Below, one piece after another: positions 1-64,000 of a stretch of 64,000 bases of DNA. The notes beneath the pieces are model-generated. The model was not told where the DNA came from. It did not search any database and saw nothing but the letters and a program-made list of their open reading frames with translations. A program made the position numbers and the translations under genes. The DNA comes from an uncultured Paracoccaceae bacterium (GTDB lineage: Bacteria; Pseudomonadota; Alphaproteobacteria; Rhodobacterales; Rhodobacteraceae): positions 1 to 64,000 of the forward strand of contig CANKVU010000013.1 of assembly GCA_947487205.1 (NCBI GenBank), given 5' to 3'. The number at the start of each line of letters is the position of its first letter. Position 1 is the first letter of the stretch.

Positions 1-63
1 GTCCCAGGCATCCGCCTTGGCGCCGAGACCCGTCATGCACTAAGACTGAAACCGGACCACCCG

Positions 64-645
64 ATGGGGGCAGGCCACCGGGAGACCATCGTCTCGAACG
101 AATCCGCCGATATTTTGCGCATGTTCAATTCATCCTTCGGCTCGCCGGTGGGGAGAGCGGATTTCGATCTCTATCTCAAGGTCCTGCGCGAGCAGATCGA
201 CGAGTGGGACGTGCGGATCTATCCGGCGCTCAACGACGGCCTCTGCAGAGCCGGCTTCGCGACATCGCAGGAGGCCTACGAGGCCGCGTTCGCCGATGCC
301 TTCGAGATGCTCGACGCGCTGGAGGCGCACCTCTCGTCCCGCCGCTACCTTGCGGGCGATCGTCTCACCGGGGCCGATTGGCGGCTGTTCGTGACGTTGG
401 TCAGGTTCGACACGGTCTATTTCAGCCACTTCAGGTGCAACCGGCAGCGCATCTCGGCTTACAAGGCGCTGCACGGCTACCTGCTGGATCTCTACCTAGT
501 GCCGGACATCGCCGAGGCCGTGCGCTTCGACCACATCAAGGCGCATTGTTACGGCGGCATGCTGGCGGTGAACCCGACGCGCGTTATCCCCCTCGGCCCG
601 ACGCTGTCGCTGTCCGAGCCGCCCGGACGGGACAACGTCGGCTGA
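64..645 (+). pseudogene. Glutathionyl-hydroquinone reductase (YqjG/ECM4) C-terminal remnant
   Basis: The product resembles the C-terminal helical glutathione-transferase domain of glutathionyl-hydroquinone reductases, which reduce glutathionyl quinones with glutathione. Visible family marks are TIVSNESADILRMFN near the start, AGFATSQEAYE, LVRFDTVYFSHF, and INP-like NPTRVIPLGP and EPPGRD near the end. The thioredoxin-fold half with the catalytic Cys should lie upstream. The same frame is open to the window edge, but the 25 or so residues before TIVSNES do not look like the family's VPVLWD region. I therefore read this as a rearranged fragment; only sequence left of the window could prove it. 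It starts a run of broken genes. Confidence 0.6.
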
Positions 646-740
646 GCCACCCCGATCAACCGCGTCTCTCCCGCGCGTCTCAGCCACGCGCGGAACTGTG
701 CATCCGAAAGCGAGCATCCTTGGGTCGTTTCAGAACAGCC

Positions 741-1961
741 GTGATCTCCTATGCCGTCCGCGCCACCGGGGCGTTCTCGATCGGCACGACCGAGTTCGGG
801 TCGATGAGCCTCCTGCCGCCCATCGCGCAGAGCCTGTCATTGTCCGAGCCGTCGGCAGGGCACCTCATCAGCGCCTATGCCGTCGGAGTCCTAGTGGGCG
901 CACCACTGATCTCGATCCTCTTCAGTCGATCCCCGCGCAAACCCGTCCTGATCGGGCTGATGCTGCTGGTCGCGCTTGGCAATGGTCTCAGCGTGATCGC
1001 TGCAGCCTATCCCACGATGATGGCCTATCATTTCCTCGCCGGAATGCCGCACGGGGCCTGTCTCGGATTGGCGTCCCTACTCGCGGCCTCGCTCGTCCCC
1101 GAGGCTCGCCGAACCGAGGCCGTCGGCTACCTGCTTCTGGGCCTGACCATCGCCATGATCGTCGGCGTGCCCGGAGCCACCTGGCTCGGCACCCTTGTTG
1201 GGTGGCGCTGGGGCTTTGTCGCTGTCGCCGCACCGGCCCTCGCGGCCGCGGCGGCGATCCTCGTCTTCGTGCCGTTCCAGCGGACTGAAGCCTCGGCCAG
1301 CCCCTTGCGCGAACTCGGCGCGCTCAAGCTGCCAAATGTGTGGCTGACCGTCGGGATCGCCGCGATCGGTTATGGTGGGCTTTTCTCGGTCTACGCCTAC
1401 CTGACGGCTACGCTCGACCAGATTACCGGCGTGTAGGACGTCGTGGCTCCGTTCGTCGTTGCCGCCTTCGGCATCGGCATGACGATCGGCAGCCTCGTCG
1501 TGCCCCGGCTCGCCGACCGTGCCCAGATGCAGACCGCCGGTGCCACATTGGTCTGGACCGCGGTCGCGCTAGCGCTCTATCCGCTGGCCGCCGGGAACGT
1601 CTCGTGGATCTCGCTCGACGTTGCCTGCATCGGCGCGATCATATCGATGACCACGGTGCTACAGAAGCGGCTCATGGGCGTGGCCGGGGATGCGCAGAAC
1701 CTCGCCGCCGCTCTGAACCACGCCGCGATCAACACCGCGAACGCACTCGGCCCGTTTCTCGCCGGGCTGGCGCTCAGCGCCGGGTTCGGCCTGACCTCGA
1801 CCGGGCACGTGGGCGTGGCGCTGACCCTCGCGGGGCTGGTCGTCTGGGCCTTCGCATGGCGCTACGACCGTTTTCATGGAGGACCCGGTAGACATATTTC
1901 CCCCTCCTCGGAGAGCGGTCTCGCTCAGGGCCGGACCGCTATGGAGGATCTTCGATCATGA
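741..1961 (+). pseudogene. MFS transporter interrupted by an in-frame TAG
   Basis: This is a 12-helix major facilitator of the AraJ/YdhP drug or sugar efflux type. TM1 carries GAFSIGTTEFGSM and the first loop/TM2 AYAVGVLVGAPL. A TAG at 1434-1436 stops the frame after about 230 codons. The same frame continues straight on with VVAPFVVAAFGIGMTIGS and the rest of the C-terminal half up to 1961, so a single base substitution explains the break. No frameshift is needed. GTG 741 or TTG 720 are possible starts. The last ~25 residues look like read-through past the natural end. Unless the TAG is suppressed, the gene is dead. Confidence 0.85.
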
Positions 1962-2311
1962 TGCACCGCTTCGAGAAGATGCACCATCTCGGAAACGATT
2001 CTGCTGTCTTTGACCTGCGCGAGACGCAAACCGACTTCGATCCGGTTCTCGTCGTCCGGTTCGCGGATCGCAGAACGGGCATCGGCTTCGACCAGATGTT
2101 GCTGATCGGTCCGCCTGACGTGGCCTCGATCCGGGTGGAGATTCGAAATACCGATGGAAGCCCGGCCGAGATCTGCGGGAATGCGTTGCGCTGCGTAAGC
2201 CTTTTGACCGGGGGAGAACTCCAGTTGGAAACTGGCGGTGACATCGTGCGTGTCGTGACGAGAGATAACGGCATCGAGGTCACGTTGCCTGAACCGCGCA
2301 TCGCCCCGTAG
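1958..2311 (+). pseudogene. Diaminopimelate epimerase (DapF) N-terminal remnant
   Basis: The first 100 residues match DapF, which converts LL- to meso-diaminopimelate for lysine and peptidoglycan synthesis. KMHHLGND sits at the N-terminus, RRTGIGFDQML follows, and EICGNALRC carries the first catalytic Cys. The frame ends after 117 codons, while intact enzymes have about 270-280. The whole second lobe with the partner Cys is missing, and the downstream DNA shows no DapF. Catalysis needs both Cys, so this copy cannot work. It overlaps the end of the dead MFS gene by four bases. A functional dapF must exist elsewhere if the cell makes meso-DAP. Confidence 0.8.
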
Positions 2312-2343
2312 ACGCCCGTTTTCTGACCGCCGAGAGCTGCCGG

Positions 2344-2784
2344 ATGCTCTCCGCACTCTCGCCGCGCATTCCCGCGTTCATGCAGCGCATCAGGGGCGGC
2401 GCGAACATGATGACCGATCCGGTTCCCAAGGCCACGATCGGCGCACTTGCGCTGCAAGGCACCGTGGCAATCTACGGAGGATATTTCGGGGCCGGCATGG
2501 GCATCATGATGCTCGCGTCCCTCTCGATCGTCTTCGGCGACCGGTTCCACGACCCAATGCCTCGAAAAACATCTTCGCGGTCTTCATGCAGTGCTTTGCC
2601 GTGATCCTCTTCGTCTTCTCCGCACTGGTGCGGTGGCCGGAAGCTGTCGTCATCACACTGTCCAGCATCACAGGCGGGTTCCTCGGCGCCGTCGTCGCGC
2701 GCCGCGTTCCCGTCCTGGTCATGCGCTGGACCCTCGTCGCGGTTGGTGCTGCCCTATCGGTCGGGTACTTCACTAATCTAATCC
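2344..2784 (+). pseudogene. TSUP (TauE/SafE) permease remnant with a 1-nt frameshift
   Basis: Membrane segments typical of the TSUP anion permease family (sulfite/sulfoacetate exporters) run in one frame through YGGYFGAGMGIMML and IVFGDRFHD. They resume one frame over at about 2556 with KNIFAVFMQCFAVILF and FLGAVVARRVP. The family usually reads HDANALKN here. The DNA gac-cc-aat-gcc suggests that one G was lost near 2554. The N-terminal half is also absent and the 3' end merges into non-coding sequence near 2780. Truncation plus frameshift make this clearly non-functional. Confidence 0.82.
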
Positions 2785-3142
2785 CCAATTCTTCGAGTTT
2801 GCCAAGGCCTGGCAGCATTCGATTTCGTCATAGATGTTGGCACCGGTTGTCAGACCTGATCTCAACCCGTGTGGAATCAACCGCAGGTTTGTCCGAGTTG
2901 TATAAGTTCGGCTCCGCCTCGATCTTGCGGCTGCGGCGAATGTCGGGTTCGGCCGGCCGCACTGCGGCATCGAGGGCAACGGTAAGCGGCAGCCAAGGGC
3001 TTGGCTTGGCGGGCTGTCCTCCCGAACAAGCGTTCGACCCGCCGCGCCGCCGCAGGTTGGCTTCGAGCCATTCTGTCCAAATGCTGCGATTCGGGTGATT
3101 GGCAGCCTTTGGCACATCCTACCGATCCGCCCCTTCTATCGC
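2785..3142. other. Non-coding gap after TSUP remnant
   Basis: These ~360 bases hold no convincing gene: open frames on both strands look like noise. Bases 2931-2972 are one copy of a 42-bp direct repeat, listed separately. No terminator with a T-run or clear promoter was seen. The TetR gene ends convergently at 3143. Confidence 0.5.
2931..2972 (+). repeat. 42-bp direct repeat, copy A
   Basis: This stretch matches 5019-5060 at 37 of 42 positions without gaps, in the same orientation and about 2.1 kb apart. The pair brackets the TetR/aldo-keto reductase genes. Weaker similarity extends upstream (ccgcag and gagtt blocks occur in both copies). It could be a dispersed intergenic repeat of this genome or a scar of insertion; two copies cannot decide this. 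Confidence 0.6.
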
Positions 3143-3754
3143 CTATTCTGGCCAGCTCGCCATCGACGCCCGAGCGACGGCCAGCAGCGCATCGCGATCC
3201 GCGCCGTCCCGGGCAAGAACGGACATGCCCTGCGTCACCGCGAGGGCGAGGTCGGCCAGCACGCCGGGCGCCGTCTCCGGCGGCAGGAGGCCGACGTCCA
3301 CGTCACGCTGAATACGGCTCACGATGACCGACCGGATGGCACGCCGCGCCTGCGCCGCCGCGTGCCGGACGTCGGCGGCGTCCTTCGATCCGGTGGCCGC
3401 GGCACTGGCGAGCAGGCATCCCCGCGGGGTTGTGTCCCCCGTATAGAGCCGTGCCGCATTCTCGATCATGCCAGCGACCGCATCCCGCGCGGTCGGTGCA
3501 CGGGAAAAGGCTGCTTCCAGGTCGCCCGGATCGCCCGCGTAGCGCCGCAGCGCCTCGAGGAACAACCGCTTCTTGTCCCCGAAGGCCGCGTAGATGCTGG
3601 GCGCCGTCACCCCCATCGCGGCCGTCAGGTCGCTGATCGACGTGGTCTCGTAGCCGCTTTCCCAGAACACGAGCATCGCCTTCTCCAGCGCGGCGTCTCG
3701 GTCAAAGGACAAGGGGCGGCCGGTCTTGCGGCGCGATGTGATGGGCTCTTTCAT
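3143..3754 (-). CDS. TetR/AcrR family transcriptional regulator
   Basis: This is a 203-residue repressor-type regulator. The N-terminus has the TetR helix-turn-helix: KTGRPLSFDRDAALEKAM, then GYETTSISDLTAAMGVTAPSIYAAFGDKKRLF. The C-terminal ligand domain contains TTPRGCLLASAA, as in the AcuR/ComR-like branch that responds to small electrophiles. I chose ATG at 3754 because the DNA-binding domain starts just after it; an ATG nine codons upstream is possible. It is divergent from an aldo-keto reductase 85 bp away and probably controls both genes through the shared gap. The inducer is unknown. Confidence 0.88.
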   Translation of the reverse strand: MKEPITSRRKTGRPLSFDRDAALEKAMLVFWESGYETTSISDLTAAMGVTAPSIYAAFGDKKRLFLEALRRYAGDPGDLEAAFSRAPTARDAVAGMIENAARLYTGDTTPRGCLLASAAATGSKDAADVRHAAAQARRAIRSVIVSRIQRDVDVGLLPPETAPGVLADLALAVTQGMSVLARDGADRDALLAVARASMASWPE

Positions 3755-3774
3755 AACGGTCGCTAGTAAATCCG

Positions 3775-3813
3775 TTGACACCCCCGATCAAGCGTTAGAT
3801 GCGGTTACATAAC
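3775..3813 (+). promoter_or_regulatory. Divergent tetR/AKR control region with candidate operator
   Basis: TTGACA at 3775-3780 is a good -35 box for the reductase gene, though no strong -10 follows at 17 bp. GTTA-CA-TAAC at 3804-3813 is an inverted repeat with a 2-bp centre, placed where a TetR operator would block transcription. Both are inferred from position and sequence only. Confidence 0.4.
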
Positions 3814-3839
3814 ATTCGATATGAAAGTAGGAGTCATTC

Positions 3840-4916
3840 ATGTCCCTCACGGATTTCCGTGCCCTCGGGCGGTCCGGCCTCGTCGTCAGCCCGCTCTGCC
3901 TCGGAACCATGACCTTCGGCCCCGGCGAATGGGGCGCGGACGAGGCGGCGTCGCGCGAGATCTTCGACGCCTACCGAGATGCGGGCGGCAACTTCGTCGA
4001 CACCGCCGACATCTATTCCGGCGGCGTCAGCGAGGAGCTCGTCGGCAAGTTCATCCGCGAGACCGGATCGCGCGACGAGATCGTGCTGGCCACCAAGTTC
4101 GGCTTCAACGCCTCCAGCAGGCCCCTGACCGGGACCGCGGGCGGCGGCGGCAATCCCCATGCGGGCGGCGCCGGGTCGAAGAACGTCCATCGCGCCCTCG
4201 ACGCCTCTCTCCGTCGGCTCGGCACCGACTACGTCGATCTCTACTGGATGCACATCTGGGACGGCGTCACGCCGGTGGACGAGATCGTTCAGACGCTGGG
4301 CGACCTGGTGCGCGCCGGCAAGATCCGCCACTACGCTTTCTCCGACATGCCCGCCTGGGTCGCGATGAAGGCCGCGACGATCGCATCCGAGCGGCGCGTG
4401 CCGGGCCCGATCGCCATGCAGGTGGAATATTCCCTCGTCGCGCGCGAGGTCGAGGCCGAGCATTTCCCCGCCGCGCACGAGGGTGGGATGGGCGTGATGC
4501 CCTGGAGTCCGCTGGCCGGCGGGTTCCTGACGGGAAAGTACAAGCGGGACGACACCGCCGACACCGGCCGGCTGAGCGGCGCCAATCCCTTCGGCAACAG
4601 CAAGTTCACGGAGCGCAACTGGACGATCCTCGATACGCTCCGCGAGGTTGCGGGCGAACTCGATTGCACGCCGGCGCAGGCAGCATTGGCCTGGACGATG
4701 TCGCGGCCGGGCGTCGCCTCCACCCTGGTCGGCGCGCGTACGGTGGCGCAGATCGAAGGCAACCTCGTGGCGGCAAGCCTCCGATTGACCGACGACCAGG
4801 TGAACCGGCTGAACATGGCCAGCACGCCGACGCCCGGCTTCACCTCGTCGCTCGGCTCCCCGGCGATCCGGTCGATGCTCTATGGCGGCCACGGCGTGAC
4901 GGGGTGGGGTGAATAG
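3840..4916 (+). CDS. Aldo/keto reductase
   Basis: This 358-residue NAD(P)H-dependent oxidoreductase has the TIM-barrel AKR fold. The catalytic tetrad is visible: Asp and Tyr in VDTADIYSGG, Lys in ATKFGF, His in YWMHIWD. The cofactor-binding C-terminus carries TLVGARTVAQIEGNL. It begins with LGRSGLVVSPLCLGTMTFG, typical of the AKR11/13-like group that reduces aldehydes and quinones. A clean AGGAG lies six bases before ATG 3840. The divergent TetR gene suggests induction by a reactive carbonyl or similar compound; the substrate cannot be read from sequence. Confidence 0.9.
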   Translation: MSLTDFRALGRSGLVVSPLCLGTMTFGPGEWGADEAASREIFDAYRDAGGNFVDTADIYSGGVSEELVGKFIRETGSRDEIVLATKFGFNASSRPLTGTAGGGGNPHAGGAGSKNVHRALDASLRRLGTDYVDLYWMHIWDGVTPVDEIVQTLGDLVRAGKIRHYAFSDMPAWVAMKAATIASERRVPGPIAMQVEYSLVAREVEAEHFPAAHEGGMGVMPWSPLAGGFLTGKYKRDDTADTGRLSGANPFGNSKFTERNWTILDTLREVAGELDCTPAQAALAWTMSRPGVASTLVGARTVAQIEGNLVAASLRLTDDQVNRLNMASTPTPGFTSSLGSPAIRSMLYGGHGVTGWGE

Positions 4917-4921
4917 GGCCT

Positions 4922-4954
4922 ACGACCGCCTCTCTCCGGGCGCGAGGCGGTCGT
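4922..4954 (+). terminator. Hairpin after the aldo/keto reductase
   Basis: ACGACCGCCTC (4922-4932) pairs perfectly with GAGGCGGTCGT (4944-4954) across an 11-base loop, six bases after the stop codon. No T-run follows, which is common in high-GC genomes, so termination is probable but not certain. Confidence 0.6.
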
Positions 4955-5297
4955 CTCGCGCCCGGATGACCGGGTCGCCGCCGCAGAGCATGAGTTCGAT
5001 TATCGCTGCGCTTCGCGACTGCGGCGAATATCTGGTTCGGCGGGCCGCGCTGCTGCATCGGAAGCCGAGGCGACGGCAGGTCGGGGCCGATCGCAGTCCT
5101 GCGAACCGATGATAAGGGCGACCATTGCGCCCCGCGTTCACTGTCACAATCGAGCAAATCGTAGCGCTGCTGATCTGGATGCCGGGCGGCAGTTGCACCT
5201 CCGCTCGCCACCCTCTTGCCCTCGCTCGATCCTCCGTTCGAGGAAGGATAGTGAGCAACGAGGAAGACTATCGTGGCAATCCACCACCCCCTCATCA
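4955..5297. other. Non-coding gap before tRNA-Pro
   Basis: About 340 bases without a credible gene. It contains copy B of the direct repeat (5019-5060). Antisense reading frames here and at copy A give similar short peptides, which probably reflects only the shared repeat. Nothing else was recognised. Confidence 0.5.
5019..5060 (+). repeat. 42-bp direct repeat, copy B
   Basis: This is the partner of 2931-2972, with five mismatches and no gaps in 42 bases. It lies between the aldo/keto reductase and the tRNA-Pro gene. Confidence 0.6.
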
Positions 5298-5374
<77 letters not shown>

Positions 5375-5422
5375 ACAATCCGTCCCTATCCAATCCCGCA
5401 GCCAGGGGGAAGGCGCATCCGT

Positions 5423-5896
5423 TCACTGCCCGCAGGGCCAGGCGGCGTGCTCCTGCGGGAGGCCGGGATGGCGCAGCTCCGATCCGGGGGCGATCCCCAG
5501 CCGGCCCGCCATGCCCCCGTTCAGCTCCAGCACCGCCAGAACCGCGTCCCCGCCCGGGATCGGCGTTTCGTCCAGGGGTTCGGCGTTCTCGTGGATGCGG
5601 GTGACCGTCCCGCTCCGGTCGAGGAAGATCATGTCGAGGGGGATGAGCGTGTTGCGCATCCAGAAACTCGCGGGCTGCGGCCGATCGTAGAGGAAGATCA
5701 TGCCGCTCATGGCCGGCATCTCCTCCACCCCCATCAGTCCTTGGGCCCGCTCATCGGGATCGTCCGCCACCGCGACGGCAAAGCGCGCCTGCCCCCAATC
5801 GCCGCGCAGCTCAACCGCATCCGGGGCGCAGTCCGCTGCCGCTGCCGTTACGAAGGTTGCAGCGATCAGGGCCGCGGAAAGCGTGGCGCGAATCAC
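5423..5896 (-). CDS. DUF192 family exported protein
   Basis: This is a 157-residue protein of unknown function. A signal peptide (MIRATLSAALIAATFVTAAAA) is followed by the DUF192 domain, recognisable by ERAQGLMGVE, FWMRNTLIPLDMIFLD and VLELNGGMAGRLGI. The protein should be periplasmic. The start is GTG at 5896, which overlaps the TGA of the upstream cold-shock gene (GTGA), so the two are translationally coupled. This cold-shock/DUF192 pair is common in Rhodobacteraceae. The biochemical role is not known. Confidence 0.88.
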   Translation of the reverse strand: MIRATLSAALIAATFVTAAAADCAPDAVELRGDWGQARFAVAVADDPDERAQGLMGVEEMPAMSGMIFLYDRPQPASFWMRNTLIPLDMIFLDRSGTVTRIHENAEPLDETPIPGGDAVLAVLELNGGMAGRLGIAPGSELRHPGLPQEHAAWPCGQ

Positions 5897-6465
5897 TCCG
5901 CCGCCTCGCAGCCGTCCCAATCGCCGTCCTCCGCCGCCGGCTCCCTGGCGACGGCGCTTTCCCAGACCGACACTTGCGTGGCGAGCTTGCCGCGCGCACC
6001 CTCGGCGACGCGGACGGCGATCGCCTCGCCCGGCTGCAGGTCCGCGAGCGACGAGCGCCGCAGCACCTCGATATGGACGAAAACGTCCTCGCCCAGCCCG
6101 AACACGTTCACGAAACCGAATCCCTTCGACCCGTCGAACCACTTCACCCGCGCGGGCTCCAGCTCGCCGCCCTCGAGGCCCTCGTCGAAGGGCAACGCCC
6201 GCGCACCCTCGCCAGCGCCGATCTCGGGCGGCTCGATCTGCATCACCTCTTGCGCCTGGATGCCGCGATCCGTCTCCACCACGCGGATGGTGATCTTGCT
6301 GTGATCGGCTACGCTGTTCTGCCCGAAATTCCGCAACACGTTGGCATGCAGGAGGATATCGCGGGACACGCCCGGTGCGACGACGAACCCGTATCCCTTG
6401 CCGCTGTCGAACCACTTCACCGTCCCGGTATAGACGCGGTCGTGGAGCTGTCTGACCTCTGACAT
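5893..6465 (-). CDS. Double cold-shock-domain protein
   Basis: This 190-residue protein has two cold-shock domains, each with the nucleic-acid-binding RNP1 motif. The first has TVKWFDSGKGYGFVV with DILLH, the second VKWFDGSKGFGFVNV with DVFVH. Such proteins bind single-stranded RNA/DNA and act as RNA chaperones. A linker of about 35 residues joins the domains. ATG at 6465 (MSEVRQL) is preferred; an ATG six codons upstream is possible. Its stop overlaps the GTG start of the DUF192 gene, so the two are co-transcribed. Confidence 0.92.
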   Translation of the reverse strand: MSEVRQLHDRVYTGTVKWFDSGKGYGFVVAPGVSRDILLHANVLRNFGQNSVADHSKITIRVVETDRGIQAQEVMQIEPPEIGAGEGARALPFDEGLEGGELEPARVKWFDGSKGFGFVNVFGLGEDVFVHIEVLRRSSLADLQPGEAIAVRVAEGARGKLATQVSVWESAVAREPAAEDGDWDGCEAAE

Positions 6466-6529
6466 TTCGATACTCACGGGCAATGCCGCCCCCTGTTATT
6501 CGCATCCAACAATGAAGGTCCGATCCATC

Positions 6530-6555
6530 GGAACCCCGGCCACGGACCTTTCGTT
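6530..6555 (+). promoter_or_regulatory. EcfG-type promoter match facing antisense to pdxH
   Basis: GGAAC (6530-6534), 17 bases, CGTT (6552-6555) matches the general stress sigma factor EcfG consensus exactly. Both neighbours are on the minus strand, so a transcript from here would run antisense through pdxH towards fabI. Just downstream are GCAAAATTTTGC and a T-rich stretch. It may drive a small or antisense RNA, or be a chance match. Confidence 0.4.
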
Positions 6556-6582
6556 AATCACGATCCTCTACGCAAAATTTTG

Positions 6583-7188
6583 CTAGGGAAAAAGTCTTTT
6601 TACATACCAAGGTCCATCCGGAGCGGTCCGCGACCATCGTTCGCGGTCATGGAGACGGTCCGCGCCGTCCTGCCAGAACTCCATCTCGACGGGCCGGATG
6701 CGGAACCCGCCCCAGAATGGCGGGCGGTCGGGATCGTCGCCATGGGCCTGATGCGCCGACGCGACCCGTTGGATCAGGGTATCGCGATCGGCCAGCGGTC
6801 GCGACTGCTCGGAGGCCCAGGCGCCCAGCCGCGATCCCAGGCCGCGGGAGCGGTAATAGGCATCGGCTCGGGGTCCGTCCTCACGCGTCACGTCACCGCG
6901 GACGCGCACCTGGCGGCGCTGCGTCTTCCAGTGCAGGCAGAAGGCGGCCCGCCCGGTGGCGTCGATCTCGCGTCCCTTGGCACTGTCGTAATTGGTGTAG
7001 AAGACGAACGCGTCCTCCTCGATCTCCTTCAGCAGCACGATGCGGACATTCGGCATCCCCGCCGCATCCACGGTGGCCAGCGCGATGGCGTTCGGGTCGT
7101 TGGGCTCGCTCCGTGCGGCTTGGGCCAGCCAGTCGCGGGTCAGTGCCACCGGGTCGGAAGCCCCGAAAATACTGTCGTCACGGCTCAT
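6583..7188 (-). CDS. pdxH: Pyridoxamine 5'-phosphate oxidase
   Basis: This 201-residue FMN enzyme oxidises pyridoxine or pyridoxamine 5'-phosphate to pyridoxal 5'-phosphate, the last step of vitamin B6 synthesis and salvage. FMN/PLP-binding marks are [40 protein letters not shown] and the C-terminal DRERWSR with WYVKRLFP. Length fits the family (about 200-220). I chose ATG 7188, preceded by GGAGACGG, over more distal in-frame starts. It is divergent from fabI, with 87 bp between them. Confidence 0.95.
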
Positions 7189-7275
7189 TCCCGTCTCCTT
7201 CGCTCGGTCTTGCAGCCCTGATACCGATCGCATATTGCCACCGGAAGTCCGGAACCAGAAGGTGGAGCGCGGCGC

Positions 7276-8082
7276 ATGGCAGGCGATTTGATGGCGGGCA
7301 AGCGCGGTCTGATCATGGGTCTGGCCAACGACAAGTCGATCGCCTGGGGCATCGCCAAGGCGCTCGCCGAGCAGGGGGCGGAGCTGGCCTTCTCCTATCA
7401 GGGCGAAGCGTTGAAGAAGCGGGTGGGCCCGCTCGCCGGGCAGCTCGGCTCCGACACGATCATCGAATGCAACGTCGACGACATGTCCTCCCTCGACGCG
7501 CTCTTCGACGCGTTGAAGGAGAAATGGGGCCGGCTCGATTTCGTCGTTCACGCCATCGGCTTCTCCGACAAGTCGGAACTGCGCGGCCGCTACGTCGATA
7601 CCAGCCGCGAGAACTTCCAGCGCTCGCTCGACATCTCCTGCTACTCGTTCACCGCCGTCCTGCAGCGCGCCGAGAAGCTGATGACCGAGGGCGGCTCGGC
7701 CCTGACGCTCACCTATTACGGCGCCGAGAAGGTCATGCCGCATTACAATGTCATGGGGGTGGCGAAGGCCGCGCTCGAGGCGTCCGTGCGCTACCTGGCC
7801 GAGGATCTGGGCAAGGATCGGATCCGCGTCAACGCGATCAGCGCCGGCACGATCAAGACCCTCGCCGCCTCCGGCATCGGCGATTTCCGCTACATCATGA
7901 AGTGGAACGAATACAATTCGCCGCTGCGCCGCACCGTCACCCAGGAGGAGGTCGGGAAGGCCGCTCTCTATCTGTTGTCGGATCTGGGCACCGCCACGAC
8001 CGGCGAGGTGCTGCACGTGGATGCCGGGTATCATGTGGTGGGCATGAAGGCTCCCGACGCCCCCGACATCACCAAGGACTAG
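7276..8082 (+). CDS. fabI: Enoyl-[acyl-carrier-protein] reductase (NADH)
   Basis: FabI performs the final reduction of each fatty acid elongation cycle and is the triclosan target. This 268-residue short-chain dehydrogenase has the FabI cofactor motif [13 protein letters not shown] and the catalytic Tyr-(Xaa)6-Lys in [12 protein letters not shown]. It also has [18 protein letters not shown]. The first ATG at 7276 is followed by a second at residue 6 (MAGKRG), an equally plausible start. It lies in cytosolic type II fatty acid synthesis; no other fab genes are adjacent. Confidence 0.95.
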
Positions 8083-8142
8083 CGCGATGCGGGCGGCCCC
8101 TTTCACCGGCAGCGCTACCCCGCGCCGAGCGTCGGCGGCGCG

Positions 8143-8754
8143 ATGACGCTCGCGGCCTTCGTCGGCGTGGCCTTGGCCCACCTGCTAGCGGCGATCTCTC
8201 CGGGGCCGTCCTTCGTGCTGTCGATCCGCACCGCCGCGTCCGAGGGGTTCCGGCCCGCCGCCGCACTGGCGCTCGGCTTCGGGATCGGCGCGGCGATCTG
8301 GGCCGGCGCGGCGCTGGCCGGGCTCGCCATCCTCTTCGAACTCGTCCCGCCCCTCTTCCTGGTACTCAAGGTCGGCGGCGGCATCTTCCTGATATGGCTG
8401 GCGATCGGCATGTGGCGCCATTCCCATGAGCCGATGCCCGCCGCCCGCAACACCCGGCCGCGCGGCGTCCTGTCGGGCATTCGCCTGGGTTGCGCCGCGC
8501 AAATCGCCAACCCCAAGCCGGCAATCTTCTTCGGCGCCGTCTTCGTGGGGCTAGTCCCCCCCGGTGCCGGGATGGCCGACAAGGCGCTGGTGATCGCCAA
8601 CGTCCTCTGGATCGAGACGGCGTGGTACCTTCTGACCGCTCGGCTCTTCTCCCTGCCCCGGCCGCGCGACGCCTATGCGCGGGCCAAGATCTGGCTGGAC
8701 CGGGCCATGGGCGGCATCCTCGGCGGCCTCGGCGCGAAGGTCGCCCTCACCTGA
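8143..8754 (+). CDS. LysE/RhtB family amino acid exporter
   Basis: This 203-residue inner-membrane protein has about six helices and belongs to the LysE/RhtB translocator family. The family signature [21 protein letters not shown] follows the first helix, and the central [15 protein letters not shown] matches the conserved NPK motif. Such proteins export amino acids or their derivatives using the proton gradient. The substrate cannot be read from sequence. It sits 60 bp after fabI and 14 bp before gpt, so co-transcription with gpt is likely. Confidence 0.9.
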
Positions 8755-8768
8755 CAGCGGAGCCTGCC

Positions 8769-9290
8769 ATGTCCGACCGATTGCCGCACGAAAAGGGGTT
8801 CCACGTCAGCTGGGACCAGCTTCACCGCGACGCGCGGGCGCTGGCCTGGCGGCTCGACGGGTCCGGACCGGCCGGAGAGGCCGGGGAACGGGGCGGCGGC
8901 TGGCGCGCCGTGGTGGCGATCACCCGGGGCGGCATGGCGCCCGCCATGATCGTCGCGCGCGAGCTCGACATCCGCACCGTCGACACGATCAGCGTCAAGT
9001 CCTACGACCACCAGACCCGGTCCGAGGCGCATGTCCTCAAGGCCCCGGACGCGAAAATGATGGGGGATGGCACGGGAATCCTGGTGGTCGATGACCTGGT
9101 CGATTCGGGGCGCACGCTGGAACTCGTCCGGGCGCTGTACCCCAAGGCGCATTTCGCCACCGTCTATGCCAAGCCCATGGGCCGCGAACAGGTCGATACC
9201 TTCATTACCGAGGTCAGCCAGGACACCTGGATCTTCTTCCCCTGGGACATGGCGATGCAATACGTCCCGCCTTATCGCGGCACGGACTGA
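8769..9290 (+). CDS. gpt: Xanthine (xanthine-guanine) phosphoribosyltransferase
   Basis: This 173-residue type I phosphoribosyltransferase attaches ribose-5-phosphate from PRPP to xanthine or guanine in purine salvage. The PRPP-binding signature is [16 protein letters not shown]. The flexible-loop region VKSYDHQ and the C-terminal [11 protein letters not shown] typical of Gpt are present, as is the PPi loop [10 protein letters not shown] short Gly-rich insert near residues 37-45 is unusual but lies in a loop. Start ATG 8769 comes directly after the LysE-type gene. Confidence 0.93.
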
Positions 9291-9349
9291 TCCCGCCCGA
9301 GACCTTTGGCCTATGTCACCCTCCGGGGCGAAGCGATTAGGATCACGCC

Positions 9350-10039
9350 ATGCAGCTGGACACGCCCATGCCGGAACAGATCCACCGCCGTGCACTTGTC
9401 ATCGACGACCATCCGCTCTTCTGCGACGCGCTGGAACTCACGCTGCGCAACGCCGCGGATTTCGTCGACATCGCGACGGCGGCGACCCTCGCGGGCGGCA
9501 TCGACACGCTGAAGGACGACGGGCTGCGGCGCGACCTCATCGTCCTGGATCTCAACCTGCCCGACGTGACCGGCCTGGACGGGCTGATCCGGCTCAAGAC
9601 CCAGGCCCCCGACACGCCGATCATCGTCGTCTCCTCGATGGTGGAGAACACGCTCATCTCCGCCGCGATCGAGGCCGGCGCCGCAGGCTACGTGCCCAAG
9701 CACAGCCCGCACGCCGAATTCCGCGCCGCGCTCGACGCGATCTTCGTCGGCGATACCTACCTGCCCGAGAATTTCGTCGCCTGCGCCACCTCCCCAGATC
9801 GCACCGACGCGGTCACGCGGCTCGCGTCGCTGACCGCGCAGCAGGCCCGCATCCTGGAATTGATATGCGATGGCAAGCTGAACAAGCAGATCGCCTACGA
9901 CCTGTCGATCGCCGAGACGACGGTCAAGGCCCACGTGACGGCGATCATGCGCAAGCTGGCGGTGCAGAGCCGCACCCAGGCCGTGCTCGTCGCCCAGCAG
10001 GCGAAATTCACGACCATCTTGCCAAGGTCCGAAACCTGA
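9350..10039 (+). CDS. LuxR/NarL-type response regulator
   Basis: A 229-residue two-domain regulator. The receiver domain (about residues 14-125) shows the acidic pair in VIDDHP, the phospho-acceptor Asp in LIVLDLNLPD, Ser in VVSSM and Lys in GYVPKHSP. The LuxR helix-turn-helix (about 160-215) carries LTAQQARILELICDGKLNKQIAYDL and VKAHVTAIMRKL. It is followed at once by a FIST sensor and a hybrid kinase on the same strand. It is therefore the likely output or parallel regulator of that system. Confidence 0.92.
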   Translation: MQLDTPMPEQIHRRALVIDDHPLFCDALELTLRNAADFVDIATAATLAGGIDTLKDDGLRRDLIVLDLNLPDVTGLDGLIRLKTQAPDTPIIVVSSMVENTLISAAIEAGAAGYVPKHSPHAEFRAALDAIFVGDTYLPENFVACATSPDRTDAVTRLASLTAQQARILELICDGKLNKQIAYDLSIAETTVKAHVTAIMRKLAVQSRTQAVLVAQQAKFTTILPRSET

Positions 10040-10041
10040 CC

Positions 10042-10065
10042 CATCCTCCGCGCCTAGGGAGGATG
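10042..10065 (+). promoter_or_regulatory. Hairpin covering the FIST gene's Shine-Dalgarno
   Basis: CATCCTCC (10042-10049) and GGAGGATG (10058-10065) form a perfect 8-bp stem. The right arm contains the only good ribosome binding site before the FIST gene, so the structure could terminate the regulator transcript or hide the site. No T-run follows. Confidence 0.45.
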
Positions 10066-10124
10066 CCGCGATCAGGGATTTCGCGAGTACCAGTACCGAA
10101 CCGTGCGAGGCCGCGGCCGGCGGC

Positions 10125-11246
10125 GTGCTGATCCGGGCCGCGGTGCCCGCCGACGCGCCCGTGGCGGAGCTTGCCGCCCGCCTCGGTCCGGTGCGGCTGG
10201 CACAGGTCTTCCTCTTCGTCAGTCCCAGTTGCGACTTCGCCCGCGTGGTGGACGAGGCGCGCGCGGCCTTCCCGGGATGCCGCACCGTCGCCTGCACCAC
10301 CGCCGGAGAGATCGGCCCGGACGGATATGTCGACGACATGATCATCGCCGTCGGCCTGCCCGCGGACCGGTTCGCGACGCGGGTTCTGGTCGCGCGGCCC
10401 CTCGACGCCCTGGACGGAACGGACATCGCCGGGCAGGTGGTGCGCTGCCGCACCGCGCTCGCCGACGGCACGCCGCATTTCCCGTCCGTCTTCGGCTTCG
10501 CCCTGGTCGACGGCATGTCGCGGTCCGAGGACGCCTTCCTCGCCGAGATCGCGCCCGGCCTGGGGCACATGCCGCTCTTCGGCGGATCGGCCGGCGACGG
10601 GCGGCGGTTCGAGGGGACGCTTCTGGGCTGCGACGGCGTCGTCCTCGAAAACGCCGCCATCGTGACGCTGATCGCCACCGATTGCCGGGTCCAGGTCTTC
10701 AGCCTGGATCACATGACGCCCTCCGACCGGCGCATGGTCGTCACCGGCGCCGACCCCGCCACCCGCACGGTGACGGAAATCAACGGCGCCCCGGCGGCGC
10801 GCGAATACGCCCGGCTCGTGGGCCGCGACCCCGATCAGCTCGACACCTTCGTCTTCGCCGCCCATCCCCTGGTGGTCCGCCTGGGCGAGGATCACCACGT
10901 CCGCGCCATCCAGCGCATGACTGATGGCGGGGACCTGGTCTTCTTCTCCGCCATCGAGGTCGGGATGGTCCTGTCGGTCGCGACCCCCGGCGACATGAGT
11001 ACCCATCTGGAGGAAGAGCTCTCCGCCCTGTCCGCCACCGGCGCGCCGGCCGACATCCTGGCCTGCGATTGCATCCTGCGCCGGATCGAGGCCGAGCAGG
11101 TGCAGAAGGGCCGTGCCGTGTCCCGGGTGCTCGCGCGTCACCGGGTGGTGGGCTTCTCCACATACGGCGAGCAGATCGGGCCGATCCACATCAACCACAC
11201 GATGACCGGGGTCGCGATCTATCCTCCGCCCGGGGCTGCGGGGTGA
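10125..11246 (+). CDS. FIST-domain sensor protein (NosP-like)
   Basis: This 373-residue protein has a FIST N domain (about 1-190) and a FIST C domain (about 200-360). Marks include VDGMSRSEDAFL, MPLFGGSAGD, VATPGDM and RHRVVGFSTYGEQIG. FIST proteins next to hybrid kinases include NosP, a heme protein that senses nitric oxide and regulates its partner kinase NahK. Here the kinase gene follows with start/stop contact. The annotated start is GTG 10125, which has no clear ribosome site; the frame is open upstream and AGGGAGG at 10056-10062 precedes a non-standard ATC at 10071. Heme binding is inferred from the family. Confidence 0.85.
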   Translation: MLIRAAVPADAPVAELAARLGPVRLAQVFLFVSPSCDFARVVDEARAAFPGCRTVACTTAGEIGPDGYVDDMIIAVGLPADRFATRVLVARPLDALDGTDIAGQVVRCRTALADGTPHFPSVFGFALVDGMSRSEDAFLAEIAPGLGHMPLFGGSAGDGRRFEGTLLGCDGVVLENAAIVTLIATDCRVQVFSLDHMTPSDRRMVVTGADPATRTVTEINGAPAAREYARLVGRDPDQLDTFVFAAHPLVVRLGEDHHVRAIQRMTDGGDLVFFSAIEVGMVLSVATPGDMSTHLEEELSALSATGAPADILACDCILRRIEAEQVQKGRAVSRVLARHRVVGFSTYGEQIGPIHINHTMTGVAIYPPPGAAG

Positions 11247-11248
11247 GC

Positions 11249-13453
11249 ATGGGCATCGCGGGATCCCTCGTCGATCCGAACGACCCGCTCGAGGTGCAGA
11301 ACGCCAAGCTGGTCCGGATCGCCGAATCTCTGATCGCCAAGGTGGAGAAGGCCGGCGACCAGCCCGGTCTGGCCTATTCTCAGTTCGAACGCGCCGCCCT
11401 GCTCGAGGCGCAGGTGCGCCAACGGACCCTCGACCTCGAACGCACGCTCGAACTCCTGCACGAGGCCAATTCCCGCCTGGGCGCCGCCAATGCCGCGGCC
11501 GAGAAGGCCCGGTCGAACCTCGCCGAGGCGGTCGAATCGGTGCACGAGGGCTTCGCGCTTTTCGACCGGAGCGACATCCTGGTCATGAGCAATTCGCGCT
11601 TCTGCCGGGACCTGTCCGATATCGCCCCGTGCGTCGAACCGGGGCTGCGCTTCTCGGAATATGTCGAGCTGGTCTCGCGGTCGCGCTGCCTCGACCTGCC
11701 AGATGGCGAGGGGCGGGCCGAATGGCGCGCCGGGCGGATGGCCCGCCATTCCGACAGGTCGACCATCTTCAACGTCCGCCTGACGGGCGACCGCTGGCTG
11801 CAGGTGGGCGAGCATCGCACGGCGAGCGCCGGAACCGTGATCCTGCAGACCGACGTGAGCGACATCATGCGCGCCGAACGGCAGAAGCGCGACCGCATGA
11901 TGGACGCGCAGGCGCAGATGGTCCGCGCGACGCTCGACCACCTCAATCAGGGGGTGTGCATCTTCTCCTCGGATCTGACGCTCGCGGGGTGGAACACCCG
12001 GATGGAGGACCTGCTCGACCGCCCGATCGACGGTCACCTGGTCGGCATCACGTTCGACGCGCTTTTGCGCCGGCTCGACGAACAGATCGTCTTCTCGACC
12101 TTCTTCACGCGCGACCACCTCGTCGCCTGGGCCCGCCGCGACCGGCCGCGTCAGCCGATCACCTTCGAGGTGCGCCGCGGCGCCGTGGGAGTGCTGTCCG
12201 TCTTCGCCCAGGAGATGCCCGATCGCGGCTTCGTCATCTCGTTCACCGACGTGACCGCGGAGCGCGAGGCGGAACGCGCGCTGCGCGACATGAACGAGAC
12301 GCTGGAGCGGCGGGTGGAGGAGCGCACCGACGAGCTCGGCCACGCGCTGGAGGAGGCCCGCCGCGCCAATGCCTCGAAGACCCGGTTCGTCGCCGCCGCG
12401 AGCCACGATCTGCTGCAGCCCCTGTCCGCCGCGAAACTGTTCGTCTCGTACCTGGAGGATCGCGCCGCCGACCCGACCGCCCGCTCCACCGCGGCCAAGG
12501 CGGTCTCGGCGCTGGCCTCGGTCGAAGAGATCATCGAGGCGCTGCTCGACATCTCCAAGCTCGACAGCGGCCAGGCGGGGATGAGCCTGCAGGAAGTGCC
12601 GCTGGGCCGTATCCTGACCTCGTTGCAAAGCGAGCTCACCCCTGCCGCCGAGGCCGAGGGCCTGACCCTCACGGTGGTGGGATCGAGCCACGTGGTCCGT
12701 TCCGATCCCGTATTCCTCAGGCGGATCCTGCAGAACCTCGTGACCAACGCGATCCGCTACACCGAGACCGGCCGCATCCTCGTCGGTGCCCGTCTGGAAG
12801 GCGACGAGACGCGGATCGAGGTCCACGATACCGGGCCGGGCATCGCGCCCGGGGACCGCGCGGCGATCTTCCAGGAATTCCGGCAGCTCGGCCCCTCCTC
12901 TTCGGGTTCCAAGGGCCTCGGTCTCGGCCTCACCATCGTCGAACGCGCCTGCGCCACGCTCGGCCACCGGCTGGAACTGCGCTCCACGCCCGGCCAGGGA
13001 TCCTGCTTCTCGGTGACCACGCCGCGGCTGCGCCGCCTTCCCGGCGCCGCCCCGCCCGCCCCCTGCGGCGAACTGCGCCCACGGGCCCGGGATCTCGTCG
13101 TGCTCCTCGTCGAGAACGACCCCGAGGTCGCCCATGCCCTGATCCTGACGATCGAGGGATGGGGCAACCACGTCGTCCACGCCGAAACCGGAGAGGACGC
13201 GATCGCCCTGGTGGCCGAAATCGACATCACCCCCGACCGGCTCCTTCTGGACTACCAGCTCGGAGACGGCATGACCGGGGTCGAGGTGCTGCGCCGTCTG
13301 CGCGCCGTGCATGGCGACATTCCCGCACGGGTGATCTCGGCCAGCCGACGGCAGGACATCGTCGATGCCTGCCGGGCCGAGGATGTCCGCCTCGTGCCCA
13401 AGCCGCTCGACCACCGGCAGCTGATCGGGCTTCTCGACGACACCGGAGCGTAG
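11249..13453 (+). CDS. PAS hybrid sensor histidine kinase (NahK-like)
   Basis: This is a 734-residue soluble hybrid kinase without transmembrane helices. An N-terminal coiled coil (about 40-95) is followed by two PAS-like domains (about 97-205 and 228-340) and a second coiled coil. The HisKA domain has the phospho-His at about 386 in AAASHDLLQPL. The ATPase domain has NLVTNAIRYT, DTGPGIA and GLGLGLTIV. A C-terminal receiver has its Asp in LLLDYQLGDG. This matches the NahK/ErcS' type partnered with FIST proteins. GTG 11243 would overlap the FIST stop as GTGA and is an alternative start. Kinase and FIST are co-transcribed. Confidence 0.92.
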   Translation: MGIAGSLVDPNDPLEVQNAKLVRIAESLIAKVEKAGDQPGLAYSQFERAALLEAQVRQRTLDLERTLELLHEANSRLGAANAAAEKARSNLAEAVESVHEGFALFDRSDILVMSNSRFCRDLSDIAPCVEPGLRFSEYVELVSRSRCLDLPDGEGRAEWRAGRMARHSDRSTIFNVRLTGDRWLQVGEHRTASAGTVILQTDVSDIMRAERQKRDRMMDAQAQMVRATLDHLNQGVCIFSSDLTLAGWNTRMEDLLDRPIDGHLVGITFDALLRRLDEQIVFSTFFTRDHLVAWARRDRPRQPITFEVRRGAVGVLSVFAQEMPDRGFVISFTDVTAEREAERALRDMNETLERRVEERTDELGHALEEARRANASKTRFVAAASHDLLQPLSAAKLFVSYLEDRAADPTARSTAAKAVSALASVEEIIEALLDISKLDSGQAGMSLQEVPLGRILTSLQSELTPAAEAEGLTLTVVGSSHVVRSDPVFLRRILQNLVTNAIRYTETGRILVGARLEGDETRIEVHDTGPGIAPGDRAAIFQEFRQLGPSSSGSKGLGLGLTIVERACATLGHRLELRSTPGQGSCFSVTTPRLRRLPGAAPPAPCGELRPRARDLVVLLVENDPEVAHALILTIEGWGNHVVHAETGEDAIALVAEIDITPDRLLLDYQLGDGMTGVEVLRRLRAVHGDIPARVISASRRQDIVDACRAEDVRLVPKPLDHRQLIGLLDDTGA

Positions 13454-13477
13454 AAACACTCCTTTTCGCCAATCGCA

Positions 13478-13503
13478 GGAACGGTCCGTCAACATCTTAC
13501 GTT
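13478..13503 (+). promoter_or_regulatory. EcfG-type general stress promoter
   Basis: GGAAC (13478-13482), 17 bases, CGTT (13500-13503) is an exact match to the EcfG consensus. It starts 24 bp after the kinase gene and points at the small ORF at 13571 and the DUF4112 gene at 13703. It implies stress induction of those two genes. Confidence 0.7.
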
Positions 13504-13570
13504 GCATGGTCTGGACATCCCCGGCCACGAGGACGCCGGGGGATCTCGACCGGACCGAAAGGCAATATGT

Positions 13571-13660
13571 ATGGACCGTTCGCATCCCAAGCCGCCGGCA
13601 AAGCCTGTGCGTCCCTCCCCGCAGAAACCGTACCGCTTCGACGATTGGGCCGCGATCTGA
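13571..13660 (+). CDS. Small basic protein, 29 residues (candidate)
   Basis: This short frame encodes a Pro/Lys/Arg-rich peptide that starts MDRSHPKPPAKP and ends YRFDDWAAI. Its codons mostly end in G or C, as in the real genes here, and GAAAGG lies about 10 bases before the ATG. It is the first ORF after the exact EcfG-type promoter at 13478, with DUF4112 downstream on the same strand. I do not recognise a family. A GSR-induced small protein is the inference; a leader peptide or chance ORF is the alternative. Confidence 0.45.
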   Translation: MDRSHPKPPAKPVRPSPQKPYRFDDWAAI

Positions 13661-13702
13661 CGCCGCGCCGGAACCGCTGCGGTCGACGCGGGTTGCGCGC
13701 CC

Positions 13703-14152
13703 ATGACACGTCATCCGCATTTCGACCGGCTCGACCGGCTTGAAGGTCTGGCCCGCCAGCTCGACAGCGCCTTTCGCATCCCCGGAACGCGCATCCGCAT
13801 GGGCTATGATTCGATCATCGGCCTGATCCCGGGGATCGGCGATGTCGCGGCCCTCGTTCCAGGCGCCTACATCGTCTACGAGAGCAGGCGGATGGGGGTG
13901 CCGAACGCGCTTCTCGCCCGCCAGGTGGTCAACATAGGGGTCGATGCCGTCGTTGGCTCCATCCCCCTGATCGGCGACGTGTTCGACGTGGGCTGGAAGG
14001 CGAACCGCCGGAACGTCGCCCTCCTGCGCCGGCATCTGGAACGCAACCTGCCGCCCGAGGCGGTCGCGCGTGACGTGACGCCGGGCGAAGGGCACCTGTC
14101 CTCCCACCACCCCGCCACCGGCGGTCGCGCGCGCCGAGCCGGGTTGCGGTGA
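13703..14152 (+). CDS. DUF4112 domain protein
   Basis: A 149-residue protein with the DUF4112 domain, recognisable by LARQLDSAFRIPGTRIRMGYDSIIGLIPGIGD and, later, VGSIPLIGDVFDVGWKANRRNVALL (quoted in part). Two hydrophobic hairpin segments around residues 35-60 and 75-100 suggest membrane association. Function is unknown. It lies downstream of the EcfG-type promoter at 13478 and the 29-codon ORF, which suggests induction in the general stress response. The C-terminal ~20 residues are low complexity. Confidence 0.85.
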   Translation: MTRHPHFDRLDRLEGLARQLDSAFRIPGTRIRMGYDSIIGLIPGIGDVAALVPGAYIVYESRRMGVPNALLARQVVNIGVDAVVGSIPLIGDVFDVGWKANRRNVALLRRHLERNLPPEAVARDVTPGEGHLSSHHPATGGRARRAGLR

Positions 14153-14177
14153 CGCACGTTTGCGGCAGATTGGCCCC

Positions 14178-15380
14178 ATGCCGCACGTGACCGACTTCGC
14201 CGCCACCCGCGCCCTCTTCGACCTGCCTCAGGGGCTTGCCTACCTTGACGGAAATTCGCTCGGGCCGCTGGCGCACGCGGTGCCCGATCGTGTGGCGCGC
14301 GCGCTGCGGGAGGAATGGGGCCGGATGCTCGTCGGCGCCTGGAACGACGCGGGCTGGATGGCGCTCCCCGACCGGCTTGGCGACCGCATCGCACCCCTGA
14401 TCGGGGCCAGCGCGGGCAGCGTGACGACCGGCGACACCCTGTCGATCAAGGTCTTCCAGGCCCTGGCCGCGGCTCTGTCCCTCAATCCTGATCGCCGGGT
14501 AATCCTGTCGGACAGCGGCAACTTCCCCTCCGATCTCTACATGGCCCAGGGTCTGGCCCGGAGCCTCGACCGCGGCCATCGCCTCGTCACTCCCCCCCCC
14601 GAAGAGGTGGCCGATCACCTCGGCGAAGAGGTGGCCGTGCTGATGCTGACCGAGGTCGATTACCGCACCGGGCGGCGCCACGACATGGCCGACCTGATCG
14701 CCCGCGCGCGCGCCCTGGGCATCGTGACGATCTGGGACGTGGCGCATTCCGCCGGTGCCCTGCCGGTGGATGCGGGCGGCACCGGGGTCGATTTCGTCGT
14801 CGGATGCACGTACAAGTTCCTCAATTCCGGACCCGGCGGCCCGGCCTTCATCCATGTCCGGCGGGGGCTGGCCGAACGGATCGAACCTGCGCTCGCGGGA
14901 TGGCTCGGCCACGCCGCCCCCTTCGCCTTCGAGCCCGGCTACCGCGCGGCCGAGGCGGTGCGGCGGCTGCGCGTCGGAACGCCCCCGATCCTGCAGATGG
15001 CCGCGCTCGACGCGGCGATGGATGTCTGGGACATCGCCTCCATCCACGACGTGCGTGCCCGTTCCCTTGTCCTTTCCCGGCGCCTGATCGATGGGGCAGC
15101 GGCGGCCTGCCCCGACCTCGTGCTGGCTTCTCCGCGCGCCGATGAATGCCGCGGCGGGCAGGTGTCGTTCCGCCATCCGGAAGGATACGCGGTCATGCAG
15201 GCCCTGATCGCGCGCGGCGTGGTCGGCGATTTCCGCGCCCCCGACATCCTCCGCTTCGGCATCACGCCGCTCTATATCGGCGAGGCCGAGATCGACCGCT
15301 GCGTGGCCATCCTCGCCGAGGTGCTCGACCGCCGCCTGTGGGACACGCCCGCCTGCCACGCGCGCGCGGCGGTCACCTGA
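14178..15380 (+). CDS. kynU: Kynureninase
   Basis: This 400-residue PLP enzyme cleaves kynurenine or 3-hydroxykynurenine to anthranilate (or 3-hydroxyanthranilate) and alanine in tryptophan catabolism. It starts with the family's YLDGNSLGPL, has SDSGNFPSDLYMAQGL, and WDVAHSAGALPVD where the Asp binds the PLP nitrogen. The PLP-Lys lies in CTYKFLNSGPGGPAF. ATG 14178 fits better than the TTG six codons upstream. No kynA or kynB is adjacent. Confidence 0.94.
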   Translation: MPHVTDFAATRALFDLPQGLAYLDGNSLGPLAHAVPDRVARALREEWGRMLVGAWNDAGWMALPDRLGDRIAPLIGASAGSVTTGDTLSIKVFQALAAALSLNPDRRVILSDSGNFPSDLYMAQGLARSLDRGHRLVTPPPEEVADHLGEEVAVLMLTEVDYRTGRRHDMADLIARARALGIVTIWDVAHSAGALPVDAGGTGVDFVVGCTYKFLNSGPGGPAFIHVRRGLAERIEPALAGWLGHAAPFAFEPGYRAAEAVRRLRVGTPPILQMAALDAAMDVWDIASIHDVRARSLVLSRRLIDGAAAACPDLVLASPRADECRGGQVSFRHPEGYAVMQALIARGVVGDFRAPDILRFGITPLYIGEAEIDRCVAILAEVLDRRLWDTPACHARAAVT

Positions 15381-15459
15381 TCCGACCCGCCCCGCGCGGG
15401 CGGCCTTGTGCCGGCGCCGCCATCCTCTACTCTTCCCCGCGATCCTGCAGGAGGGACGC

Positions 15460-17355
15460 ATGCACCGCGATCCGATCGCCACGGTCACCGATGCCGACCT
15501 CTTCGAGATGCGGTGGCAGCGTGCCCGGGGCGATCTGATGGCCCCGCTCCTACGGCTCTACGGCGACCGGATCGACGCCGGCGAACTCCACGATAGGCTG
15601 CACGGGCTTCTTGCGGCAAAATGGGCGGACCGCCCCGCCGACCTGCGCCGCCTCGACCTTGCCCGCGACCTCGAACCGGAGTGGTTTTGCAGCCACGAGA
15701 TGGCCGGTTACGTTTTCTACGTGGACCGCTTCGCCGGGTCGATGGCGGCCGTCGCCGACCGCATCCCCTACCTGCGGCGCCTCGGCATCCGCTATGCCCA
15801 TTTCATGCCCTGCCTGATGCCGCGAACGGGCGATTCCGATGGCGGCTACGCGGTGATGGATTACGGCCGGATCGACCCCCGCCTGGGCACGATGGACGAT
15901 TTCCGCACGGTGACGGCGGCGATGCGCGCCGCCGGCATCAGCCCCTGCATCGACATGGTTCTGAACCATACCGCGAAGGAACACGACTGGGCAATGCGTG
16001 CCCGCGCCGGGGATCCCTTCTACGAGGGCTTCTACCGCCTCTATGACGACGCCACGATCCCCCTGCAATTCGAGGAGACCCTGCTCGAGGTCTTCCCCGA
16101 CCAGGCGCCCGGCAATTTCACCTGGGATGCGGAGATGGGCAAATGGGTCTGGACCACCTTCAACAGCTTCCAATGGGATCTGAACTGGGAAAACCCCGAG
16201 GTCTTCCTCGCGATCCTCGCCGTCATCCTCGACCTCGCCAATGCCGGGGCGGAGGTGCTGCGCCTCGACGCGGTGGCCTTCATGTGGAAGCGGATGGGCA
16301 CGATCTGCCAGAACGAGCCTGAGGTGCACGACATCCTGCAGGCCCTCAACCAGGCCGCCTCGGTCGCCGCCCCCGCCACGATCTTCAAGGCCGAGGCCAT
16401 CGTCGGCCCGCGGGAACTCGTGCCCTATCTCGGCGCCGGGCGGCATACCGGCAAGGTCTGCAACCTCGCCTACCATAATTCCCTGATGGTCCAGTTCTGG
16501 TCGGCGCTGGCGAGCGCCCGGACCGACCTGATGACCCATACGCTGCGCCATCACTTCCCCGAGCGATTCACCGGTGCGGAATGGGCGACCTATATCCGCT
16601 GCCACGACGATATCGGCTGGGCGATCACCGAGGGGGACGCCGAGGCCGTGGGCGTGACCGGGCCGGGCCACCGGAAGTTCCTCGCGGACTTCTACGCCGG
16701 CCGCTTCCCCCGCTCCTTCGCGCGCGGCGCGGATTTCCAGGTCAACGCGGCCACGGGCGACGCGCGCACCAACGGCACCCTCGCCTCGCTCGCCGGGCTC
16801 GAGGCGGCCGCGACCGCCGAAGAGATCGAGCTGGCTATCGCCCGCATCCTTCTCGGCCATTCCCTGATCGCTGCCTTCGGCGGCGTGCCGCTGATCTATA
16901 TGGGCGACGAGATCGGCCTTCTGAACGACCGCACCTACCGCGACGACCCGCATCTCGCCGGCGACGGCCGCTGGATGCACCGCCCGGCGATGGACTGGAA
17001 CGTCGCCGACGGGGCCGAAGCGGCCGATACGCCGGCGGGCCGGATCTGGCGCGGCACGCGCCGCGTCCTGCGCGTCCGGGCGCAGACACCGGCGCTGGCG
17101 GGCAACGTGGCGAGCCGCATCCTCGAGACCGGCCACGACAAGCTCTTTTGCCTGGAACGCCCCGGCCTCGATGCGAGGGTGGTCGCGCTCTTAAACATGA
17201 CCGACAAGCTGCAGCAGATCGAGGCGCGACGCGTGGGCCTCGACGCCGCCGCGTTGCCCCCGGACCTGCTCACCTGCAGCCCTCCCGCGCAGGAGGGCGA
17301 CCGCATCCGCCTGCCCCCCTACGCGTCCCTTTGGATCGAGGAACCCCGACCATGA
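15460..17355 (+). CDS. Amylosucrase-type GH13 enzyme
   Basis: This 631-residue alpha-amylase superfamily protein fits GH13 subfamily 4, which makes alpha-1,4-glucan from sucrose or hydrolyses sucrose. The N-terminal helical domain precedes HEMAGYVFYVDRFAGSM. The catalytic nucleophile Asp is in EVLRLDAVAFMWK, the acid/base Glu in FKAEAIVG, and the third Asp in IRCHDDIGW. IYMGDEIGLLND follows. ATG 15460 has GGAGG just upstream. Its stop overlaps the next gene's ATG, so it is an operon with a DapA-like enzyme. Product specificity (polymerase versus hydrolase) cannot be told from sequence. Confidence 0.88.
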   Translation: MHRDPIATVTDADLFEMRWQRARGDLMAPLLRLYGDRIDAGELHDRLHGLLAAKWADRPADLRRLDLARDLEPEWFCSHEMAGYVFYVDRFAGSMAAVADRIPYLRRLGIRYAHFMPCLMPRTGDSDGGYAVMDYGRIDPRLGTMDDFRTVTAAMRAAGISPCIDMVLNHTAKEHDWAMRARAGDPFYEGFYRLYDDATIPLQFEETLLEVFPDQAPGNFTWDAEMGKWVWTTFNSFQWDLNWENPEVFLAILAVILDLANAGAEVLRLDAVAFMWKRMGTICQNEPEVHDILQALNQAASVAAPATIFKAEAIVGPRELVPYLGAGRHTGKVCNLAYHNSLMVQFWSALASARTDLMTHTLRHHFPERFTGAEWATYIRCHDDIGWAITEGDAEAVGVTGPGHRKFLADFYAGRFPRSFARGADFQVNAATGDARTNGTLASLAGLEAAATAEEIELAIARILLGHSLIAAFGGVPLIYMGDEIGLLNDRTYRDDPHLAGDGRWMHRPAMDWNVADGAEAADTPAGRIWRGTRRVLRVRAQTPALAGNVASRILETGHDKLFCLERPGLDARVVALLNMTDKLQQIEARRVGLDAAALPPDLLTCSPPAQEGDRIRLPPYASLWIEEPRP

Positions 17356-18230
17356 ATCCGTTCCACGGCCTCTGCGCCTTTCCGCCCACGCCGCTCGACG
17401 CCGCGGGCGGCATCGACGAACCGCGCCTGACCGGACTGGCCCGCGACATCGTCGCCGCCGGGGCGGACGCGATCGGCGTCCTGGGCAGCACCGGCGCCTA
17501 TCCCTATCTCGGCCGGGCGGAGCGTCGTCGGGCGGTCGGCCTCGCCGTCGGGGCCGCCGCGTCGCGCGTGCCGGTCCTGGCCGGGATCGGCGCCCTCGCG
17601 ACCCGCGATGTCCTTCTCCATGCCGAGGATGCGGCGGCAGAAGGGGCCGACGCCCTTCTGCTGGCGCCGGTCTCGTATCAGCAACTGACCGAGGCGGAGG
17701 TTCTCGGCCTCTTCTCCGACGTGGCCGGGGCCGTCGATCTGCCGATCTGCATCTACAGCAACCCCGCGACCACCGGCTTTGCCTTCTCCGACGATCTGCT
17801 CGCGCGGCTTGCCGAGCGGCCCGGCATCGCGGCGGTCAAGTTGCCGCCCCCGCCCAGGGGCGAGGTCGCCGCCGATCTCGCGCGCCGCCGCGCCCGGATC
17901 GGCCCGGGCCTCGCGCTCGGCTACAGCGGCGACTGGATCGGATCCGAGGCGCTCGGCGCGGGAGCGGCGGCATGGTACAGCGTGCTTGCCGGCATCCGGC
18001 CGCGCGTCGCCGTTGCCCTGTCCAGCGCCGCCCGCGCAGGGGACCGGGCGTCCCTCGAGCGGATCGAGGCTGCGCTGGCGCCGCTCTGGGCGCTGTTCCG
18101 CACCCATGGCAGCTTCCGCGTCGCCCTCGCCATCGCGGACCTCGCGCCGCCGCGACCGGTCTTGCCGCTCGACGCCGCGGCGCGGCCCGCGCTCGACGTG
18201 GCGCTCGACGGGCTCGACGCGGCCGGCTGA
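17352..18230 (+). CDS. DapA-like aldolase family protein
   Basis: A 292-residue class I aldolase of the dihydrodipicolinate synthase/N-acetylneuraminate lyase family. The Schiff-base Lys is in IAAVKLPPPP, the catalytic Tyr in CIYSNPATTGF, and the substrate loop reads GSTGAYPYL where true DapA has GTTGE. These changes suggest a sugar-acid or keto-acid aldolase/dehydratase rather than lysine synthesis. Its ATG overlaps the amylosucrase stop (ATGA), so a shared, possibly carbohydrate-related, role is inferred. Confidence 0.85.
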   Translation: MNPFHGLCAFPPTPLDAAGGIDEPRLTGLARDIVAAGADAIGVLGSTGAYPYLGRAERRRAVGLAVGAAASRVPVLAGIGALATRDVLLHAEDAAAEGADALLLAPVSYQQLTEAEVLGLFSDVAGAVDLPICIYSNPATTGFAFSDDLLARLAERPGIAAVKLPPPPRGEVAADLARRRARIGPGLALGYSGDWIGSEALGAGAAAWYSVLAGIRPRVAVALSSAARAGDRASLERIEAALAPLWALFRTHGSFRVALAIADLAPPRPVLPLDAAARPALDVALDGLDAAG

Positions 18231-18332
18231 ACCCGGACTTGCCATCGCGGCGCAACTGTCCTATGCGCCCCCATCCCCGTGGGCCCACCCTTGGAGGCGG
18301 CGGGGTGGACGCAATTTCAGGAGAACATGATC

Positions 18333-19004
18333 ATGGCCGGCGAAACGCCCGACATCATCGCCATGGAACGGACGGGGACAGGCAAGGGGGCCGCCCGTCA
18401 GGCCCGGCGCGAGAACCTCGTGCCCGGGATCGTCTATGGCGGCGGATCCGATCCGCTCCCCATCAACCTGCCCTACAACGAACTACTGAAGCGGCTGAAG
18501 GCCGGGCGGTTCCTGTCCACGCTGTTCAACCTCAAGGTCGACGGCCACGACGACGTCCGCGTCATCTGCCGCTCGGTGCAGCGCGACGTGGTCAAGGACC
18601 TGCCGACCCACGTCGATTTCATGCGCCTGCGCCGGACCAGCCGGGTGTCGCTCTACATCCCCGTCCGGGTCGAGGGCGAGGAGGAATGCCCAGGCCTGAA
18701 GGCCGGTGGCGTGCTGACCATGGTCCGCAGCGAGGTGGAGCTGCGCTGCACGGCCGGTGACATTCCCGAGGAGGTCGTGATCGACATCTCCGGCAAGGAG
18801 ATCGGCGACACCGTCCACATCTCCGAGGTCAGCCTGCCGCAGGGGACGCGTCCGACGATCGACCGCGACTTCGTCATCGCCAACGTGGCGGCGCCCTCCG
18901 GTCTCGCCAGCCAGAAGGACGAGGACGAGGACGACGAGGTCGCGCCCGACGAGGTTCCCGCGACCGAAATGGAAGCCGGACCGGACGACGACGCCGAAAG
19001 CTGA
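18333..19004 (+). CDS. rplY: 50S ribosomal protein L25 (CTC form)
   Basis: L25 binds 5S rRNA in the large subunit. This 223-residue version has the N-terminal L25 domain ([20 protein letters not shown], then LINL-like PINLPYNEL) and the C-terminal TL5/CTC beta domain with [16 protein letters not shown]. It ends in an acidic tail of Asp and Glu. ATG 18333 sits eight bases after AGGAGA; an ATG two codons earlier is too close to the site. It is followed by a strong hairpin at 19027. Confidence 0.95.
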
Positions 19005-19026
19005 CCGTCTCTGGGTCTTGAGCGAT

Positions 19027-19058
19027 GCGGCGGCGCGGGGGCGATCCCGCGCCGCCGC
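19027..19058 (+). terminator. Hairpin between rplY and the LOV kinase
   Basis: GCGGCGGCGCGGG (19027-19039) pairs perfectly with CCCGCGCCGCCGC (19046-19058) over a 6-base loop. It lies 22 bp after rplY and before the stress promoter at 19078, so it probably separates the two units. No T-run is present. Confidence 0.6.
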
Positions 19059-19077
19059 GCGTGGTTCCGATGTCTGC

Positions 19078-19103
19078 GGAACGGCGGCGGCCCGTAAGCC
19101 GTT
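19078..19103 (+). promoter_or_regulatory. EcfG-type general stress promoter for the LOV kinase pair
   Basis: GGAAC (19078-19082), 17 bases, CGTT (19100-19103) matches the EcfG consensus exactly. CGTT ends 33 bases before the kinase ATG, a normal promoter-to-gene distance. Confidence 0.75.
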
Positions 19104-19136
19104 GACCCGCGCGATCAATGAGGTACTCGGGGGGCC

Positions 19137-20207
19137 ATGGACGATCGGAACGACGAGAACGATGGCCGTCAGGCGCATATGCGCTTCGACGATTCCCCGC
19201 AGCGGTTCCGCGACGCCAATCCCGGACAGGCTTTCCCCGGCGCCTCGGGCGTGCTCTTCGAACAGGCGATGGCACAGACCCGGATGGCGGTTTCGCTGGC
19301 CGATCCCGCCCTGCCCGAGATGCCCCTGGTCTTCGTCAACCGGGCCTTCATCCAGCTTACCGGATACAGCGAGGAAGAGGCCCTGGGCCGGAATTGCCGG
19401 TTCCTGCAGGGCCCCGACACCGATCCCGAAACCGTCCGCGCCGTCAGCAGGGCGCTCGCCCGCGAGGACGTGATCGTGGTGGAGCTTCTGAACTACCGCG
19501 CCGATGGAACGCCGTTCTGGAACGCGCTGCATCTCGGGCCGATCTACGACGAGAGCGGCAAGCTGATCTACTATTTCGGCTCTCAATGGGACGTCTCGGA
19601 CGTCCACACCGCCCGCGCCGACGAGAAGCACGCCCGGATGATGGCGCGCGAGCTCAGCCACCGGATGAAAAACATGTTCGCGGTGATCGCCGGCCTCGTC
19701 ACGGTGACCGGCCGCACCCGCGGTATCCGCGCCGAGGCCGAGGAGATCAACGAGCGCATCCGCGCGCTCGGCCGCGCCTTCGAGACCACGCTGGAGGAGC
19801 CTACCCGCGGCACCGTCGAGATGCGCCCGACGGTCGAGGCGGTGCTGAAACCCTACGATCCCGCCGGGGACCGCATCACGGTGGAGGGCGAGAACCGGCG
19901 CATCGATCCCGCCCTGGTCTCGACCATCGGCCTCGCGCTTCACGAACTGGCGACCAATGCGATCAAGTATGGCGCCCTCTCCACCGACCGCGGGACGGTC
20001 ACGCTCGGCTGGACATCCGACGCGGCCGGTGCGCTGAACGTCGTGTGGCACGAGGCCGGCGGCCCTCCCGTCAACCCTCCGAACAGCATCGGGTCGGGGA
20101 TGAACATCATCGAGACCCTCCTCACCACGATCGGCGGCACCCTGTCCCAGGATTGGGCGCCGGAGGGCCTGACCGCCCGGATCGTCATACCGAACGAGAC
20201 TGGCTGA
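19137..20207 (+). CDS. LOV-domain HWE-family histidine kinase (LovK-like)
   Basis: This 356-residue soluble kinase has an N-terminal LOV domain (about 40-155). The photoactive Cys is at about 87 in GRNCRFLQG, the hallmark of flavin blue-light receptors. The HWE/HisKA_2 kinase region has its phospho-His at about 175 in ELSHRMKNMFAVI and the ATP site in LALHELATNAIKYGAL. The receiver gene begins on the very next base. The arrangement resembles Caulobacter LovK/LovR, which feeds blue-light and redox cues into the general stress response. The EcfG-type promoter upstream agrees with that. Confidence 0.92.
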   Translation: MDDRNDENDGRQAHMRFDDSPQRFRDANPGQAFPGASGVLFEQAMAQTRMAVSLADPALPEMPLVFVNRAFIQLTGYSEEEALGRNCRFLQGPDTDPETVRAVSRALAREDVIVVELLNYRADGTPFWNALHLGPIYDESGKLIYYFGSQWDVSDVHTARADEKHARMMARELSHRMKNMFAVIAGLVTVTGRTRGIRAEAEEINERIRALGRAFETTLEEPTRGTVEMRPTVEAVLKPYDPAGDRITVEGENRRIDPALVSTIGLALHELATNAIKYGALSTDRGTVTLGWTSDAAGALNVVWHEAGGPPVNPPNSIGSGMNIIETLLTTIGGTLSQDWAPEGLTARIVIPNETG

Positions 20208-20615
20208 ATGAGCATCGCGAAAAGATCCGGACCGCCGCGCATCCTGATCCTCGAGGACGAGCCCCTCATCCTGATGGAGATGTCCTTCGCCGTGGAGGAC
20301 GAGGGCGCCGCCCCGATCGGGGTCAACACCGTCGACCGGGCGCTTTCGGCCATCGACGCGGACCGGCCCGACGCCGCGATCCTCGACGTGACGCTCGGGC
20401 GCGGCGAAACCTGCGAGCGGGTGGCCCGGCGGCTGGAAGAGATCGGCGTGCCGTTCCTGCTGCATTCCGGCGATCTCATGCGGCAGGGGGAGCTGATCGC
20501 GCGCATCGACGCCGAGCTCATCCCCAAGCCCGCGGCCAGCAACCAGGTGGCGGAACGCGCGGTGTCGCTGGTGGCCTCCGGTTCGTCCGGAGCGCCGGGA
20601 GCCGCCGCACCATAG
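20208..20615 (+). CDS. Single-domain response regulator (LovR-like)
   Basis: This 135-residue protein is a receiver domain without an output domain. It has the acidic triad in ILEDEP, the phospho-Asp in AAILDVTLGRGE, Ser in LLHSGD and Lys in LIPKPA. Its ATG follows the kinase TGA directly, so expression is coupled. Stand-alone receivers beside HWE kinases often act as phosphate sinks or relays, as LovR does for LovK. The C-terminal 20 residues are Ala/Gly/Ser-rich. Confidence 0.88.
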   Translation: MSIAKRSGPPRILILEDEPLILMEMSFAVEDEGAAPIGVNTVDRALSAIDADRPDAAILDVTLGRGETCERVARRLEEIGVPFLLHSGDLMRQGELIARIDAELIPKPAASNQVAERAVSLVASGSSGAPGAAAP

Positions 20616-20626
20616 GGAGGGGGAAC

Positions 20627-21346
20627 ATGCGTCTCTTCGTGGGTCTGGGCAATCCGGGGGCGCAATACGCCCGCAACCGGCACAATATCGGCTGGATGGC
20701 CGTGGAACGGATCGCGGCCGATCACGGCTTCTCCCCGTTCCGCTCCCGCTTCCAGGGTCGCTTCAGCGAGGGGCGTCTCGGTGGCGGCAAGGTCGCCCTC
20801 CTGCTGCCCACAACCTTCATGAACCGGTCCGGCCAGTCGGTCGGCGAGGCGGCGCGGTTCTTCAAGGTCGATCCGGCCGACATCGTCGTGTTCCACGACG
20901 AGATCGACCTCGCCCCGGGCAAGCTGAAATGCAAGACCGGCGGCGGCCATGCCGGCCATAACGGCCTGCGCTCGCTGCACAGCCATGTCGGGCCGGATTA
21001 CGCGCGCGTCCGGATGGGTGTCGGACATCCCGGGCACAAGGATCGCGTGCCCGGCTACGTGCTGCACGATTTCGCCCGGGCGGACGAGGAGTGGCTGGAC
21101 GACATGCTGCGCGGCATTTCGGACGGGGCGTCGAATCTCGCCGACGGCGACACCGGGCGTTTCCTCAACGCGGTGGCGCAGCGCCTCACCCCCCCGCGCC
21201 CCTCCACCGGCACCCGGCGCGCGGAGGGGCAAGACCCCGCCCCCGCCGCGCCGACCACTGACGAGGCCCCGGCATCCGACGACGCGGCGGAAGAGCCAGA
21301 GGATACCCGCTCGCCGCTCGAACGCCTCGTCGACCGCTTCCGCTAG
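20627..21346 (+). CDS. pth: Peptidyl-tRNA hydrolase
   Basis: Pth frees tRNA from peptidyl-tRNA released during aborted translation. The 239-residue protein has FVGLGNPGAQYARNRHNIGWM with the catalytic His, TTFMNRSGQSV, VFHDEIDL with the catalytic Asp, and GGGHAGHNGLRS. About 45 extra residues at the C-terminus, rich in Pro, Ala and acidic residues, exceed the usual ~190. AGGGAGGGGG lies before ATG 20627. In many bacteria pth follows rplY; here the LOV kinase pair separates them. Confidence 0.96.
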   Translation: MRLFVGLGNPGAQYARNRHNIGWMAVERIAADHGFSPFRSRFQGRFSEGRLGGGKVALLLPTTFMNRSGQSVGEAARFFKVDPADIVVFHDEIDLAPGKLKCKTGGGHAGHNGLRSLHSHVGPDYARVRMGVGHPGHKDRVPGYVLHDFARADEEWLDDMLRGISDGASNLADGDTGRFLNAVAQRLTPPRPSTGTRRAEGQDPAPAAPTTDEAPASDDAAEEPEDTRSPLERLVDRFR

Positions 21347-21396
21347 GACGTCAGGGCGCGCTTGATCGGGGCCGGGACCGGCCCCATCTCCGCCTC

Positions 21397-22212
21397 ATGT
21401 TCCCGATCCGCGATCACAACCCCTCGCGATCCGCGCCGGTCGTGACGGTGGCGCTGATCGCGGCGAATGTCGGGATCTACCTCGTGACGGCCGGGTCGCT
21501 GAACGATCCCCGCTTCCTGGCGGAATGGTCCCTGATCCCGGCGCTGTCGGCGCCCGTGACGTTCCTCACCTCGCAATTCCTGCATGGCGGGATCCTGCAT
21601 CTCGTCGGGAACATGCTGTTCCTGTGGATCTTCGGCGACAATCTCGAGGATCTGATGGGGCGCCTCGGGTTCCTCGCCTTCTACCTCATCTCCGGCGTTG
21701 CGGCCGCCATGGCGCAGGTCGTGCCCGATCCAGGGTCAACGATCCCGATGGTCGGCGCCTCCGGGGCGATCGCGGGGGTGATGGGGGGATACCTGCTGCT
21801 CTTTCCCCGGGCGCGGGTCGACGTCTTGTTGATCTTCATCGTCTTTTTCAAGGTGGTGCCGATCCGGGCCTGGGCGGTGCTGGCGATCTGGTTCGCCGTC
21901 CAGATGGTATCCGGCCTTCTCGCCCCCGCGGGCACGGGCGGGGTGGCCTACTGGGCCCATGCGGGCGGCTTCGCCGCCGGGATCGTCATGTCCGTGCCGC
22001 TCTGGCTGAGGCTCGGCGGGCCGTCCTTCTGGGCGCGCGCCGGGGGCGTTCCGTCCCACCCCCGCGTCGTCCGGCGCGCCCGGCCGGTCCGGCCCGACCG
22101 CGACATCTGGGTGGCCCCCAAAGGCCCCCCCATCGTCGCGCGCCCCTCCCCGATCCCCAAGGCCGGGCGGAAGCGACGGGGGCACACGCCGTTCCGCCCC
22201 CGTGACCGCTAG
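21397..22212 (+). CDS. Rhomboid family intramembrane serine protease
   Basis: A 271-residue membrane protein with six or so helices. The catalytic Ser is in GASGAIAGVMG and the catalytic His in YWAHAGGFAAG. The L1 loop region and HLVGNMLFLWIFGDNLED are typical of rhomboids. Such proteases cut transmembrane substrates within the bilayer. The C-terminal ~60 residues are basic and Pro/Arg-rich, likely a cytosolic tail. Substrate is unknown. It converges on the inositol monophosphatase gene, with overlapping 3' ends (22209-22212). Confidence 0.92.
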   Translation: MFPIRDHNPSRSAPVVTVALIAANVGIYLVTAGSLNDPRFLAEWSLIPALSAPVTFLTSQFLHGGILHLVGNMLFLWIFGDNLEDLMGRLGFLAFYLISGVAAAMAQVVPDPGSTIPMVGASGAIAGVMGGYLLLFPRARVDVLLIFIVFFKVVPIRAWAVLAIWFAVQMVSGLLAPAGTGGVAYWAHAGGFAAGIVMSVPLWLRLGGPSFWARAGGVPSHPRVVRRARPVRPDRDIWVAPKGPPIVARPSPIPKAGRKRRGHTPFRPRDR

Positions 22213-22997
22213 CCCGACTGGCGCACCAGCCCGGCCAGCGTCCCGAACACCGCGCCGTTCGCCGCGATCACCGTGCGCGAGCCGAAGACGTCGTCGCCGG
22301 CCAGCGGCTCTACGAAGCCGCCCGCTTCGCGCACCATGATCAGCCCGGCGGCCACGTCCCACGCGTTGATCCGGCGCTCCCAGTAGCCGTCGAACCGGCC
22401 CGCCGCCACATGGGCGAGGTTCAGCGCCGCAGACCCGGTGCTGCGCACGCCCGACACCGCCGGCAGGACCTGGCCCAGGTCCTTCAGCGTCAGCGGCAGG
22501 TCGGATCGCCCGCCATAGGGCAGGCCCGTGGCGAAGGCGCATTCGATCATCCGGGTGCGCCCCGAGACGCGGATCCGCTGGCCGTTCATGTAGGCGCCCG
22601 CGCCCTTCTCGGCCACGAAAAGCTCGTCCTGCGCCGCGTCGAAGATCACGCCCGCGACGACCTCTCCCTTGTGTTCCAGCCCGATGGACACCGCCCAGTG
22701 CGGCTGGCCGTGGAGGAAGTTCGTTGTCCCGTCCAGCGGATCGACGATCCAGCGCCGGGTGGGATCCTTGCCGGGCACCTCCTCGCTTTCCTCGCCGAGC
22801 CAGCCGTAATTGGGCCGCTCGGCGGTCAGGATGTCGCGGATGGTCTGCTCGGCGGCGATGTCGGCGCGGCTGACGAAATCGCCCGCCCCCTTCACGCTGA
22901 CCTGCAGGTTCTCGACCTCCCGGAAGTCCCGCACCAGCCGACGCGCCGCCGACCGCGCCGCCTTCACCATGATGTTGAGATTCGCACTGCCCAGCAT
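22209..22997 (-). CDS. Inositol monophosphatase family protein (SuhB-like)
   Basis: This 262-residue Mg-dependent phosphatase has the family motifs GEESEE, WIVDPLDGTTNFLHG and WDVAAGLIMVREAGG. They supply the metal-binding Glu and Asp residues. Such enzymes hydrolyse inositol-1-phosphate or related sugar phosphates; SuhB also takes part in rRNA antitermination in gammaproteobacteria. ACAGGAG precedes ATG 22997. Its 3' end overlaps the rhomboid gene by four bases. Confidence 0.92.
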   Translation of the reverse strand: MLGSANLNIMVKAARSAARRLVRDFREVENLQVSVKGAGDFVSRADIAAEQTIRDILTAERPNYGWLGEESEEVPGKDPTRRWIVDPLDGTTNFLHGQPHWAVSIGLEHKGEVVAGVIFDAAQDELFVAEKGAGAYMNGQRIRVSGRTRMIECAFATGLPYGGRSDLPLTLKDLGQVLPAVSGVRSTGSAALNLAHVAAGRFDGYWERRINAWDVAAGLIMVREAGGFVEPLAGDDVFGSRTVIAANGAVFGTLAGLVRQSG

Positions 22998-23071
22998 GAT
23001 CCGCTCCTGTCGTCCGGATGGACCCCTTAAGGACACGCGGCGGCATTGCCAACCGTCCTGCGCGCCGGCGC

Positions 23072-23977
23072 TTACCGGCGCATCATCTTCAGCGGCTCGG
23101 TCCGCGCCAGGCGCAGGATATGGGCCATCCACGGCAGGTCCCTGTCCTCGGCCCGGGTGGCGGCGTAAAGCCGGCGCGTCAGGCCGGTCTCGGTCAGCGG
23201 GCGCGTGACGTAGTCCGATTGCAGGCGAATGTCGCGCACGACCCAGTCGGGCAGGACCGCGACGCCGCGCTGGCTCGCCACCAGGATCAGGATCATCGCC
23301 GTCAGCTCCACCTGCCTCACCCCGGCCGGGACCACTCCCGCCGGATCGAGCAACGCGGTGAAGACATCGAGGCGCTCGCGCGGGACGGGATACGTGATCA
23401 GCGTCTCCCCGGCGAAATCCTCCGCCGCGATGTAGTCCCGCGCCGCCAGCGGATGGGCCGAGGCCGCGACGAAGACCGGCGCGTAGTCGAAGAGCGGGGT
23501 GAAGGCCACGCCCCCGATCTCCTCGGGGTCCGAGGAGATCACCAGATCGACCTCCTTGCGTTCCAGCGCCGGCAACGCCCCGAAGGCGAGCCCGGGGCGG
23601 ATGTCCACATCCACCTCGGGCCAGGCGCGGCGGAACTGGTCCAGAACCGGGAACAGCCAGTCGAAGCAGGCGTGGCACTCGATGGCGATGTGGAGCCGTC
23701 CCGACCGCCCCGCGACGAGGCCCGCGAACTCGGCCTCCAGCGCGGCGACCTCGGGCAGGATCCGCTCCGCCCCCCGCAGCAGCTTCATCCCCGCCGCCGA
23801 CAGCTTCATCGGTTTGGAACGGCGCACGAACAGCTCCACCCCCGCCTGGTCCTCGAGGTTCTTGACCTGGTGGGACAGCGCCGACTGGGTGATGTTCAGC
23901 CGGGCCGCGGCCCGGGCGAGGCCGCCCTCGTCGTGGATCGCCTTGATCGTGCGCAGGTGGCGGAACTCGATGTGCAT
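23072..23977 (-). CDS. metR: LysR-type regulator, MetR-like
   Basis: This 301-residue regulator has an N-terminal winged helix with HLRTIKAIHDEGGLARAAARL and TQSALSHQVKNLE, plus a LysR substrate domain with HACFDWLFPVL. That HACFDW motif and the divergent position to metF match MetR, the homocysteine-responsive activator of methionine genes. It probably binds the 96-bp shared gap. GVAVLPDWVV fits the MetR C-domain. Confidence 0.87.
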   Translation of the reverse strand: MHIEFRHLRTIKAIHDEGGLARAAARLNITQSALSHQVKNLEDQAGVELFVRRSKPMKLSAAGMKLLRGAERILPEVAALEAEFAGLVAGRSGRLHIAIECHACFDWLFPVLDQFRRAWPEVDVDIRPGLAFGALPALERKEVDLVISSDPEEIGGVAFTPLFDYAPVFVAASAHPLAARDYIAAEDFAGETLITYPVPRERLDVFTALLDPAGVVPAGVRQVELTAMILILVASQRGVAVLPDWVVRDIRLQSDYVTRPLTETGLTRRLYAATRAEDRDLPWMAHILRLARTEPLKMMRR

Positions 23978-23987
23978 CTGCCGCGGG

Positions 23988-24015
23988 ACTCATCATGATG
24001 TTTAGGATTATGAGT
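23988..24015 (+). promoter_or_regulatory. Inverted repeat in the metR-metF gap
   Basis: ACTCAT (23988-23993) and ATGAGT (24010-24015) are perfect inverted arms around an AT-rich 16-base centre, an unusual composition here. Its place between metR and metF makes it a candidate MetR binding or promoter site. The classic TGAA-N5-TTCA box was not found. Confidence 0.35.
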
Positions 24016-24073
24016 TTGTCTCACACGGGGTTCCGTGGGACAAGTAGCCAGACGCCGCGCAAGGATTCCCGCC

Positions 24074-24931
24074 ATGACCCGAGTCTCGTTCGAGTTCTTC
24101 CCGCCGAAGTCCCTGCAGGCCTCGTTCCGCCTGTGGGACACGCTGAACGCGCTCGCGCCCCTGGCGCCCGATTACGTCTCCGTCACCTACGGCGCCGGCG
24201 GGACCACGCGCAAGCTCACCCACGAGGCGGTGACCACGATCGCGAAATCCACCGGCCTGCGCGTCGCCGCCCACCTCACCTGCGTCGAGGCCAGCCGGGA
24301 AGAGACGCTGGAGATCGCCGACAGCTACGCCGAGGCCGGCATCACCGACATCGTCGCGCTGCGGGGCGACATGCCGGGCGGCGGCGCCTTCGTCCCCCAT
24401 GCGGACGGGTTCCGGAACAGCGTCGACCTGATCGAGGCGCTGGCCGCCACCGGTCGCTTCACCCTGCGCGTCGGCGCCTATCCCGACCGTCACCCCGAGG
24501 CGGCCAGCGACCAGGCCGACGTGGATTACCTGAAGCGCAAGATCGACGCCGGCGCCTCCGAGGCGATCACCCAGTTCTTCTTCGAGACGGAGACGTTCCT
24601 GCGCTTCCGGGACCGCTGCGCCGCCGCCGGGATCGACGCGCCGATCGTCCCCGGCATCCTGCCGGTGGAGAACTGGACCGGGGTCCGCAAGTTTGCCAAG
24701 GCCTGCGGCACCGTCATTCCGCCCTGGGTCGACCGCGCCTTCGAGGCCGCCGAGCGCGACGGCCGCTCCGAGCTCCTTGCCACGGCGCTCTGCACCGAGA
24801 TGTGCTCCGACCTCGTGGCCGAAGGCGTGGACTCGCTGCACTTCTATACCCTGAACAAGCCCAACCTGACCCGCGACGTGATCCACGCCCTGGGCCTCGC
24901 CCCCGACCCGGCATTGCAGAACGTGGCCTGA
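24074..24931 (+). CDS. metF: Methylenetetrahydrofolate reductase
   Basis: MetF reduces 5,10-methylene- to 5-methyl-tetrahydrofolate, the methyl donor for methionine. The 285-residue FAD barrel starts VSFEFFPPKS with the catalytic Glu and has VSVTYGAGG, AHLTCVEASREE, ALRGDMPGG, AYPDRHPEA and TQFFFE. LHFYTLNKPNLT ends it. ATG 24074 is chosen because the family begins directly at that point. metR is divergent. Confidence 0.95.
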   Translation: MTRVSFEFFPPKSLQASFRLWDTLNALAPLAPDYVSVTYGAGGTTRKLTHEAVTTIAKSTGLRVAAHLTCVEASREETLEIADSYAEAGITDIVALRGDMPGGGAFVPHADGFRNSVDLIEALAATGRFTLRVGAYPDRHPEAASDQADVDYLKRKIDAGASEAITQFFFETETFLRFRDRCAAAGIDAPIVPGILPVENWTGVRKFAKACGTVIPPWVDRAFEAAERDGRSELLATALCTEMCSDLVAEGVDSLHFYTLNKPNLTRDVIHALGLAPDPALQNVA

Positions 24932-25353
24932 TGCCGCTGGCCGGCACGAGGGCGACTCGCACCGATCCCGCGTCTATGCGGGCGGCGCTCCCGCCGGTCC
25001 GCGCGACGTCGACCGCGTAGGCGTCCAGGCCCGAACCGACCGCGAACGAGGTTCCCGTCGAGATGCAGAGACGGACCGGGCATTCCGACGCCGTCGGCGC
25101 GGGGGGGCATCGCGACACGGATGTCGGCGCCCCGTCGCGAAGCGGAACGGCACCGCCGGGGAACAAGTCGTCCCATGCGATCCGCCCGAACCCCGTGAAT
25201 ATCTCGCCCCCCTTCGCGCGGCCGGCCCCCGATGACCGGCACCGCCGCTGGCGACACGGTGTTCGCGCCGGATCGCCGAAATCACCGCCGCCCCGCTGCG
25301 CCCTCAGTCTTCCCGATATGTCGGGGCCTCCGACCGGGCGCGACCCGAGACGC
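24932..25353 (-). other. Gap with possible decayed coding sequence
   Basis: About 420 bases without a clear gene. On the minus strand, roughly 25230 down to 24950, one frame reads protein-like with GC-rich third positions (IFTGFGRIAWDDLFPGG, then ISTGTSFAVGSGLDAYAVD). It has no good start and runs on into metF antisense. I cannot assign it. It may be the end of a lost gene or chance in a high-GC genome. Confidence 0.25.
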
Positions 25354-26601
25354 TCAGATCCCTTCGAGCCACCGCGCGGGCTGCGACACGTCGCGCACCG
25401 CCGTCGTGCGCCCGTCGATCCGCTCGGCCAAGAGCCGGCCCGCTCCCGCGGCCATGGTCCAGCCAAGTTGCCCGTGCCCGGCGTTGATCCACAGGTTGCC
25501 GATGCCGCGCACCCGGCCCAGATAGGGCGCCCCCGTCGGCGTCGAGGGGCGCAGCCCCGCCCAGTAGACCGCGCCGCCGGTGTCGATGGCCTCTCCGAAC
25601 CGCGTCGTCGCATAGGCGTCGAGCCGGGCCCGCGCTGCGTCCGGCACAGACAGGTCGTGCCCCGCGAATTCCGCGCGCGCCGTCACCCGAAGCCGGTCCC
25701 CCAGCGTCGAGACGCCCACGAGCGAGGTCTCGTCCACGAAGGACCGCGCCGGGACGCGGTCCGGATCGCGAACCGGGTAGGTGGCGGAATAACCCTTGAC
25801 CGGACAGATGAGCGCCCCGAGGCCCAGCGGCCGGACGAGCCTCGGCACCGCGCTGCCACAGGCCAGGATCACCGGGCCCTCGCAACGGATCGGCGGGCCC
25901 GCGTTCCGCAGCGCCGTGATGCGGTCGCCGGCGCGCTCCAGGCCCTTGATCTCGGTCTCCATGACGAAGCGCACGCCGTCGCGCTCCAGCCGACGGGCCA
26001 GGGCGCGGGTGAATGCGGCACAGTCGCCCCGTGAATCGTCCGCCGACAGGAAACCGCCCGCCAGGTCCGAGCCGAAGCCGGCGAGCCCCGGATCGGCCGC
26101 GGCCAGATCAGCCGGCTCCATCGCGGTCAGGCCTGGATTGCCCGCCTCCCGCGCCCGCTCTGCCCTCCACTGGCCCGCATCGGTGTAGACGTAGAACCCG
26201 CCGTCGTGACGCTGGTGATAGGCGATCCCCTCCGCCGCCTCGATCCGGCGCAGCTCGTCGCGCCCCAGCTGCGCCAGGCGCCGGACGCGGCCGGTGTTCC
26301 GGATCGCCGCGCGGGCCGTGCATTGCCGCAGGAAGGCCGTCCCCCACCGCACGAGGCTCGGATCGATCCGGCGCACCCCGACCGCCGGATCCCGGCCGAG
26401 AAGCGCCCGCGTGATCTGCCGCGGCGCCTCCGGACCCGCCCAGGCCGTCGCATGGCCCAGCGCGATGATACCGGCATTGCCCCAGCTCGTGCCGGAAGCA
26501 GGCTCCGCGTCCCGGTCGATCACCGTCACCCGGTGCCCGGCGCGCGCCAGCGCCCGGGCAGTACAGATGCCGACCACGCCGGCCCCCAGGATCGTCGCCA
26601 T
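25354..26601 (-). CDS. DadA-like FAD-dependent D-amino acid dehydrogenase
   Basis: This 415-residue flavoprotein has an N-terminal dinucleotide fold ILGAGVVGICTARALARAGHRVTVID. The DadA-type SWGNAGII follows, and the C-terminus has YWAGLRPSTPTGAPYLG with NLWINAGHGQLGWT. Members oxidise D-amino acids or D-proline/D-hydroxyproline to keto or imino acids, passing electrons to the membrane quinone pool. It is divergent from an Ldh2-family imine/keto reductase. That pairing suggests catabolism of a cyclic or basic D-amino acid. Confidence 0.88.
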   Translation of the reverse strand: MATILGAGVVGICTARALARAGHRVTVIDRDAEPASGTSWGNAGIIALGHATAWAGPEAPRQITRALLGRDPAVGVRRIDPSLVRWGTAFLRQCTARAAIRNTGRVRRLAQLGRDELRRIEAAEGIAYHQRHDGGFYVYTDAGQWRAERAREAGNPGLTAMEPADLAAADPGLAGFGSDLAGGFLSADDSRGDCAAFTRALARRLERDGVRFVMETEIKGLERAGDRITALRNAGPPIRCEGPVILACGSAVPRLVRPLGLGALICPVKGYSATYPVRDPDRVPARSFVDETSLVGVSTLGDRLRVTARAEFAGHDLSVPDAARARLDAYATTRFGEAIDTGGAVYWAGLRPSTPTGAPYLGRVRGIGNLWINAGHGQLGWTMAAGAGRLLAERIDGRTTAVRDVSQPARWLEGI

Positions 26602-26700
26602 CTCGCGTCCCTCCCCACCCCCAGCGGTAGGCATCGCCCCCTTCCCCATCAAGCCCGGCCGTGCGATGCCAAGGGCCGTCCGTGACCGAAAGGCCCGCCC

Positions 26701-27735
26701 GTGACCGACACCCCGCTTTCCGTGGCCGCGCTCGAGGCCCGCATCCGCGACATCTTCGCGACCGCCGGCCTGTCCGCCGATGCCGCGGCGGCCAATGCCC
26801 GCATCATCGCGGCGGCGGAGCGCGACGGGGCGAAGTCCCACGGAATCCACCGGGTCGAACAATGCCTCCAGGTCCTGAAGGCCGGCAAGGTCGCCGCCGA
26901 TGCCCGGCCTGCGCTCGACGCCGAGACGGGGGCGGTGCGGCGCGTCGATGCCGGCGGGGGCTTCTACCCGCCTGCATGGGAGGCCGGGCGCGACGCCCTC
27001 GTCTCGACGGCGCGCGCGCATGGGATGGCCGCGCTCGTGATCAACGACGCGCTGCACTTCTCCGCCCTGTGGTACGAGGTGGAGGATCTGGCCCGCGCCG
27101 GCCTCGCGGCGCTGTCGATGTGTCCCAGCTACGCCACCGTCGCGCCGCATGGCGGCATCGCGCCGCTGCTCGGCACAAACCCCTTCGCCTTCGGCTGGCC
27201 GCGTCCGGGCGACCACCCCTACGTGTTCGACTTCGCCACCTCCGTCGCGGCGCGGGGCGAAGTGGAGCTGAAGCGCCGCGCGGGCGATCCCCTGCCCGAG
27301 GGCTGGGCGGTCGGCCCCGACGGCGCCCCCACCACCGACCCGCAGGCGGCGCTCGACGGCGCGCTCCTGCCCTTCGGGGCGCACAAGGGCTCGGCCATCG
27401 CCACCATGATCGAGCTCCTGGCCGGGGCGATGATCGGCGACCGGATGAGCCGCGAGGCGCTCGACTTCATGGGCACGGCCTCGCTCCTGCCGCGCCACGG
27501 CGCGCTGATCCTCTGCCTCGACCCGGCCGCGCTGTCCGCCGGCCGGGGACGCGATCCCCTGGCCGAGGGCGAGAACCTCATCGCCGCCATCGCGGGCCAG
27601 ACCGCCCGCATTCCCTCGCAGCGCCGCTATGCCGAACGCGCCCGGTCGCTGGCCGAGGGGCTCCGCCTGACGGCGGCGGAACGCGCCACCCTCGACCGCC
27701 TCGCGGGCGGGCTCGACGCGGTGGCGCCGATCTGA
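26701..27735 (+). CDS. Ldh2 (malate/L-lactate dehydrogenase-like) oxidoreductase, DpkA-like
   Basis: A 344-residue NAD(P)H-dependent enzyme of the Ldh2/YlbC family. Catalytic-site marks are SHGIHRV near residue 47, the His in NDALHFSALW, and FDFATSVAARGEV. FGAHKGSAIATMIELLAG lines the cofactor site. The family includes delta1-piperideine-2-carboxylate/pyrroline-2-carboxylate reductase (DpkA). The divergent DadA-like dehydrogenase would make such imines, so DpkA is the best guess. The start is GTG 26701. Other keto acid substrates remain possible. Confidence 0.8.
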   Translation: MTDTPLSVAALEARIRDIFATAGLSADAAAANARIIAAAERDGAKSHGIHRVEQCLQVLKAGKVAADARPALDAETGAVRRVDAGGGFYPPAWEAGRDALVSTARAHGMAALVINDALHFSALWYEVEDLARAGLAALSMCPSYATVAPHGGIAPLLGTNPFAFGWPRPGDHPYVFDFATSVAARGEVELKRRAGDPLPEGWAVGPDGAPTTDPQAALDGALLPFGAHKGSAIATMIELLAGAMIGDRMSREALDFMGTASLLPRHGALILCLDPAALSAGRGRDPLAEGENLIAAIAGQTARIPSQRRYAERARSLAEGLRLTAAERATLDRLAGGLDAVAPI

Positions 27736-27845
27736 TCCGGGCGGCCCGACCTTCCGCCACGGAATCCGGCGTGTTCCGCGCGGCGACGCAGCGGCGATTG
27801 CCCGCACCCCCTGTCGTCCGCGACCGGCGCCCATAGATCGCGGTC

Positions 27846-28511
27846 ATGTCCAGCGCGCTCCTTTCGGTCACCAACCTGTCGAAATCCTACGACGGCGCCG
27901 GCGGCCCGGTCCCGGTCCTGCGCGGGATCGATTTCGACCTGGCGGCCGGCCGGACCCTGGCCCTGACGGGCGAGAGCGGATCGGGCAAGTCCACCCTGTT
28001 GCACGTCGTGGGCGGGCTCGACACCCCCGATGCCGGTTCGGTCCTCATCGACGGCACCGACATCGCCGCGCTCGACGATTCCGGCCGCGCCCGGCTCCGC
28101 CGCGAGACGGTGGCCGTCGTCTTCCAGCAATTCAACCTGATCCCGTCGCTCGACGTGGCGCGCAACATCGCCTTCCAGGCGCGGCTGGCGGGGCGCCACG
28201 ACCCCGATTGGGCGGCTCGGCTCGCAACCCGCCTGGGGCTCGATGACCACCTCGCCAAGTACCCCGAACAGCTTTCGGGCGGCCAGCAGCAGCGCGTCGC
28301 CATCGGTCGCACGCTCGCCGCGCGGCCCCGCCTGGTCCTGGCCGACGAGCCCACCGGCAATCTCGACGAGGAAACCGGGGTGGCGGTGCTCGACCTGATG
28401 CTCGACCTCGTGGCCGAGACGGGCGCCGCGCTCATGTGCGTCACCCATTCCCCGGCGCTCGCGGCGCGGATGGAACGGCGCCTTCACCTCAAGGGGGGGC
28501 GGATCGCATGA
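27846..28511 (+). CDS. ABC transporter ATP-binding protein (AttE/LolD-like)
   Basis: This 221-residue ATPase has Walker A GESGSGKSTLL, Q-loop VFQQFNL, signature LSGGQQQRVAIGR and Walker B LVLADEPTGNLD, with the switch His in CVTHSP. It belongs to the MacB/LolD branch that powers FtsX-type permeases. Its TGA overlaps the permease ATG (ATGA). Permease and a secreted CrtC/AttH-type protein follow, which matches an AttEFGH-like system. Confidence 0.92.
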   Translation: MSSALLSVTNLSKSYDGAGGPVPVLRGIDFDLAAGRTLALTGESGSGKSTLLHVVGGLDTPDAGSVLIDGTDIAALDDSGRARLRRETVAVVFQQFNLIPSLDVARNIAFQARLAGRHDPDWAARLATRLGLDDHLAKYPEQLSGGQQQRVAIGRTLAARPRLVLADEPTGNLDEETGVAVLDLMLDLVAETGAALMCVTHSPALAARMERRLHLKGGRIA

Positions 28512-30919
28512 CCCGGGCCGCGCTTCGGGCGCTCCTGTCCCACTGGATGCGCGCGCCCTTTCAACTCGTGACGCTGATGGCCGGCCTGGCGATCGCGACC
28601 GCGCTGTGGTCCGGGGTCCAGGCGATCAACGCCGAGGCCCGCAAGAGCTACGATCGCGCCGCGACCGGAATCGGCGCTTCCGCCGACAGCGTCCTGACGG
28701 CCGAGGGCGGCGTGCCGCACGCGGTCTGGATCGCGTTGCGCCGCGCCGGCTGGCCCGTCACCCCGATCCTCGAAGGGCAGGTCGACACCGCCGCCGGGCC
28801 GCTGCGCCTGGTCGGGGTGGACCCCTTCACCTTGCCCGCGGGCGAGCTGCCGGCCATGGCCGAGGACGGCACCGGCGACGGGGCCGCGCCGGCGCTCGCC
28901 TTCATCACCCCGCCGGGGCAACTCCTCGTCGCGCCCGCGACAGCGGCGACCCTTGCCGGCGCCGACCTTCCCCCCATGGTCGAGGCGCCCGGGATGCCGC
29001 CCGGAACCGCGTATGCCGATATCGGTATCGCCCAATCGCTGCTCGGGCGCGACGACGTGGGCCGCCTGCTGGTGCTCGGGCCGCCGCCACTGGGCGCGGC
29101 CCCGATCGCCGATATCGCGCCGGGCCTGTCGCAAGCCAGACCCGAGGCGCAGGCCGATCTGGGGCGGCTCACCGACAGTTTCCACCTCAACCTGACGGCC
29201 TTCGGGCTCCTGTCATTCGCCGTCGGCCTTTTCATCGTGCGGGGGGCCATCGGACTGGCCTTCGAACAGCGGCGCCAGATGTTCCGAACGCTGCGCGCCC
29301 TCGGCCTGTCGCGCGCCCGGCTCCTTGCGCTCCTGACGGCGGAACTGATGATCCTGTCGCTCGCCGCCGGCACGCTTGGCGTCGCACTCGGCTGGCTGAT
29401 GGCCAGCCTGCTGATCCCCGACGTGGCCGCGACCCTGCGCGGGCTCTACGGCGCCGACGTGGCGGGTGGGCTCACCCTCGCGCCCTCCTGGTGGCTTTCG
29501 GGGCTGGCCATCGCGGTCTTGGGCACCGGCGTGGCGGCGGCGGCCTCGCTGTGGCGGACGGCGACGATGCCGCTCCTGGCGCCGGCCCAGCCGCGCGCCT
29601 GGGCGCGCGCCTCCGAAGGCGCGCTGCGGCTGCAGGGCGCCGCCGCCCTCGCCTGCCTCGCGGTGGCCGGCATCGCCTGGGGCGCCTTCGACGGGCTGGT
29701 GGCGGGGTTCGTCCTTCTGGGCGGCCTGCTGATCGCGGCGGCGCTCGCGCTGCCGGTCCTGCTCCATGTCGTGCTGGCCGGTCTCGCGCGGACCGCGATC
29801 GGCCCCCGGTCGGAGTGGTTCTGGGCCGACACGCGTCAGCAATTGCCCGGTCTCAGCCTTGCGCTCATGGCGCTCCTCCTGGCGCTGGCGACCAATATCG
29901 GCGTCGGCACCATGGTCTCCTCGTTTCGGCTGACCTTCACGGGGTGGCTCGACCAGCGGCTCGCGGCGGAACTCTACGTGCGGGCCGACAGCGATGCCCA
30001 GGCCGCGCGGATCCGCTCCTTCGTCGCGCCCCGCACCGACGCCATCCTGCCCATCCGGTCGGTGGAGGCCGACCTCGCCGGCATCGGCGGCGAAATCGTG
30101 GGCGTGGCCGACCACCCGACCTATTTCGACCGCTGGCCCCTCGTCGCCGCCGGCCCGGATGTGTGGCGGCGCGTCGGCGCGGGAGCGGCGGTGCTCGTCA
30201 ACGAGCAATTCGCCCGCCGTACCGGCACATGGCCCGGCGGCACCGTCGACCTGGCGGGCTGGCAGGCGCCGGTCGCCGGGGTCTACAGCGATTACGGCAA
30301 TCCCCGACCCCAGGTCATGATCGGCCTCGACCGATTCGCGGCGATGTTCCCCGAGGCGCCCGACAGCCAGTTCGGCCTCCGCCTCGATCCCGGCGGGGTC
30401 GCCGCCCTGCGCCGCGCGATCCTCGACCGGTTCGACCTGCCGGCCGACCGCGTCACCGACCAGGCCTCGGTCAAGCAGCTCTCGCTGTCGGTCTTCGACC
30501 GCACCTTCACCGTCACCTCGGCGCTGAACGTGCTGACGCTGGCGGTCTCGGGGCTCGCGATCCTGACCTCGCTCCTGACCATCGCCACGATGCGCCGCCC
30601 GCAGCTCGCCCCCGTCTGGGCGCTGGGGCTGACCCGCCGCCGCCTCGCCCGGCTGGAGGTGCTGCGCGCGCTCCTGCTGGCGCTGCTCACCTTCGTCGCG
30701 GCGATCCCGGTGGGCCTCGCGCTGGCCTGGATCCTTCTCGCCGTCATCAACGTCGAGGCGTTCGGCTGGCGGTTGCCGATGCACCTCTTCCCCACCGATT
30801 GGCTGCGGCTGCTGGCGCTTTCGGCGCTGGCCGCCGCCCTCGCCGCGGCCATTCCCGCACGGCGGCTGGCGCGGACGCCGCCCGCCGACTTGCTGAAGGT
30901 CTTCGCCCATGAACGCTAG
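28508..30919 (+). CDS. FtsX/MacB-type ABC permease (fused AttFG-like)
   Basis: An 803-residue inner-membrane protein. One N-terminal helix (about 18-40) precedes a periplasmic region, then helix clusters at about 230-430 and a second FtsX domain at about 670-800. The two FtsX-like halves suggest a fusion of the separate AttF and AttG permeases. Both ends overlap neighbours (4 bp with the ATPase, 11 bp with the lipocalin-type gene), so the three are one operon. Substrate is unknown; related systems export or extract lipophilic compounds or lipoproteins. Confidence 0.88.
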   Translation: MTRAALRALLSHWMRAPFQLVTLMAGLAIATALWSGVQAINAEARKSYDRAATGIGASADSVLTAEGGVPHAVWIALRRAGWPVTPILEGQVDTAAGPLRLVGVDPFTLPAGELPAMAEDGTGDGAAPALAFITPPGQLLVAPATAATLAGADLPPMVEAPGMPPGTAYADIGIAQSLLGRDDVGRLLVLGPPPLGAAPIADIAPGLSQARPEAQADLGRLTDSFHLNLTAFGLLSFAVGLFIVRGAIGLAFEQRRQMFRTLRALGLSRARLLALLTAELMILSLAAGTLGVALGWLMASLLIPDVAATLRGLYGADVAGGLTLAPSWWLSGLAIAVLGTGVAAAASLWRTATMPLLAPAQPRAWARASEGALRLQGAAALACLAVAGIAWGAFDGLVAGFVLLGGLLIAAALALPVLLHVVLAGLARTAIGPRSEWFWADTRQQLPGLSLALMALLLALATNIGVGTMVSSFRLTFTGWLDQRLAAELYVRADSDAQAARIRSFVAPRTDAILPIRSVEADLAGIGGEIVGVADHPTYFDRWPLVAAGPDVWRRVGAGAAVLVNEQFARRTGTWPGGTVDLAGWQAPVAGVYSDYGNPRPQVMIGLDRFAAMFPEAPDSQFGLRLDPGGVAALRRAILDRFDLPADRVTDQASVKQLSLSVFDRTFTVTSALNVLTLAVSGLAILTSLLTIATMRRPQLAPVWALGLTRRRLARLEVLRALLLALLTFVAAIPVGLALAWILLAVINVEAFGWRLPMHLFPTDWLRLLALSALAAALAAAIPARRLARTPPADLLKVFAHER

Positions 30920-31958
30920 GATCACACGCCGCGCGCTCCTTCTCTCGGCGCTGCCGGCAGCGGCGCAGGCACAGGGTTTCGCGGGCCTCGGCCAGGGCGG
31001 CGACGCCTTCGCCGAACCCCAGCGCGGCGATTCCCTCGTCTTTCCGCGCGACCACGCCCCGCATCCCGGCTTCCGCATCGAATGGTGGTACCTGACGGCC
31101 AACCTCGCCGATCCGGACGGGACGCCGATGGGCCTGCAATGGACGCTCTTCCGCTCCGCTCTCGGCACCGCGCAGGGCGCCGACTGGGCGACGCCGCAGG
31201 CCTGGCTGGGACATGCGGCCATCACCACGCCCGAACGCCACCTGGCCGCCGAACGACTGGCGCGCGGCGGCATCGGCCAGGCGGGCGTCACCGCGGCGCC
31301 CTTCGACGCCTGGATCGATCACTGGCGCATGTCCGGCCCGTCGCTGTCGCAGGTGCGCCTGCGCGCCGCCACGCCCGACTTCGCCTATGACGTGGCCCTG
31401 GTCGCCGACCGCCCCTTCGTCCCCCAGGGCGATGCGGGCTATTCGGTGAAATCCGCCGGCGGCCAGGCCAGCCATTACTATTCCCAGCCCTTCTACGCGG
31501 CGCGCGGGACGCTGTCCTTGGGCGAGCGGAACATCCCCGTGACCGGCCGGGCGTGGCTCGACCGGGAATGGTCCTCCACCCCCCTGGCCGAGACCCAGAC
31601 CGGCTGGGACTGGTTTTCCCTCCACCTTTCCGGCGGCGCCAAGGTGATGGGCTTCCGCCTGCGCGAACGCGACGGATCGGCCTTCACCTCCGCCACGTGG
31701 ATCGCGCCCGACGGCACGCCCACCCCCTACGGCGACGGCGCCTTCCGCGCCGAACCGCTGGAAACCGCGCGCGTGGCGGGCCGCGACGTACCGGTCGGCT
31801 GGCGGGTGCGCCTGCCGGATCGTGGCCTCGACGCGCGCGTCCGGGCGGTCAACGACGCCGCGTGGATGGATCTGGGTTTCGCCTATTGGGAAGGTCCCGT
31901 AGGCGTGGAGGGCAGTCACGACGGAACCGGCTATCTGGAGATGACGGGGTATGAGTGA
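30909..31958 (+). CDS. Secreted CrtC/AttH lipocalin-like protein
   Basis: This 349-residue protein has an Arg-rich signal peptide (RITRRALLLSALPAAAQA), possibly Tat type. The CrtC/AttH fold follows: RIEWWYLTANL, MGLQWTLFRS, RAWLDREWSS, and WDWFSLHLSGG. AttH is the soluble partner of AttEFG ABC transporters; carotenoid 1,2-hydratase CrtC shares the fold. Its place after an ABC ATPase and permease favours the AttH role in the periplasm. It overlaps the permease by 11 bp and the next gene by 8 bp. Confidence 0.87.
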   Translation: MNARITRRALLLSALPAAAQAQGFAGLGQGGDAFAEPQRGDSLVFPRDHAPHPGFRIEWWYLTANLADPDGTPMGLQWTLFRSALGTAQGADWATPQAWLGHAAITTPERHLAAERLARGGIGQAGVTAAPFDAWIDHWRMSGPSLSQVRLRAATPDFAYDVALVADRPFVPQGDAGYSVKSAGGQASHYYSQPFYAARGTLSLGERNIPVTGRAWLDREWSSTPLAETQTGWDWFSLHLSGGAKVMGFRLRERDGSAFTSATWIAPDGTPTPYGDGAFRAEPLETARVAGRDVPVGWRVRLPDRGLDARVRAVNDAAWMDLGFAYWEGPVGVEGSHDGTGYLEMTGYE

Positions 31959-32502
31959 GTGGTTCGAGACGCCGGAGGGCCTGGCCGACCGCGCCTGGGC
32001 GCACCTGGAGCGCGCCGCGGCCGAGCCCGGGGCGCCGATGCGCCTCTTCAGCCTGTCGAGCACCGGGCTGGGCGGCGGGGCCGAGGCGCGGATGATGGTC
32101 CTGCGCGGCGCCGACCGCGCCGGCTGGACCCTGCGGGCCCAGACCGACCGCGCCTCGCGCAAGGTCGACGAGCTGCAGGCCACGCCGCTGGCGACGCTAC
32201 TGTTCTGGCACGGCGCGGACAGCCTGCAGATCCGCGCCCGGGCGCGCATGGCCGTCCAGACCGGCCGCGTGGTGGAGGAGGCCTGGAACGAGGTGCCCGA
32301 GGCGGCGCGGCGGAATTACGGCGGCCAGCCGCCCCCCTCGACCCCGATGGGCCGGGCCGAGGATTACGAGGAAACCGCCGAACGGCAGCGCTTCGCCGTC
32401 CTCGCGGCCCGGGTCACCTCGCTCGACATCCTGCATCTGGGCGACCGGCACCGCCGCGCGATCATCGCGCCGGACCAGGACGCCAATTGGCTCGCGCCGT
32501 GA
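31951..32502 (+). CDS. PNPOx-like FMN-binding protein
   Basis: This 183-residue protein has the split-barrel fold of pyridoxamine phosphate oxidases but lacks the PdxH C-terminus. Visible parts are MRLFSLSSTG, ARMMVLRGAD, LRAQTDRASRKVDEL and ATLLFWH, then ETAERQRFAVLAARV. True pdxH is at 6583, so this is a paralogue that probably binds FMN and reduces or senses an unknown compound. It overlaps the AttH-like gene by 8 bp and lies 6 bp before the selD fusion. Confidence 0.82.
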   Translation: MSEWFETPEGLADRAWAHLERAAAEPGAPMRLFSLSSTGLGGGAEARMMVLRGADRAGWTLRAQTDRASRKVDELQATPLATLLFWHGADSLQIRARARMAVQTGRVVEEAWNEVPEAARRNYGGQPPPSTPMGRAEDYEETAERQRFAVLAARVTSLDILHLGDRHRRAIIAPDQDANWLAP

Positions 32503-32508
32503 CGCGCC

Positions 32509-34656
32509 ATGCGTGACGACTGGCCGGCGACCCGCGACATCGTCCTGATCGGCGGCGGACACACCCATGCGCTGGTGCTGCGCCGCTGGGGTATGGACCC
32601 GCTGCCGGGCGCCCGTCTGACGCTGGTCAATCCCGGCCCCACCGCTCCCTATACCGGCATGCTGCCGGGCTTCGTCGCGGGCCATTACGACCGCGACGAA
32701 CTCGACATCGACCTCGTGCGCCTCGCCCGCTTCGCCGGGGCGCGGATCGTCCTCGGCCATGCGACCGCCATCGACAGGGCGGCGGGCACCATCGCGGTGG
32801 AGGATCGCTTCCTTGGTCCCCGCACCATCGGCTACGACACCGCCTCCCTCGATATCGGCATCCATTCCGATATGCCGCATCTGCCCGGCTTCGCCGATCA
32901 CGGCCTGCCCGCAAAACCGCTGGACCGGTTCGCGACCGCCTGGGCGGCGTGGCGCAAAGGCGACCGCCAGGGCGGCATGGCGGTGATCGGGGGCGGCGTC
33001 GGCGGGGCCGAACTCGCCATGGCAATGAGCTTCGGGGCCGGCGGCGCGCCCGTGACCCTGATCGAGAGGGACCGCGCGCTGTCCGGCCTGCCGCCCCGCG
33101 CCCGCGCCCATCTCGGCCGCGAACTGGCGCGCAACCGCGTCACCGTGGTCGACGGGGCGAACGTCCGCCGCGTCACCGCCCGCGGCGTCGATCTCGACGA
33201 TGGGCGCCACATCGACGCCGATCTCGTCGTGGGGGCGTCCGGCGCGCGGCCCTATGGCTGGCTGGACGGCATCGGCCTTGCCCTGACGGACGGCTATGTC
33301 GACGTGGGGCCCAGCCTGCAGACCTCCGATCCGGCGATCTTCGCGGTGGGCGATTGCGCGCATCTGACCCATGCTCCGCGCCCGAAGGCCGGCGTCTTCG
33401 CCGTCCGCCAGGCGCCGGTGCTCTTCGCCAATCTGCGCGCCGCCGCGACCGGCCGCCCGATGCGCGCCTACCGGCCCCAGCGCGACTATCTCAAGCTGAT
33501 CTCCACCGGCCGCAAATCGGCCGTCGCGGTGCGGTCCGGCCGCGCGGCCCGGGGTGTGCCGCTCTGGCACCTGAAGGACCGGATCGACCGGCGGTTCATG
33601 TCCCGGCTGGGCGATCTGGCGCCGATGGCGCGCCCCGCGCTGCCGCGCGAACACGCCCGCGGTCTGGAGCGTCACGTGGCCCAGGCCCCCTGCGGCGGCT
33701 GCGGCGCCAAGGTCGGCCGCGGCACCCTGGCGCGCGCCCTCGCCGCATTGCCGCAGGTCGGACGCGCGGACGTGGAGGCCGGGGCGGGCGACGATGCCGC
33801 GATCCTGGCCGTGGGCGGCGTGCGCCAGGTGCTGACCGTCGACCAGATCCGCGCCTTCTGCGACGATCCCGGCCTGATGGCCCGCATCGCCGCGCTCCAT
33901 GCCCTGGGAGATTGCCTGGCGATGGGCGCGCGGCCGCAGGCGGCGCTGTCGGTGCTGACCCTGCCCCGCCTCTCCCCCCGGCTCGAGGGCCGCACCCTCG
34001 AGGAGATCCTGGCGGCTGCCGGCGCTGTGTTCGAGGCCGCCGGCGCTCCCATCGTCGGCGGCCATTCGGCCACCGGCCCCGAATTGCAGGCGGGCTTCAC
34101 CGTGGCGGGGCTCCTCGACGGCCCCGGCGCGCGGCTGTCGGGGGCCAGGCCGGGCGACGCGCTCCTCCTGACCAAGCCGCTGGGCACGGGCGTCATTCTC
34201 GCCGCCGAGATGGCGTTGGCCGCCCGGGGGTCCGAGGCCGTCGCCGCCTGGGCGGCGATGGCCACCCCGCAGGATGCCGCCGCCGCGGCGCTGGCGGGCG
34301 CCCGCGCGATGACCGACGTGACCGGCTTCGGCCTGGCCGGCCACCTTCTGGGGATCTGCGAGGCAAGCGGGACCGGCGCGCGGATCGCGCTCGGCGCGCT
34401 GCCGATCCTTCCCGGCGCCGCCCGGCTCCTGGAACGAGGCCACCGTTCCACCCTCCATGCCCAGAACCGCGACGCGGCCACCGCCATGGACCTGGCAGCC
34501 GACCCCCTGGCCGAGATCCTGTTCGACCCGCAGACCGCCGGCGGACTGCTCGCGGCCGTTCCCCCGCAGGATGCCGAGGCCCTCCTGTCGCGCCTGCCCG
34601 GTACCGCGCGGATCGGCGAGGTGGTCCCCGGGCCCGCCCGGATTCGCGTCGTCTAG
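32509..34656 (+). CDS. selD: Pyridine-disulfide-type flavoprotein fused to selenide, water dikinase
   Basis: A 715-residue fusion. Residues 1-370 are an FAD/NAD(P)H oxidoreductase: VLIGGGHTHALVL, AVIGGGVGGAELAM and FAVGDCAHLT. Residues about 385-715 are SelD, which makes selenophosphate from selenide and ATP. The active-site Cys lies in CGGCGAKVG, DDAAIL binds Mg-ATP, and GGHSATGPE plus MTDVTGFGLAGHL follow. The flavoprotein may supply reduced selenium. Its TAG stop shares four bases (CTAG, 34653-34656) with convergent selU. Together they give selenium tRNA modification; selA/selB are not here. Confidence 0.93.
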   Translation: MRDDWPATRDIVLIGGGHTHALVLRRWGMDPLPGARLTLVNPGPTAPYTGMLPGFVAGHYDRDELDIDLVRLARFAGARIVLGHATAIDRAAGTIAVEDRFLGPRTIGYDTASLDIGIHSDMPHLPGFADHGLPAKPLDRFATAWAAWRKGDRQGGMAVIGGGVGGAELAMAMSFGAGGAPVTLIERDRALSGLPPRARAHLGRELARNRVTVVDGANVRRVTARGVDLDDGRHIDADLVVGASGARPYGWLDGIGLALTDGYVDVGPSLQTSDPAIFAVGDCAHLTHAPRPKAGVFAVRQAPVLFANLRAAATGRPMRAYRPQRDYLKLISTGRKSAVAVRSGRAARGVPLWHLKDRIDRRFMSRLGDLAPMARPALPREHARGLERHVAQAPCGGCGAKVGRGTLARALAALPQVGRADVEAGAGDDAAILAVGGVRQVLTVDQIRAFCDDPGLMARIAALHALGDCLAMGARPQAALSVLTLPRLSPRLEGRTLEEILAAAGAVFEAAGAPIVGGHSATGPELQAGFTVAGLLDGPGARLSGARPGDALLLTKPLGTGVILAAEMALAARGSEAVAAWAAMATPQDAAAAALAGARAMTDVTGFGLAGHLLGICEASGTGARIALGALPILPGAARLLERGHRSTLHAQNRDAATAMDLAADPLAEILFDPQTAGGLLAAVPPQDAEALLSRLPGTARIGEVVPGPARIRVV

Positions 34657-35696
34657 CCCAGGATCCGCGCCACCCGCGCCCCGATTGCGGCGATCTCCTC
34701 CGGGTCGAGCCGCGCGGCCTCGATCGAGGCCAGCGTCTCCCCGGCATCCCGCGCCCGCTGGCGCGCATAGCGGGGGTCGTAATGGTGCGCCATCAGCTCG
34801 GCGGCCAGGTCGGCGCGCGCGCCCGCGGCGGCCATGGCGCGCCACCGCGCCACCCGCTCATGCCCCTGCAGGCGCACCATCGCGGCGAGGGTCCGGTCCA
34901 GCCGGTCCGGATCCACGTCGAACCCGTCATAGGTCCGGGCCAGATAGGCCGCCCGCACCGCCAACGGCGCCCGGATCGCGATCCGCGACGCCGCCCGCAT
35001 CGCCGCCCAAAGGCCCGGCGGCACCACGCGCTCCCCGACCTTGGACGATTCCGCCTCCACCAGGACGGGGCGGGACGGATCGAGGCTCCGGACCGCCTCG
35101 GCCAGCGCGCTCTCGAACCCCTTCTGCGCGGGCTGGGGGCCCATCCCCCCGAACAGCGACCCGCGATGGTTCGCAAGCCCCTCCAGGTCGATCACCTGCG
35201 CGCCCCGCGCCCGCGCCGCCTTCAGGATGTCGGTCTTGGCCGTGCCGGTGAACCCGTCGAGCAGCACCACCCGCGCCGGGAAGTCCCGGTCATAGAGCGC
35301 CCCCTTCACCAACCTGCGATAGCTGCGGTAGCCGCCCTCCATCACGGCCACCCGCCAGCCGATCTGCCCCAGGATCGCGGCGAAGGAATTGGACCGCTGG
35401 CCGCCGCGCCAGCAATAGACGAGCGGCCGCCACCCGCCGTCATGGCCGGCCAGCACCCCCTCGATATGCGCGGCGGCGTTGCGGGCCACCAGCGCCGCGC
35501 CGATCTTGCGGGCCCGGAAGGCGCTTTCCCGGACATAGATCGTGCCGACCCGCGCCCGCTCGGCGTCGTCGAGCACCGGCAGGTTGATCGCGCCCGGCAC
35601 GCGATCCTCGGCGAATTCGGACGGCGACCGCACGTCGATCACCGTGTCGAAGGGGGCGCCGTGCAGCGCGTCGAGGCTTTCGGGGCAGAAGGTCAT
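34653..35696 (-). CDS. selU: tRNA 2-selenouridine synthase
   Basis: SelU (MnmH) uses selenophosphate to replace sulfur with selenium at the wobble uridine of some tRNAs. The 347-residue protein has an N-terminal rhodanese domain with VIDVRSPSEFAEDRVPGAIN and active Cys in VYCWRGGQRS. The P-loop domain has GFTGTAKTDIL and later VLVEAESSKVG. It converges on selD, its selenophosphate supplier, with stop codons interlocked in one CTAG. Start ATG 35696. Confidence 0.94.
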   Translation of the reverse strand: MTFCPESLDALHGAPFDTVIDVRSPSEFAEDRVPGAINLPVLDDAERARVGTIYVRESAFRARKIGAALVARNAAAHIEGVLAGHDGGWRPLVYCWRGGQRSNSFAAILGQIGWRVAVMEGGYRSYRRLVKGALYDRDFPARVVLLDGFTGTAKTDILKAARARGAQVIDLEGLANHRGSLFGGMGPQPAQKGFESALAEAVRSLDPSRPVLVEAESSKVGERVVPPGLWAAMRAASRIAIRAPLAVRAAYLARTYDGFDVDPDRLDRTLAAMVRLQGHERVARWRAMAAAGARADLAAELMAHHYDPRYARQRARDAGETLASIEAARLDPEEIAAIGARVARILG

Positions 35697-35706
35697 GGCC
35701 CGCGAC

Positions 35707-36564
35707 CTACGCCACCGCTGCGGTCTTGCCCAGAGCCGCCCGCGCCAGCGCCTGCCCGCTCGACCAGGCATGCCCCGCCAGCGGCCCCAGCGTCCAGTCC
35801 CCGCCCAGCCATGCCGTCTCCGCGACCTGCAGCACCGGGTGCCCCAGGGCCTGCCCTGTCCGGGCGAAGCGCCAGCGATGCGCCGTGGCATAGACCGGGC
35901 AGAGGCCCCCCACCGCCGCGCGCAGCCGCGCGACCAGAAACCCGCGCACCTCGGGCTCCTCCCGCTCCAGATGGGCCTCGCTCCAATCCGGCCCGGCATG
36001 GGCCACGACGCGGTGCGGCGCGGAATGGGCGAGGGTCTCGAAGGGCTGCGGGATCTCCTCCGGGCGGATCGCCTCCTCGAAGGCGGCCAATAAGCTCCAG
36101 CGCGGCGTCATCGTCACGCCAGACAGGTCCGCGTCCGGAAACAGTGCCGCCGCCTGCGGCGCGGGGATGGCGCAGAGCAGCACGGCGAAGGGTCCGTGCA
36201 CCTCGCCCTCCGCGTCGCGGAGGTGCCAGCCGCCCCGCTCCCGGGCCGCGACGATCCGCGCGCGCCGCCGGATCTCCACCCCCCGTTCCAGTGGCTTGAC
36301 GAGCGCGCTCATTCCCGGCGCGCCGCACCATCCGTCACCCCTCGCCCCGGCGCCCAGGGCCGCCATCGCCGCGCCGAAATGTGCGTCGCCGTGGGCTGCC
36401 GGCGCCCCGTGGTCGAAGGCTCCGGCGTCGGTGCGTCGGGTGGCCAGCCGCCCGCCGGTCCCCCGGCTCTTGTCGAGCACGCAGACCGTGCGCCCCGCCG
36501 CCGTCAGGGCCGCCGCCGCCGTCAGCCCGGCCAGTCCCGCCCCGATGATCGCGATCTCTGCCAT
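35707..36564 (-). CDS. Renalase-like FAD-dependent oxidoreductase
   Basis: This 285-residue flavoprotein begins with the dinucleotide fold IAIIGAGLAGLTAAAAL and the glycine-arginine segment SRGTGGRLATRR. It ends with WLGGDWTLGPLAGHAWSSGQALA. The pattern fits bacterial renalases and related NAD(P)-binding amine-oxidase-like proteins. Renalases oxidise isomeric dihydro-NAD(P). ATG 36564 is chosen, with the nucleotide fold starting at residue 3. It lies 10 bp upstream of selU on the same strand and may be co-transcribed. Substrate is inferred only. Confidence 0.82.
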   Translation of the reverse strand: MAEIAIIGAGLAGLTAAAALTAAGRTVCVLDKSRGTGGRLATRRTDAGAFDHGAPAAHGDAHFGAAMAALGAGARGDGWCGAPGMSALVKPLERGVEIRRRARIVAARERGGWHLRDAEGEVHGPFAVLLCAIPAPQAAALFPDADLSGVTMTPRWSLLAAFEEAIRPEEIPQPFETLAHSAPHRVVAHAGPDWSEAHLEREEPEVRGFLVARLRAAVGGLCPVYATAHRWRFARTGQALGHPVLQVAETAWLGGDWTLGPLAGHAWSSGQALARAALGKTAAVA

Positions 36565-36666
36565 GCGTGGGGATGATAGCCCGTCCGCCAGCGCCTCCAA
36601 GCGATTGGCGCGATGCCCGTTTCGCGGTACGCTACCCCCAAACCATCACCCCCCGGGAGAGCCTTC

Positions 36667-37470
36667 ATGTACCACCTCCTCCGCCGGTCGATCCTGATCG
36701 GCCTTCTCGCCCTCGCGCCCGCCACCGGCCATGCCGCCTTCTGCGCCAATGACGGCGGCCGGTTCGAGGCGTGGAAGGGGGAATTCGCGCGGGACGCGCG
36801 GGCGGCCGGGATCGGCCCGCGCGGGATCGAGGCGCTGCAGGGCGCGCGCTACGCCGACGCCACGATCGCCGCCGACCGCAACCAGACGACCTTCAGCTAC
36901 TCGCTCGACCGCTTCCTGCAGGTGCGCGGCGCCGATACGATCGTCTCCCAGGGGCGGCAGCGAAAGGCGCAGAATCCGGGATTGTATCAAGCGCTCGAAC
37001 GCAGTTTCGGCGTTCCGGCGGGCGTCCTCATCGCGATCCACGGGATGGAGACCGGGTTCGGACGCTTCATGGGCGACAGCCGGGTCGTGTCCTCGATCCT
37101 GACGCTGGCCTACGATTGCCGCCGCTCGGACTTCTTCACGCCGCACGCGCTCGCCGCCCTTCGGCTCGTCGATGGCGGGTCGCTCTCGGCCGCGTCGGTG
37201 GGGGCGCGGCACGGCGAATGGGGCCATACCCAGTTCCTGCCGGGCAACGTGGTCCGTTACGGCGTGGACGGCAACGGCGACGGCCGGGTCGACCTCACCG
37301 GCGAGATCGACGCCCTGGCCTCGACCGCCAGCTTCCTGCGCCAGAAGGGCTGGCGCCCCGGCTACGGCTATCAGCCCGGAGAGCCGAACTTCGCCGCGAT
37401 CGAGGCCTGGAACGCCGCCGGCGTCTATCAGCAGGCAATCGCGATCATGGCGGCGCGGATCGACGGGTGA
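36667..37470 (+). CDS. Lytic murein transglycosylase (MltB/SLT_2 family)
   Basis: This 267-residue periplasmic enzyme cleaves peptidoglycan glycan strands to anhydromuropeptides. A signal peptide (RRSILIGLLALAPATGHA) precedes FEAWKGEFARDARAAGI. The catalytic Glu is in IHGMETGFGRFMG. GHTQFLPGNV, AVDGDGDG-like DGNGDGRVDL and ALASTASFLRQKGW follow, as in MltB. There is no lipobox, so it is soluble. GGGAGA lies before ATG 36667. Confidence 0.92.
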   Translation: MYHLLRRSILIGLLALAPATGHAAFCANDGGRFEAWKGEFARDARAAGIGPRGIEALQGARYADATIAADRNQTTFSYSLDRFLQVRGADTIVSQGRQRKAQNPGLYQALERSFGVPAGVLIAIHGMETGFGRFMGDSRVVSSILTLAYDCRRSDFFTPHALAALRLVDGGSLSAASVGARHGEWGHTQFLPGNVVRYGVDGNGDGRVDLTGEIDALASTASFLRQKGWRPGYGYQPGEPNFAAIEAWNAAGVYQQAIAIMAARIDG

Positions 37471-37492
37471 CGCACCGGGCCGCGCCCCGGCT

Positions 37493-38536
37493 CTAGTCGC
37501 GGCGCGCCTGCCCGAGCGCCAGCGGCTCGCCGGGTGGGCCGCGATCCCGCCGATGGCCGGGGTCGTGGAACATGTGACGCGACCGCCCCGCCCCCTTCGA
37601 GGCATAGAGCGCCGCGTCGGCGTCGGCGATGATCCGGTTGGCGTCCGGCGGATCGTAATCCGTGGACAGGCTGATGCCGATGCTGGCCGAGATCCGGCAG
37701 GTCCGCTCGCCGAACGGCACCGGCCGCCCCAGTTCGCCCACGATCCGCGCGGCGATCTCCTCCAGCCGGTCCACCTCCAGCATGCCCGGCAAGAGCAGCA
37801 TGAACTCGTCGCCGCCCACCCGCGCGACGGTGTCGCTGGCGCGCACCACCGCGCTCAGCCGCTCGGCCACCTCGCGCAGGACGGCGTCCCCGGCGGCATG
37901 GCCCAGGCTGTCGTTGACCGACTTGAAGTAATCCAGATCCACATGGCAGAGCGCGAAGCTCTGCCCGTCGGCGATCGTCGCCGACAGGATCAGGTCCAGC
38001 GCCCGGCGGTTTCCCAACCCGGTCAGCGCGTCGGTCAGCGCGGCCTCCTCGGCGCGGGTCTTCGCCTCCTGCAGGCGCCGGATCAGCCGGCGGGACTCGG
38101 CGAAGGCCAGTTCCTTCGCCTCCATGAGGTAGAGCATGTCGAGCGTCGGGTCGGTCGGCGCGAAATCCGCCGCCGTCAGGTCCGCGCCGCCCAGATCGGG
38201 CAGGTCCGACACCCCCAGGGCGAGGTTCAGCAGACCCGCGCCCCCACCGATCCGCACCAGGTGTCCGCGGAGCGTGACGGTCCGCAAGGTGAGGGGCACG
38301 GCGATGGTCAGCGCCCGCCCGGCCCGGTTGAAGAGCGCCTGCGCAGTCTCCACCCCCTCGGGCCGCAACACCCGGAACCCGTCGAAGAAATCCTGCCCGA
38401 CCGCCGCGCGCGGTCCCGTGATCCGCCGCAGCGCCCGCCCCGCCCCGACGATGCGGGCGTGGGAATCGACGGCCACGTGCATCGGCATCAACGCGTCGAG
38501 CTCCGCGGCGCGGAGCTTCAATCCCGCCTCCATCAT
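37493..38536 (-). CDS. HNOBA-GGDEF diguanylate cyclase
   Basis: A 347-residue cyclase that should make c-di-GMP. The N-terminus (about 1-135) resembles the H-NOX-associated HNOBA/PAS-like domain: FDGFRVLRPE, VTLRGHLVRIG and MLYLMEAKELAFAESRR. A signalling coiled coil (about 135-168) leads to the GGDEF domain with LTGLGNRRAL and intact GGDEF at 241-245. The inhibitory RxxD site is RASD at 232-235. Its ATG overlaps the H-NOX gene's TGA (ATGA), so the two work as a sensor/cyclase pair. Confidence 0.92.
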   Translation of the reverse strand: MMEAGLKLRAAELDALMPMHVAVDSHARIVGAGRALRRITGPRAAVGQDFFDGFRVLRPEGVETAQALFNRAGRALTIAVPLTLRTVTLRGHLVRIGGGAGLLNLALGVSDLPDLGGADLTAADFAPTDPTLDMLYLMEAKELAFAESRRLIRRLQEAKTRAEEAALTDALTGLGNRRALDLILSATIADGQSFALCHVDLDYFKSVNDSLGHAAGDAVLREVAERLSAVVRASDTVARVGGDEFMLLLPGMLEVDRLEEIAARIVGELGRPVPFGERTCRISASIGISLSTDYDPPDANRIIADADAALYASKGAGRSRHMFHDPGHRRDRGPPGEPLALGQARRD

Positions 38537-39150
38537 CGCGTCCCACCGCCGAGATGGAAGTCGCGGCCCTCGAAATAGCGCGCAGAAGGCACCGAAACCG
38601 ACAGCCTGACCGCCTCGGCGAGCGGCGCCGGGTCCCGCGCCCCGCCCTCCTCGTCGTCCTCGACCTCGATGATCGCGAGGGCGCCGTATTCGTCGGCCAT
38701 GGCGCGGATCAGGCCGACGAGCACATGCGCGACCCCCGGCGGCGAGCCGCTGCACGTCACGGAATAAAGGTCCGGCGCCAGCGTCCGCGCGCGCAGGCGC
38801 GGCAGCACCATCCCCGGCATGGCCAGGCGGATCCGGTCCGGCAGATCGTCGAGCGATTCGAGGAAGGCGGTGAAATCCGCCCCGCCATAGCGCAGTAAGC
38901 GCCGGATGGGGACGTTCCGCTCGTCGGCGACCAGCCAGGTGCCCAGATCCTCGAGGAAGTCGGCCTGCGGGCGGCCGAACACGGTCGCCGCGGCGGCGAC
39001 GATGCGGGGGGCGTAATCCTCGGGATAGCACAGCATCACCTCGAAGGCGCTGACCGACAGCCGCGCCTCGCCGATCACCCGTCGCCAGAGCGCCTCGCCA
39101 TACGTGTCGGTGACGAACCGCTGCATCGCCCGTGCCGCTAGACCGTTCAT
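38533..39150 (-). CDS. H-NOX-family protein lacking heme-pocket hallmarks
   Basis: A 205-residue H-NOX protein; this family normally binds heme and senses NO or O2. It begins NGLAARAMQRFVTDTYG and has RRLLRYGG, FLESLDDL and VLVGLIRAMADEYG. The family pattern is His-x12-Pro-x14-16-Tyr-x-Ser-x-Arg. Here the spacing is exact, but the His is Pro104 and Tyr/Ser/Arg are Cys133, Gly135 and Pro137. Heme binding is therefore doubtful. It is coupled to an HNOBA-GGDEF cyclase. It may sense another ligand or act as a structural partner. Confidence 0.88.
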   Translation of the reverse strand: MNGLAARAMQRFVTDTYGEALWRRVIGEARLSVSAFEVMLCYPEDYAPRIVAAAATVFGRPQADFLEDLGTWLVADERNVPIRRLLRYGGADFTAFLESLDDLPDRIRLAMPGMVLPRLRARTLAPDLYSVTCSGSPPGVAHVLVGLIRAMADEYGALAIIEVEDDEEGGARDPAPLAEAVRLSVSVPSARYFEGRDFHLGGGTR

Positions 39151-39227
39151 TGCCGCTCCTGCCCTCGCGTGACCGCTAGGCGTAACCGGCAAACCTTAAA
39201 CCTTCCTCACCGCGCCCGGGACCGCGC

Positions 39228-39506
39228 TCAGGTCCAATGCACCTCGTCGCCGCCCGGCAACGCGCGCCGCGCCGCACCGACCGCGGCATAGGGGTGGCCG
39301 GCCGCATCGCAGAACGCGACCACCCAGGCGTCGTCCATCATCACGAAATCGAGCACCGAGCCCAGGAACTCGGGGTCCCGGGCCCCGGCCCGGACCGATT
39401 CCGCGTTGCTTCCCGTCGCGTTGAGGAATACCGGCATCAGTTCCTCCTGTCCGCTCAGCCACACCAAGGCCTCCTGCGCCAGCCCGGTCGCCGTCTCGCG
39501 CCGCAT
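39228..39506 (-). CDS. DUF3572 family protein
   Basis: This 92-residue protein matches DUF3572, common in alphaproteobacteria. It has ETATGLAQEALVWLSGQEELMPVFLNATG, quoted here in parts (LAQEALVWLSG, LMPVFLNATG), and then DPEFLGSVLDFVMMDD and AVVAFCDAAG-like VAFCDAAGHPYAAV. No enzyme motif or membrane segment is visible, so it is probably a small cytosolic helical protein. It is divergent from the PleD-like cyclase, and this linkage is often kept in Rhodobacteraceae. Function unknown. Confidence 0.87.
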   Translation of the reverse strand: MRRETATGLAQEALVWLSGQEELMPVFLNATGSNAESVRAGARDPEFLGSVLDFVMMDDAWVVAFCDAAGHPYAAVGAARRALPGGDEVHWT

Positions 39507-39614
39507 CGCCGATCTCCATCACGGGAAATACTTTCTTAACAAAATCGTTTCAGATTTAATCGCATTGGATAAGGGGTGATCGGCCCGTCCGGGACCCTTT
39601 TCGACGGAGACAGC

Positions 39615-41021
39615 ATGACACGGCGCGTCCTGATAGCGGATCAAACTGCGACCGACCGCATCGCGCTCAAGGCGATACTGGCCGCGGCCCGGTACCAGGT
39701 CGTGGCCGTGCCGAGCGCCGCCGAGGCCCGGCACGAGGTGCGCGCCGGCAACGCCGACATCGTGATCGTGGATGCCGGGCTGGCGGATTTCGCGACGTCC
39801 GGCCTGGCCGCCGACATGGCCGCGGGCGGCGCCGCGACGCCGCCGTTCATCGTCATCACCGGGCGCGATTCCTCCGCCCTGAGGACGGGCTGGTTCGACG
39901 CCGGGGCCGCCGCCGTGCTGACGCGTCCGCTCGACAAGGCGTGGATCCTGTCGAACATCCGCGCGCTGCTGCGCGCCTACGGCGCCCGGGCCGAGATCGC
40001 CCGCCAGGTCGGCACCGCCCGGCGGCTGGGCTTCGCCGAGGCGGCGGGAGAGTTCCGGCGCCCGCGCCGCGTGGCGCTGGTCGGGGCCTCTCGGGCCTCG
40101 GTGGGCCGGATCATGCAGGGTCTGTCGAACCATCTCGATTGCCGGATCGAGGCGCGCACCCCGACCGAGGTGCTCGATCCGGCGCTGACCGGCCCGCCGG
40201 CCGATCTCCACGTCATCGCCGCCGACGAGGATCCCGACGAGGCGCTGTGGCTCCTGGCCGAACTCCGGACCCACCATGCCTCGCGCCGGGCCGCGATCCT
40301 GATGGAATTCGACGAGGCCGACCGGGCGGCGGGCATCCGCGCGCTCGACCAGGGCGCGAACGCGCTCCTGCGGCGCGACGCCTCGCCCGCCGAGCGCGCG
40401 CTCATCATCGCGCGCGAACTCGACGCCAAGGTCGAGGCCGACGAGATGCGGACCCAGCTCGACCGGTCCCTGGCAATGGCCGCGCAGGACCATCTGACGG
40501 GGCTCTTCAACCGCCGCTACGCCATGCAGCACCTGGCCGATCTCAGCACGCTCCGCCGGGGCGAGGGGCGCGGCTACGGCGTGGTGCTGATCGACGTGGA
40601 TCATTTCAAGGCCGTCAACGACCGCCTGGGCCATGCCGCGGGCGACGCGGCCCTGCGCGTCGTCGCCAGCCGGCTCCAGTCGAACCTGCGCGACCACGAC
40701 ATGGTGGCGCGCTTCGGGGGCGAGGAATTTCTCGTCGCGCTGACCGATACCTGCCCAGAGGAGGCGCTGCAGGCCGCCGAACGGCTGCGGATCGCCCTTT
40801 CTGCCGATCCGGTCGAGGCCGGCGGCGAACGCCTGGCGATCACCGTCAGCGCCGGCATCGCCTGCAGCGCGACGCTGACACCCGAACAGACGATCGCGGC
40901 CGCCGACGCGGCGCTCTACCGGGCGAAGTCGAACGGCCGCAACCGCTGCGAGCCGACGCGCCCCGAGGATTTCGGCAAGCCGGTCTTCGGCGCGCCGGGA
41001 TCGCGCAAGATCGCCGGCTGA
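39615..41021 (+). CDS. PleD-like response regulator diguanylate cyclase
   Basis: A 468-residue REC-REC-GGDEF protein like Caulobacter PleD, which makes c-di-GMP when phosphorylated. REC1 (about 1-120) has VLIADQTATDR and phospho-Asp in IVIVDAGLAD, but the usual LTKP is LTRPLD (Lys to Arg). REC2 (about 140-270) lacks a full acidic site. The GGDEF domain has LTGLFNRRYAM and GGEEF with RDHD inhibitory site. ATG 39615 is preferred over the GTG 13 codons upstream. It is divergent from DUF3572. Confidence 0.92.
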   Translation: MTRRVLIADQTATDRIALKAILAAARYQVVAVPSAAEARHEVRAGNADIVIVDAGLADFATSGLAADMAAGGAATPPFIVITGRDSSALRTGWFDAGAAAVLTRPLDKAWILSNIRALLRAYGARAEIARQVGTARRLGFAEAAGEFRRPRRVALVGASRASVGRIMQGLSNHLDCRIEARTPTEVLDPALTGPPADLHVIAADEDPDEALWLLAELRTHHASRRAAILMEFDEADRAAGIRALDQGANALLRRDASPAERALIIARELDAKVEADEMRTQLDRSLAMAAQDHLTGLFNRRYAMQHLADLSTLRRGEGRGYGVVLIDVDHFKAVNDRLGHAAGDAALRVVASRLQSNLRDHDMVARFGGEEFLVALTDTCPEEALQAAERLRIALSADPVEAGGERLAITVSAGIACSATLTPEQTIAAADAALYRAKSNGRNRCEPTRPEDFGKPVFGAPGSRKIAG

Positions 41022-41117
41022 ATCCCACGCGACAAAGCCGCGCAAGCCCCTCCCCCTCCCTATCATCCGCCTCGCGGAACCGTTACATCGCGCTTCGGTA
41101 CTCAATGGAACGCGCCC

Positions 41118-41504
41118 ATGTTCGATACGCCCACCGACCACACCGAGGCCGCGGAGCGGCCTCTTCGCCCCGCCGTCGCGCGCGGGTTCCGCCGCCGCTG
41201 CCCGCATTGCGGGGCGGGGCCGATCCTCGAGGGCTACCTGACATTGCGGCGCCGCTGCAATGTCTGCGGCGAGGATCTGAGCCATGCGCGCGCCGACGAC
41301 GGTCCGGCCTATCTCACGATCCTGATCGTGGGCCACTTGATGGCGCCGCTGCTGCACTGGTTCTACGTCGCGTTTCGCCCCGAGCCGCTGGTCCTTGCGA
41401 CGATTTTCTGTACCTTCACCGCGGGGCTGTCGCTGTACCTCCTGCCCCGGATCAAGGGCGCGATGGTGGGGTTCCAATGGGCGAAGAGGATGCACGGGTT
41501 CTGA
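41118..41504 (+). CDS. DUF983 membrane protein with zinc ribbon
   Basis: A 128-residue protein. The N-terminal half has a four-Cys zinc ribbon (RRCPHCGAGPILEGYL and RRCNVCGEDL). The C-terminal half has two transmembrane helices (about 65-85 and 88-110). This is the DUF983 layout, of unknown function. In Rhodobacteraceae it commonly precedes a Nudix gene, as here, with 28 bp of overlap. RADDGPAYLTI is typical. Confidence 0.9.
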   Translation: MFDTPTDHTEAAERPLRPAVARGFRRRCPHCGAGPILEGYLTLRRRCNVCGEDLSHARADDGPAYLTILIVGHLMAPLLHWFYVAFRPEPLVLATIFCTFTAGLSLYLLPRIKGAMVGFQWAKRMHGF

Positions 41505-42154
41505 TTCGCGACGCGGCCACGGTGATCGTGGTCCGCGACGCCGCGACGCGGCCCGCGCTCCTGATGGGCCAGCGCGGAAAATCCGCGGCCTTCATGCCCT
41601 CGAAATACGTCTTTCCGGGCGGCGCGGTGGATGCCGGCGACGGCACCGTTCCGCTCGCCACCGACCTGGACCCGGTCTGTCGGGCCCGGCTCGACCGCGC
41701 GGACCAGGCCGCGCCCGAGGCGCTGGCCGCCGCGGCGATCCGCGAATTGTGGGAAGAGACGGGCCAGATCGCGGGCGTGCCCGGTGCGTGGCCGGATGCC
41801 CCCCGAGGCTGGCGGGGCTTCGCCGCCACGGGCCACCGTCCCGACGCCTCCGCGCTCACCTACGCCTTCCGGGCGATTACCCCGCCGGGGCGGCCGCGCC
41901 GGTTCGACGCCCGGTTCTTCCTCATGCCTGCCGAGCGGCTGGCCTCCGATCCCGACGATTTCGGCTGTGCCGAGGACGAGCTCGGGCACCTGCACTGGGT
42001 GCCGCTCGACCGGGCGCGCGCCCTCGACCTGCCCTTCATCACCGCCGTGGTGCTGGGCGAGGTCGCGTCCCTCCTGCCTGATCTCGGCACGCCGGCGCGG
42101 GTCCCGTTCTTCGTCAACGACGATACCGGTCAGGTGCGCGACGACGCGCTGTGA
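41477..42154 (+). CDS. Nudix hydrolase (NUDT19-like)
   Basis: This 225-residue Nudix protein has an interrupted box: FPGGAVDAGD, then a ~30-residue insert, then AAAIRELWEETGQ. Such an insert is typical of NUDT7/8/19-type enzymes that cleave CoA or nucleoside diphosphate derivatives. MGQRGKSAAFMPSKYVFPGG precedes the box. It overlaps the DUF983 gene by 28 bp, so they share a transcript. Substrate unknown. Confidence 0.9.
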   Translation: MGEEDARVLIRDAATVIVVRDAATRPALLMGQRGKSAAFMPSKYVFPGGAVDAGDGTVPLATDLDPVCRARLDRADQAAPEALAAAAIRELWEETGQIAGVPGAWPDAPRGWRGFAATGHRPDASALTYAFRAITPPGRPRRFDARFFLMPAERLASDPDDFGCAEDELGHLHWVPLDRARALDLPFITAVVLGEVASLLPDLGTPARVPFFVNDDTGQVRDDAL

Positions 42155-42166
42155 GGCGCGGGCGCC

Positions 42167-42700
42167 TCACTCGGCCCCCTGCGGCGTCATGCGAAGGCGC
42201 GACAGGTCGTAGCCGTTGAACGCCAGGACCTCGCGCGCCGCAGCCAGCCGGTCGGGCGGGATCTCCGGCTCCCTGTTCAGGATCCACCCCGCCCGGCCCG
42301 AGGGGACGCCCACGACCGCGGTGCGATATCCCTCGTCCACCCACAGGACCCAATAGGGCGCGACGAGCGGCACGCCGTTCAGCCGCACCTCCAGCCGCCC
42401 CGGCCCCGTCACCTCCGCATTGCCCTCGATCGTCGCCCACTCCCCGTCCCGCAGGCAGGCATTGCGGACCGACAGCCGTCCGTCCGCCATCGGCGCGTAG
42501 GTCGCGCGGGTGCGGGTGCACCCGGCCTGGAACGGCGCGGGATAAGACGCGATCTCGTACCACGTCCCGGCATAGCGCGCGGCGTCGAAGGCCGCCTTCG
42601 AGGCGATGGGAACCGAGCGGTCGCGATAGCTCTCGGCCGGGATTAGCGGCGATTCGGTCGAACACGCCGCGAGCAGCAGAAGAAGCGCCAGGCGCCTCAT
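42167..42700 (-). CDS. Lipocalin lipoprotein (Blc-like)
   Basis: A 177-residue lipocalin with a lipoprotein signal ending in the lipobox LLAACS, so acylated at that Cys. The lipocalin start motif is YAGTWYEIASYPAPFQAGC; VLWVDEGYRTAVVG and GWILNREPEIP continue the fold. Blc-type proteins bind lysophospholipids at the outer membrane. It overlaps the SGNH hydrolase by 4 bp (ATGA). Together these two could act on lipids. Confidence 0.91.
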   Translation of the reverse strand: MRRLALLLLLAACSTESPLIPAESYRDRSVPIASKAAFDAARYAGTWYEIASYPAPFQAGCTRTRATYAPMADGRLSVRNACLRDGEWATIEGNAEVTGPGRLEVRLNGVPLVAPYWVLWVDEGYRTAVVGVPSGRAGWILNREPEIPPDRLAAAREVLAFNGYDLSRLRMTPQGAE

Positions 42701-43320
42701 TTCAGCGCCGCCACCGGCGCGACCAGCGCGCGGCCCAGGGCCGCATGCGCCTCCGCCCCGAAATGGATGCCGTCGGCCGGGTCCGCCGCGATCACCTGCC
42801 CCGCATCGAAGAAGGCCGCGCCGTTGCGCGCCGCCACCGGGCCGATCCGCGACGCCAGCGCCGCCGAACGCGCCGCCGCATTCTCGAAGATCTCGGCGAA
42901 GGGGCCCACCTCCTCGACGGGCGGCGGGCAGATCAGCATCCGCCGCGCCGCGGGGCAAAACCGCACCACCATGACCAGCAGGCGCTCCAGAGCCACGGCG
43001 ATGTCGGACGCGGTCATCGCGAACCGCGCCTTGAGGTCGTTGGTGCCCAGCATGATCGCCACCACGTCCACGGGCGCATGGCTCTGCAGGATCGCGGGCA
43101 GGACCGTCGCGCCGTTCTTCCAGGCGCCCTCCACCGGGTCGTCATGCACCGTGGTGCGACCCGGCAGCCCCTCCACCGTCACCCGCCATTCGGCACCGAG
43201 CCCCGCGGCCAGGTGGCCCGCCCACCGCGCCTGGGGGCCGAGCGCCCCGGCATCGCGCCCCTCTTCCATCGGCAGCGTCCCGTGCGTGTTGCTGTCGCCA
43301 TAGATCAGAAGGTGCGGCAT
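42697..43320 (-). CDS. SGNH/GDSL hydrolase family protein
   Basis: A 207-residue esterase of the SGNH fold. Block I is LIYGDSNTHGTLP with the nucleophile Ser, block II has Gly in GLPGRTTVHD, block III is MLGTNDLKARF, and block V is DGIHFGAEAH with Asp and His. No signal peptide is visible. It overlaps the lipocalin by 4 bp and the aldo/keto reductase stop by 1 bp, so all three are one operon. Substrate unknown; GDSL arylesterases are similar. Confidence 0.92.
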   Translation of the reverse strand: MPHLLIYGDSNTHGTLPMEEGRDAGALGPQARWAGHLAAGLGAEWRVTVEGLPGRTTVHDDPVEGAWKNGATVLPAILQSHAPVDVVAIMLGTNDLKARFAMTASDIAVALERLLVMVVRFCPAARRMLICPPPVEEVGPFAEIFENAAARSAALASRIGPVAARNGAAFFDAGQVIAADPADGIHFGAEAHAALGRALVAPVAALK

Positions 43321-44363
43321 CAGAACGGCATCCCGTGGGCGCGGTGGGTTTTGTCGATCTCCTCCAGGACCGCGCCGTCCAGGACCGTATCCGCGCCCTC
43401 GAGCGCATGCGCCAACTGCGCCTCGGTCGTCGCGCCGACGATGGGGATGGCCGGGACGGGCCGCTGCGCCACCCAGGCCAGGGCCATGTGGACCGGGTCG
43501 ATCCCGTGCCGGCGGGCGATCCCCAGATAGGCGTCGATCGCCGGCCACAGCCGCTCCGACACCCGACCGTTCAGGTCCGGATTGATCGACCGGCGCGATC
43601 CCTCGGGGATGCCGTCGCGGTACTTGCCCGTCAGCAGGCCGCAGGCCAGCGGCGAATAGGCCAGGAGCGTCACCGCCTCGTGGTGGCACGTCTCGGCCAG
43701 GTCCGCGTCCCAGTACCGGCAGAGCAGCGAATACTCGTTCTGGATCGTCGCCACGCGGAGCGCGTCGGCGCCCGCCGCGCCCGCCGCCTCGATCCACTTC
43801 ATGATCCCCCAGGCGGTGTCGTTCGACAGGCCGAAGGCGCGGATCTTGCCCGCCGCCTGCGCCTCCGCGAGCGCCCCCGTCACCTCGGCGATGTTCTCCA
43901 CCGCCGCCGCCGTCGACTGCCCCGACGGGTCATAGGACCAGATCTGCCGGAAATGGTAGGACCCCCGATTGGGCCAGTGCAGCTGGTAAAGATCCACCCG
44001 GTCCGTGCCGAGCCGGGCGAGCGAGCCGTCCAGCGCCTCGATCACCGTCCCGGCGGTGATCGGCGCCCCGTCGCGCGCCAGCGACGAGGGCCCGAGGCAC
44101 TTGGTGGCGATCGTGACCTCGTCGCGCCGGCCGGTTCGGCGCAGCCAATTGCCGATGATGGACTCGGTATCGCCCACCGTCTCGGCGCGCGGCGGGTTGA
44201 CCGGATACATCTCGGCCGTATCGACGAAGTCGATCCCGTGATCGAGCGCGCGCTCGATCTGGCGATGCGCGTCTGCCTCGGGCGTCTGCCGGCCGAAGGT
44301 CATGGTGCCGAGGCACCAGGCCGGCACCTCGATCCCCGTCCGTCCCAGTCTGCGGCGTTCCAT
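43320..44363 (-). CDS. Aldo/keto reductase (Tas-like)
   Basis: This 347-residue AKR resembles E. coli Tas. It has LGRTGIEVPAWCLGTMTFG, catalytic Asp/Tyr in VDTAEMYPVNP, Lys in ATKCLGP and His in YQLHWPNRG. Its NTP site includes IPIVGATTEAQL. The PVNPPRAETVGDTE insertion and the W-N-R-G stretch are Tas-like. It heads an operon with the SGNH hydrolase and lipocalin. Physiological substrate unknown. Confidence 0.92.
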   Translation of the reverse strand: MERRRLGRTGIEVPAWCLGTMTFGRQTPEADAHRQIERALDHGIDFVDTAEMYPVNPPRAETVGDTESIIGNWLRRTGRRDEVTIATKCLGPSSLARDGAPITAGTVIEALDGSLARLGTDRVDLYQLHWPNRGSYHFRQIWSYDPSGQSTAAAVENIAEVTGALAEAQAAGKIRAFGLSNDTAWGIMKWIEAAGAAGADALRVATIQNEYSLLCRYWDADLAETCHHEAVTLLAYSPLACGLLTGKYRDGIPEGSRRSINPDLNGRVSERLWPAIDAYLGIARRHGIDPVHMALAWVAQRPVPAIPIVGATTEAQLAHALEGADTVLDGAVLEEIDKTHRAHGMPF

Positions 44364-44454
44364 GTCGCGTCTCCGTCCTGCCTCGCGCCCGGTCTAGTGG
44401 ACCGCGGCGCGCCTGTCTCCCCGCCGGTGCGACATATCCCGCCCCGGCCGCGCG

Positions 44455-45663
44455 TCAGCCCGGCGCGCCCACCGCGCGCTCGCGGGCATGACCCGCCCGC
44501 AGCAGGAGCGCGGCCGCGAGCGGCAGAACCGCGCTGCCCAGAAACATCGCCCCCGCCCCGGCGGACCCGGCCACGACCCCCGCCACCGCGGGGCCCAGGA
44601 CGCTGCCGAACGCGGTGGCCAGAAGGGCTGCGGTGAAGCTGCGCGAGGGCATGCCCGGAAACAGCCGCTCCGACCAGAAGGCCAGCACCGCGCTCGTCAT
44701 CATCACATGCACCCCCTGCAGGCCCGCCGAGGGCAGGAGCCCCGCCCAGCGCCCCGGCACGATCGCCACCAGAACGGCGGAGAGCGCCCCGGCCAGCATC
44801 AGGCCCCGGAGCAGCCAGGCCAGTCCGACCGCGTCCCGGACCCGGCCGGTCGCCAGCCCCAGCAGGCCGAAAAGGCCGTAAAGGATGAAGACGATCGCCG
44901 GCGTCGCGGCCTGCGGCACGCCCGGCACGCCGCCGGCCTCCAGCATCCGGTCCCCGGCGAACGAGATGTAGATCGCCGATGTCGTGCCATAGACGAAGGC
45001 GATGACGAAGAGCGGCATCGCCTCCCGCCGCGCCAGCGCCCGCCAGCCCTGGTCGGGATCGGCGCCGGGGGCCTTCTCGACATGGCGCAGCGCCGCCCAG
45101 TTGGCGATCAGCGCAAGCGCGCTCGCCGCGGCGAAGGCGGCCCAGCAGATCCGCCACGAGGCCCCCATCATCACCATGACCAGCGCCGCGACCCCGGCGG
45201 CCGTGATCCCGACGCTGGTGCCGGTGCTGATCTCGGACAGCGCGGTGGGCCGGTCCACGTCCCGGATCTTGCGATGCACCGCGTCGTTGAACGGCGTCCA
45301 GGCGAAGCCGGCGCTCGAGGCGGCCAGAAAGACGCCGACCGCCAGCACGACCAGGTTCGTGGCCACGGCGACGGTCGCCAGGCCAGCGGTGGCGAAAAGC
45401 AGCCCCGACAGCACCGGCGCCGCCGGACCCCGCCGGGTCAGCATCGCCTGCGCGATCATCAGCCCGATGAAGAACCCCAGGAAGCCGAGGCTCGACACGA
45501 AGCCGACCGCCGCGCTCGACATCGAGAAGGCGGACCGGAATTCCGGCACGAACAGGCCGAACCCCATGCGCCCCGGGCCGTAGCTGATGGCGGTGGCGGC
45601 AAACCCGGCCGCCGACAAACTCTGGAAATACGTGATCGTGATGCCCCGCGTTTGGACGGGCAA
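44455..45663 (-). CDS. MFS transporter
   Basis: A ~402-residue major facilitator with twelve predicted helices. TM1 follows ITITYFQSLSAAGF, and marks include GFVSSLGFLGFFIGL, SAGFAWTPFNDAVHRK, TGTSVGITAAG and YGTTSAIYISF. This resembles the YbfB/YjiJ group. No ATG or GTG is in frame before TM1; TTG 45663 is the only plausible start, so the 5' end is uncertain. It is 50 bp downstream of a dipeptidase gene. It has no recognisable substrate cue. Confidence 0.83.
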   Translation of the reverse strand: MPVQTRGITITYFQSLSAAGFAATAISYGPGRMGFGLFVPEFRSAFSMSSAAVGFVSSLGFLGFFIGLMIAQAMLTRRGPAAPVLSGLLFATAGLATVAVATNLVVLAVGVFLAASSAGFAWTPFNDAVHRKIRDVDRPTALSEISTGTSVGITAAGVAALVMVMMGASWRICWAAFAAASALALIANWAALRHVEKAPGADPDQGWRALARREAMPLFVIAFVYGTTSAIYISFAGDRMLEAGGVPGVPQAATPAIVFILYGLFGLLGLATGRVRDAVGLAWLLRGLMLAGALSAVLVAIVPGRWAGLLPSAGLQGVHVMMTSAVLAFWSERLFPGMPSRSFTAALLATAFGSVLGPAVAGVVAGSAGAGAMFLGSAVLPLAAALLLRAGHARERAVGAPG

Positions 45664-45712
45664 CCATGCCCATGCGGGGCCGGTTCCATCCCGTCCCGGG
45701 CGGGTCCGGCTC

Positions 45713-46789
45713 TCAGCTCCAGCAGCGCTCCAGCACCCGGAACCAGTTGCGGTGGCAGATCTTGGCGATCCGCTCCGCCCCGTAGCCGTGATCGGCCATG
45801 GCGCGGCGCAACTTCGGAAGGTCGGCGACCGAGCGGAGCTCCCGCGGGACCAGGGCCCCGTCATAATCCGATCCGAGCCCCACCCGGTCCTCGCCCACCC
45901 GGCCGATCAGGTGGTCGAGATGGCGCAGCATGACCTCCATCCCCACATCGTCGCGCATCCGCCCGTCGGGGCGCAGGAACGCGCAGGCGAAGTTCAGGCC
46001 CACCATCCCGTCGCTCCGGGCGATGGCGTCGAGCTGCGCGTCGGTCAGGTTGCGCGCATGCGGGCTGATCGCGTGGGCGCCCGAATGGGTGGCCACCAGC
46101 GGCTTCGTCGAGGTCCGCGCCACGTCCCAGAAGCCCGCCTCGTTCAGGTGCGACAGGTCAAGAAGGATGCCCAGCTCGTCACAGCGCCGCACCAGCGCGA
46201 AGCCCGCCTCGGTCAGTCCCGGCCCGGTATCGGGGGAGGAGGGGAAGCGGAACGGCACCCCGTGGCCGAAGATCGTCTCCCGGCTCCAGACCGGCCCGAG
46301 CGAGCGCAACCCTTGCGCGTAGAGGGCGTCGAGCGCCGCCAGGTCCGGGCCGATCGCCTCCGCCCCCTCCAGGTGGCAGATCGCCGCGAGCCGCGCGGAG
46401 CCGAAGGCGGCGCGCAGCTCGTCCATGTCGCGGCAGATCGCGACGTGGCCCAGGCGCTCCAGTTCCGCCAGGATCGCCAGTTCCTCGGCCACGATCCGCG
46501 CCGCCTCCGCGCGGTCGAGCGGCGCGGGCAGCGGCATGTCGTAGCCGTCGCCCTGCATCGCCGCCATGCGCCGGTCGCGGTCGATCGGGGAGGGCACCCA
46601 GGCGGCGAAGAAGCCGCCGCCGAACCCGCCCGCCCGGGCCGAGACGGTGTCGATCGCGCGCGTGCCCGGCGTGCCGAGCGTAGCCGCCGCCGTCAGCCCG
46701 CCGGCGAGCAGCAATTGCGTCAGGCAATCGTTGTGCCCGTCGAAGATCAGCGCCCCGTTCGCCCCGTCCGCCTGCCCGATGCCGTCCAT
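45713..46789 (-). CDS. Membrane dipeptidase family (M19) peptidase
   Basis: A 358-residue zinc amidohydrolase of the renal dipeptidase family. Metal-binding marks are IFDGHNDC near the N-terminus, the bridging Glu in AICHLEGAEAIG, LLDLSHLNEAGF and VATHSGAHAISPHARNLTD. VGLGSDYDGAL ends the core. No signal peptide is seen, so it is probably cytosolic. Such enzymes cut dipeptides, often with D-residues. Downstream on the same strand is an MFS transporter that may import its substrate (inference). Confidence 0.92.
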   Translation of the reverse strand: MDGIGQADGANGALIFDGHNDCLTQLLLAGGLTAAATLGTPGTRAIDTVSARAGGFGGGFFAAWVPSPIDRDRRMAAMQGDGYDMPLPAPLDRAEAARIVAEELAILAELERLGHVAICRDMDELRAAFGSARLAAICHLEGAEAIGPDLAALDALYAQGLRSLGPVWSRETIFGHGVPFRFPSSPDTGPGLTEAGFALVRRCDELGILLDLSHLNEAGFWDVARTSTKPLVATHSGAHAISPHARNLTDAQLDAIARSDGMVGLNFACAFLRPDGRMRDDVGMEVMLRHLDHLIGRVGEDRVGLGSDYDGALVPRELRSVADLPKLRRAMADHGYGAERIAKICHRNWFRVLERCWS

Positions 46790-46858
46790 GCCGTCGCCCT
46801 TCCCCCGGACCCGATCCCCCGGCGATAGCCTGCCGCGCCGGCGGGCGAAAGGGGCCGC

Positions 46859-47761
46859 TCAGCCATCGCCCCGCTGCAGGGCGGGCCAGGATTTCGCCTC
46901 TTCCTTGAGGAAGCGCAGGAACGCCTGAACCTTGGGCGTGCGGTGCAGGTCCACATGGGTCACCAGCCAAAGCGGCGCGGACCAGTCGGGGCGCGGCCCC
47001 ATCACCACCTCCACGCCCGGATCGAGCGCCGCGCACACGGCCGGCATGAAGCCCAGCCCGGCGCCGGCCCGGATCGCGTCCTGTCCCACGCGGTCGTCGC
47101 GGGCGCGGAACACGATCTGCTCGGCCGGCACCGCCCGGGCGAGCCAGCGGTGGAAGGGGGCGCGGCTCTCGGGGTCCTCGGGGCCGACGAAATCGTGCCC
47201 GGCCAGGTCTCCGTCCCCGTCCGGCCGCCCGGCCCGCGTGATGTAGTCGGGCGCCGCGCACAGGACCGCGTCGAGCGATCCGAAGGGCTGCACCACGTTG
47301 TCGGGCTCCTGCGGCGCGGCGCCGGCGCGGATCGCCACATGCGCCTCGCCGTATTCCAGTCGCAGCACCCGCGCCCCCGTGGTGGAGCGCACGCTCACGT
47401 CCGGATGGGCGGCGCGGAACCGCACCAGGGCCGGGGTCAGGAGCGGCGACAGCGCATCGAGGGAGGTGACCACGAGCTCCCCCGAGACGCCCGCGCCGCG
47501 TCCCTTGAGCCGCCCGGCGAGCTGGGCGAACTGGTCGTCGGTGGCCTGGGCGACGCGGAACAGGTCGTCGCCGGCCTCGGTGGCGGTGTAGCCGCGGGCA
47601 TGGCGCTGGAACAGCTTCACCCCCAATTGCGCCTCCAGCGCGTCGATATGGCGGATGACGGTCGCGTGATGCACCCCCAGCGCCTCCGCGGCGCCGCTGA
47701 CGGTGCCGACCCGCGCCACGTGATAGGCGGTACGGATCTCGTCCCAGGTGGTGATCGCCAT
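46859..47761 (-). CDS. LysR-type transcriptional regulator
   Basis: A 300-residue regulator. The winged helix has WDEIRTAYHVARVGTVSGAAEAL and HHATVIRHIDALEAQLGVKLF. The ligand domain shows LVVTSLDALSPLLTP and AGLGFMPAVCAALDPGV. The neighbours are a dipeptidase on the same strand and a divergent small membrane protein, 168 bp away. Target and inducer are unknown. Confidence 0.92.
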   Translation of the reverse strand: MAITTWDEIRTAYHVARVGTVSGAAEALGVHHATVIRHIDALEAQLGVKLFQRHARGYTATEAGDDLFRVAQATDDQFAQLAGRLKGRGAGVSGELVVTSLDALSPLLTPALVRFRAAHPDVSVRSTTGARVLRLEYGEAHVAIRAGAAPQEPDNVVQPFGSLDAVLCAAPDYITRAGRPDGDGDLAGHDFVGPEDPESRAPFHRWLARAVPAEQIVFRARDDRVGQDAIRAGAGLGFMPAVCAALDPGVEVVMGPRPDWSAPLWLVTHVDLHRTPKVQAFLRFLKEEAKSWPALQRGDG

Positions 47762-47929
47762 GCCTCTGTGCGCCTCCGAACAGTAGATCGGTCGATACCC
47801 CCCGTCCGTTCGCTTGTCCAGAATTCCATCGCCGCCCGCGCCCATCGCCTGGTGCCCGATGCCCGCGCGCGCCGGAACCCGGCCGCCCCCCCGGCATTGC
47901 CCGAAACAGGCAACCGAGGAGCACCGCCC

Positions 47930-48451
47930 ATGACGCCCACCGCGCGCAACGCCGCCATCGCCGCCGCCATCGCCATCGTCCCGGCCGTCGCCGCAGCCGT
48001 CTTCTACCCCGAACGGGCCCGCGCCGCCCTGCCCGACCGCACCCGTTCGCTGCCCGGCCGCCTCTACGACCGCGTGCACGAACTCTTCGAGGACGAGGAC
48101 GACATCGAGAAGGCGACCCGCCGCGTCGTCTCGCGGCTGGAGAACCTCACCCACCGGCTCGACGCCCGCGAGAGCCTGATGGACCGCGCCCGCGACGTAC
48201 CCCCCGGAGCGGCGATCGGCGCCGGCCTGGCCGCGCTGCTCGTCATCCCGGCCGCGCTGACCGCGATCTTCGCGCCCGACCGCCTGCGCGCGGCGCGCGA
48301 CCGCGTGACCGGGTATTGGCGCGACGAGGACGAGCTCCACGACGAACTCTCCGGCCTGTCTGATCGCCTCGATTCCCTGTCCGAGAACATCGAGAAGCAG
48401 CGCGACGCGAATTTCGCCGCGGTGACCGGGGCGGCGAAGTCGGATGGGTGA
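47930..48451 (+). CDS. Small membrane protein of unknown function
   Basis: A 173-residue protein I do not recognise. It has a hydrophobic helix at about 5-25 (NAAIAAAIAIVPAVAAAVF), a charged segment with an acidic stretch (LFEDEDDIEKATRRVVSRLENLT, quoted in part as EDEDDIEKATRR), a second helix at about 88-108 (GAAIGAGLAALLVIP), and a second acidic stretch DEDELHDELSGLSDRLD. The two halves look like an internal duplication: helix, basic turn, acidic coiled coil. GAGGAGC precedes the ATG. It overlaps the DoxX gene by 8 bp. Confidence 0.7.
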   Translation: MTPTARNAAIAAAIAIVPAVAAAVFYPERARAALPDRTRSLPGRLYDRVHELFEDEDDIEKATRRVVSRLENLTHRLDARESLMDRARDVPPGAAIGAGLAALLVIPAALTAIFAPDRLRAARDRVTGYWRDEDELHDELSGLSDRLDSLSENIEKQRDANFAAVTGAAKSDG

Positions 48452-48782
48452 TCGGATCCGCCCGGTGCTCCGTGCCGGGCTGGTCCTGGCCTTCCTCTAT
48501 TTCGGGCTGGAGAAGCTTTTCGGCCTGCCCGGCGCGGTGCGCCTCTACGACGCGCTGGGGTTCGGGCAATGGCCCCGCTACATCACCGGCTCGGTGGAAA
48601 CGGCAGGTGCGATCGGCCTCCTGACGCGGTGGGCGCCGATCGCCTGCCTCGCGCTGATCGCCACCATGATCGTCGGCTTCACCGCGAAGTCACTGCTGGT
48701 CGGACCGCCTGTCTGGCACCTGATCGCGCTCGCCATCGGCGCGGCCGCGCTCCTCTTCCTCGACCGGCGCGCCCGTCGCTAG
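48444..48782 (+). CDS. DoxX-like membrane protein
   Basis: A 112-residue protein with four predicted helices. LRAGLVLAFLYFGLEKLFGLPG and ITGSVETAGAIGLLTRWAP match the DoxX family (quoted sections: AFLYFGLEKLFG, VETAGAIGLL). Members are small integral membrane proteins linked to quinone or redox chemistry. Its ATG lies in the 3' end of the preceding gene, so the two are co-translated. Function here is unknown. Confidence 0.85.
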   Translation: MGDRIRPVLRAGLVLAFLYFGLEKLFGLPGAVRLYDALGFGQWPRYITGSVETAGAIGLLTRWAPIACLALIATMIVGFTAKSLLVGPPVWHLIALAIGAAALLFLDRRARR

Positions 48783-48797
48783 ACCACGGCGGCGGCC

Positions 48798-48826
48798 TTG
48801 ACAGCAGGACCGTGCGCGAGTAGCCC
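48798..48826 (+). promoter_or_regulatory. Candidate promoter for the ffh operon
   Basis: TTGACA (48798-48803) is followed after 17 bases by TAGCCC (48821-48826), a weak -10. It lies 123 bp before ffh, the first gene of the ribosomal operon. Confidence 0.4.
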
Positions 48827-48879
48827 CACCGCCGAGTCCGGGAGCGCAAGGTTCCCGGTCCCGGTCCATGGCCGGGATC

Positions 48880-48912
48880 GCCCCCCGTCAGCGAGGTTTC
48901 GCTCACGGGGGC
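48880..48912 (+). other. Strong hairpin in the ffh leader
   Basis: GCCCCCCGTCAGCGA pairs with TCGCTCACGGGGGC over a GGTT-type loop, with one bulged C and one mismatch. It ends 36 bases before the ffh ATG and has no T-run. It lies between the candidate promoter and ffh, so it may be a leader structure controlling expression or stability, or a terminator of the DoxX unit. Confidence 0.5.
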
Positions 48913-48948
48913 GTTCGTCGTATGCAACCGGCCCCGGAGGGCACACGG

Positions 48949-50448
48949 ATGTTCGAGAACCTGTCAGAACGCCTTGGCGGCGTCTTCGACCGCCTGACGA
49001 AGCAGGGCGCGCTCAGCGAGGACGACGTGAAGGCCGCCCTGCGCGAGGTCCGCGTCGCGCTGCTGGAGGCGGATGTCTCCCTTCCTGTGGCGCGCGACTT
49101 CGTCAAGCGGGTGCAGGCCAAGGCCACCGGCGCGGCGGTCACGAAATCGGTCACGCCGGGCCAGCAGGTCGTCAAGATCGTCCATGACGAGCTGAAGGCG
49201 ACGCTCGCCGGCGACGACGAGGATCCGGGCAAGCTGCGGATCGACCAGATCCCCGCGCCGATCCTGATGGTGGGCCTGCAGGGTTCGGGCAAGACGACCA
49301 CGACCGCCAAGCTCGCCAAGCGGTTGAAGGACCGCGAGAACAAGCGCGTCCTGATGGCCTCGCTCGACACCAACCGCCCCGCCGCGATGGAGCAGCTGCA
49401 GATCCTCGGCACCCAGATCGGCGTCGACACCCTGCCCATCGTCAAGGGCGAGACGCCGGTGCAGATCGCGAAACGCGCCAAGCAGCAGGCGTCGCTCGGC
49501 GGCTACGACGTCTACATGCTCGACACCGCCGGGCGCCTCCACATCGACCAGGAGCTGATCAGCCAGGCGGCCGAGGTCCGCGATGTCGCCAACCCGCGCG
49601 AGACGCTGCTCGTCGTGGACGGCCTGACGGGACAGGACGCGGTCAACGTCGCCACCGAGTTCGACGACAAGATCGGCGTCTCGGGCGTGGTCCTGACCCG
49701 GATGGACGGCGACGGGCGCGGCGGCGCGGCGCTGTCCATGCGCGCCGTCACAGGCAAGCCCATCAAGTTCGTGGGCCTGGGCGAGAAGATGGACGCGCTG
49801 GAGACCTTCGAGCCCGAACGCATCGCCGGCCGCATCCTCGGCATGGGCGACATCGTGGCCCTGGTGGAAAAGGCTCAAGCGACGCTGGAGGCCGAGCAGG
49901 CCGAGCGCATGATGAAGCGCTTCCAGAAGGGCCAGTTCAACATGAACGACCTGCGCACCCAGCTCGAGCAGATGATCAAGATGGGCGGCATGGAGGGCAT
50001 GATGGGCATGATGCCCGGCATGGGCAAGATGTCGAAGCAGGTGAAGGAGGCCGGCTTCGACGACAGCGTGCTGAACCGCCAGATCGCCCTCATCCAGTCG
50101 ATGACGAAGAAGGAACGCGCCAACCCCCAGATCCTTCAGGCCAGTCGCAAGAAGCGCATCGCGAAAGGCGCCGGGATGGAGGTGCAGGACCTCAACAAGC
50201 TTCTCAAGATGCACCGCCAGATGGCCGACATGATGAAGAAGATGGGCAAGGGCGGCATGATGAAGAAGATGATGGGCAGCATGTTCGGCAAGGGCGGCCC
50301 GTCCGAGGCCGACCTCGCCGCCGCCCAGTCCCAGATGGGCAAGATGGGACAGGGCATGCCGGGCGGCGGCTTCCCCGGCGCCGGCAACCCCTTCGGCGGC
50401 CAGAGCGGCCTGCCCCCCGGCCTGTCGGGCATGGGCAAGAAGAAATGA
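48949..50448 (+). CDS. ffh: Signal recognition particle protein Ffh
   Basis: Ffh is the SRP GTPase that, with SRP RNA, sends membrane proteins to FtsY and the Sec translocon. The 499-residue protein has the N domain (MFENLSERLGGVFDRL), the G domain with P-loop GLQGSGKTTTTAKLA, SLDTNRPAA and DTAGRL, and the M domain from about 325 with many Met residues (MMKKMGKGGMMKKMMG). GGGMPGG-like Gly/Met-rich C-terminus is usual. CCGGAGG precedes the ATG. It overlaps the next gene by 4 bp. Confidence 0.97.
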   Translation: MFENLSERLGGVFDRLTKQGALSEDDVKAALREVRVALLEADVSLPVARDFVKRVQAKATGAAVTKSVTPGQQVVKIVHDELKATLAGDDEDPGKLRIDQIPAPILMVGLQGSGKTTTTAKLAKRLKDRENKRVLMASLDTNRPAAMEQLQILGTQIGVDTLPIVKGETPVQIAKRAKQQASLGGYDVYMLDTAGRLHIDQELISQAAEVRDVANPRETLLVVDGLTGQDAVNVATEFDDKIGVSGVVLTRMDGDGRGGAALSMRAVTGKPIKFVGLGEKMDALETFEPERIAGRILGMGDIVALVEKAQATLEAEQAERMMKRFQKGQFNMNDLRTQLEQMIKMGGMEGMMGMMPGMGKMSKQVKEAGFDDSVLNRQIALIQSMTKKERANPQILQASRKKRIAKGAGMEVQDLNKLLKMHRQMADMMKKMGKGGMMKKMMGSMFGKGGPSEADLAAAQSQMGKMGQGMPGGGFPGAGNPFGGQSGLPPGLSGMGKKK

Positions 50449-50747
50449 CCGGCACCCTGACCGCCCCCGATACGGCCCTCGCGGATCTGCGCGGGCGGAT
50501 CGACACGCTCGACGCGATCCTGGTCCACACCCTGGCGGAACGGTTCCGTCAGACCGACCGGGTCGGGCGGATCAAGGCGGCGCACGCCCTTCCCGCGCTC
50601 GACCGCGACCGCGAGGAGGCCCAGATGGCGCGCCTCGAACGACTGGCGGCGGAGGCGGGGCTCGACCCCGCCCTCGCCCGCGAGATCCTCGGCCTGATCG
50701 TCGATCGGGTCAAAGACAACCACAGGAAACTATCAGGAGATCAATGA
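50445..50747 (+). CDS. Chorismate mutase (AroQ class)
   Basis: This 100-residue all-helical protein converts chorismate to prephenate for phenylalanine and tyrosine synthesis. AroQ marks are [27 protein letters not shown] and the C-terminal [13 protein letters not shown]. Its ATG overlaps the ffh TGA (ATGA), and rpsP follows within 2 bp. The ffh-chorismate mutase-rpsP arrangement is typical of Rhodobacteraceae. Confidence 0.93.
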
Positions 50748-50748
50748 C

Positions 50749-51120
50749 ATGGCTATGAAGATCCGGCTTTCGCGCGGCGGCTCCAAGAAGCGCCCCCATT
50801 ACTCGATCGTGGCCGCGGACAGCCGCTATGCCCGCGACGGGCGCTTCATCGAGAAGCTCGGCACCTACAACCCGCTGCTGAAGAAGGACGACGAGCGGCG
50901 CGTCCAGATGAACATGGAGCGCGTCCAGTACTGGCTCGGCGAAGGCGCCCAGCCCACCGACCGCGTCGCCCGCTTCCTCGAGAACGCCGAGGTCATCGCC
51001 AAGCGCGTCCGCGCCAACCCCAACAAGGGCACCCCCGGCAAGGCCGCCCAGGAGCGTCAGAAGGAAAAGGCCGCGAAGGCCGAGGCGCTCAAGGAGGCTC
51101 AGACCGAGTCTCAGGAGTAA
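50749..51120 (+). CDS. rpsP: 30S ribosomal protein S16
   Basis: S16 is a 16S rRNA-binding assembly protein of the small subunit. The 123-residue product begins [19 protein letters not shown] and has [16 protein letters not shown] and [20 protein letters not shown]. The Lys/Glu/Ala-rich C-terminal tail (about 90-123) is longer than in E. coli but usual in alphaproteobacteria. AGGAG lies before the ATG. Confidence 0.97.
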
Positions 51121-51127
51121 GGCGCAA

Positions 51128-51757
51128 GTGCCTGACTTCTCAGAGGGATTCCGGGCCGAGCTCGCGACGCTGCTGCGGTGGCGACGCGATGTCCGCGCGT
51201 TCCTCGACGATCCGGTGGACGAGGCGCTCCTGTCGGAATGCCTCGCCACCTTCCACGAGGCGCCCTCGGTCGGGCTGTCGCAGCCCTGGCGCATCGTCCG
51301 GGTGGAAAGCGCGTCCGCCCGCGCCGCCGCGCTCGCGAATTTCCGAGACCAGAACGCCGCCGCGCTGGCCGATCACGCCGGCGCGCGGGCGGCGGATTAC
51401 GCCCGGCTGAAACTCTCCGGCATGGCCGAGGCGCCGTGCCAGCTCGCCCTGTTCTGCGACGAGGAAACCGGCCAGGGGCACGGGCTGGGCGCCCGCACCA
51501 TGCCAGAGATGCGACGCTATTCGGTGGTCGCCGCGATCACGCAATTCTGGATCGTGGCCCGGTCCCGCGGTCTCGGCCTGGGCTGGGTGTCGATTCTCGA
51601 TCCCCAGCGCCTGCGCCGCGATCTGGACCTGCCCGCCGCGTGGTCGCTCGTGGCGTATCTCTGCATCGGCTGGCCCGCGGAAGAATCCGGTTCGCCGGAG
51701 CTGGAGCGGGCGGGCTGGGAAACCCGGCGCCCGGACCTCGCGATGGTGGTCCGCTAG
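51128..51757 (+). CDS. bluB: 5,6-dimethylbenzimidazole synthase
   Basis: BluB breaks down reduced FMN with oxygen to make 5,6-dimethylbenzimidazole, the lower ligand of vitamin B12. The 209-residue nitroreductase-fold protein has RRDVRAFLDDPVDEALL, EAPSVGLSQPWRIVRV, RYSVVAAITQFWIVARSRGLG and GWVSILDPQRLRRDL. Start GTG 51128 is 7 bp after rpsP, in the middle of the translation operon. That is an unusual place for a cobalamin gene. No cobalamin riboswitch was seen. Confidence 0.92.
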   Translation: MPDFSEGFRAELATLLRWRRDVRAFLDDPVDEALLSECLATFHEAPSVGLSQPWRIVRVESASARAAALANFRDQNAAALADHAGARAADYARLKLSGMAEAPCQLALFCDEETGQGHGLGARTMPEMRRYSVVAAITQFWIVARSRGLGLGWVSILDPQRLRRDLDLPAAWSLVAYLCIGWPAEESGSPELERAGWETRRPDLAMVVR

Positions 51758-51834
51758 ATGGCCGGCAGCGCCGTGCCGCGATCGGCCCGCCCCCGCGGGC
51801 GGCCCGGTGCCCCATCGTCACGGAAGGAAGCGAC

Positions 51835-52338
51835 ATGACGCTGACCTGCATCGGCGCCATCGCGGGCGCCTACGGCATCCGGGGGGAGGTGCGGCTCAAG
51901 AGCTTCTGCACCGTGCCCGAGGACATCGCCGCCTACGGCCCGCTTCTCGACGCGCATGGCCGCAGCTTCACCGTCGATCTCGGCGTCGCGGTGAAGGGCG
52001 GCTTCGCGGCGCGGCTGTCGGGCATCGCGACCAAGGAAGAGGCCGACGCGCTGCGCGGCACCCGCCTCCACGTGCCCCGCGACCGGCTTCCCGATCCCGG
52101 GGAGGACGAATTCTACCATGTCGACCTCGTGGGCCTCGACGCGGTGGATCCGGGCGGCGCGCGGATCGGCCGTGTCGCCGCGGTCCTGGAACAGGGCGTG
52201 GGCGACCTGCTCGAAATTACCCTGACGGGGCATTCCGAGCCGGTGCTCGTCCCCTTCACCCGGGCGATCGTGCCCAACGTGGACCTGCGCGCGGGCCGCG
52301 TCGTCATCGACGCCCCGGACGGACTTCTCCCGGAGTGA
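51835..52338 (+). CDS. rimM: Ribosome maturation factor RimM
   Basis: RimM helps 30S maturation by binding S19 and the 16S head. This 167-residue protein has the N-terminal barrel with GAIAGAYGIRGEVRLKSF and TKEEADALRGTRLHVPRDRLP, then the PRC domain with EDEFYHVDLVG and GVGDLLEI, ending in VPFTRAIVPNVDL. CGGAAGGAAG precedes ATG 51835. It lies in the order rpsP-(bluB)-rimM-trmD-rplS. Confidence 0.96.
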   Translation: MTLTCIGAIAGAYGIRGEVRLKSFCTVPEDIAAYGPLLDAHGRSFTVDLGVAVKGGFAARLSGIATKEEADALRGTRLHVPRDRLPDPGEDEFYHVDLVGLDAVDPGGARIGRVAAVLEQGVGDLLEITLTGHSEPVLVPFTRAIVPNVDLRAGRVVIDAPDGLLPE

Positions 52339-52340
52339 GC

Positions 52341-52366
52341 GGAACAGGGCGGGCGGCGGCGCCGTT
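52341..52366 (+). promoter_or_regulatory. EcfG-type general stress promoter for DUF1328
   Basis: GGAAC (52341-52345), 17 bases, CGTT (52363-52366) is an exact EcfG consensus match, 36 bases before the DUF1328 start. It would give stress-specific transcription inside the ribosomal operon. Confidence 0.7.
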
Positions 52367-52402
52367 GCCGGGGCGAACCGCAGCGCATCCTGGAGACATC
52401 CC

Positions 52403-52561
52403 GTGGAATTGATCCTCATCCTGCTCGCCGTGGCGGGCATCGCCGCACTTCTGGGCTTCGGCCGGGTTTCGGGCATCGCATTGTCCGCCGCCAAGATTCT
52501 GATATTTCTCGGCCTCTTCGCACTCCTGCTGCTGGCGCTCGGGATCATCGCCATCGTCTGA
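52403..52561 (+). CDS. DUF1328 small membrane protein
   Basis: A 52-residue two-helix membrane protein of the DUF1328 (YtjA-like) family. It runs [19 protein letters not shown], a short turn [14 protein letters not shown], and a second helix [17 protein letters not shown]. The GFG...[11 protein letters not shown] pattern is the family signature. The start is GTG 52403 with TGGAGAC upstream. The EcfG-type promoter at 52341 suggests induction in stress. Function unknown. Confidence 0.85.
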
Positions 52562-52602
52562 GGCTTGACACCGGCGCGGGACGGCGCCACCCGGTCGATC
52601 CC

Positions 52603-53436
52603 ATGTCCGACCGTCCCGCCAGATCCCATGGCCGCCTCTCGATCGCGCCCGCCCGGACGCCGAGCGATCTGACGGACGGCCCCCCGCGCCTCAAGGACGC
52701 GTGGGAGGCCCGCGTCGTCACCCTCTTTCCGGAGGCCTTCCCCGGCACGCTGGGCCTCAGCCTGACGGGCAAGGCCCTGCAGGAGGGGTTGTGGCGGCTC
52801 ACCCCCGTCGACCTCCGCGCCTTCGGCGAGGGCCGGCACCGCAATGTCGACGACACGCCCGCCGGCGGCGGCGCGGGCATGGTGCTGCGCCCCGACGTGG
52901 TCGACCGGGCGCTGCGTCTCGCCGCGCGGGACACGCCCCCCGACGCCGCCGACTGGCCGGTGGTCTACCTGTCCCCGCGCGGGCGGCCCTTCGACCAGGC
53001 CACCGCGCAGAGGTGGAGCCGCGCCAAGGGCCTGACCCTCCTCTGCGGCCGGTTCGAGGGGGTGGACCAGCGGGTGCTCGACGCCCACGCGGTCGAGGAG
53101 GTGTCGCTGGGAGATTTCGTGCTGACCGGCGGCGAGATCGCCGCGCAGGCCTTGATCGACGCGACGGTTCGCCTTATACCCCACGTGCTCGGGAATCGCG
53201 CCAGCACGGAGGAGGAATCCTTCTCCGACCACCTGCTGGAACATCCCCAGTATACCAGACCCGTCCGCTGGTCCGGCCGCGACATTCCCGACATTCTTCT
53301 GTCGGGCCATCACGGCCATATCGCGGAATGGCGGCGGGCAGAGGCCGAGAGGCTGACGAAGGAACGGCGACCTGATCTCTGGCGGGCTTACCGCGCGGCG
53401 CGCGGTGGGGACCCGGACGAAGACCGAGAGCTCTGA
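52603..53436 (+). CDS. trmD: tRNA (guanine-N1)-methyltransferase TrmD
   Basis: TrmD methylates G37 next to the anticodon, preventing frameshifts. The 277-residue protein has the trefoil-knot SAM site with [25 protein letters not shown] and [31 protein letters not shown] is the catalytic Asp region, and EHPQYTRP follows. The N-terminal ~35 residues before [13 protein letters not shown] are extra compared with E. coli; a later start would shorten it, but no ATG lies there. TTGACA at 52565 may be a promoter. Confidence 0.96.
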
Positions 53437-53489
53437 GGCGCGAGACACCTCCGCGGGACAACCGTGGGCGAACCGAAGGAGTGACAGGC

Positions 53490-53948
53490 ATGGACCTGAT
53501 CGCAGAACTCGAAGCCGAGCAGATCTCCGAGCTCGGCAAGGAGATCCCCGATTTCAAGGCGGGCGACACCATCCGCGTGGGCTACAAGGTGACCGAGGGC
53601 ACCCGCACGCGGGTGCAGAACTACGAAGGGGTCTGCATCAGCCGCAAGAACGGCGACGGCATCGCGGGAACCTTCACCGTGCGCAAGATCAGCTTCGGCG
53701 AGGGCGTGGAGCGGGTGTTTCCCCTCTATTCCACCAACATCGACTCGATCACGGTGATCCGGCGCGGCCGGGTGCGCCGCTCGAAGCTGTATTACCTGCG
53801 CGCGCGCCGCGGCAAGTCCGCCCGCATCGCCGAGCAGTCGAACTACCGCGCGCCGCGGAAGGGCGCGCCGCACGCCCACGTCACGTCGCTTGCCGGCGAC
53901 AATTCCGCGCCGCAGGGCAAGGACCCGCGCGCCATTCCCGACAAGTGA
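53490..53948 (+). CDS. rplS: 50S ribosomal protein L19
   Basis: L19 bridges the two ribosomal subunits. The 152-residue product has [32 protein letters not shown] (in parts: [20 protein letters not shown]), [14 protein letters not shown] and [29 protein letters not shown] lies eight bases before ATG 53490, which decides it over the GTG nine bases upstream. A ~35-residue C-terminal tail follows the usual end. Confidence 0.97.
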
Positions 53949-53958
53949 GGACGAGACC

Positions 53959-54180
53959 ATGAAGAAGGACACCCATCCCGACTATCACCTGGTCGACGTC
54001 AAGCTGGTCAGCGGCGACGTGGTCCAGATGCGGTCGACCTGGGGCAAGGAAGGCGATCAGATGACGCTCGACATCGATCCGTCCGTGCACCCCGCCTGGA
54101 CCGGCGGCACCACCCGGCTCATGGATACCGGCGGCCGCGTGTCGAAGTTCAAGAACAAGTACAAGGGCCTGGGCTTCTAG
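53959..54180 (+). CDS. rpmE: 50S ribosomal protein L31
   Basis: L31 connects the 30S head to the 50S central protuberance. This 73-residue version begins [10 protein letters not shown] and has [23 protein letters not shown] (in part) and [10 protein letters not shown]. The four zinc Cys are absent, so it is the Cys-minus type that does not need zinc. It closes the operon: a strong hairpin lies 24 bp after its stop. Confidence 0.96.
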
Positions 54181-54203
54181 ACCGCCCGCCTTTGCCGCCG
54201 ATC

Positions 54204-54229
54204 GAACGCCGCCCCCCGGGGCGGCGTTC
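54204..54229 (+). terminator. Terminator of the ffh-rpmE operon
   Basis: GAACGCCGCCCC (54204-54215) pairs perfectly with GGGGCGGCGTTC (54218-54229) over a CC loop, which would open to four or more bases. It is followed by CTCGTT. It lies right after rpmE and before the stress promoter at 54236. Confidence 0.8.
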
Positions 54230-54235
54230 CTCGTT

Positions 54236-54260
54236 GGAACCACCCCCCGCGGTGCCCGTT
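54236..54260 (+). promoter_or_regulatory. EcfG-type general stress promoter for the SLC13 transporter
   Basis: GGAAC (54236-54240), 16 bases, CGTT (54257-54260) fits the EcfG consensus with the shorter spacer. CGTT ends 38 bases before the transporter ATG. Confidence 0.6.
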
Positions 54261-54298
54261 ATCCGCAATCCGACCCGAGGCAGGACAGCGCCACGCCC

Positions 54299-56077
54299 AT
54301 GGACCTCATCGCCGGCGCAGAGCCCTACATCGCCTTCGGCCTCCTGCTCGCGCTCTTCGCCGCCTTCCTGACCGAACGCTACCCCCCCGACGTGACCGCC
54401 GCCGGCGGCGCCGCCCTCTTCATCGTGCTGGGCCTCGTCCCCTACGATCAGGTCATGTCGGTCTTCTCGAACCCCGCGCCGATCACCATCGCGGCGATGT
54501 TCATCCTGTCCGGGGCGATGGTGCGGACGGGGCTGATGGATGCGCTGGCCAACGCGGTCATCAGTCGGGCGGAGACGCATCCCGCCGTCGCCGTCGCGGT
54601 GTTCCTCGTCACCACGATCGTGGCCTCCGCCTTCGTGAACAACACCCCCGTGGTGCTCGTCCTGATCCCGGTGGTCACCCGGCTGGCCGCCTCGCTGAAA
54701 CTGGCGCCCACCCAGCTTCTGATCCCGCTTTCTTACGCCGCCATCCTCGGCGGGACGCTGTCGCTGATCGGTACCTCGACCAACCTGCTGGTGGACGGGA
54801 TCGCGCGCGAGGCCGGCCTCCGCGCGTTCTCGATCTTCGAGATCAGCGGCGTCGGCCTCGTGGCCGCGGCCAGCGGTCTGTCGCTGATGCTGTTCCTCGG
54901 GCCGCGGCTGCTGCCGCGGCGCATGGACCGCGGCGGCGAGGCGATGAACGAGGTCGAGCTGGTCTATCTCAGCGAGGCGACGGTCCTGCCGGGCTTCGAC
55001 GGGATCGACCGGCCGCTGTCGCAGGCGGCCGCCTTCGGCCCCGGCGGCGTCACCCCGATCGGCCTGCGCCGCCGGGGCGAGACGATCCGCGCGGGCCTTG
55101 CGGATATCGTGCTGGAAGCCAGCGACACCATCATCGTGCAGGCCACCACGTCCGAGCTCCTGACGCTGGAGAAGACGCCGCGGCTCCGGATCGGCATCCG
55201 CCGCGGCAGCGAGGCGGAAGAGGACGCCATCATGGCAGAGGCGGTGCTGACGCCGCGCTCGACCGTGTCGCGGCCACGCATCTCGGACCTGTCGATCGGC
55301 CCCCGCGGCGGGATCCGGGTCGTGGGCGTCCACCGCCACCGCCACACCCCCGGGCCCGACCTCGCCTCGGCGCGCCTCAGGATGGGCGACCGGCTGCTGG
55401 TCCGGGCGAGCCCCTCGAACCTCGACCGGATGGCGGAGGCCGGCGACCTTCTGGCGATCAGCCGCCCGACCGGGCGGGCCTATCGCCGCACCCGGGCGCC
55501 GATCGCGCTCCTGGCGCTCGTCGGGGTGGTGGGTCTGGCCGCGCTCGAGGTGGCGCCGATCGGCATCCTGGCGCTGATATCTGTCGCCGCGATGCTGGTC
55601 CTGCGGTGCATCGACAACGACGAGGCCTGGGGCTCCGTGGACGGCGGCATCCTGGTGCTGATCTTCTCGATGCTGATCGTCGGCGCCGGCCTCGAGGCGA
55701 CCGGCGCCGTCGCCCTGCTGGTGGAGGGGCTGACGCCCTGGCTCAACGGCCTGCCGCCGGTGCTCCTGCTGCTGGCCGTCTACTTCACCGCCTCGACGCT
55801 GACGGAACTGGTGACGAACAACGCCGTGGCGGTGGTCCTGACGCCACTCGTCATCAGCCTCGCGCAGGCCCTGGGGCTCGACCCGCGGGGCCTTGTCGTG
55901 GCGGTGATGTTCGCGGCCTCGGCCAGCTTCGCCACGCCCATCGGCTATCAGACCAACACCCTCGTGTACCGGGCGGCGAACTACACCTTCGCCGATTTCC
56001 TCAGGATCGGCGTGCCCATGAACCTCTTCGTGGGGATCGCCACCTGCGTCGCGATCCGGTTCCTCTTCCCCCTGTAG
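54299..56077 (+). CDS. SLC13/DASS-family transporter with RCK_C domains
   Basis: A 592-residue membrane protein. Two halves of about six helices each (about 10-205 and 400-590) flank a cytosolic loop (about 215-395) with two TrkA/RCK_C-like domains (PLSQAAAFGPGGVTPIGLRR and LRMGDRLLVRASPSNL). The SNT motif of this family is visible in GTSTNLLVDG, and its repeat in TNNAVAVVLTPL. Members carry dicarboxylates, sulfate or phosphate with sodium. The EcfG-type promoter suggests stress induction. Substrate is not deducible. Confidence 0.9.
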   Translation: MDLIAGAEPYIAFGLLLALFAAFLTERYPPDVTAAGGAALFIVLGLVPYDQVMSVFSNPAPITIAAMFILSGAMVRTGLMDALANAVISRAETHPAVAVAVFLVTTIVASAFVNNTPVVLVLIPVVTRLAASLKLAPTQLLIPLSYAAILGGTLSLIGTSTNLLVDGIAREAGLRAFSIFEISGVGLVAAASGLSLMLFLGPRLLPRRMDRGGEAMNEVELVYLSEATVLPGFDGIDRPLSQAAAFGPGGVTPIGLRRRGETIRAGLADIVLEASDTIIVQATTSELLTLEKTPRLRIGIRRGSEAEEDAIMAEAVLTPRSTVSRPRISDLSIGPRGGIRVVGVHRHRHTPGPDLASARLRMGDRLLVRASPSNLDRMAEAGDLLAISRPTGRAYRRTRAPIALLALVGVVGLAALEVAPIGILALISVAAMLVLRCIDNDEAWGSVDGGILVLIFSMLIVGAGLEATGAVALLVEGLTPWLNGLPPVLLLLAVYFTASTLTELVTNNAVAVVLTPLVISLAQALGLDPRGLVVAVMFAASASFATPIGYQTNTLVYRAANYTFADFLRIGVPMNLFVGIATCVAIRFLFPL

Positions 56078-56165
56078 CGGGGCTGCGCGTCGGCAAAAGC
56101 AGCCGCCCGTCTTTCCGCCGGGCGCGCGGCGCCTATCGTGAGTGGCGGAACGCAGGAGGGCGCGC

Positions 56166-57035
<870 letters not shown>

Positions 57036-57119
57036 GCCTCGATCGTCGCACCCCCTTGGCCGGGCGGCGCCGGCGGTCCACGTGACGTCCCGGACGCTTT
57101 CTGTCCCCGGAGGCCCAGC

Positions 57120-57770
57120 GTGGACTGGAACACGCCGATCGACGCCTATTGCGAGCGCCTCGGCCCCGGGATCTGGGCCGAGCCGGCGAACGCCGTGACC
57201 AACCTTGCCTTCCTCGCCGTCGCGGCGTGGCTCTGGCCGCGCACGCAAGGCGTGGAGCGGGTCCTGGTCGCGCTGCTCTTCGCCATCGGGATCGGCTCGG
57301 GGCTGTTTCATACCGTCGCCACGCCTTGGGCCGCGCTGGCCGATACCGCGCCGATCGCGCTCTTCGTTCTGGTCTACGTGCTGGCGGCGAACCGGCACTA
57401 CCTGGGCTGGCAGATGTCGGCGGCGGTGCTGGGGGCCGCGGCCTTCGTGCCCGTCGCGGCCCTGACCGGCAGCGCCTTCGCCCGGGTGCCGGGAATGGCC
57501 ATTTCCGCCCCCTACTGGCCGGTCGCGCTGGCGATCGCCCTCTACGCGCTGGCGCTCCGGCGCAGGCTGCCGCGCGTGGCCGCGGGGCTCGCGATCGGCG
57601 CGGCGATGCTCTGCGTCTCGCTCCTCCTGCGGTCCGTCGACGGCGCGCTCTGCCCGGCCTGGCCGGTGGGGACCCATTTCGCGTGGCACCTTCTCAACGC
57701 GGCGATGCTCGGCTGGATGATCACGGTGCTGCGCCGCCACCGCCTTGAACCGCCACCGGCACGGGGGTAA
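57120..57770 (+). CDS. Ceramidase-like (alkaline ceramidase/CREST) membrane protein
   Basis: A 216-residue, seven-helix protein that fits the CREST hydrolase superfamily of alkaline ceramidases. Key residues are seen: ERLGPGIWAEPANAVTN at the N-terminus, Ser and His in GSGLFHT, Asp in LADTAPIALF, and the His pair in THFAWHLLNA. These would bind zinc and cut an amide bond. In bacteria the substrates are unknown. Start is GTG 57120. Confidence 0.85.
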   Translation: MDWNTPIDAYCERLGPGIWAEPANAVTNLAFLAVAAWLWPRTQGVERVLVALLFAIGIGSGLFHTVATPWAALADTAPIALFVLVYVLAANRHYLGWQMSAAVLGAAAFVPVAALTGSAFARVPGMAISAPYWPVALAIALYALALRRRLPRVAAGLAIGAAMLCVSLLLRSVDGALCPAWPVGTHFAWHLLNAAMLGWMITVLRRHRLEPPPARG

Positions 57771-57812
57771 AGCCGCCCCCGAACCTGACGACGCGGGAAG
57801 GGAGAGCGGCCC

Positions 57813-58100
57813 ATGTCCATCGACACCGAAGAGGCCCGGCGGGTCGCCAAGCTGGCGCGGATCCGGGTCGAGGACGCCGAGCTTCCCGGCCTGGCGGCGG
57901 AGTTCAACACCATCCTGGGCTTCATCGACGCGCTGGCCGAGGTCGATGTCGAGGGCGTGGAGCCGATGACGAGCGTCACCCCCCAGCGCCTGAAGCGGCG
58001 GGAGGACGTGGTGACCGACGGCGGGCAGCCCGAGGCGATCCTGTCGAACGCGCCCGATGCGCGCGAGGGATTCTTCGCCGTGCCGAAGGTGGTCGAGTGA
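57813..58100 (+). CDS. gatC: Asp/Glu-tRNA amidotransferase subunit C
   Basis: GatC stabilises GatA in GatCAB, which converts Glu-tRNA(Gln) and Asp-tRNA(Asn) to the amide forms. The 95-residue product has [36 protein letters not shown] and REDVVTDGG, ending [25 protein letters not shown] precedes the ATG. gatA follows 97 bp later. gatB is not in the window. Confidence 0.96.
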
Positions 58101-58197
58101 CGCGGCCGGCGGGCCCGGCATCGGACCCGGCGGCGCGCGTGTTTTTCACAGGCAGGAACGGCCCCGGACGGGGCGTTCCGGAACGGGGGCGCATCCC

Positions 58198-59664
58198 ATG
58201 ACCGCGTTGAACGAGTTGACCATCGCCGAGGCGCGCGACCGGCTGGCCGCCAGAGACATCACGAGCGTCGAGCTGACCGAGGCCTGCCTGACCGCCATCG
58301 AGGACGCCGGCGAGCTCGGCGCCTTCGTCCACACCGCGCCCGAGACGGCGCGCGAGCAGGCGCGGGCCGCGGACGGCGCGGCGGAGCGCGGCGCGCTGGC
58401 GGGCATTCCCCTCGGGGTGAAGGACCTGTTCTGCACCCGGGGCGTGGCGAGCCAGGCCGGCAGTCGCATCCTCGAGGGCTTCCGGCCGGAATACGAATCC
58501 ACCGTGACCGCCAGGCTCTGGGCCTCGGGGGCGGTCATGCTGGGCAAGCTGAACATGGACGAGTTCGCCATGGGCAGCTCCACCGAAAGCTCGGTCTACG
58601 GCCCCACCGTCAACCCCTGGGGCGGCGGAGACCGGACCGCCGGGGGATCGTCCGGCGGTTCGGCCGCGGCAGTCGCGGCGGGGCTGTGCCTGGGCGCCAC
58701 GGGCACCGATACCGGCGGATCGATTCGTCAGCCCGCGGCCTTCACCGGGATCACGGGGCTGAAACCCACCTATGGGCGCTGCTCGCGCTGGGGGATCGTG
58801 GCCTTCGCCTCCTCGCTCGACCAGGCGGGGCCGATGGCGCGGGACGTGCGCGACTGCGCGATCCTGCTGGGCGCGATGTCCGGGCACGATCCACGCGATT
58901 CGACCTCGGCCGACATTCCCGTTCCCGACTTCGAGGCGGCGCTGACCGGCGACGTGCGCGGCAAGACCATCGGCGTGCCGCGCGAATACCGCATCGACGA
59001 CATGCCCGAGGAGATTGACCGGCTGTGGTCCGAGGGGCGGCGGATGCTGGAAGAGGCCGGCGCGCGGGTCGTGGACGTGTCGCTGCCGCATACGAAATAC
59101 GCCCTGCCCGCCTATTACGTCATCGCGCCGGCCGAGGCATCCTCGAACCTCGCGCGCTACGACGGGGTGCGGTTCGGGCGGCGGGCCGAACTGGCGCAGG
59201 GCGACGGCATCGTGGAGATGTACGAGAAGACCCGCGCCGAAGGCTTCGGCGCCGAGGTCCGGCGCCGGGTGATGGTGGGCACCTACGTGCTGTCGGCGGG
59301 GTTCTACGACGCCTATTACAACCGCGCCCGCAAGGTCCGGACGCTGATCCGCCACGACTTCGAGGCGGTCTTCGCCGACGGCGTCGACGCCATCCTGACG
59401 CCGACCACGCCCTCGGCGGCCTTCCCGCTCGGCGCATTCGCCAAGGCCGACCCGGTGCAGATGTACCTTCAGGACATCTTCACCGTGCCGGTGAACCTGG
59501 CCGGGTTGCCGGGCATCAGCGTGCCCGTGGGGCAGGACGATTCGGGCCTGCCGCTCGGCCTGCAGCTGATCGGCCGGCCCTTCGGGGAGGGCGACCTGCT
59601 CGACACGGCCTATGCGCTGGAACGTCAGGCGGGGTTTGTGGCCAGGCCGGACCGGTGGTGGTAG
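58198..59664 (+). CDS. gatA: Asp/Glu-tRNA amidotransferase subunit A
   Basis: GatA is the amidase that releases ammonia from glutamine. The 488-residue protein has the Ser-cisSer-Lys triad: Lys in [10 protein letters not shown], Ser residues in [15 protein letters not shown] and [21 protein letters not shown] and [13 protein letters not shown] are typical of GatA. ATG 58198 fits the family start. It is 97 bp after gatC. Confidence 0.97.
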
Positions 59665-59710
59665 GATGCCCGGGCCGCGACATTCCGCGGCCCCAAGACG
59701 AGAGCGCGCG

Positions 59711-60502
59711 ATGCCCCCGATCCTTCGCCCCCTCCTTCTGATCCTCGGTTGCGCGGCCTGCGTGCCGCCGCCGGGCAACCAGTTTGCGCCGGTCGATTAC
59801 CGCGGCGCGCCGGCCCCGGGCTCCTACGGTGATTACGAGGCACAGCGCCTCGCCCGCGACCAGGGCCTGCCCGGCGCCCCGGCGCCCGCCGGCGCCCCTC
59901 GGCCTTCGGGCGGGCCGATCTCGACCGAGGAGTTGCGCGGCGCGGGTCTGCCCACCGGCGCCGATGGCGGCGGGACGACCGGCGGCCTGCCCCCCGCCGA
60001 GCCGGTCCCCAGCCGCTCGATCGACGACGCGTTCGAGGACGCGACCGGCAGCGGCGGCCCGCAGGCGCAGGCCCGACCGGCCGCCCCCGGCTATCCGGTC
60101 TCGCGCAACAATCCCGGCATCTCGGACGAGCAGAGCTTCGCCGCCGTCTCGGCGCGCGAGAGCATCGAATCGGATGCCGAGCGGCTGGCGCGCCAGCGCG
60201 CCGCCTACACCGTGATCCCGCCCCGCGCCGTGCCCGAGCGGCAGGGCCCGTCCGGCCCCAATGTCGTGCAATACGCGCTGGCGACCTCTCATCCGGTGGG
60301 CCAGCAGGTCCATGCCCGCGGGGGCCTCTTCGGCACGCGGGACCCGGCACGGGCCTGTGCGCGCTTCGCCTCTCCCGACATCGCGCAGCAGGAATTTCTC
60401 AGCCGGGGCGGCCCGGAGCGCGACCGCCTGGGCGTCGATCCGGACGGCGACGGCTATGCCTGCGGCTGGGACCCGGCCCCGTTCCGCGCGACGCGGGGCT
60501 GA
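59711..60502 (+). CDS. Lipoprotein with Excalibur-like C-terminus
   Basis: A 263-residue protein. A lipoprotein signal ends in LLILGCAAC, where a Cys is lipidated. A long Pro/Ala/Gly-rich disordered region (about 25-150) follows. The C-terminus has SPDIAQQEFLSRGGPERDRLG and DPDGDGYACGWDP, an Excalibur-like calcium-binding motif with Asp and Cys residues. It is probably anchored in the membrane facing the periplasm. Its TGA overlaps the next gene's likely CTG start. Function unknown. Confidence 0.82.
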   Translation: MPPILRPLLLILGCAACVPPPGNQFAPVDYRGAPAPGSYGDYEAQRLARDQGLPGAPAPAGAPRPSGGPISTEELRGAGLPTGADGGGTTGGLPPAEPVPSRSIDDAFEDATGSGGPQAQARPAAPGYPVSRNNPGISDEQSFAAVSARESIESDAERLARQRAAYTVIPPRAVPERQGPSGPNVVQYALATSHPVGQQVHARGGLFGTRDPARACARFASPDIAQQEFLSRGGPERDRLGVDPDGDGYACGWDPAPFRATRG

Positions 60503-61152
60503 CCGTCCGGGACCTGCCCTCGCCGAATTTCGGGCCGCGGCGGAACGGTGCGCGGCCCGATCTGGTCGTCGTGCACTTCACCGGCATGGCCGGGGCCGCG
60601 GCGGCGCTCGGGCGGTTGCGCGACCCCGCAAGCGGGGTGTCCTGCCACTGGTTCGTGGACCGCTCCGGCGACATCCTCCGGCTGGTGGACGAGGAGATGC
60701 GCGCCTGGCACGCCGGCGCCGGGGCCTGGGGCGCGGTGGACGACGTGAATTCGCGCTCCATCGGGATCGAGATCGACAATCCGGGCACCCGGCCCTTCGC
60801 CGCCGCGCAGATGGACGCGGTGGCGGAGCTTCTGACCGACATCCTGTCGCGCCGGGGCATCCCGCCCGCGCGGGTCATCGGGCATTCGGATTGCGCGCCG
60901 GGGCGCAAGGACGATCCCGGCCCCCGCTTCGACTGGGCCCGGCTGGCGCGGGCCGGCCTGGCCGCGCCCACGCCCGCCGGAGAGGCCGGGGGCGACCTGC
61001 TGCCGCTCCTGCGCGCGGCGGGCTATACCGGGCACGACGATGCCGGCGTGCTTCTGGCGGCGTTGCGCCTGCGTCACCGCCCCCGCGCCGCCGGGCCGGC
61101 CGATGCCCGCGACCGCGGCATCGCGGCGGGGCTTGCGGGCCAGGCGGATTGA
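60499..61152 (+). CDS. N-acetylmuramoyl-L-alanine amidase (Amidase_2 family)
   Basis: A ~217-residue zinc amidase that cuts the MurNAc-L-Ala bond of peptidoglycan. Zinc ligands are the His in VVVHFTGM, the His in VIGHSD and the Asp in KDDPGPRFDW. SIGIEIDNPG and WHAGAGAW are typical. The family N-terminus is DLPSPNFGPRR, and the only start upstream of it is CTG 60499. That CTG overlaps the previous TGA. GTG 60571 would remove the first zinc strand's lead-in. No signal peptide is visible, so it may recycle muropeptides in the cytosol. Confidence 0.85.
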   Translation: MTVRDLPSPNFGPRRNGARPDLVVVHFTGMAGAAAALGRLRDPASGVSCHWFVDRSGDILRLVDEEMRAWHAGAGAWGAVDDVNSRSIGIEIDNPGTRPFAAAQMDAVAELLTDILSRRGIPPARVIGHSDCAPGRKDDPGPRFDWARLARAGLAAPTPAGEAGGDLLPLLRAAGYTGHDDAGVLLAALRLRHRPRAAGPADARDRGIAAGLAGQAD

Positions 61153-61183
61153 CCGCCCCCGCCCGATGACCTAGGCAAGCCGC

Positions 61184-61562
61184 TGCGCGGATGGCCGGGT
61201 GGCCGCGCGTCTCCCTTCGGGGGGGATGCGAGGAAAGTCCGGACTCCAGAAAGCGACGGTGCCGGGTAACGCCCGGGCGGGGCAACCCGACGGAAAGCGC
61301 CACAGAGAACAGACCGCCGCCCCCGCGGGGGCGGCAAGGGTGAAACGGTGGAGTAAGAGCCCACCGGGGGGCCGGCAACGGTCCCCGCATGGCAAGCCCC
61401 ACCGGGAGCAATGCCGCATAGGGGGTCCGCGACGGGCGGCGCTTTCGCCCAGGGCCCCGGGTAGGCAGCTCGAGCCTGTCGGCGACGGCAGGCCCAGATG
61501 AATGGTCACCCCCCGGGGTTCGCGCCCCGGGGACAGGATCCGGCTTACAGGTCGTCCGCGCA
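61184..61562 (+). ncRNA. rnpB: RNase P RNA, type A
   Basis: RNase P RNA is the catalytic subunit that matures tRNA 5' ends. The P4-forming GAGGAAAGTCCGGACTCC is present near the 5' end and GGATCCGGCTTACAGGTCG near the 3' end. Helix P1 pairs TGCGCGGA (61184-61191) with TCCGCGCA (61555-61562). Conserved ACAGAGAACAGACC and GGTAAGGGTGAAA-type (GGCAAGGGTGAAACGG) segments lie between. The limits are set from P1 and may be off by a few bases. Confidence 0.96.
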
Positions 61563-61568
61563 CCCCGG

Positions 61569-61596
61569 TTGACAACGCCGCGCCACCGCGTAGAAG
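61569..61596 (+). promoter_or_regulatory. Promoter for rpmG
   Basis: TTGACA (61569-61574), 16 bases, TAGAAG (61591-61596) is a good sigma-70 promoter 78 bp before rpmG and just after rnpB. Confidence 0.55.
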
Positions 61597-61673
61597 GCGC
61601 ATCTGACATTCGAGACATGGGGCCGGGGATCCGCGCCCCGGGCGGCGCGGCCGCCCGACCGAGGAGAGAGACC

Positions 61674-61841
61674 ATGGCGAAACCCACCACGATCAAGATC
61701 CGTCTGAACTCCACCGCCGATACCGGCCACTTCTACGTGACCAAGAAGAACGCGCGGACGATGACGGAAAAGATGACGATCCGGAAATTCGACCCGGTCG
61801 CCCGCAAGCACGTGCAGTACAAGGAAGGCAAGATCAAGTAA
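61674..61841 (+). CDS. rpmG: 50S ribosomal protein L33
   Basis: L33 is a small protein near the 50S E site. The 55-residue product has [20 protein letters not shown] and [27 protein letters not shown] (quoted in parts). Zinc-binding Cys are absent, so it is the Cys-minus type, as is L31 in this window. GAGGAGAGAG precedes the ATG. A strong terminator follows 25 bp after its stop. Confidence 0.96.
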
Positions 61842-61866
61842 CGATCGCCGCCGGCCTTTGATCCCG

Positions 61867-61890
61867 CGCCGCCCCTCGGGGCGGCGTTTT
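61867..61890 (+). terminator. Intrinsic terminator after rpmG
   Basis: CGCCGCCCC (61867-61875) pairs with GGGGCGGCG (61878-61886), followed by TTTT. It lies between convergent rpmG and the zincin gene and probably serves both. Confidence 0.85.
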
Positions 61891-61895
61891 GCGTT

Positions 61896-62303
61896 TCAGG
61901 TCCACCATTCGTCGATCCGGGCGATGTCGGCATCCGACCAACCCAGGTGATGGGCCAGTTCGTGCACGTAGACATGGGCCACCAGCGCGCCCAGCGTCAC
62001 GTCGCCCCGCTCGGCCCATTCGTCCAGGATCGGCCGGCGGAACAGCCAGATCGCATCGGGTCGGTCGGGCTGGTCGAAGCTCGATTTCTCAGTCAGCGGA
62101 ATGCCGTCGTACAGGCCTGTCAGGCCGAACGGATCGTCGATCTCCAGATCGCGCAGCATCTCGTCCGGCGCGAAATCAGCGACGCGGATCGCCACCTCGG
62201 CGGCGGGCGCGCGGAATTGCGGCGGCAGCGCCCCGCGCGCGGCAATTGCCAGGGCTTCCATGTCGCCCAGGCTGGGGGCGGTCAGGTCCGAGGGATCGGT
62301 CAT
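61896..62303 (-). CDS. Metallopeptidase family protein (minimal zincin)
   Basis: A 135-residue protein with the zinc protease motif HELAHHLGWSD near the C-terminus, giving two His and the catalytic Glu. FAPDEMLRDL, LTGLYDGIPLTEKS and WLFRRPILDEWAE are typical of this small MMP-like family. It has no signal peptide and is probably cytosolic. Substrate unknown. Convergent with rpmG. Confidence 0.9.
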   Translation of the reverse strand: MTDPSDLTAPSLGDMEALAIAARGALPPQFRAPAAEVAIRVADFAPDEMLRDLEIDDPFGLTGLYDGIPLTEKSSFDQPDRPDAIWLFRRPILDEWAERGDVTLGALVAHVYVHELAHHLGWSDADIARIDEWWT

Positions 62304-62349
62304 GCCCCCCAGATGGGCTTTTCGCCGCGCCCGGCAAGGCGACCCTCTC

Positions 62350-62961
62350 TCAGCCGCGCGCCCGCCGCACCGCGACCACGCCGCCCAGCGCCCCGAGCAG
62401 CAGGACCCCCGCCGCCGGCAGCGGGATGGCCGCCGGCGGATCGCCGGCCGGATCGTCGATCCCGGTCTGCGGCCCCGGCCCCGATTCGAGCCCCGCGAGC
62501 GTATAGCCGAGCCGCCCATGCGTTCCGTAGAGGCCCAGATAGGCGCGCCCCTCGGCGTCCAGATCGTCGCCGAGCAGGATCTCGAAGGCTTGCGGGGCGG
62601 TCGCGTAATAGGAGAAGGAGGGACTTCCCACCGCCGCCCCCTCCCACGCGGAATAGCGGAAGGCCGAGGTGGAGAACCGCACCTCGCCCCCCGCCGCGAA
62701 GCCGTAATCGATGGGCTCGTCCAGCGGCGCGAAGGTCAGCGTCAGGCGCTGCCCCGCGCGCAGTCCCGAAAGGGCCAGGATGTCGTAATCGTTGTGGCCC
62801 CACCAGGTGCCGGTGATCGTGTCGGCCGCGCGGGCGTCGATCAGGTCGGGCGCCCGCCAATCGCCCGAGAAATCCGTGCCCTCGGACAGGGTGGCGGCCC
62901 CGGACGGAACGGCGAAGGCGGCCAGGGCCGCGACGATCGGCGGAAGGAATGCGGGTCTCAT
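62350..62961 (-). CDS. VPLPA-CTERM sorted secreted protein
   Basis: A 203-residue protein. A signal peptide (MRPAFLPPIVAALAAFAVPSGA, in part) starts it. The C-terminus is IPLPAAGVLLLGALGG followed by RRARG: the VPLPA-CTERM sorting signal with a helix and basic tail. This is recognised by an exosortase-like protease found in Rhodobacteraceae. The mature part is beta-rich with many Gly, Thr and aromatic residues. It is probably exported to the surface or exopolysaccharide matrix. Role unknown. Confidence 0.85.
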   Translation of the reverse strand: MRPAFLPPIVAALAAFAVPSGAATLSEGTDFSGDWRAPDLIDARAADTITGTWWGHNDYDILALSGLRAGQRLTLTFAPLDEPIDYGFAAGGEVRFSTSAFRYSAWEGAAVGSPSFSYYATAPQAFEILLGDDLDAEGRAYLGLYGTHGRLGYTLAGLESGPGPQTGIDDPAGDPPAAIPLPAAGVLLLGALGGVVAVRRARG

Positions 62962-63104
62962 GGCGGCTCGCTCGGCTCGGGACGGGGTTGCGCCGGTCTA
63001 GCCCCCGGCCGCTTAAGGCCGTCTTAACTCGCGGCCTGAGGGCCGTTTCTGGACAAGCCATGCGCCCTGTGGTTCAGAACCGCGTGTCCCGAGGAGGCCC
63101 CGAG

Positions 63105-64000
63105 ATGACCGTCACCCGCTTCGCCCCGTCCCCCACGGGCTACATCCATATCGGCAACCTGCGTACCGCGCTCTTCAACTGGCTGATCGCGCGCAAGGCC
63201 GGCGGCACCTTCATCCTGCGCCTCGACGACACCGATCCCGATCGCTCGAAGGAGGAATATGTCGACGCGATCAAGGAGGACCTGGAATGGCTGGGCCTCA
63301 CCTGGGACCGGGTCGAGCGTCAATCGCTGCGGCTCGACCGCTACGCCGAGGCCGCCGACGCCCTGCGCGCGGCGGGGCGCTTCTACGAGGCGTTCGAGAC
63401 CCCGACCGAGCTCGACCTCAAGCGCAAGAAGCAGCTCAACATGGGGCGGCCCCCCGTCTACGACCGCGCGGCGCTCGGCCTCGACGAGGCGGAGAAGGAG
63501 CGGCTCCGGGCCGAGCGCGGGCCCGGCGTGTGGCGCTTCAAGCTCGACCAGGAGCGGATCGAGTGGGAGGACGGCATCCTCGGACCGGTCTCCATCGACG
63601 CGGCCTCCGTCTCCGACCCGGTTCTGATCCGCGGCGACGGGCAGGTCCTCTACACGCTCGCCTCGGTGGTGGACGACACCGAGATGGGCGTGACCCACGT
63701 GGTGCGCGGCTCCGACCACGTCACCAACACCGCGACGCAGATCCAGATCATGGCGGCGCTCGGCCACGGGCACCCGGACTTCGCCCACCATTCGCTCCTG
63801 ACCGGCCCGCAAGGCGAGGCGCTGTCGAAGCGGCTCGGCACGCTGTCGCTGCGCGACCTGCGGGCGGGCGGGCTCGAGCCGATGGCGGTTCTGTCGCTGA
63901 TGGCGCGGCTGGGCTCGTCCGACCCGGTCGAGCTCAGGAGCTCTCTCGACGAGCTGATCGAGGGCTTCGACGTGACGCGGTTCGGCGCCGCGCCGACGAA
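63105..64000 (+). CDS. gltX: Glutamyl-tRNA synthetase (3' end outside window)
   Basis: GltX charges tRNA(Glu) with glutamate, and probably tRNA(Gln) too since GatCAB is encoded nearby. The visible ~298 residues begin TVTRFAPSPTGYIHIGNLRT with the class I HIGH-type motif (HIGN). LRLDDTDPDRS follows, and the KMSKS-type loop appears as ALSKRLGTLSLRDL. GAGGAGG precedes ATG 63105. The gene continues past the window edge. Confidence 0.96.
   Translation, partial: MTVTRFAPSPTGYIHIGNLRTALFNWLIARKAGGTFILRLDDTDPDRSKEEYVDAIKEDLEWLGLTWDRVERQSLRLDRYAEAADALRAAGRFYEAFETPTELDLKRKKQLNMGRPPVYDRAALGLDEAEKERLRAERGPGVWRFKLDQERIEWEDGILGPVSIDAASVSDPVLIRGDGQVLYTLASVVDDTEMGVTHVVRGSDHVTNTATQIQIMAALGHGHPDFAHHSLLTGPQGEALSKRLGTLSLRDLRAGGLEPMAVLSLMARLGSSDPVELRSSLDELIEGFDVTRFGAAPT

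Follow-up and report, generated by a model that had tools for sequence, protein, structure and literature searches.

In H-NOX proteins that carry heme, the signalling helix is released when the Fe-His bond breaks, and the protein enters a state that inhibits its partner, as is known from work on NO-bound and His-mutant forms. In soluble guanylate cyclase the domain next after H-NOX is HNOBA, and the alpha subunit of this enzyme contains a heme-free H-NOX domain, which sets a precedent for a subunit with a structural role. As far as its accessible text goes, a 2022 review (PMC8738867) describes a "Group 5" of H-NOX proteins, under 10% of which have the proximal His; most have Pro in this place, no Cys is conserved, and the question of what such His-less proteins sense is left open.

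The available sections of a study by Kumar and Spiro from 2017 (PMC5588039) report that the H-NOX proteins of Paracoccus denitrificans and Rhodobacter sphaeroides lack the axial His, and that hnoX of P. denitrificans overlaps dgcA. According to the same sections, loss of hnoX leaves cells partly deficient in biofilm and without BapA, whereas the dgcAB mutant overproduces both. Since NO stimulates biofilm in the hnoX and dgc mutants as well, part of this effect runs elsewhere; the authors model the P. denitrificans H-NOX as NO-responsive. A 2025 study of the same hnoX mutant (PMC12582929, in the part available) confirms in its introduction that biofilm is defective; at OD 2.0 it finds no differential abundance of BapA, which conflicts with the 2017 result; the word "histidine" was not found in its main text as available to us. 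Finally, the H-NOX of Dinoroseobacter shibae is given in print as a heme-based NO sensor with an inhibitory effect on Dgc1 (PMC8846402), and Vibrio cholerae H-NOX is described with a heme-free, zinc redox mode that works through a Cys zinc site (PMC7108781), each in the accessible part of the source.

The H-NOX gene and its partner cyclase

We analyzed a stretch of 64,000 nucleotides (the window) from contig CANKVU010000013.1 of an uncultured Paracoccaceae bacterium (GCA_947487205.1). An intact frame on the minus strand (38533..39150) codes for a protein of 205 aa that matches the Pfam HNOB profile with 76.2 bits (E 3.6e-21), where the cut-off is 25.5. At E up to 0.001, the source genome has no other HNOB match. 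An AlphaFold model of this protein (pLDDT 88.7) gave Nostoc H-NOX as the top Foldseek match (TM by target 0.85). By sequence profile and predicted structure the protein is a member of the H-NOX/HNOB fold family, and the relatives described below place it in the His-less Group 5 clade.

The motif residues are spaced as position 104, twelve residues, Pro117, fifteen residues, and then positions 133, 135, and 137. The column of the heme-ligating His is occupied by Pro104 (codon CCG, 38839..38841, minus strand), which lies inside the predicted helix 93-110. Alignment with relatives assigns the columns of the propionate-binding Tyr, Ser, and Arg to Cys133, Gly135, and Pro137 (38740..38754, minus strand). 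Hence, the window protein has neither the proximal His nor the Tyr-x-Ser-x-Arg motif. The sole motif residue retained is Pro117 (38800..38802, minus strand), which is invariant in the clade and canonical sets that we compared. Since the spacing to Pro117 is kept and the His of the best solved relative by clade profile, Nostoc Alr2278 H-NOX (E 7e-27), aligns with the Pro column, we can eliminate the possibility that a misalignment conceals a His. The original prediction had described an intact H-NOX gene that keeps the fold and the exact motif spacing and carries these four substitutions. Profile, predicted structure, and alignment agree with this description, and the CCG codon is confirmed as well. 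In the whole protein we found two cysteines, C41 and C133, and no three-Cys zinc motif of the redox H-NOX kind. With two cysteines only, we can also exclude a zinc/Cys redox site of the V. cholerae type.

The stop codon of this gene overlaps the start of a second minus-strand gene by 4 nt (38533..38536). The latter (37493..38536, ATG at 38536) encodes a complete protein of 347 aa with a GGDEF domain (140.2 bits) and an RxxD I-site, here RASD, five residues ahead of GGDEF; these two motifs place it in the GGDEF diguanylate cyclase family. Its model (pLDDT 89.9) contains a mixed N-terminal domain, a long helix (130-166), and the GGDEF domain. The 50 Foldseek matches listed for this model are diguanylate cyclases and other c-di-GMP proteins, and soluble guanylate cyclase was not found among them. 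The claimed coupling to a complete cyclase with intact GGDEF and I-site therefore holds. The claimed HNOBA-GGDEF architecture holds in part: the GGDEF domain is clear and HNOBA scores above the cut-off (25.3 bits vs 23.4), but this match is weak and partial, covering only 56 of 216 profile positions.

A DUF3572 gene (39228-39506) lies between the H-NOX pair and a REC-GGDEF gene of the PleD kind (39576-41021, plus strand), which has the opposite orientation to the pair and scores below the PleD model's own cut-off. This synteny is loose across the clade, with DUF3572 at 48 and a PleD-like gene at 24 of 83 loci (flanks of about 4 kb). The motif TTAA-N7-TTAA, which we take to be CtrA-like, was found within 250 nt upstream of H-NOX at none of 160 clade loci. 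The window contains it once, at 63013-63027 (0 in 100 shuffles), near the start of a frame that we take to resemble glutamyl-tRNA synthetase. At 32509-35999, an oxidoreductase-SelD fusion gene faces the gene for the tRNA 2-selenouridine synthase MnmH with overlapping ends; these two genes are a selenium-use pair.

Distribution, gene pairing, and conservation in the clade

The window H-NOX found matches at E up to 0.001 in 288 of 394 Rhodobacteraceae genomes (393 genera), and the HNOB profile in 296 of the 394, part of these matches being canonical H-NOX proteins or fragments. In the genus of the source organism, 13 of 14 genomes contain a match, the source genome included, and one genus mate (G396) has none. 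Another genus mate (G405) carries both a divergent and a canonical His-Tyr-Ser-Arg H-NOX (L033 and L045). Of 385 genomes sampled evenly across the class and scored for up to 8 candidates each, 10 matched the clade profile. Four of them exceed 200 bits, and all four, among them the source genome, belong to the family of the source; the six matches at 50.6 to 106.1 bits comprise one from the same family and five from four other families. A contig search with the single window protein as query confirmed no relative. The same kind of search with an alignment as query gave 576 confirmed matches, and the best 80 of the 576 were used. In total we read 245 loci for residues, 31 of them canonical, defined by His-Tyr-Ser at the three columns, and 214 divergent; 190 of the divergent loci are distinct, with the window locus counted once. 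This sample is uneven and tilted to close relatives. Another 36 genomes, mostly low-scoring, were added deliberately; the ten weakest of 40 places in this added set, mostly fragments, were left out of the loci.

A same-strand GGDEF frame lies downstream of H-NOX in every distinct divergent locus for which 1100 nt or more of downstream sequence is available, 187 in total (the other 3 of 190 have less and fall outside this count). The first possible cyclase start produces the 4-nt overlap at 139 of these 187 loci and is no farther than 50 nt from the H-NOX stop at 179 or more, and the downstream frame has RxxD in 185. HNOBA at E up to 0.01 was detected in 55 of 60 clade partner cyclases scanned. 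Among the 31 canonical loci, a downstream GGDEF frame occurs at two, neither with RxxD at the tested place. By elimination, these two are L002 and L011.

At column 104, the 190 distinct clade sequences contain Pro (149), His (9), Ser (7), Ala (6), Gln (6), Arg (4), Asn (3), Val (2), Thr (2), Asp (1), and Gly (1). As we read these counts, His, Ser, Ala, Gln, Arg, and Thr can each be reached from a Pro codon by a single base change, with His about as common as the commonest other; Leu, likewise one base away, is absent from this column. The share of His (9/190, 4.7%) agrees with the figure for Group 5 in the accessible part of the review (PMC8738867). So do the replacement of His mostly by Pro, seen in the window protein as well, and the lack of a conserved Cys. 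Column 133 holds Cys in 128, Val in 26, Leu in 9, and Ile in 8 of the 190 sequences, and other residues including Ala, which is found in P. denitrificans. It is the only column with Cys in 60% or more of 102 clade loci, and with Cys in 128 of 190 members only, a role of Cys133 as a new heme or zinc ligand does not hold as a general rule for the clade. Column 137 is Arg in 7 of 190 sequences.

Ranked by entropy over 160 clade rows, columns 104, 133, 135, and 137 take places 71, 94, 142, and 157 of 165. Over the 31 canonical rows they take places 3, 5, 6, and 12 of 159, where the first three ranks follow from the selection of this set on His-Tyr-Ser and only that of the Arg column is independent. 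The heme columns of the clade are thus relaxed. Since few columns of the protein vary more within the clade than 135 and 137, Gly135 and Pro137 look like lost constraint and not like new function. Pro104 is not wholly free, because its column varies less than the median one (1.35 vs 1.60 bits). Near-invariant in the clade are W22, E67, D68, R83, R84, R87, G90, R106, P117, G146, R149, D153, Y155, G156, F198, and L200. The clade gene is under purifying selection, with a median dN/dS of 0.058 and a maximum of 0.158 in 24 usable of 33 pairs, which share sequences, are not independent, and were drawn from relatives of the window gene.

A quick tree with outgroup was built from 78 divergent and 21 canonical rows, and of its 96 inner branches 55 are weak. 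In this tree a branch with SH-aLRT 99 separates the divergent from the canonical rows, and the P. denitrificans locus (L215) falls inside the divergent clade. The review made the corresponding grouping by a network with E below 1e-47 (PMC8738867, accessible text). In a second tree of 160 divergent rows, from which four short pieces and near-copies at 80% identity or more had been removed, the 8 rows with His require 8 changes; His is therefore scattered over the clade. These counts make no distinction between gain and loss of His. In the outgroup tree, Asn is found in the divergent row that branches first and Pro in the unresolved rows that follow, which weakly favours an early loss of His with later returns. 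One further member is the single H-NOX match in genome G035 (L225/L246), which we take to be that of D. shibae: the tree places it in the divergent clade, and it has His at column 104 and Arg at column 137.

A special case with four tailored replacements is not supported. Alignment with related genomes, the check proposed along with the original prediction, shows instead that the substitutions are common to a clade, with Pro at the ligand column in 149 of 190 sequences. This clade is large and, in the text available to us, already in print as Group 5 (PMC8738867), and columns 135 and 137 are highly variable. The survey of family genomes and loci also eliminates an unusual single case. This class is puzzling, and the window H-NOX is a normal member of it.

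Possible roles of the His-less protein

Heme-independence is the likeliest reading of this sequence, since the protein has lost the His-ligand site but kept the fold, an intact gene, and the coupling to the cyclase, and since this loss is common to the clade. With no His to ligate heme iron and no residues to hold the propionates, the protein would not sense NO as a ligand on heme. We regard it as quite unlikely that the window H-NOX still senses NO as its relatives do, with heme held by hydrophobic contacts or by a different ligand. The retained fold and Pro117 would be compatible with this behavior, as would the listing of D. shibae H-NOX, placed in the same clade, as a heme NO sensor (PMC8846402, accessible part) and the NO role proposed for the His-less P. 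denitrificans protein (PMC5588039, available sections). However, none of the four columns holds the His, Tyr, Ser, or Arg, and Cys133, the sole candidate ligand among the four, is replaced mostly by Val, Leu, Ile, or Ala wherever a clade member lacks Cys. Furthermore, the sequence taken for D. shibae has the His that is missing here, so the published heme example in this clade seems to own the absent ligand. The loss of four hallmark residues could also mark a decaying remnant of a heme sensor. In line with decay, four of the 214 divergent loci (L115, L239, L240, L244) yielded no piece of 180 aa or more, and three matches contain single in-frame stops. Nevertheless, such decay is highly improbable: the window frame is intact, the gene persists in all but one of the 14 genomes of the source genus, and the selection estimate from the 24 pairs of relatives contradicts decay for the clade. 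Based on the intact frame and this estimate we can exclude a pseudogene.

If another small molecule filled the emptied pocket, it could act as a new signal. Columns 104, 133, and 137 draw their residues from the set V, I, L, M, F, C, A, W, Y, P, G, T in 136, 155, and 131 of 160 rows, which fits an apolar cavity, and the low dN/dS indicates that the gene is strongly retained. The variability of columns 135 and 137 speaks against a specific ligand there, though, and the pocket itself is putative, as is its lining by the near-invariant residues; we consider this signal rather unlikely. We also give little credence to a purely structural subunit that stabilizes or places the cyclase. The pairing at 187 of 187 loci and the frequent HNOBA matches among the partners would suit such a subunit, but the absence of soluble guanylate cyclase from the 50 matches listed for the cyclase model does not, and the opposite phenotypes of the hnoX and dgcAB mutants of P. 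denitrificans (PMC5588039, available sections) suggest inhibition rather than support.

We see about even chances that the window H-NOX is a heme-independent regulatory, probably inhibitory, subunit of the adjoining cyclase, perhaps one that rests in the "Fe-His bond broken" state. We infer that such a subunit contains no heme, forms a complex with the cyclase by binding its N-terminal domain or signalling helix, and inhibits the enzyme. Lacking the His, the H-NOX may rest in the state that heme proteins reach when their Fe-His bond is broken. A cue that acts on the invariant residues of the clade or on the cyclase would then relieve, or impose, inhibition; an interface role for the conserved polar residues is our guess. 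The inhibitory reading follows from the opposite mutant phenotypes in P. denitrificans together with the rule that a freed signalling helix inhibits the partner. Given the BapA conflict and the D. shibae case, the sign of regulation rests on one mutant study, and this conflict lowers our confidence in the subunit reading. A broader and distinctly more tentative proposal is that the family has largely turned H-NOX into a heme-free, permanently "His-off" cyclase inhibitor that may receive a new cue through the invariant Arg, Asp, and Tyr residues and the C-terminal tail, with the His-containing members, including D. shibae, as secondary returns.

Comparison with known H-NOX systems

Like the canonical heme proteins (Nostoc Alr2278 and soluble guanylate cyclase beta1), the window H-NOX has the fold, the motif spacing, and Pro117. 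It differs by lacking the His, Tyr, Ser, and Arg; Nostoc has His at the Pro104 column, and soluble guanylate cyclase beta1 has its proximal His at the same column. With the redox H-NOX of V. cholerae it would share a heme-independent mode of the H-NOX fold, but that protein works through its Cys zinc site and the window protein has two cysteines only. The H-NOX/Dgc1 pair of the genome assigned to D. shibae belongs to the same clade and has the same gene order as the window pair. That H-NOX retains both His and Arg137, which the window protein lacks, and D. shibae, if rightly placed, may be a poor model for this mostly His-less clade.

The H-NOX of P. denitrificans (Pden_3719, beside dgcA Pden_3720), on which Group 5 was built, resembles the window protein in having Pro where heme proteins have the proximal His, in lacking a Cys cluster, and in its overlap with a GGDEF gene. 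The record of P. denitrificans HAMBI_2443 contains this Pro and this gene overlap, and its H-NOX is 38% identical to the window protein over 81% of the length of the latter. The two differ at the remaining columns, where the window protein has C133/G135/P137 and P. denitrificans HAMBI_2443 has A/S/Q. To this described type the present analysis adds the pairing with a cyclase gene at every checkable locus, the relaxed heme columns, and a set of residues that are invariant across the clade.
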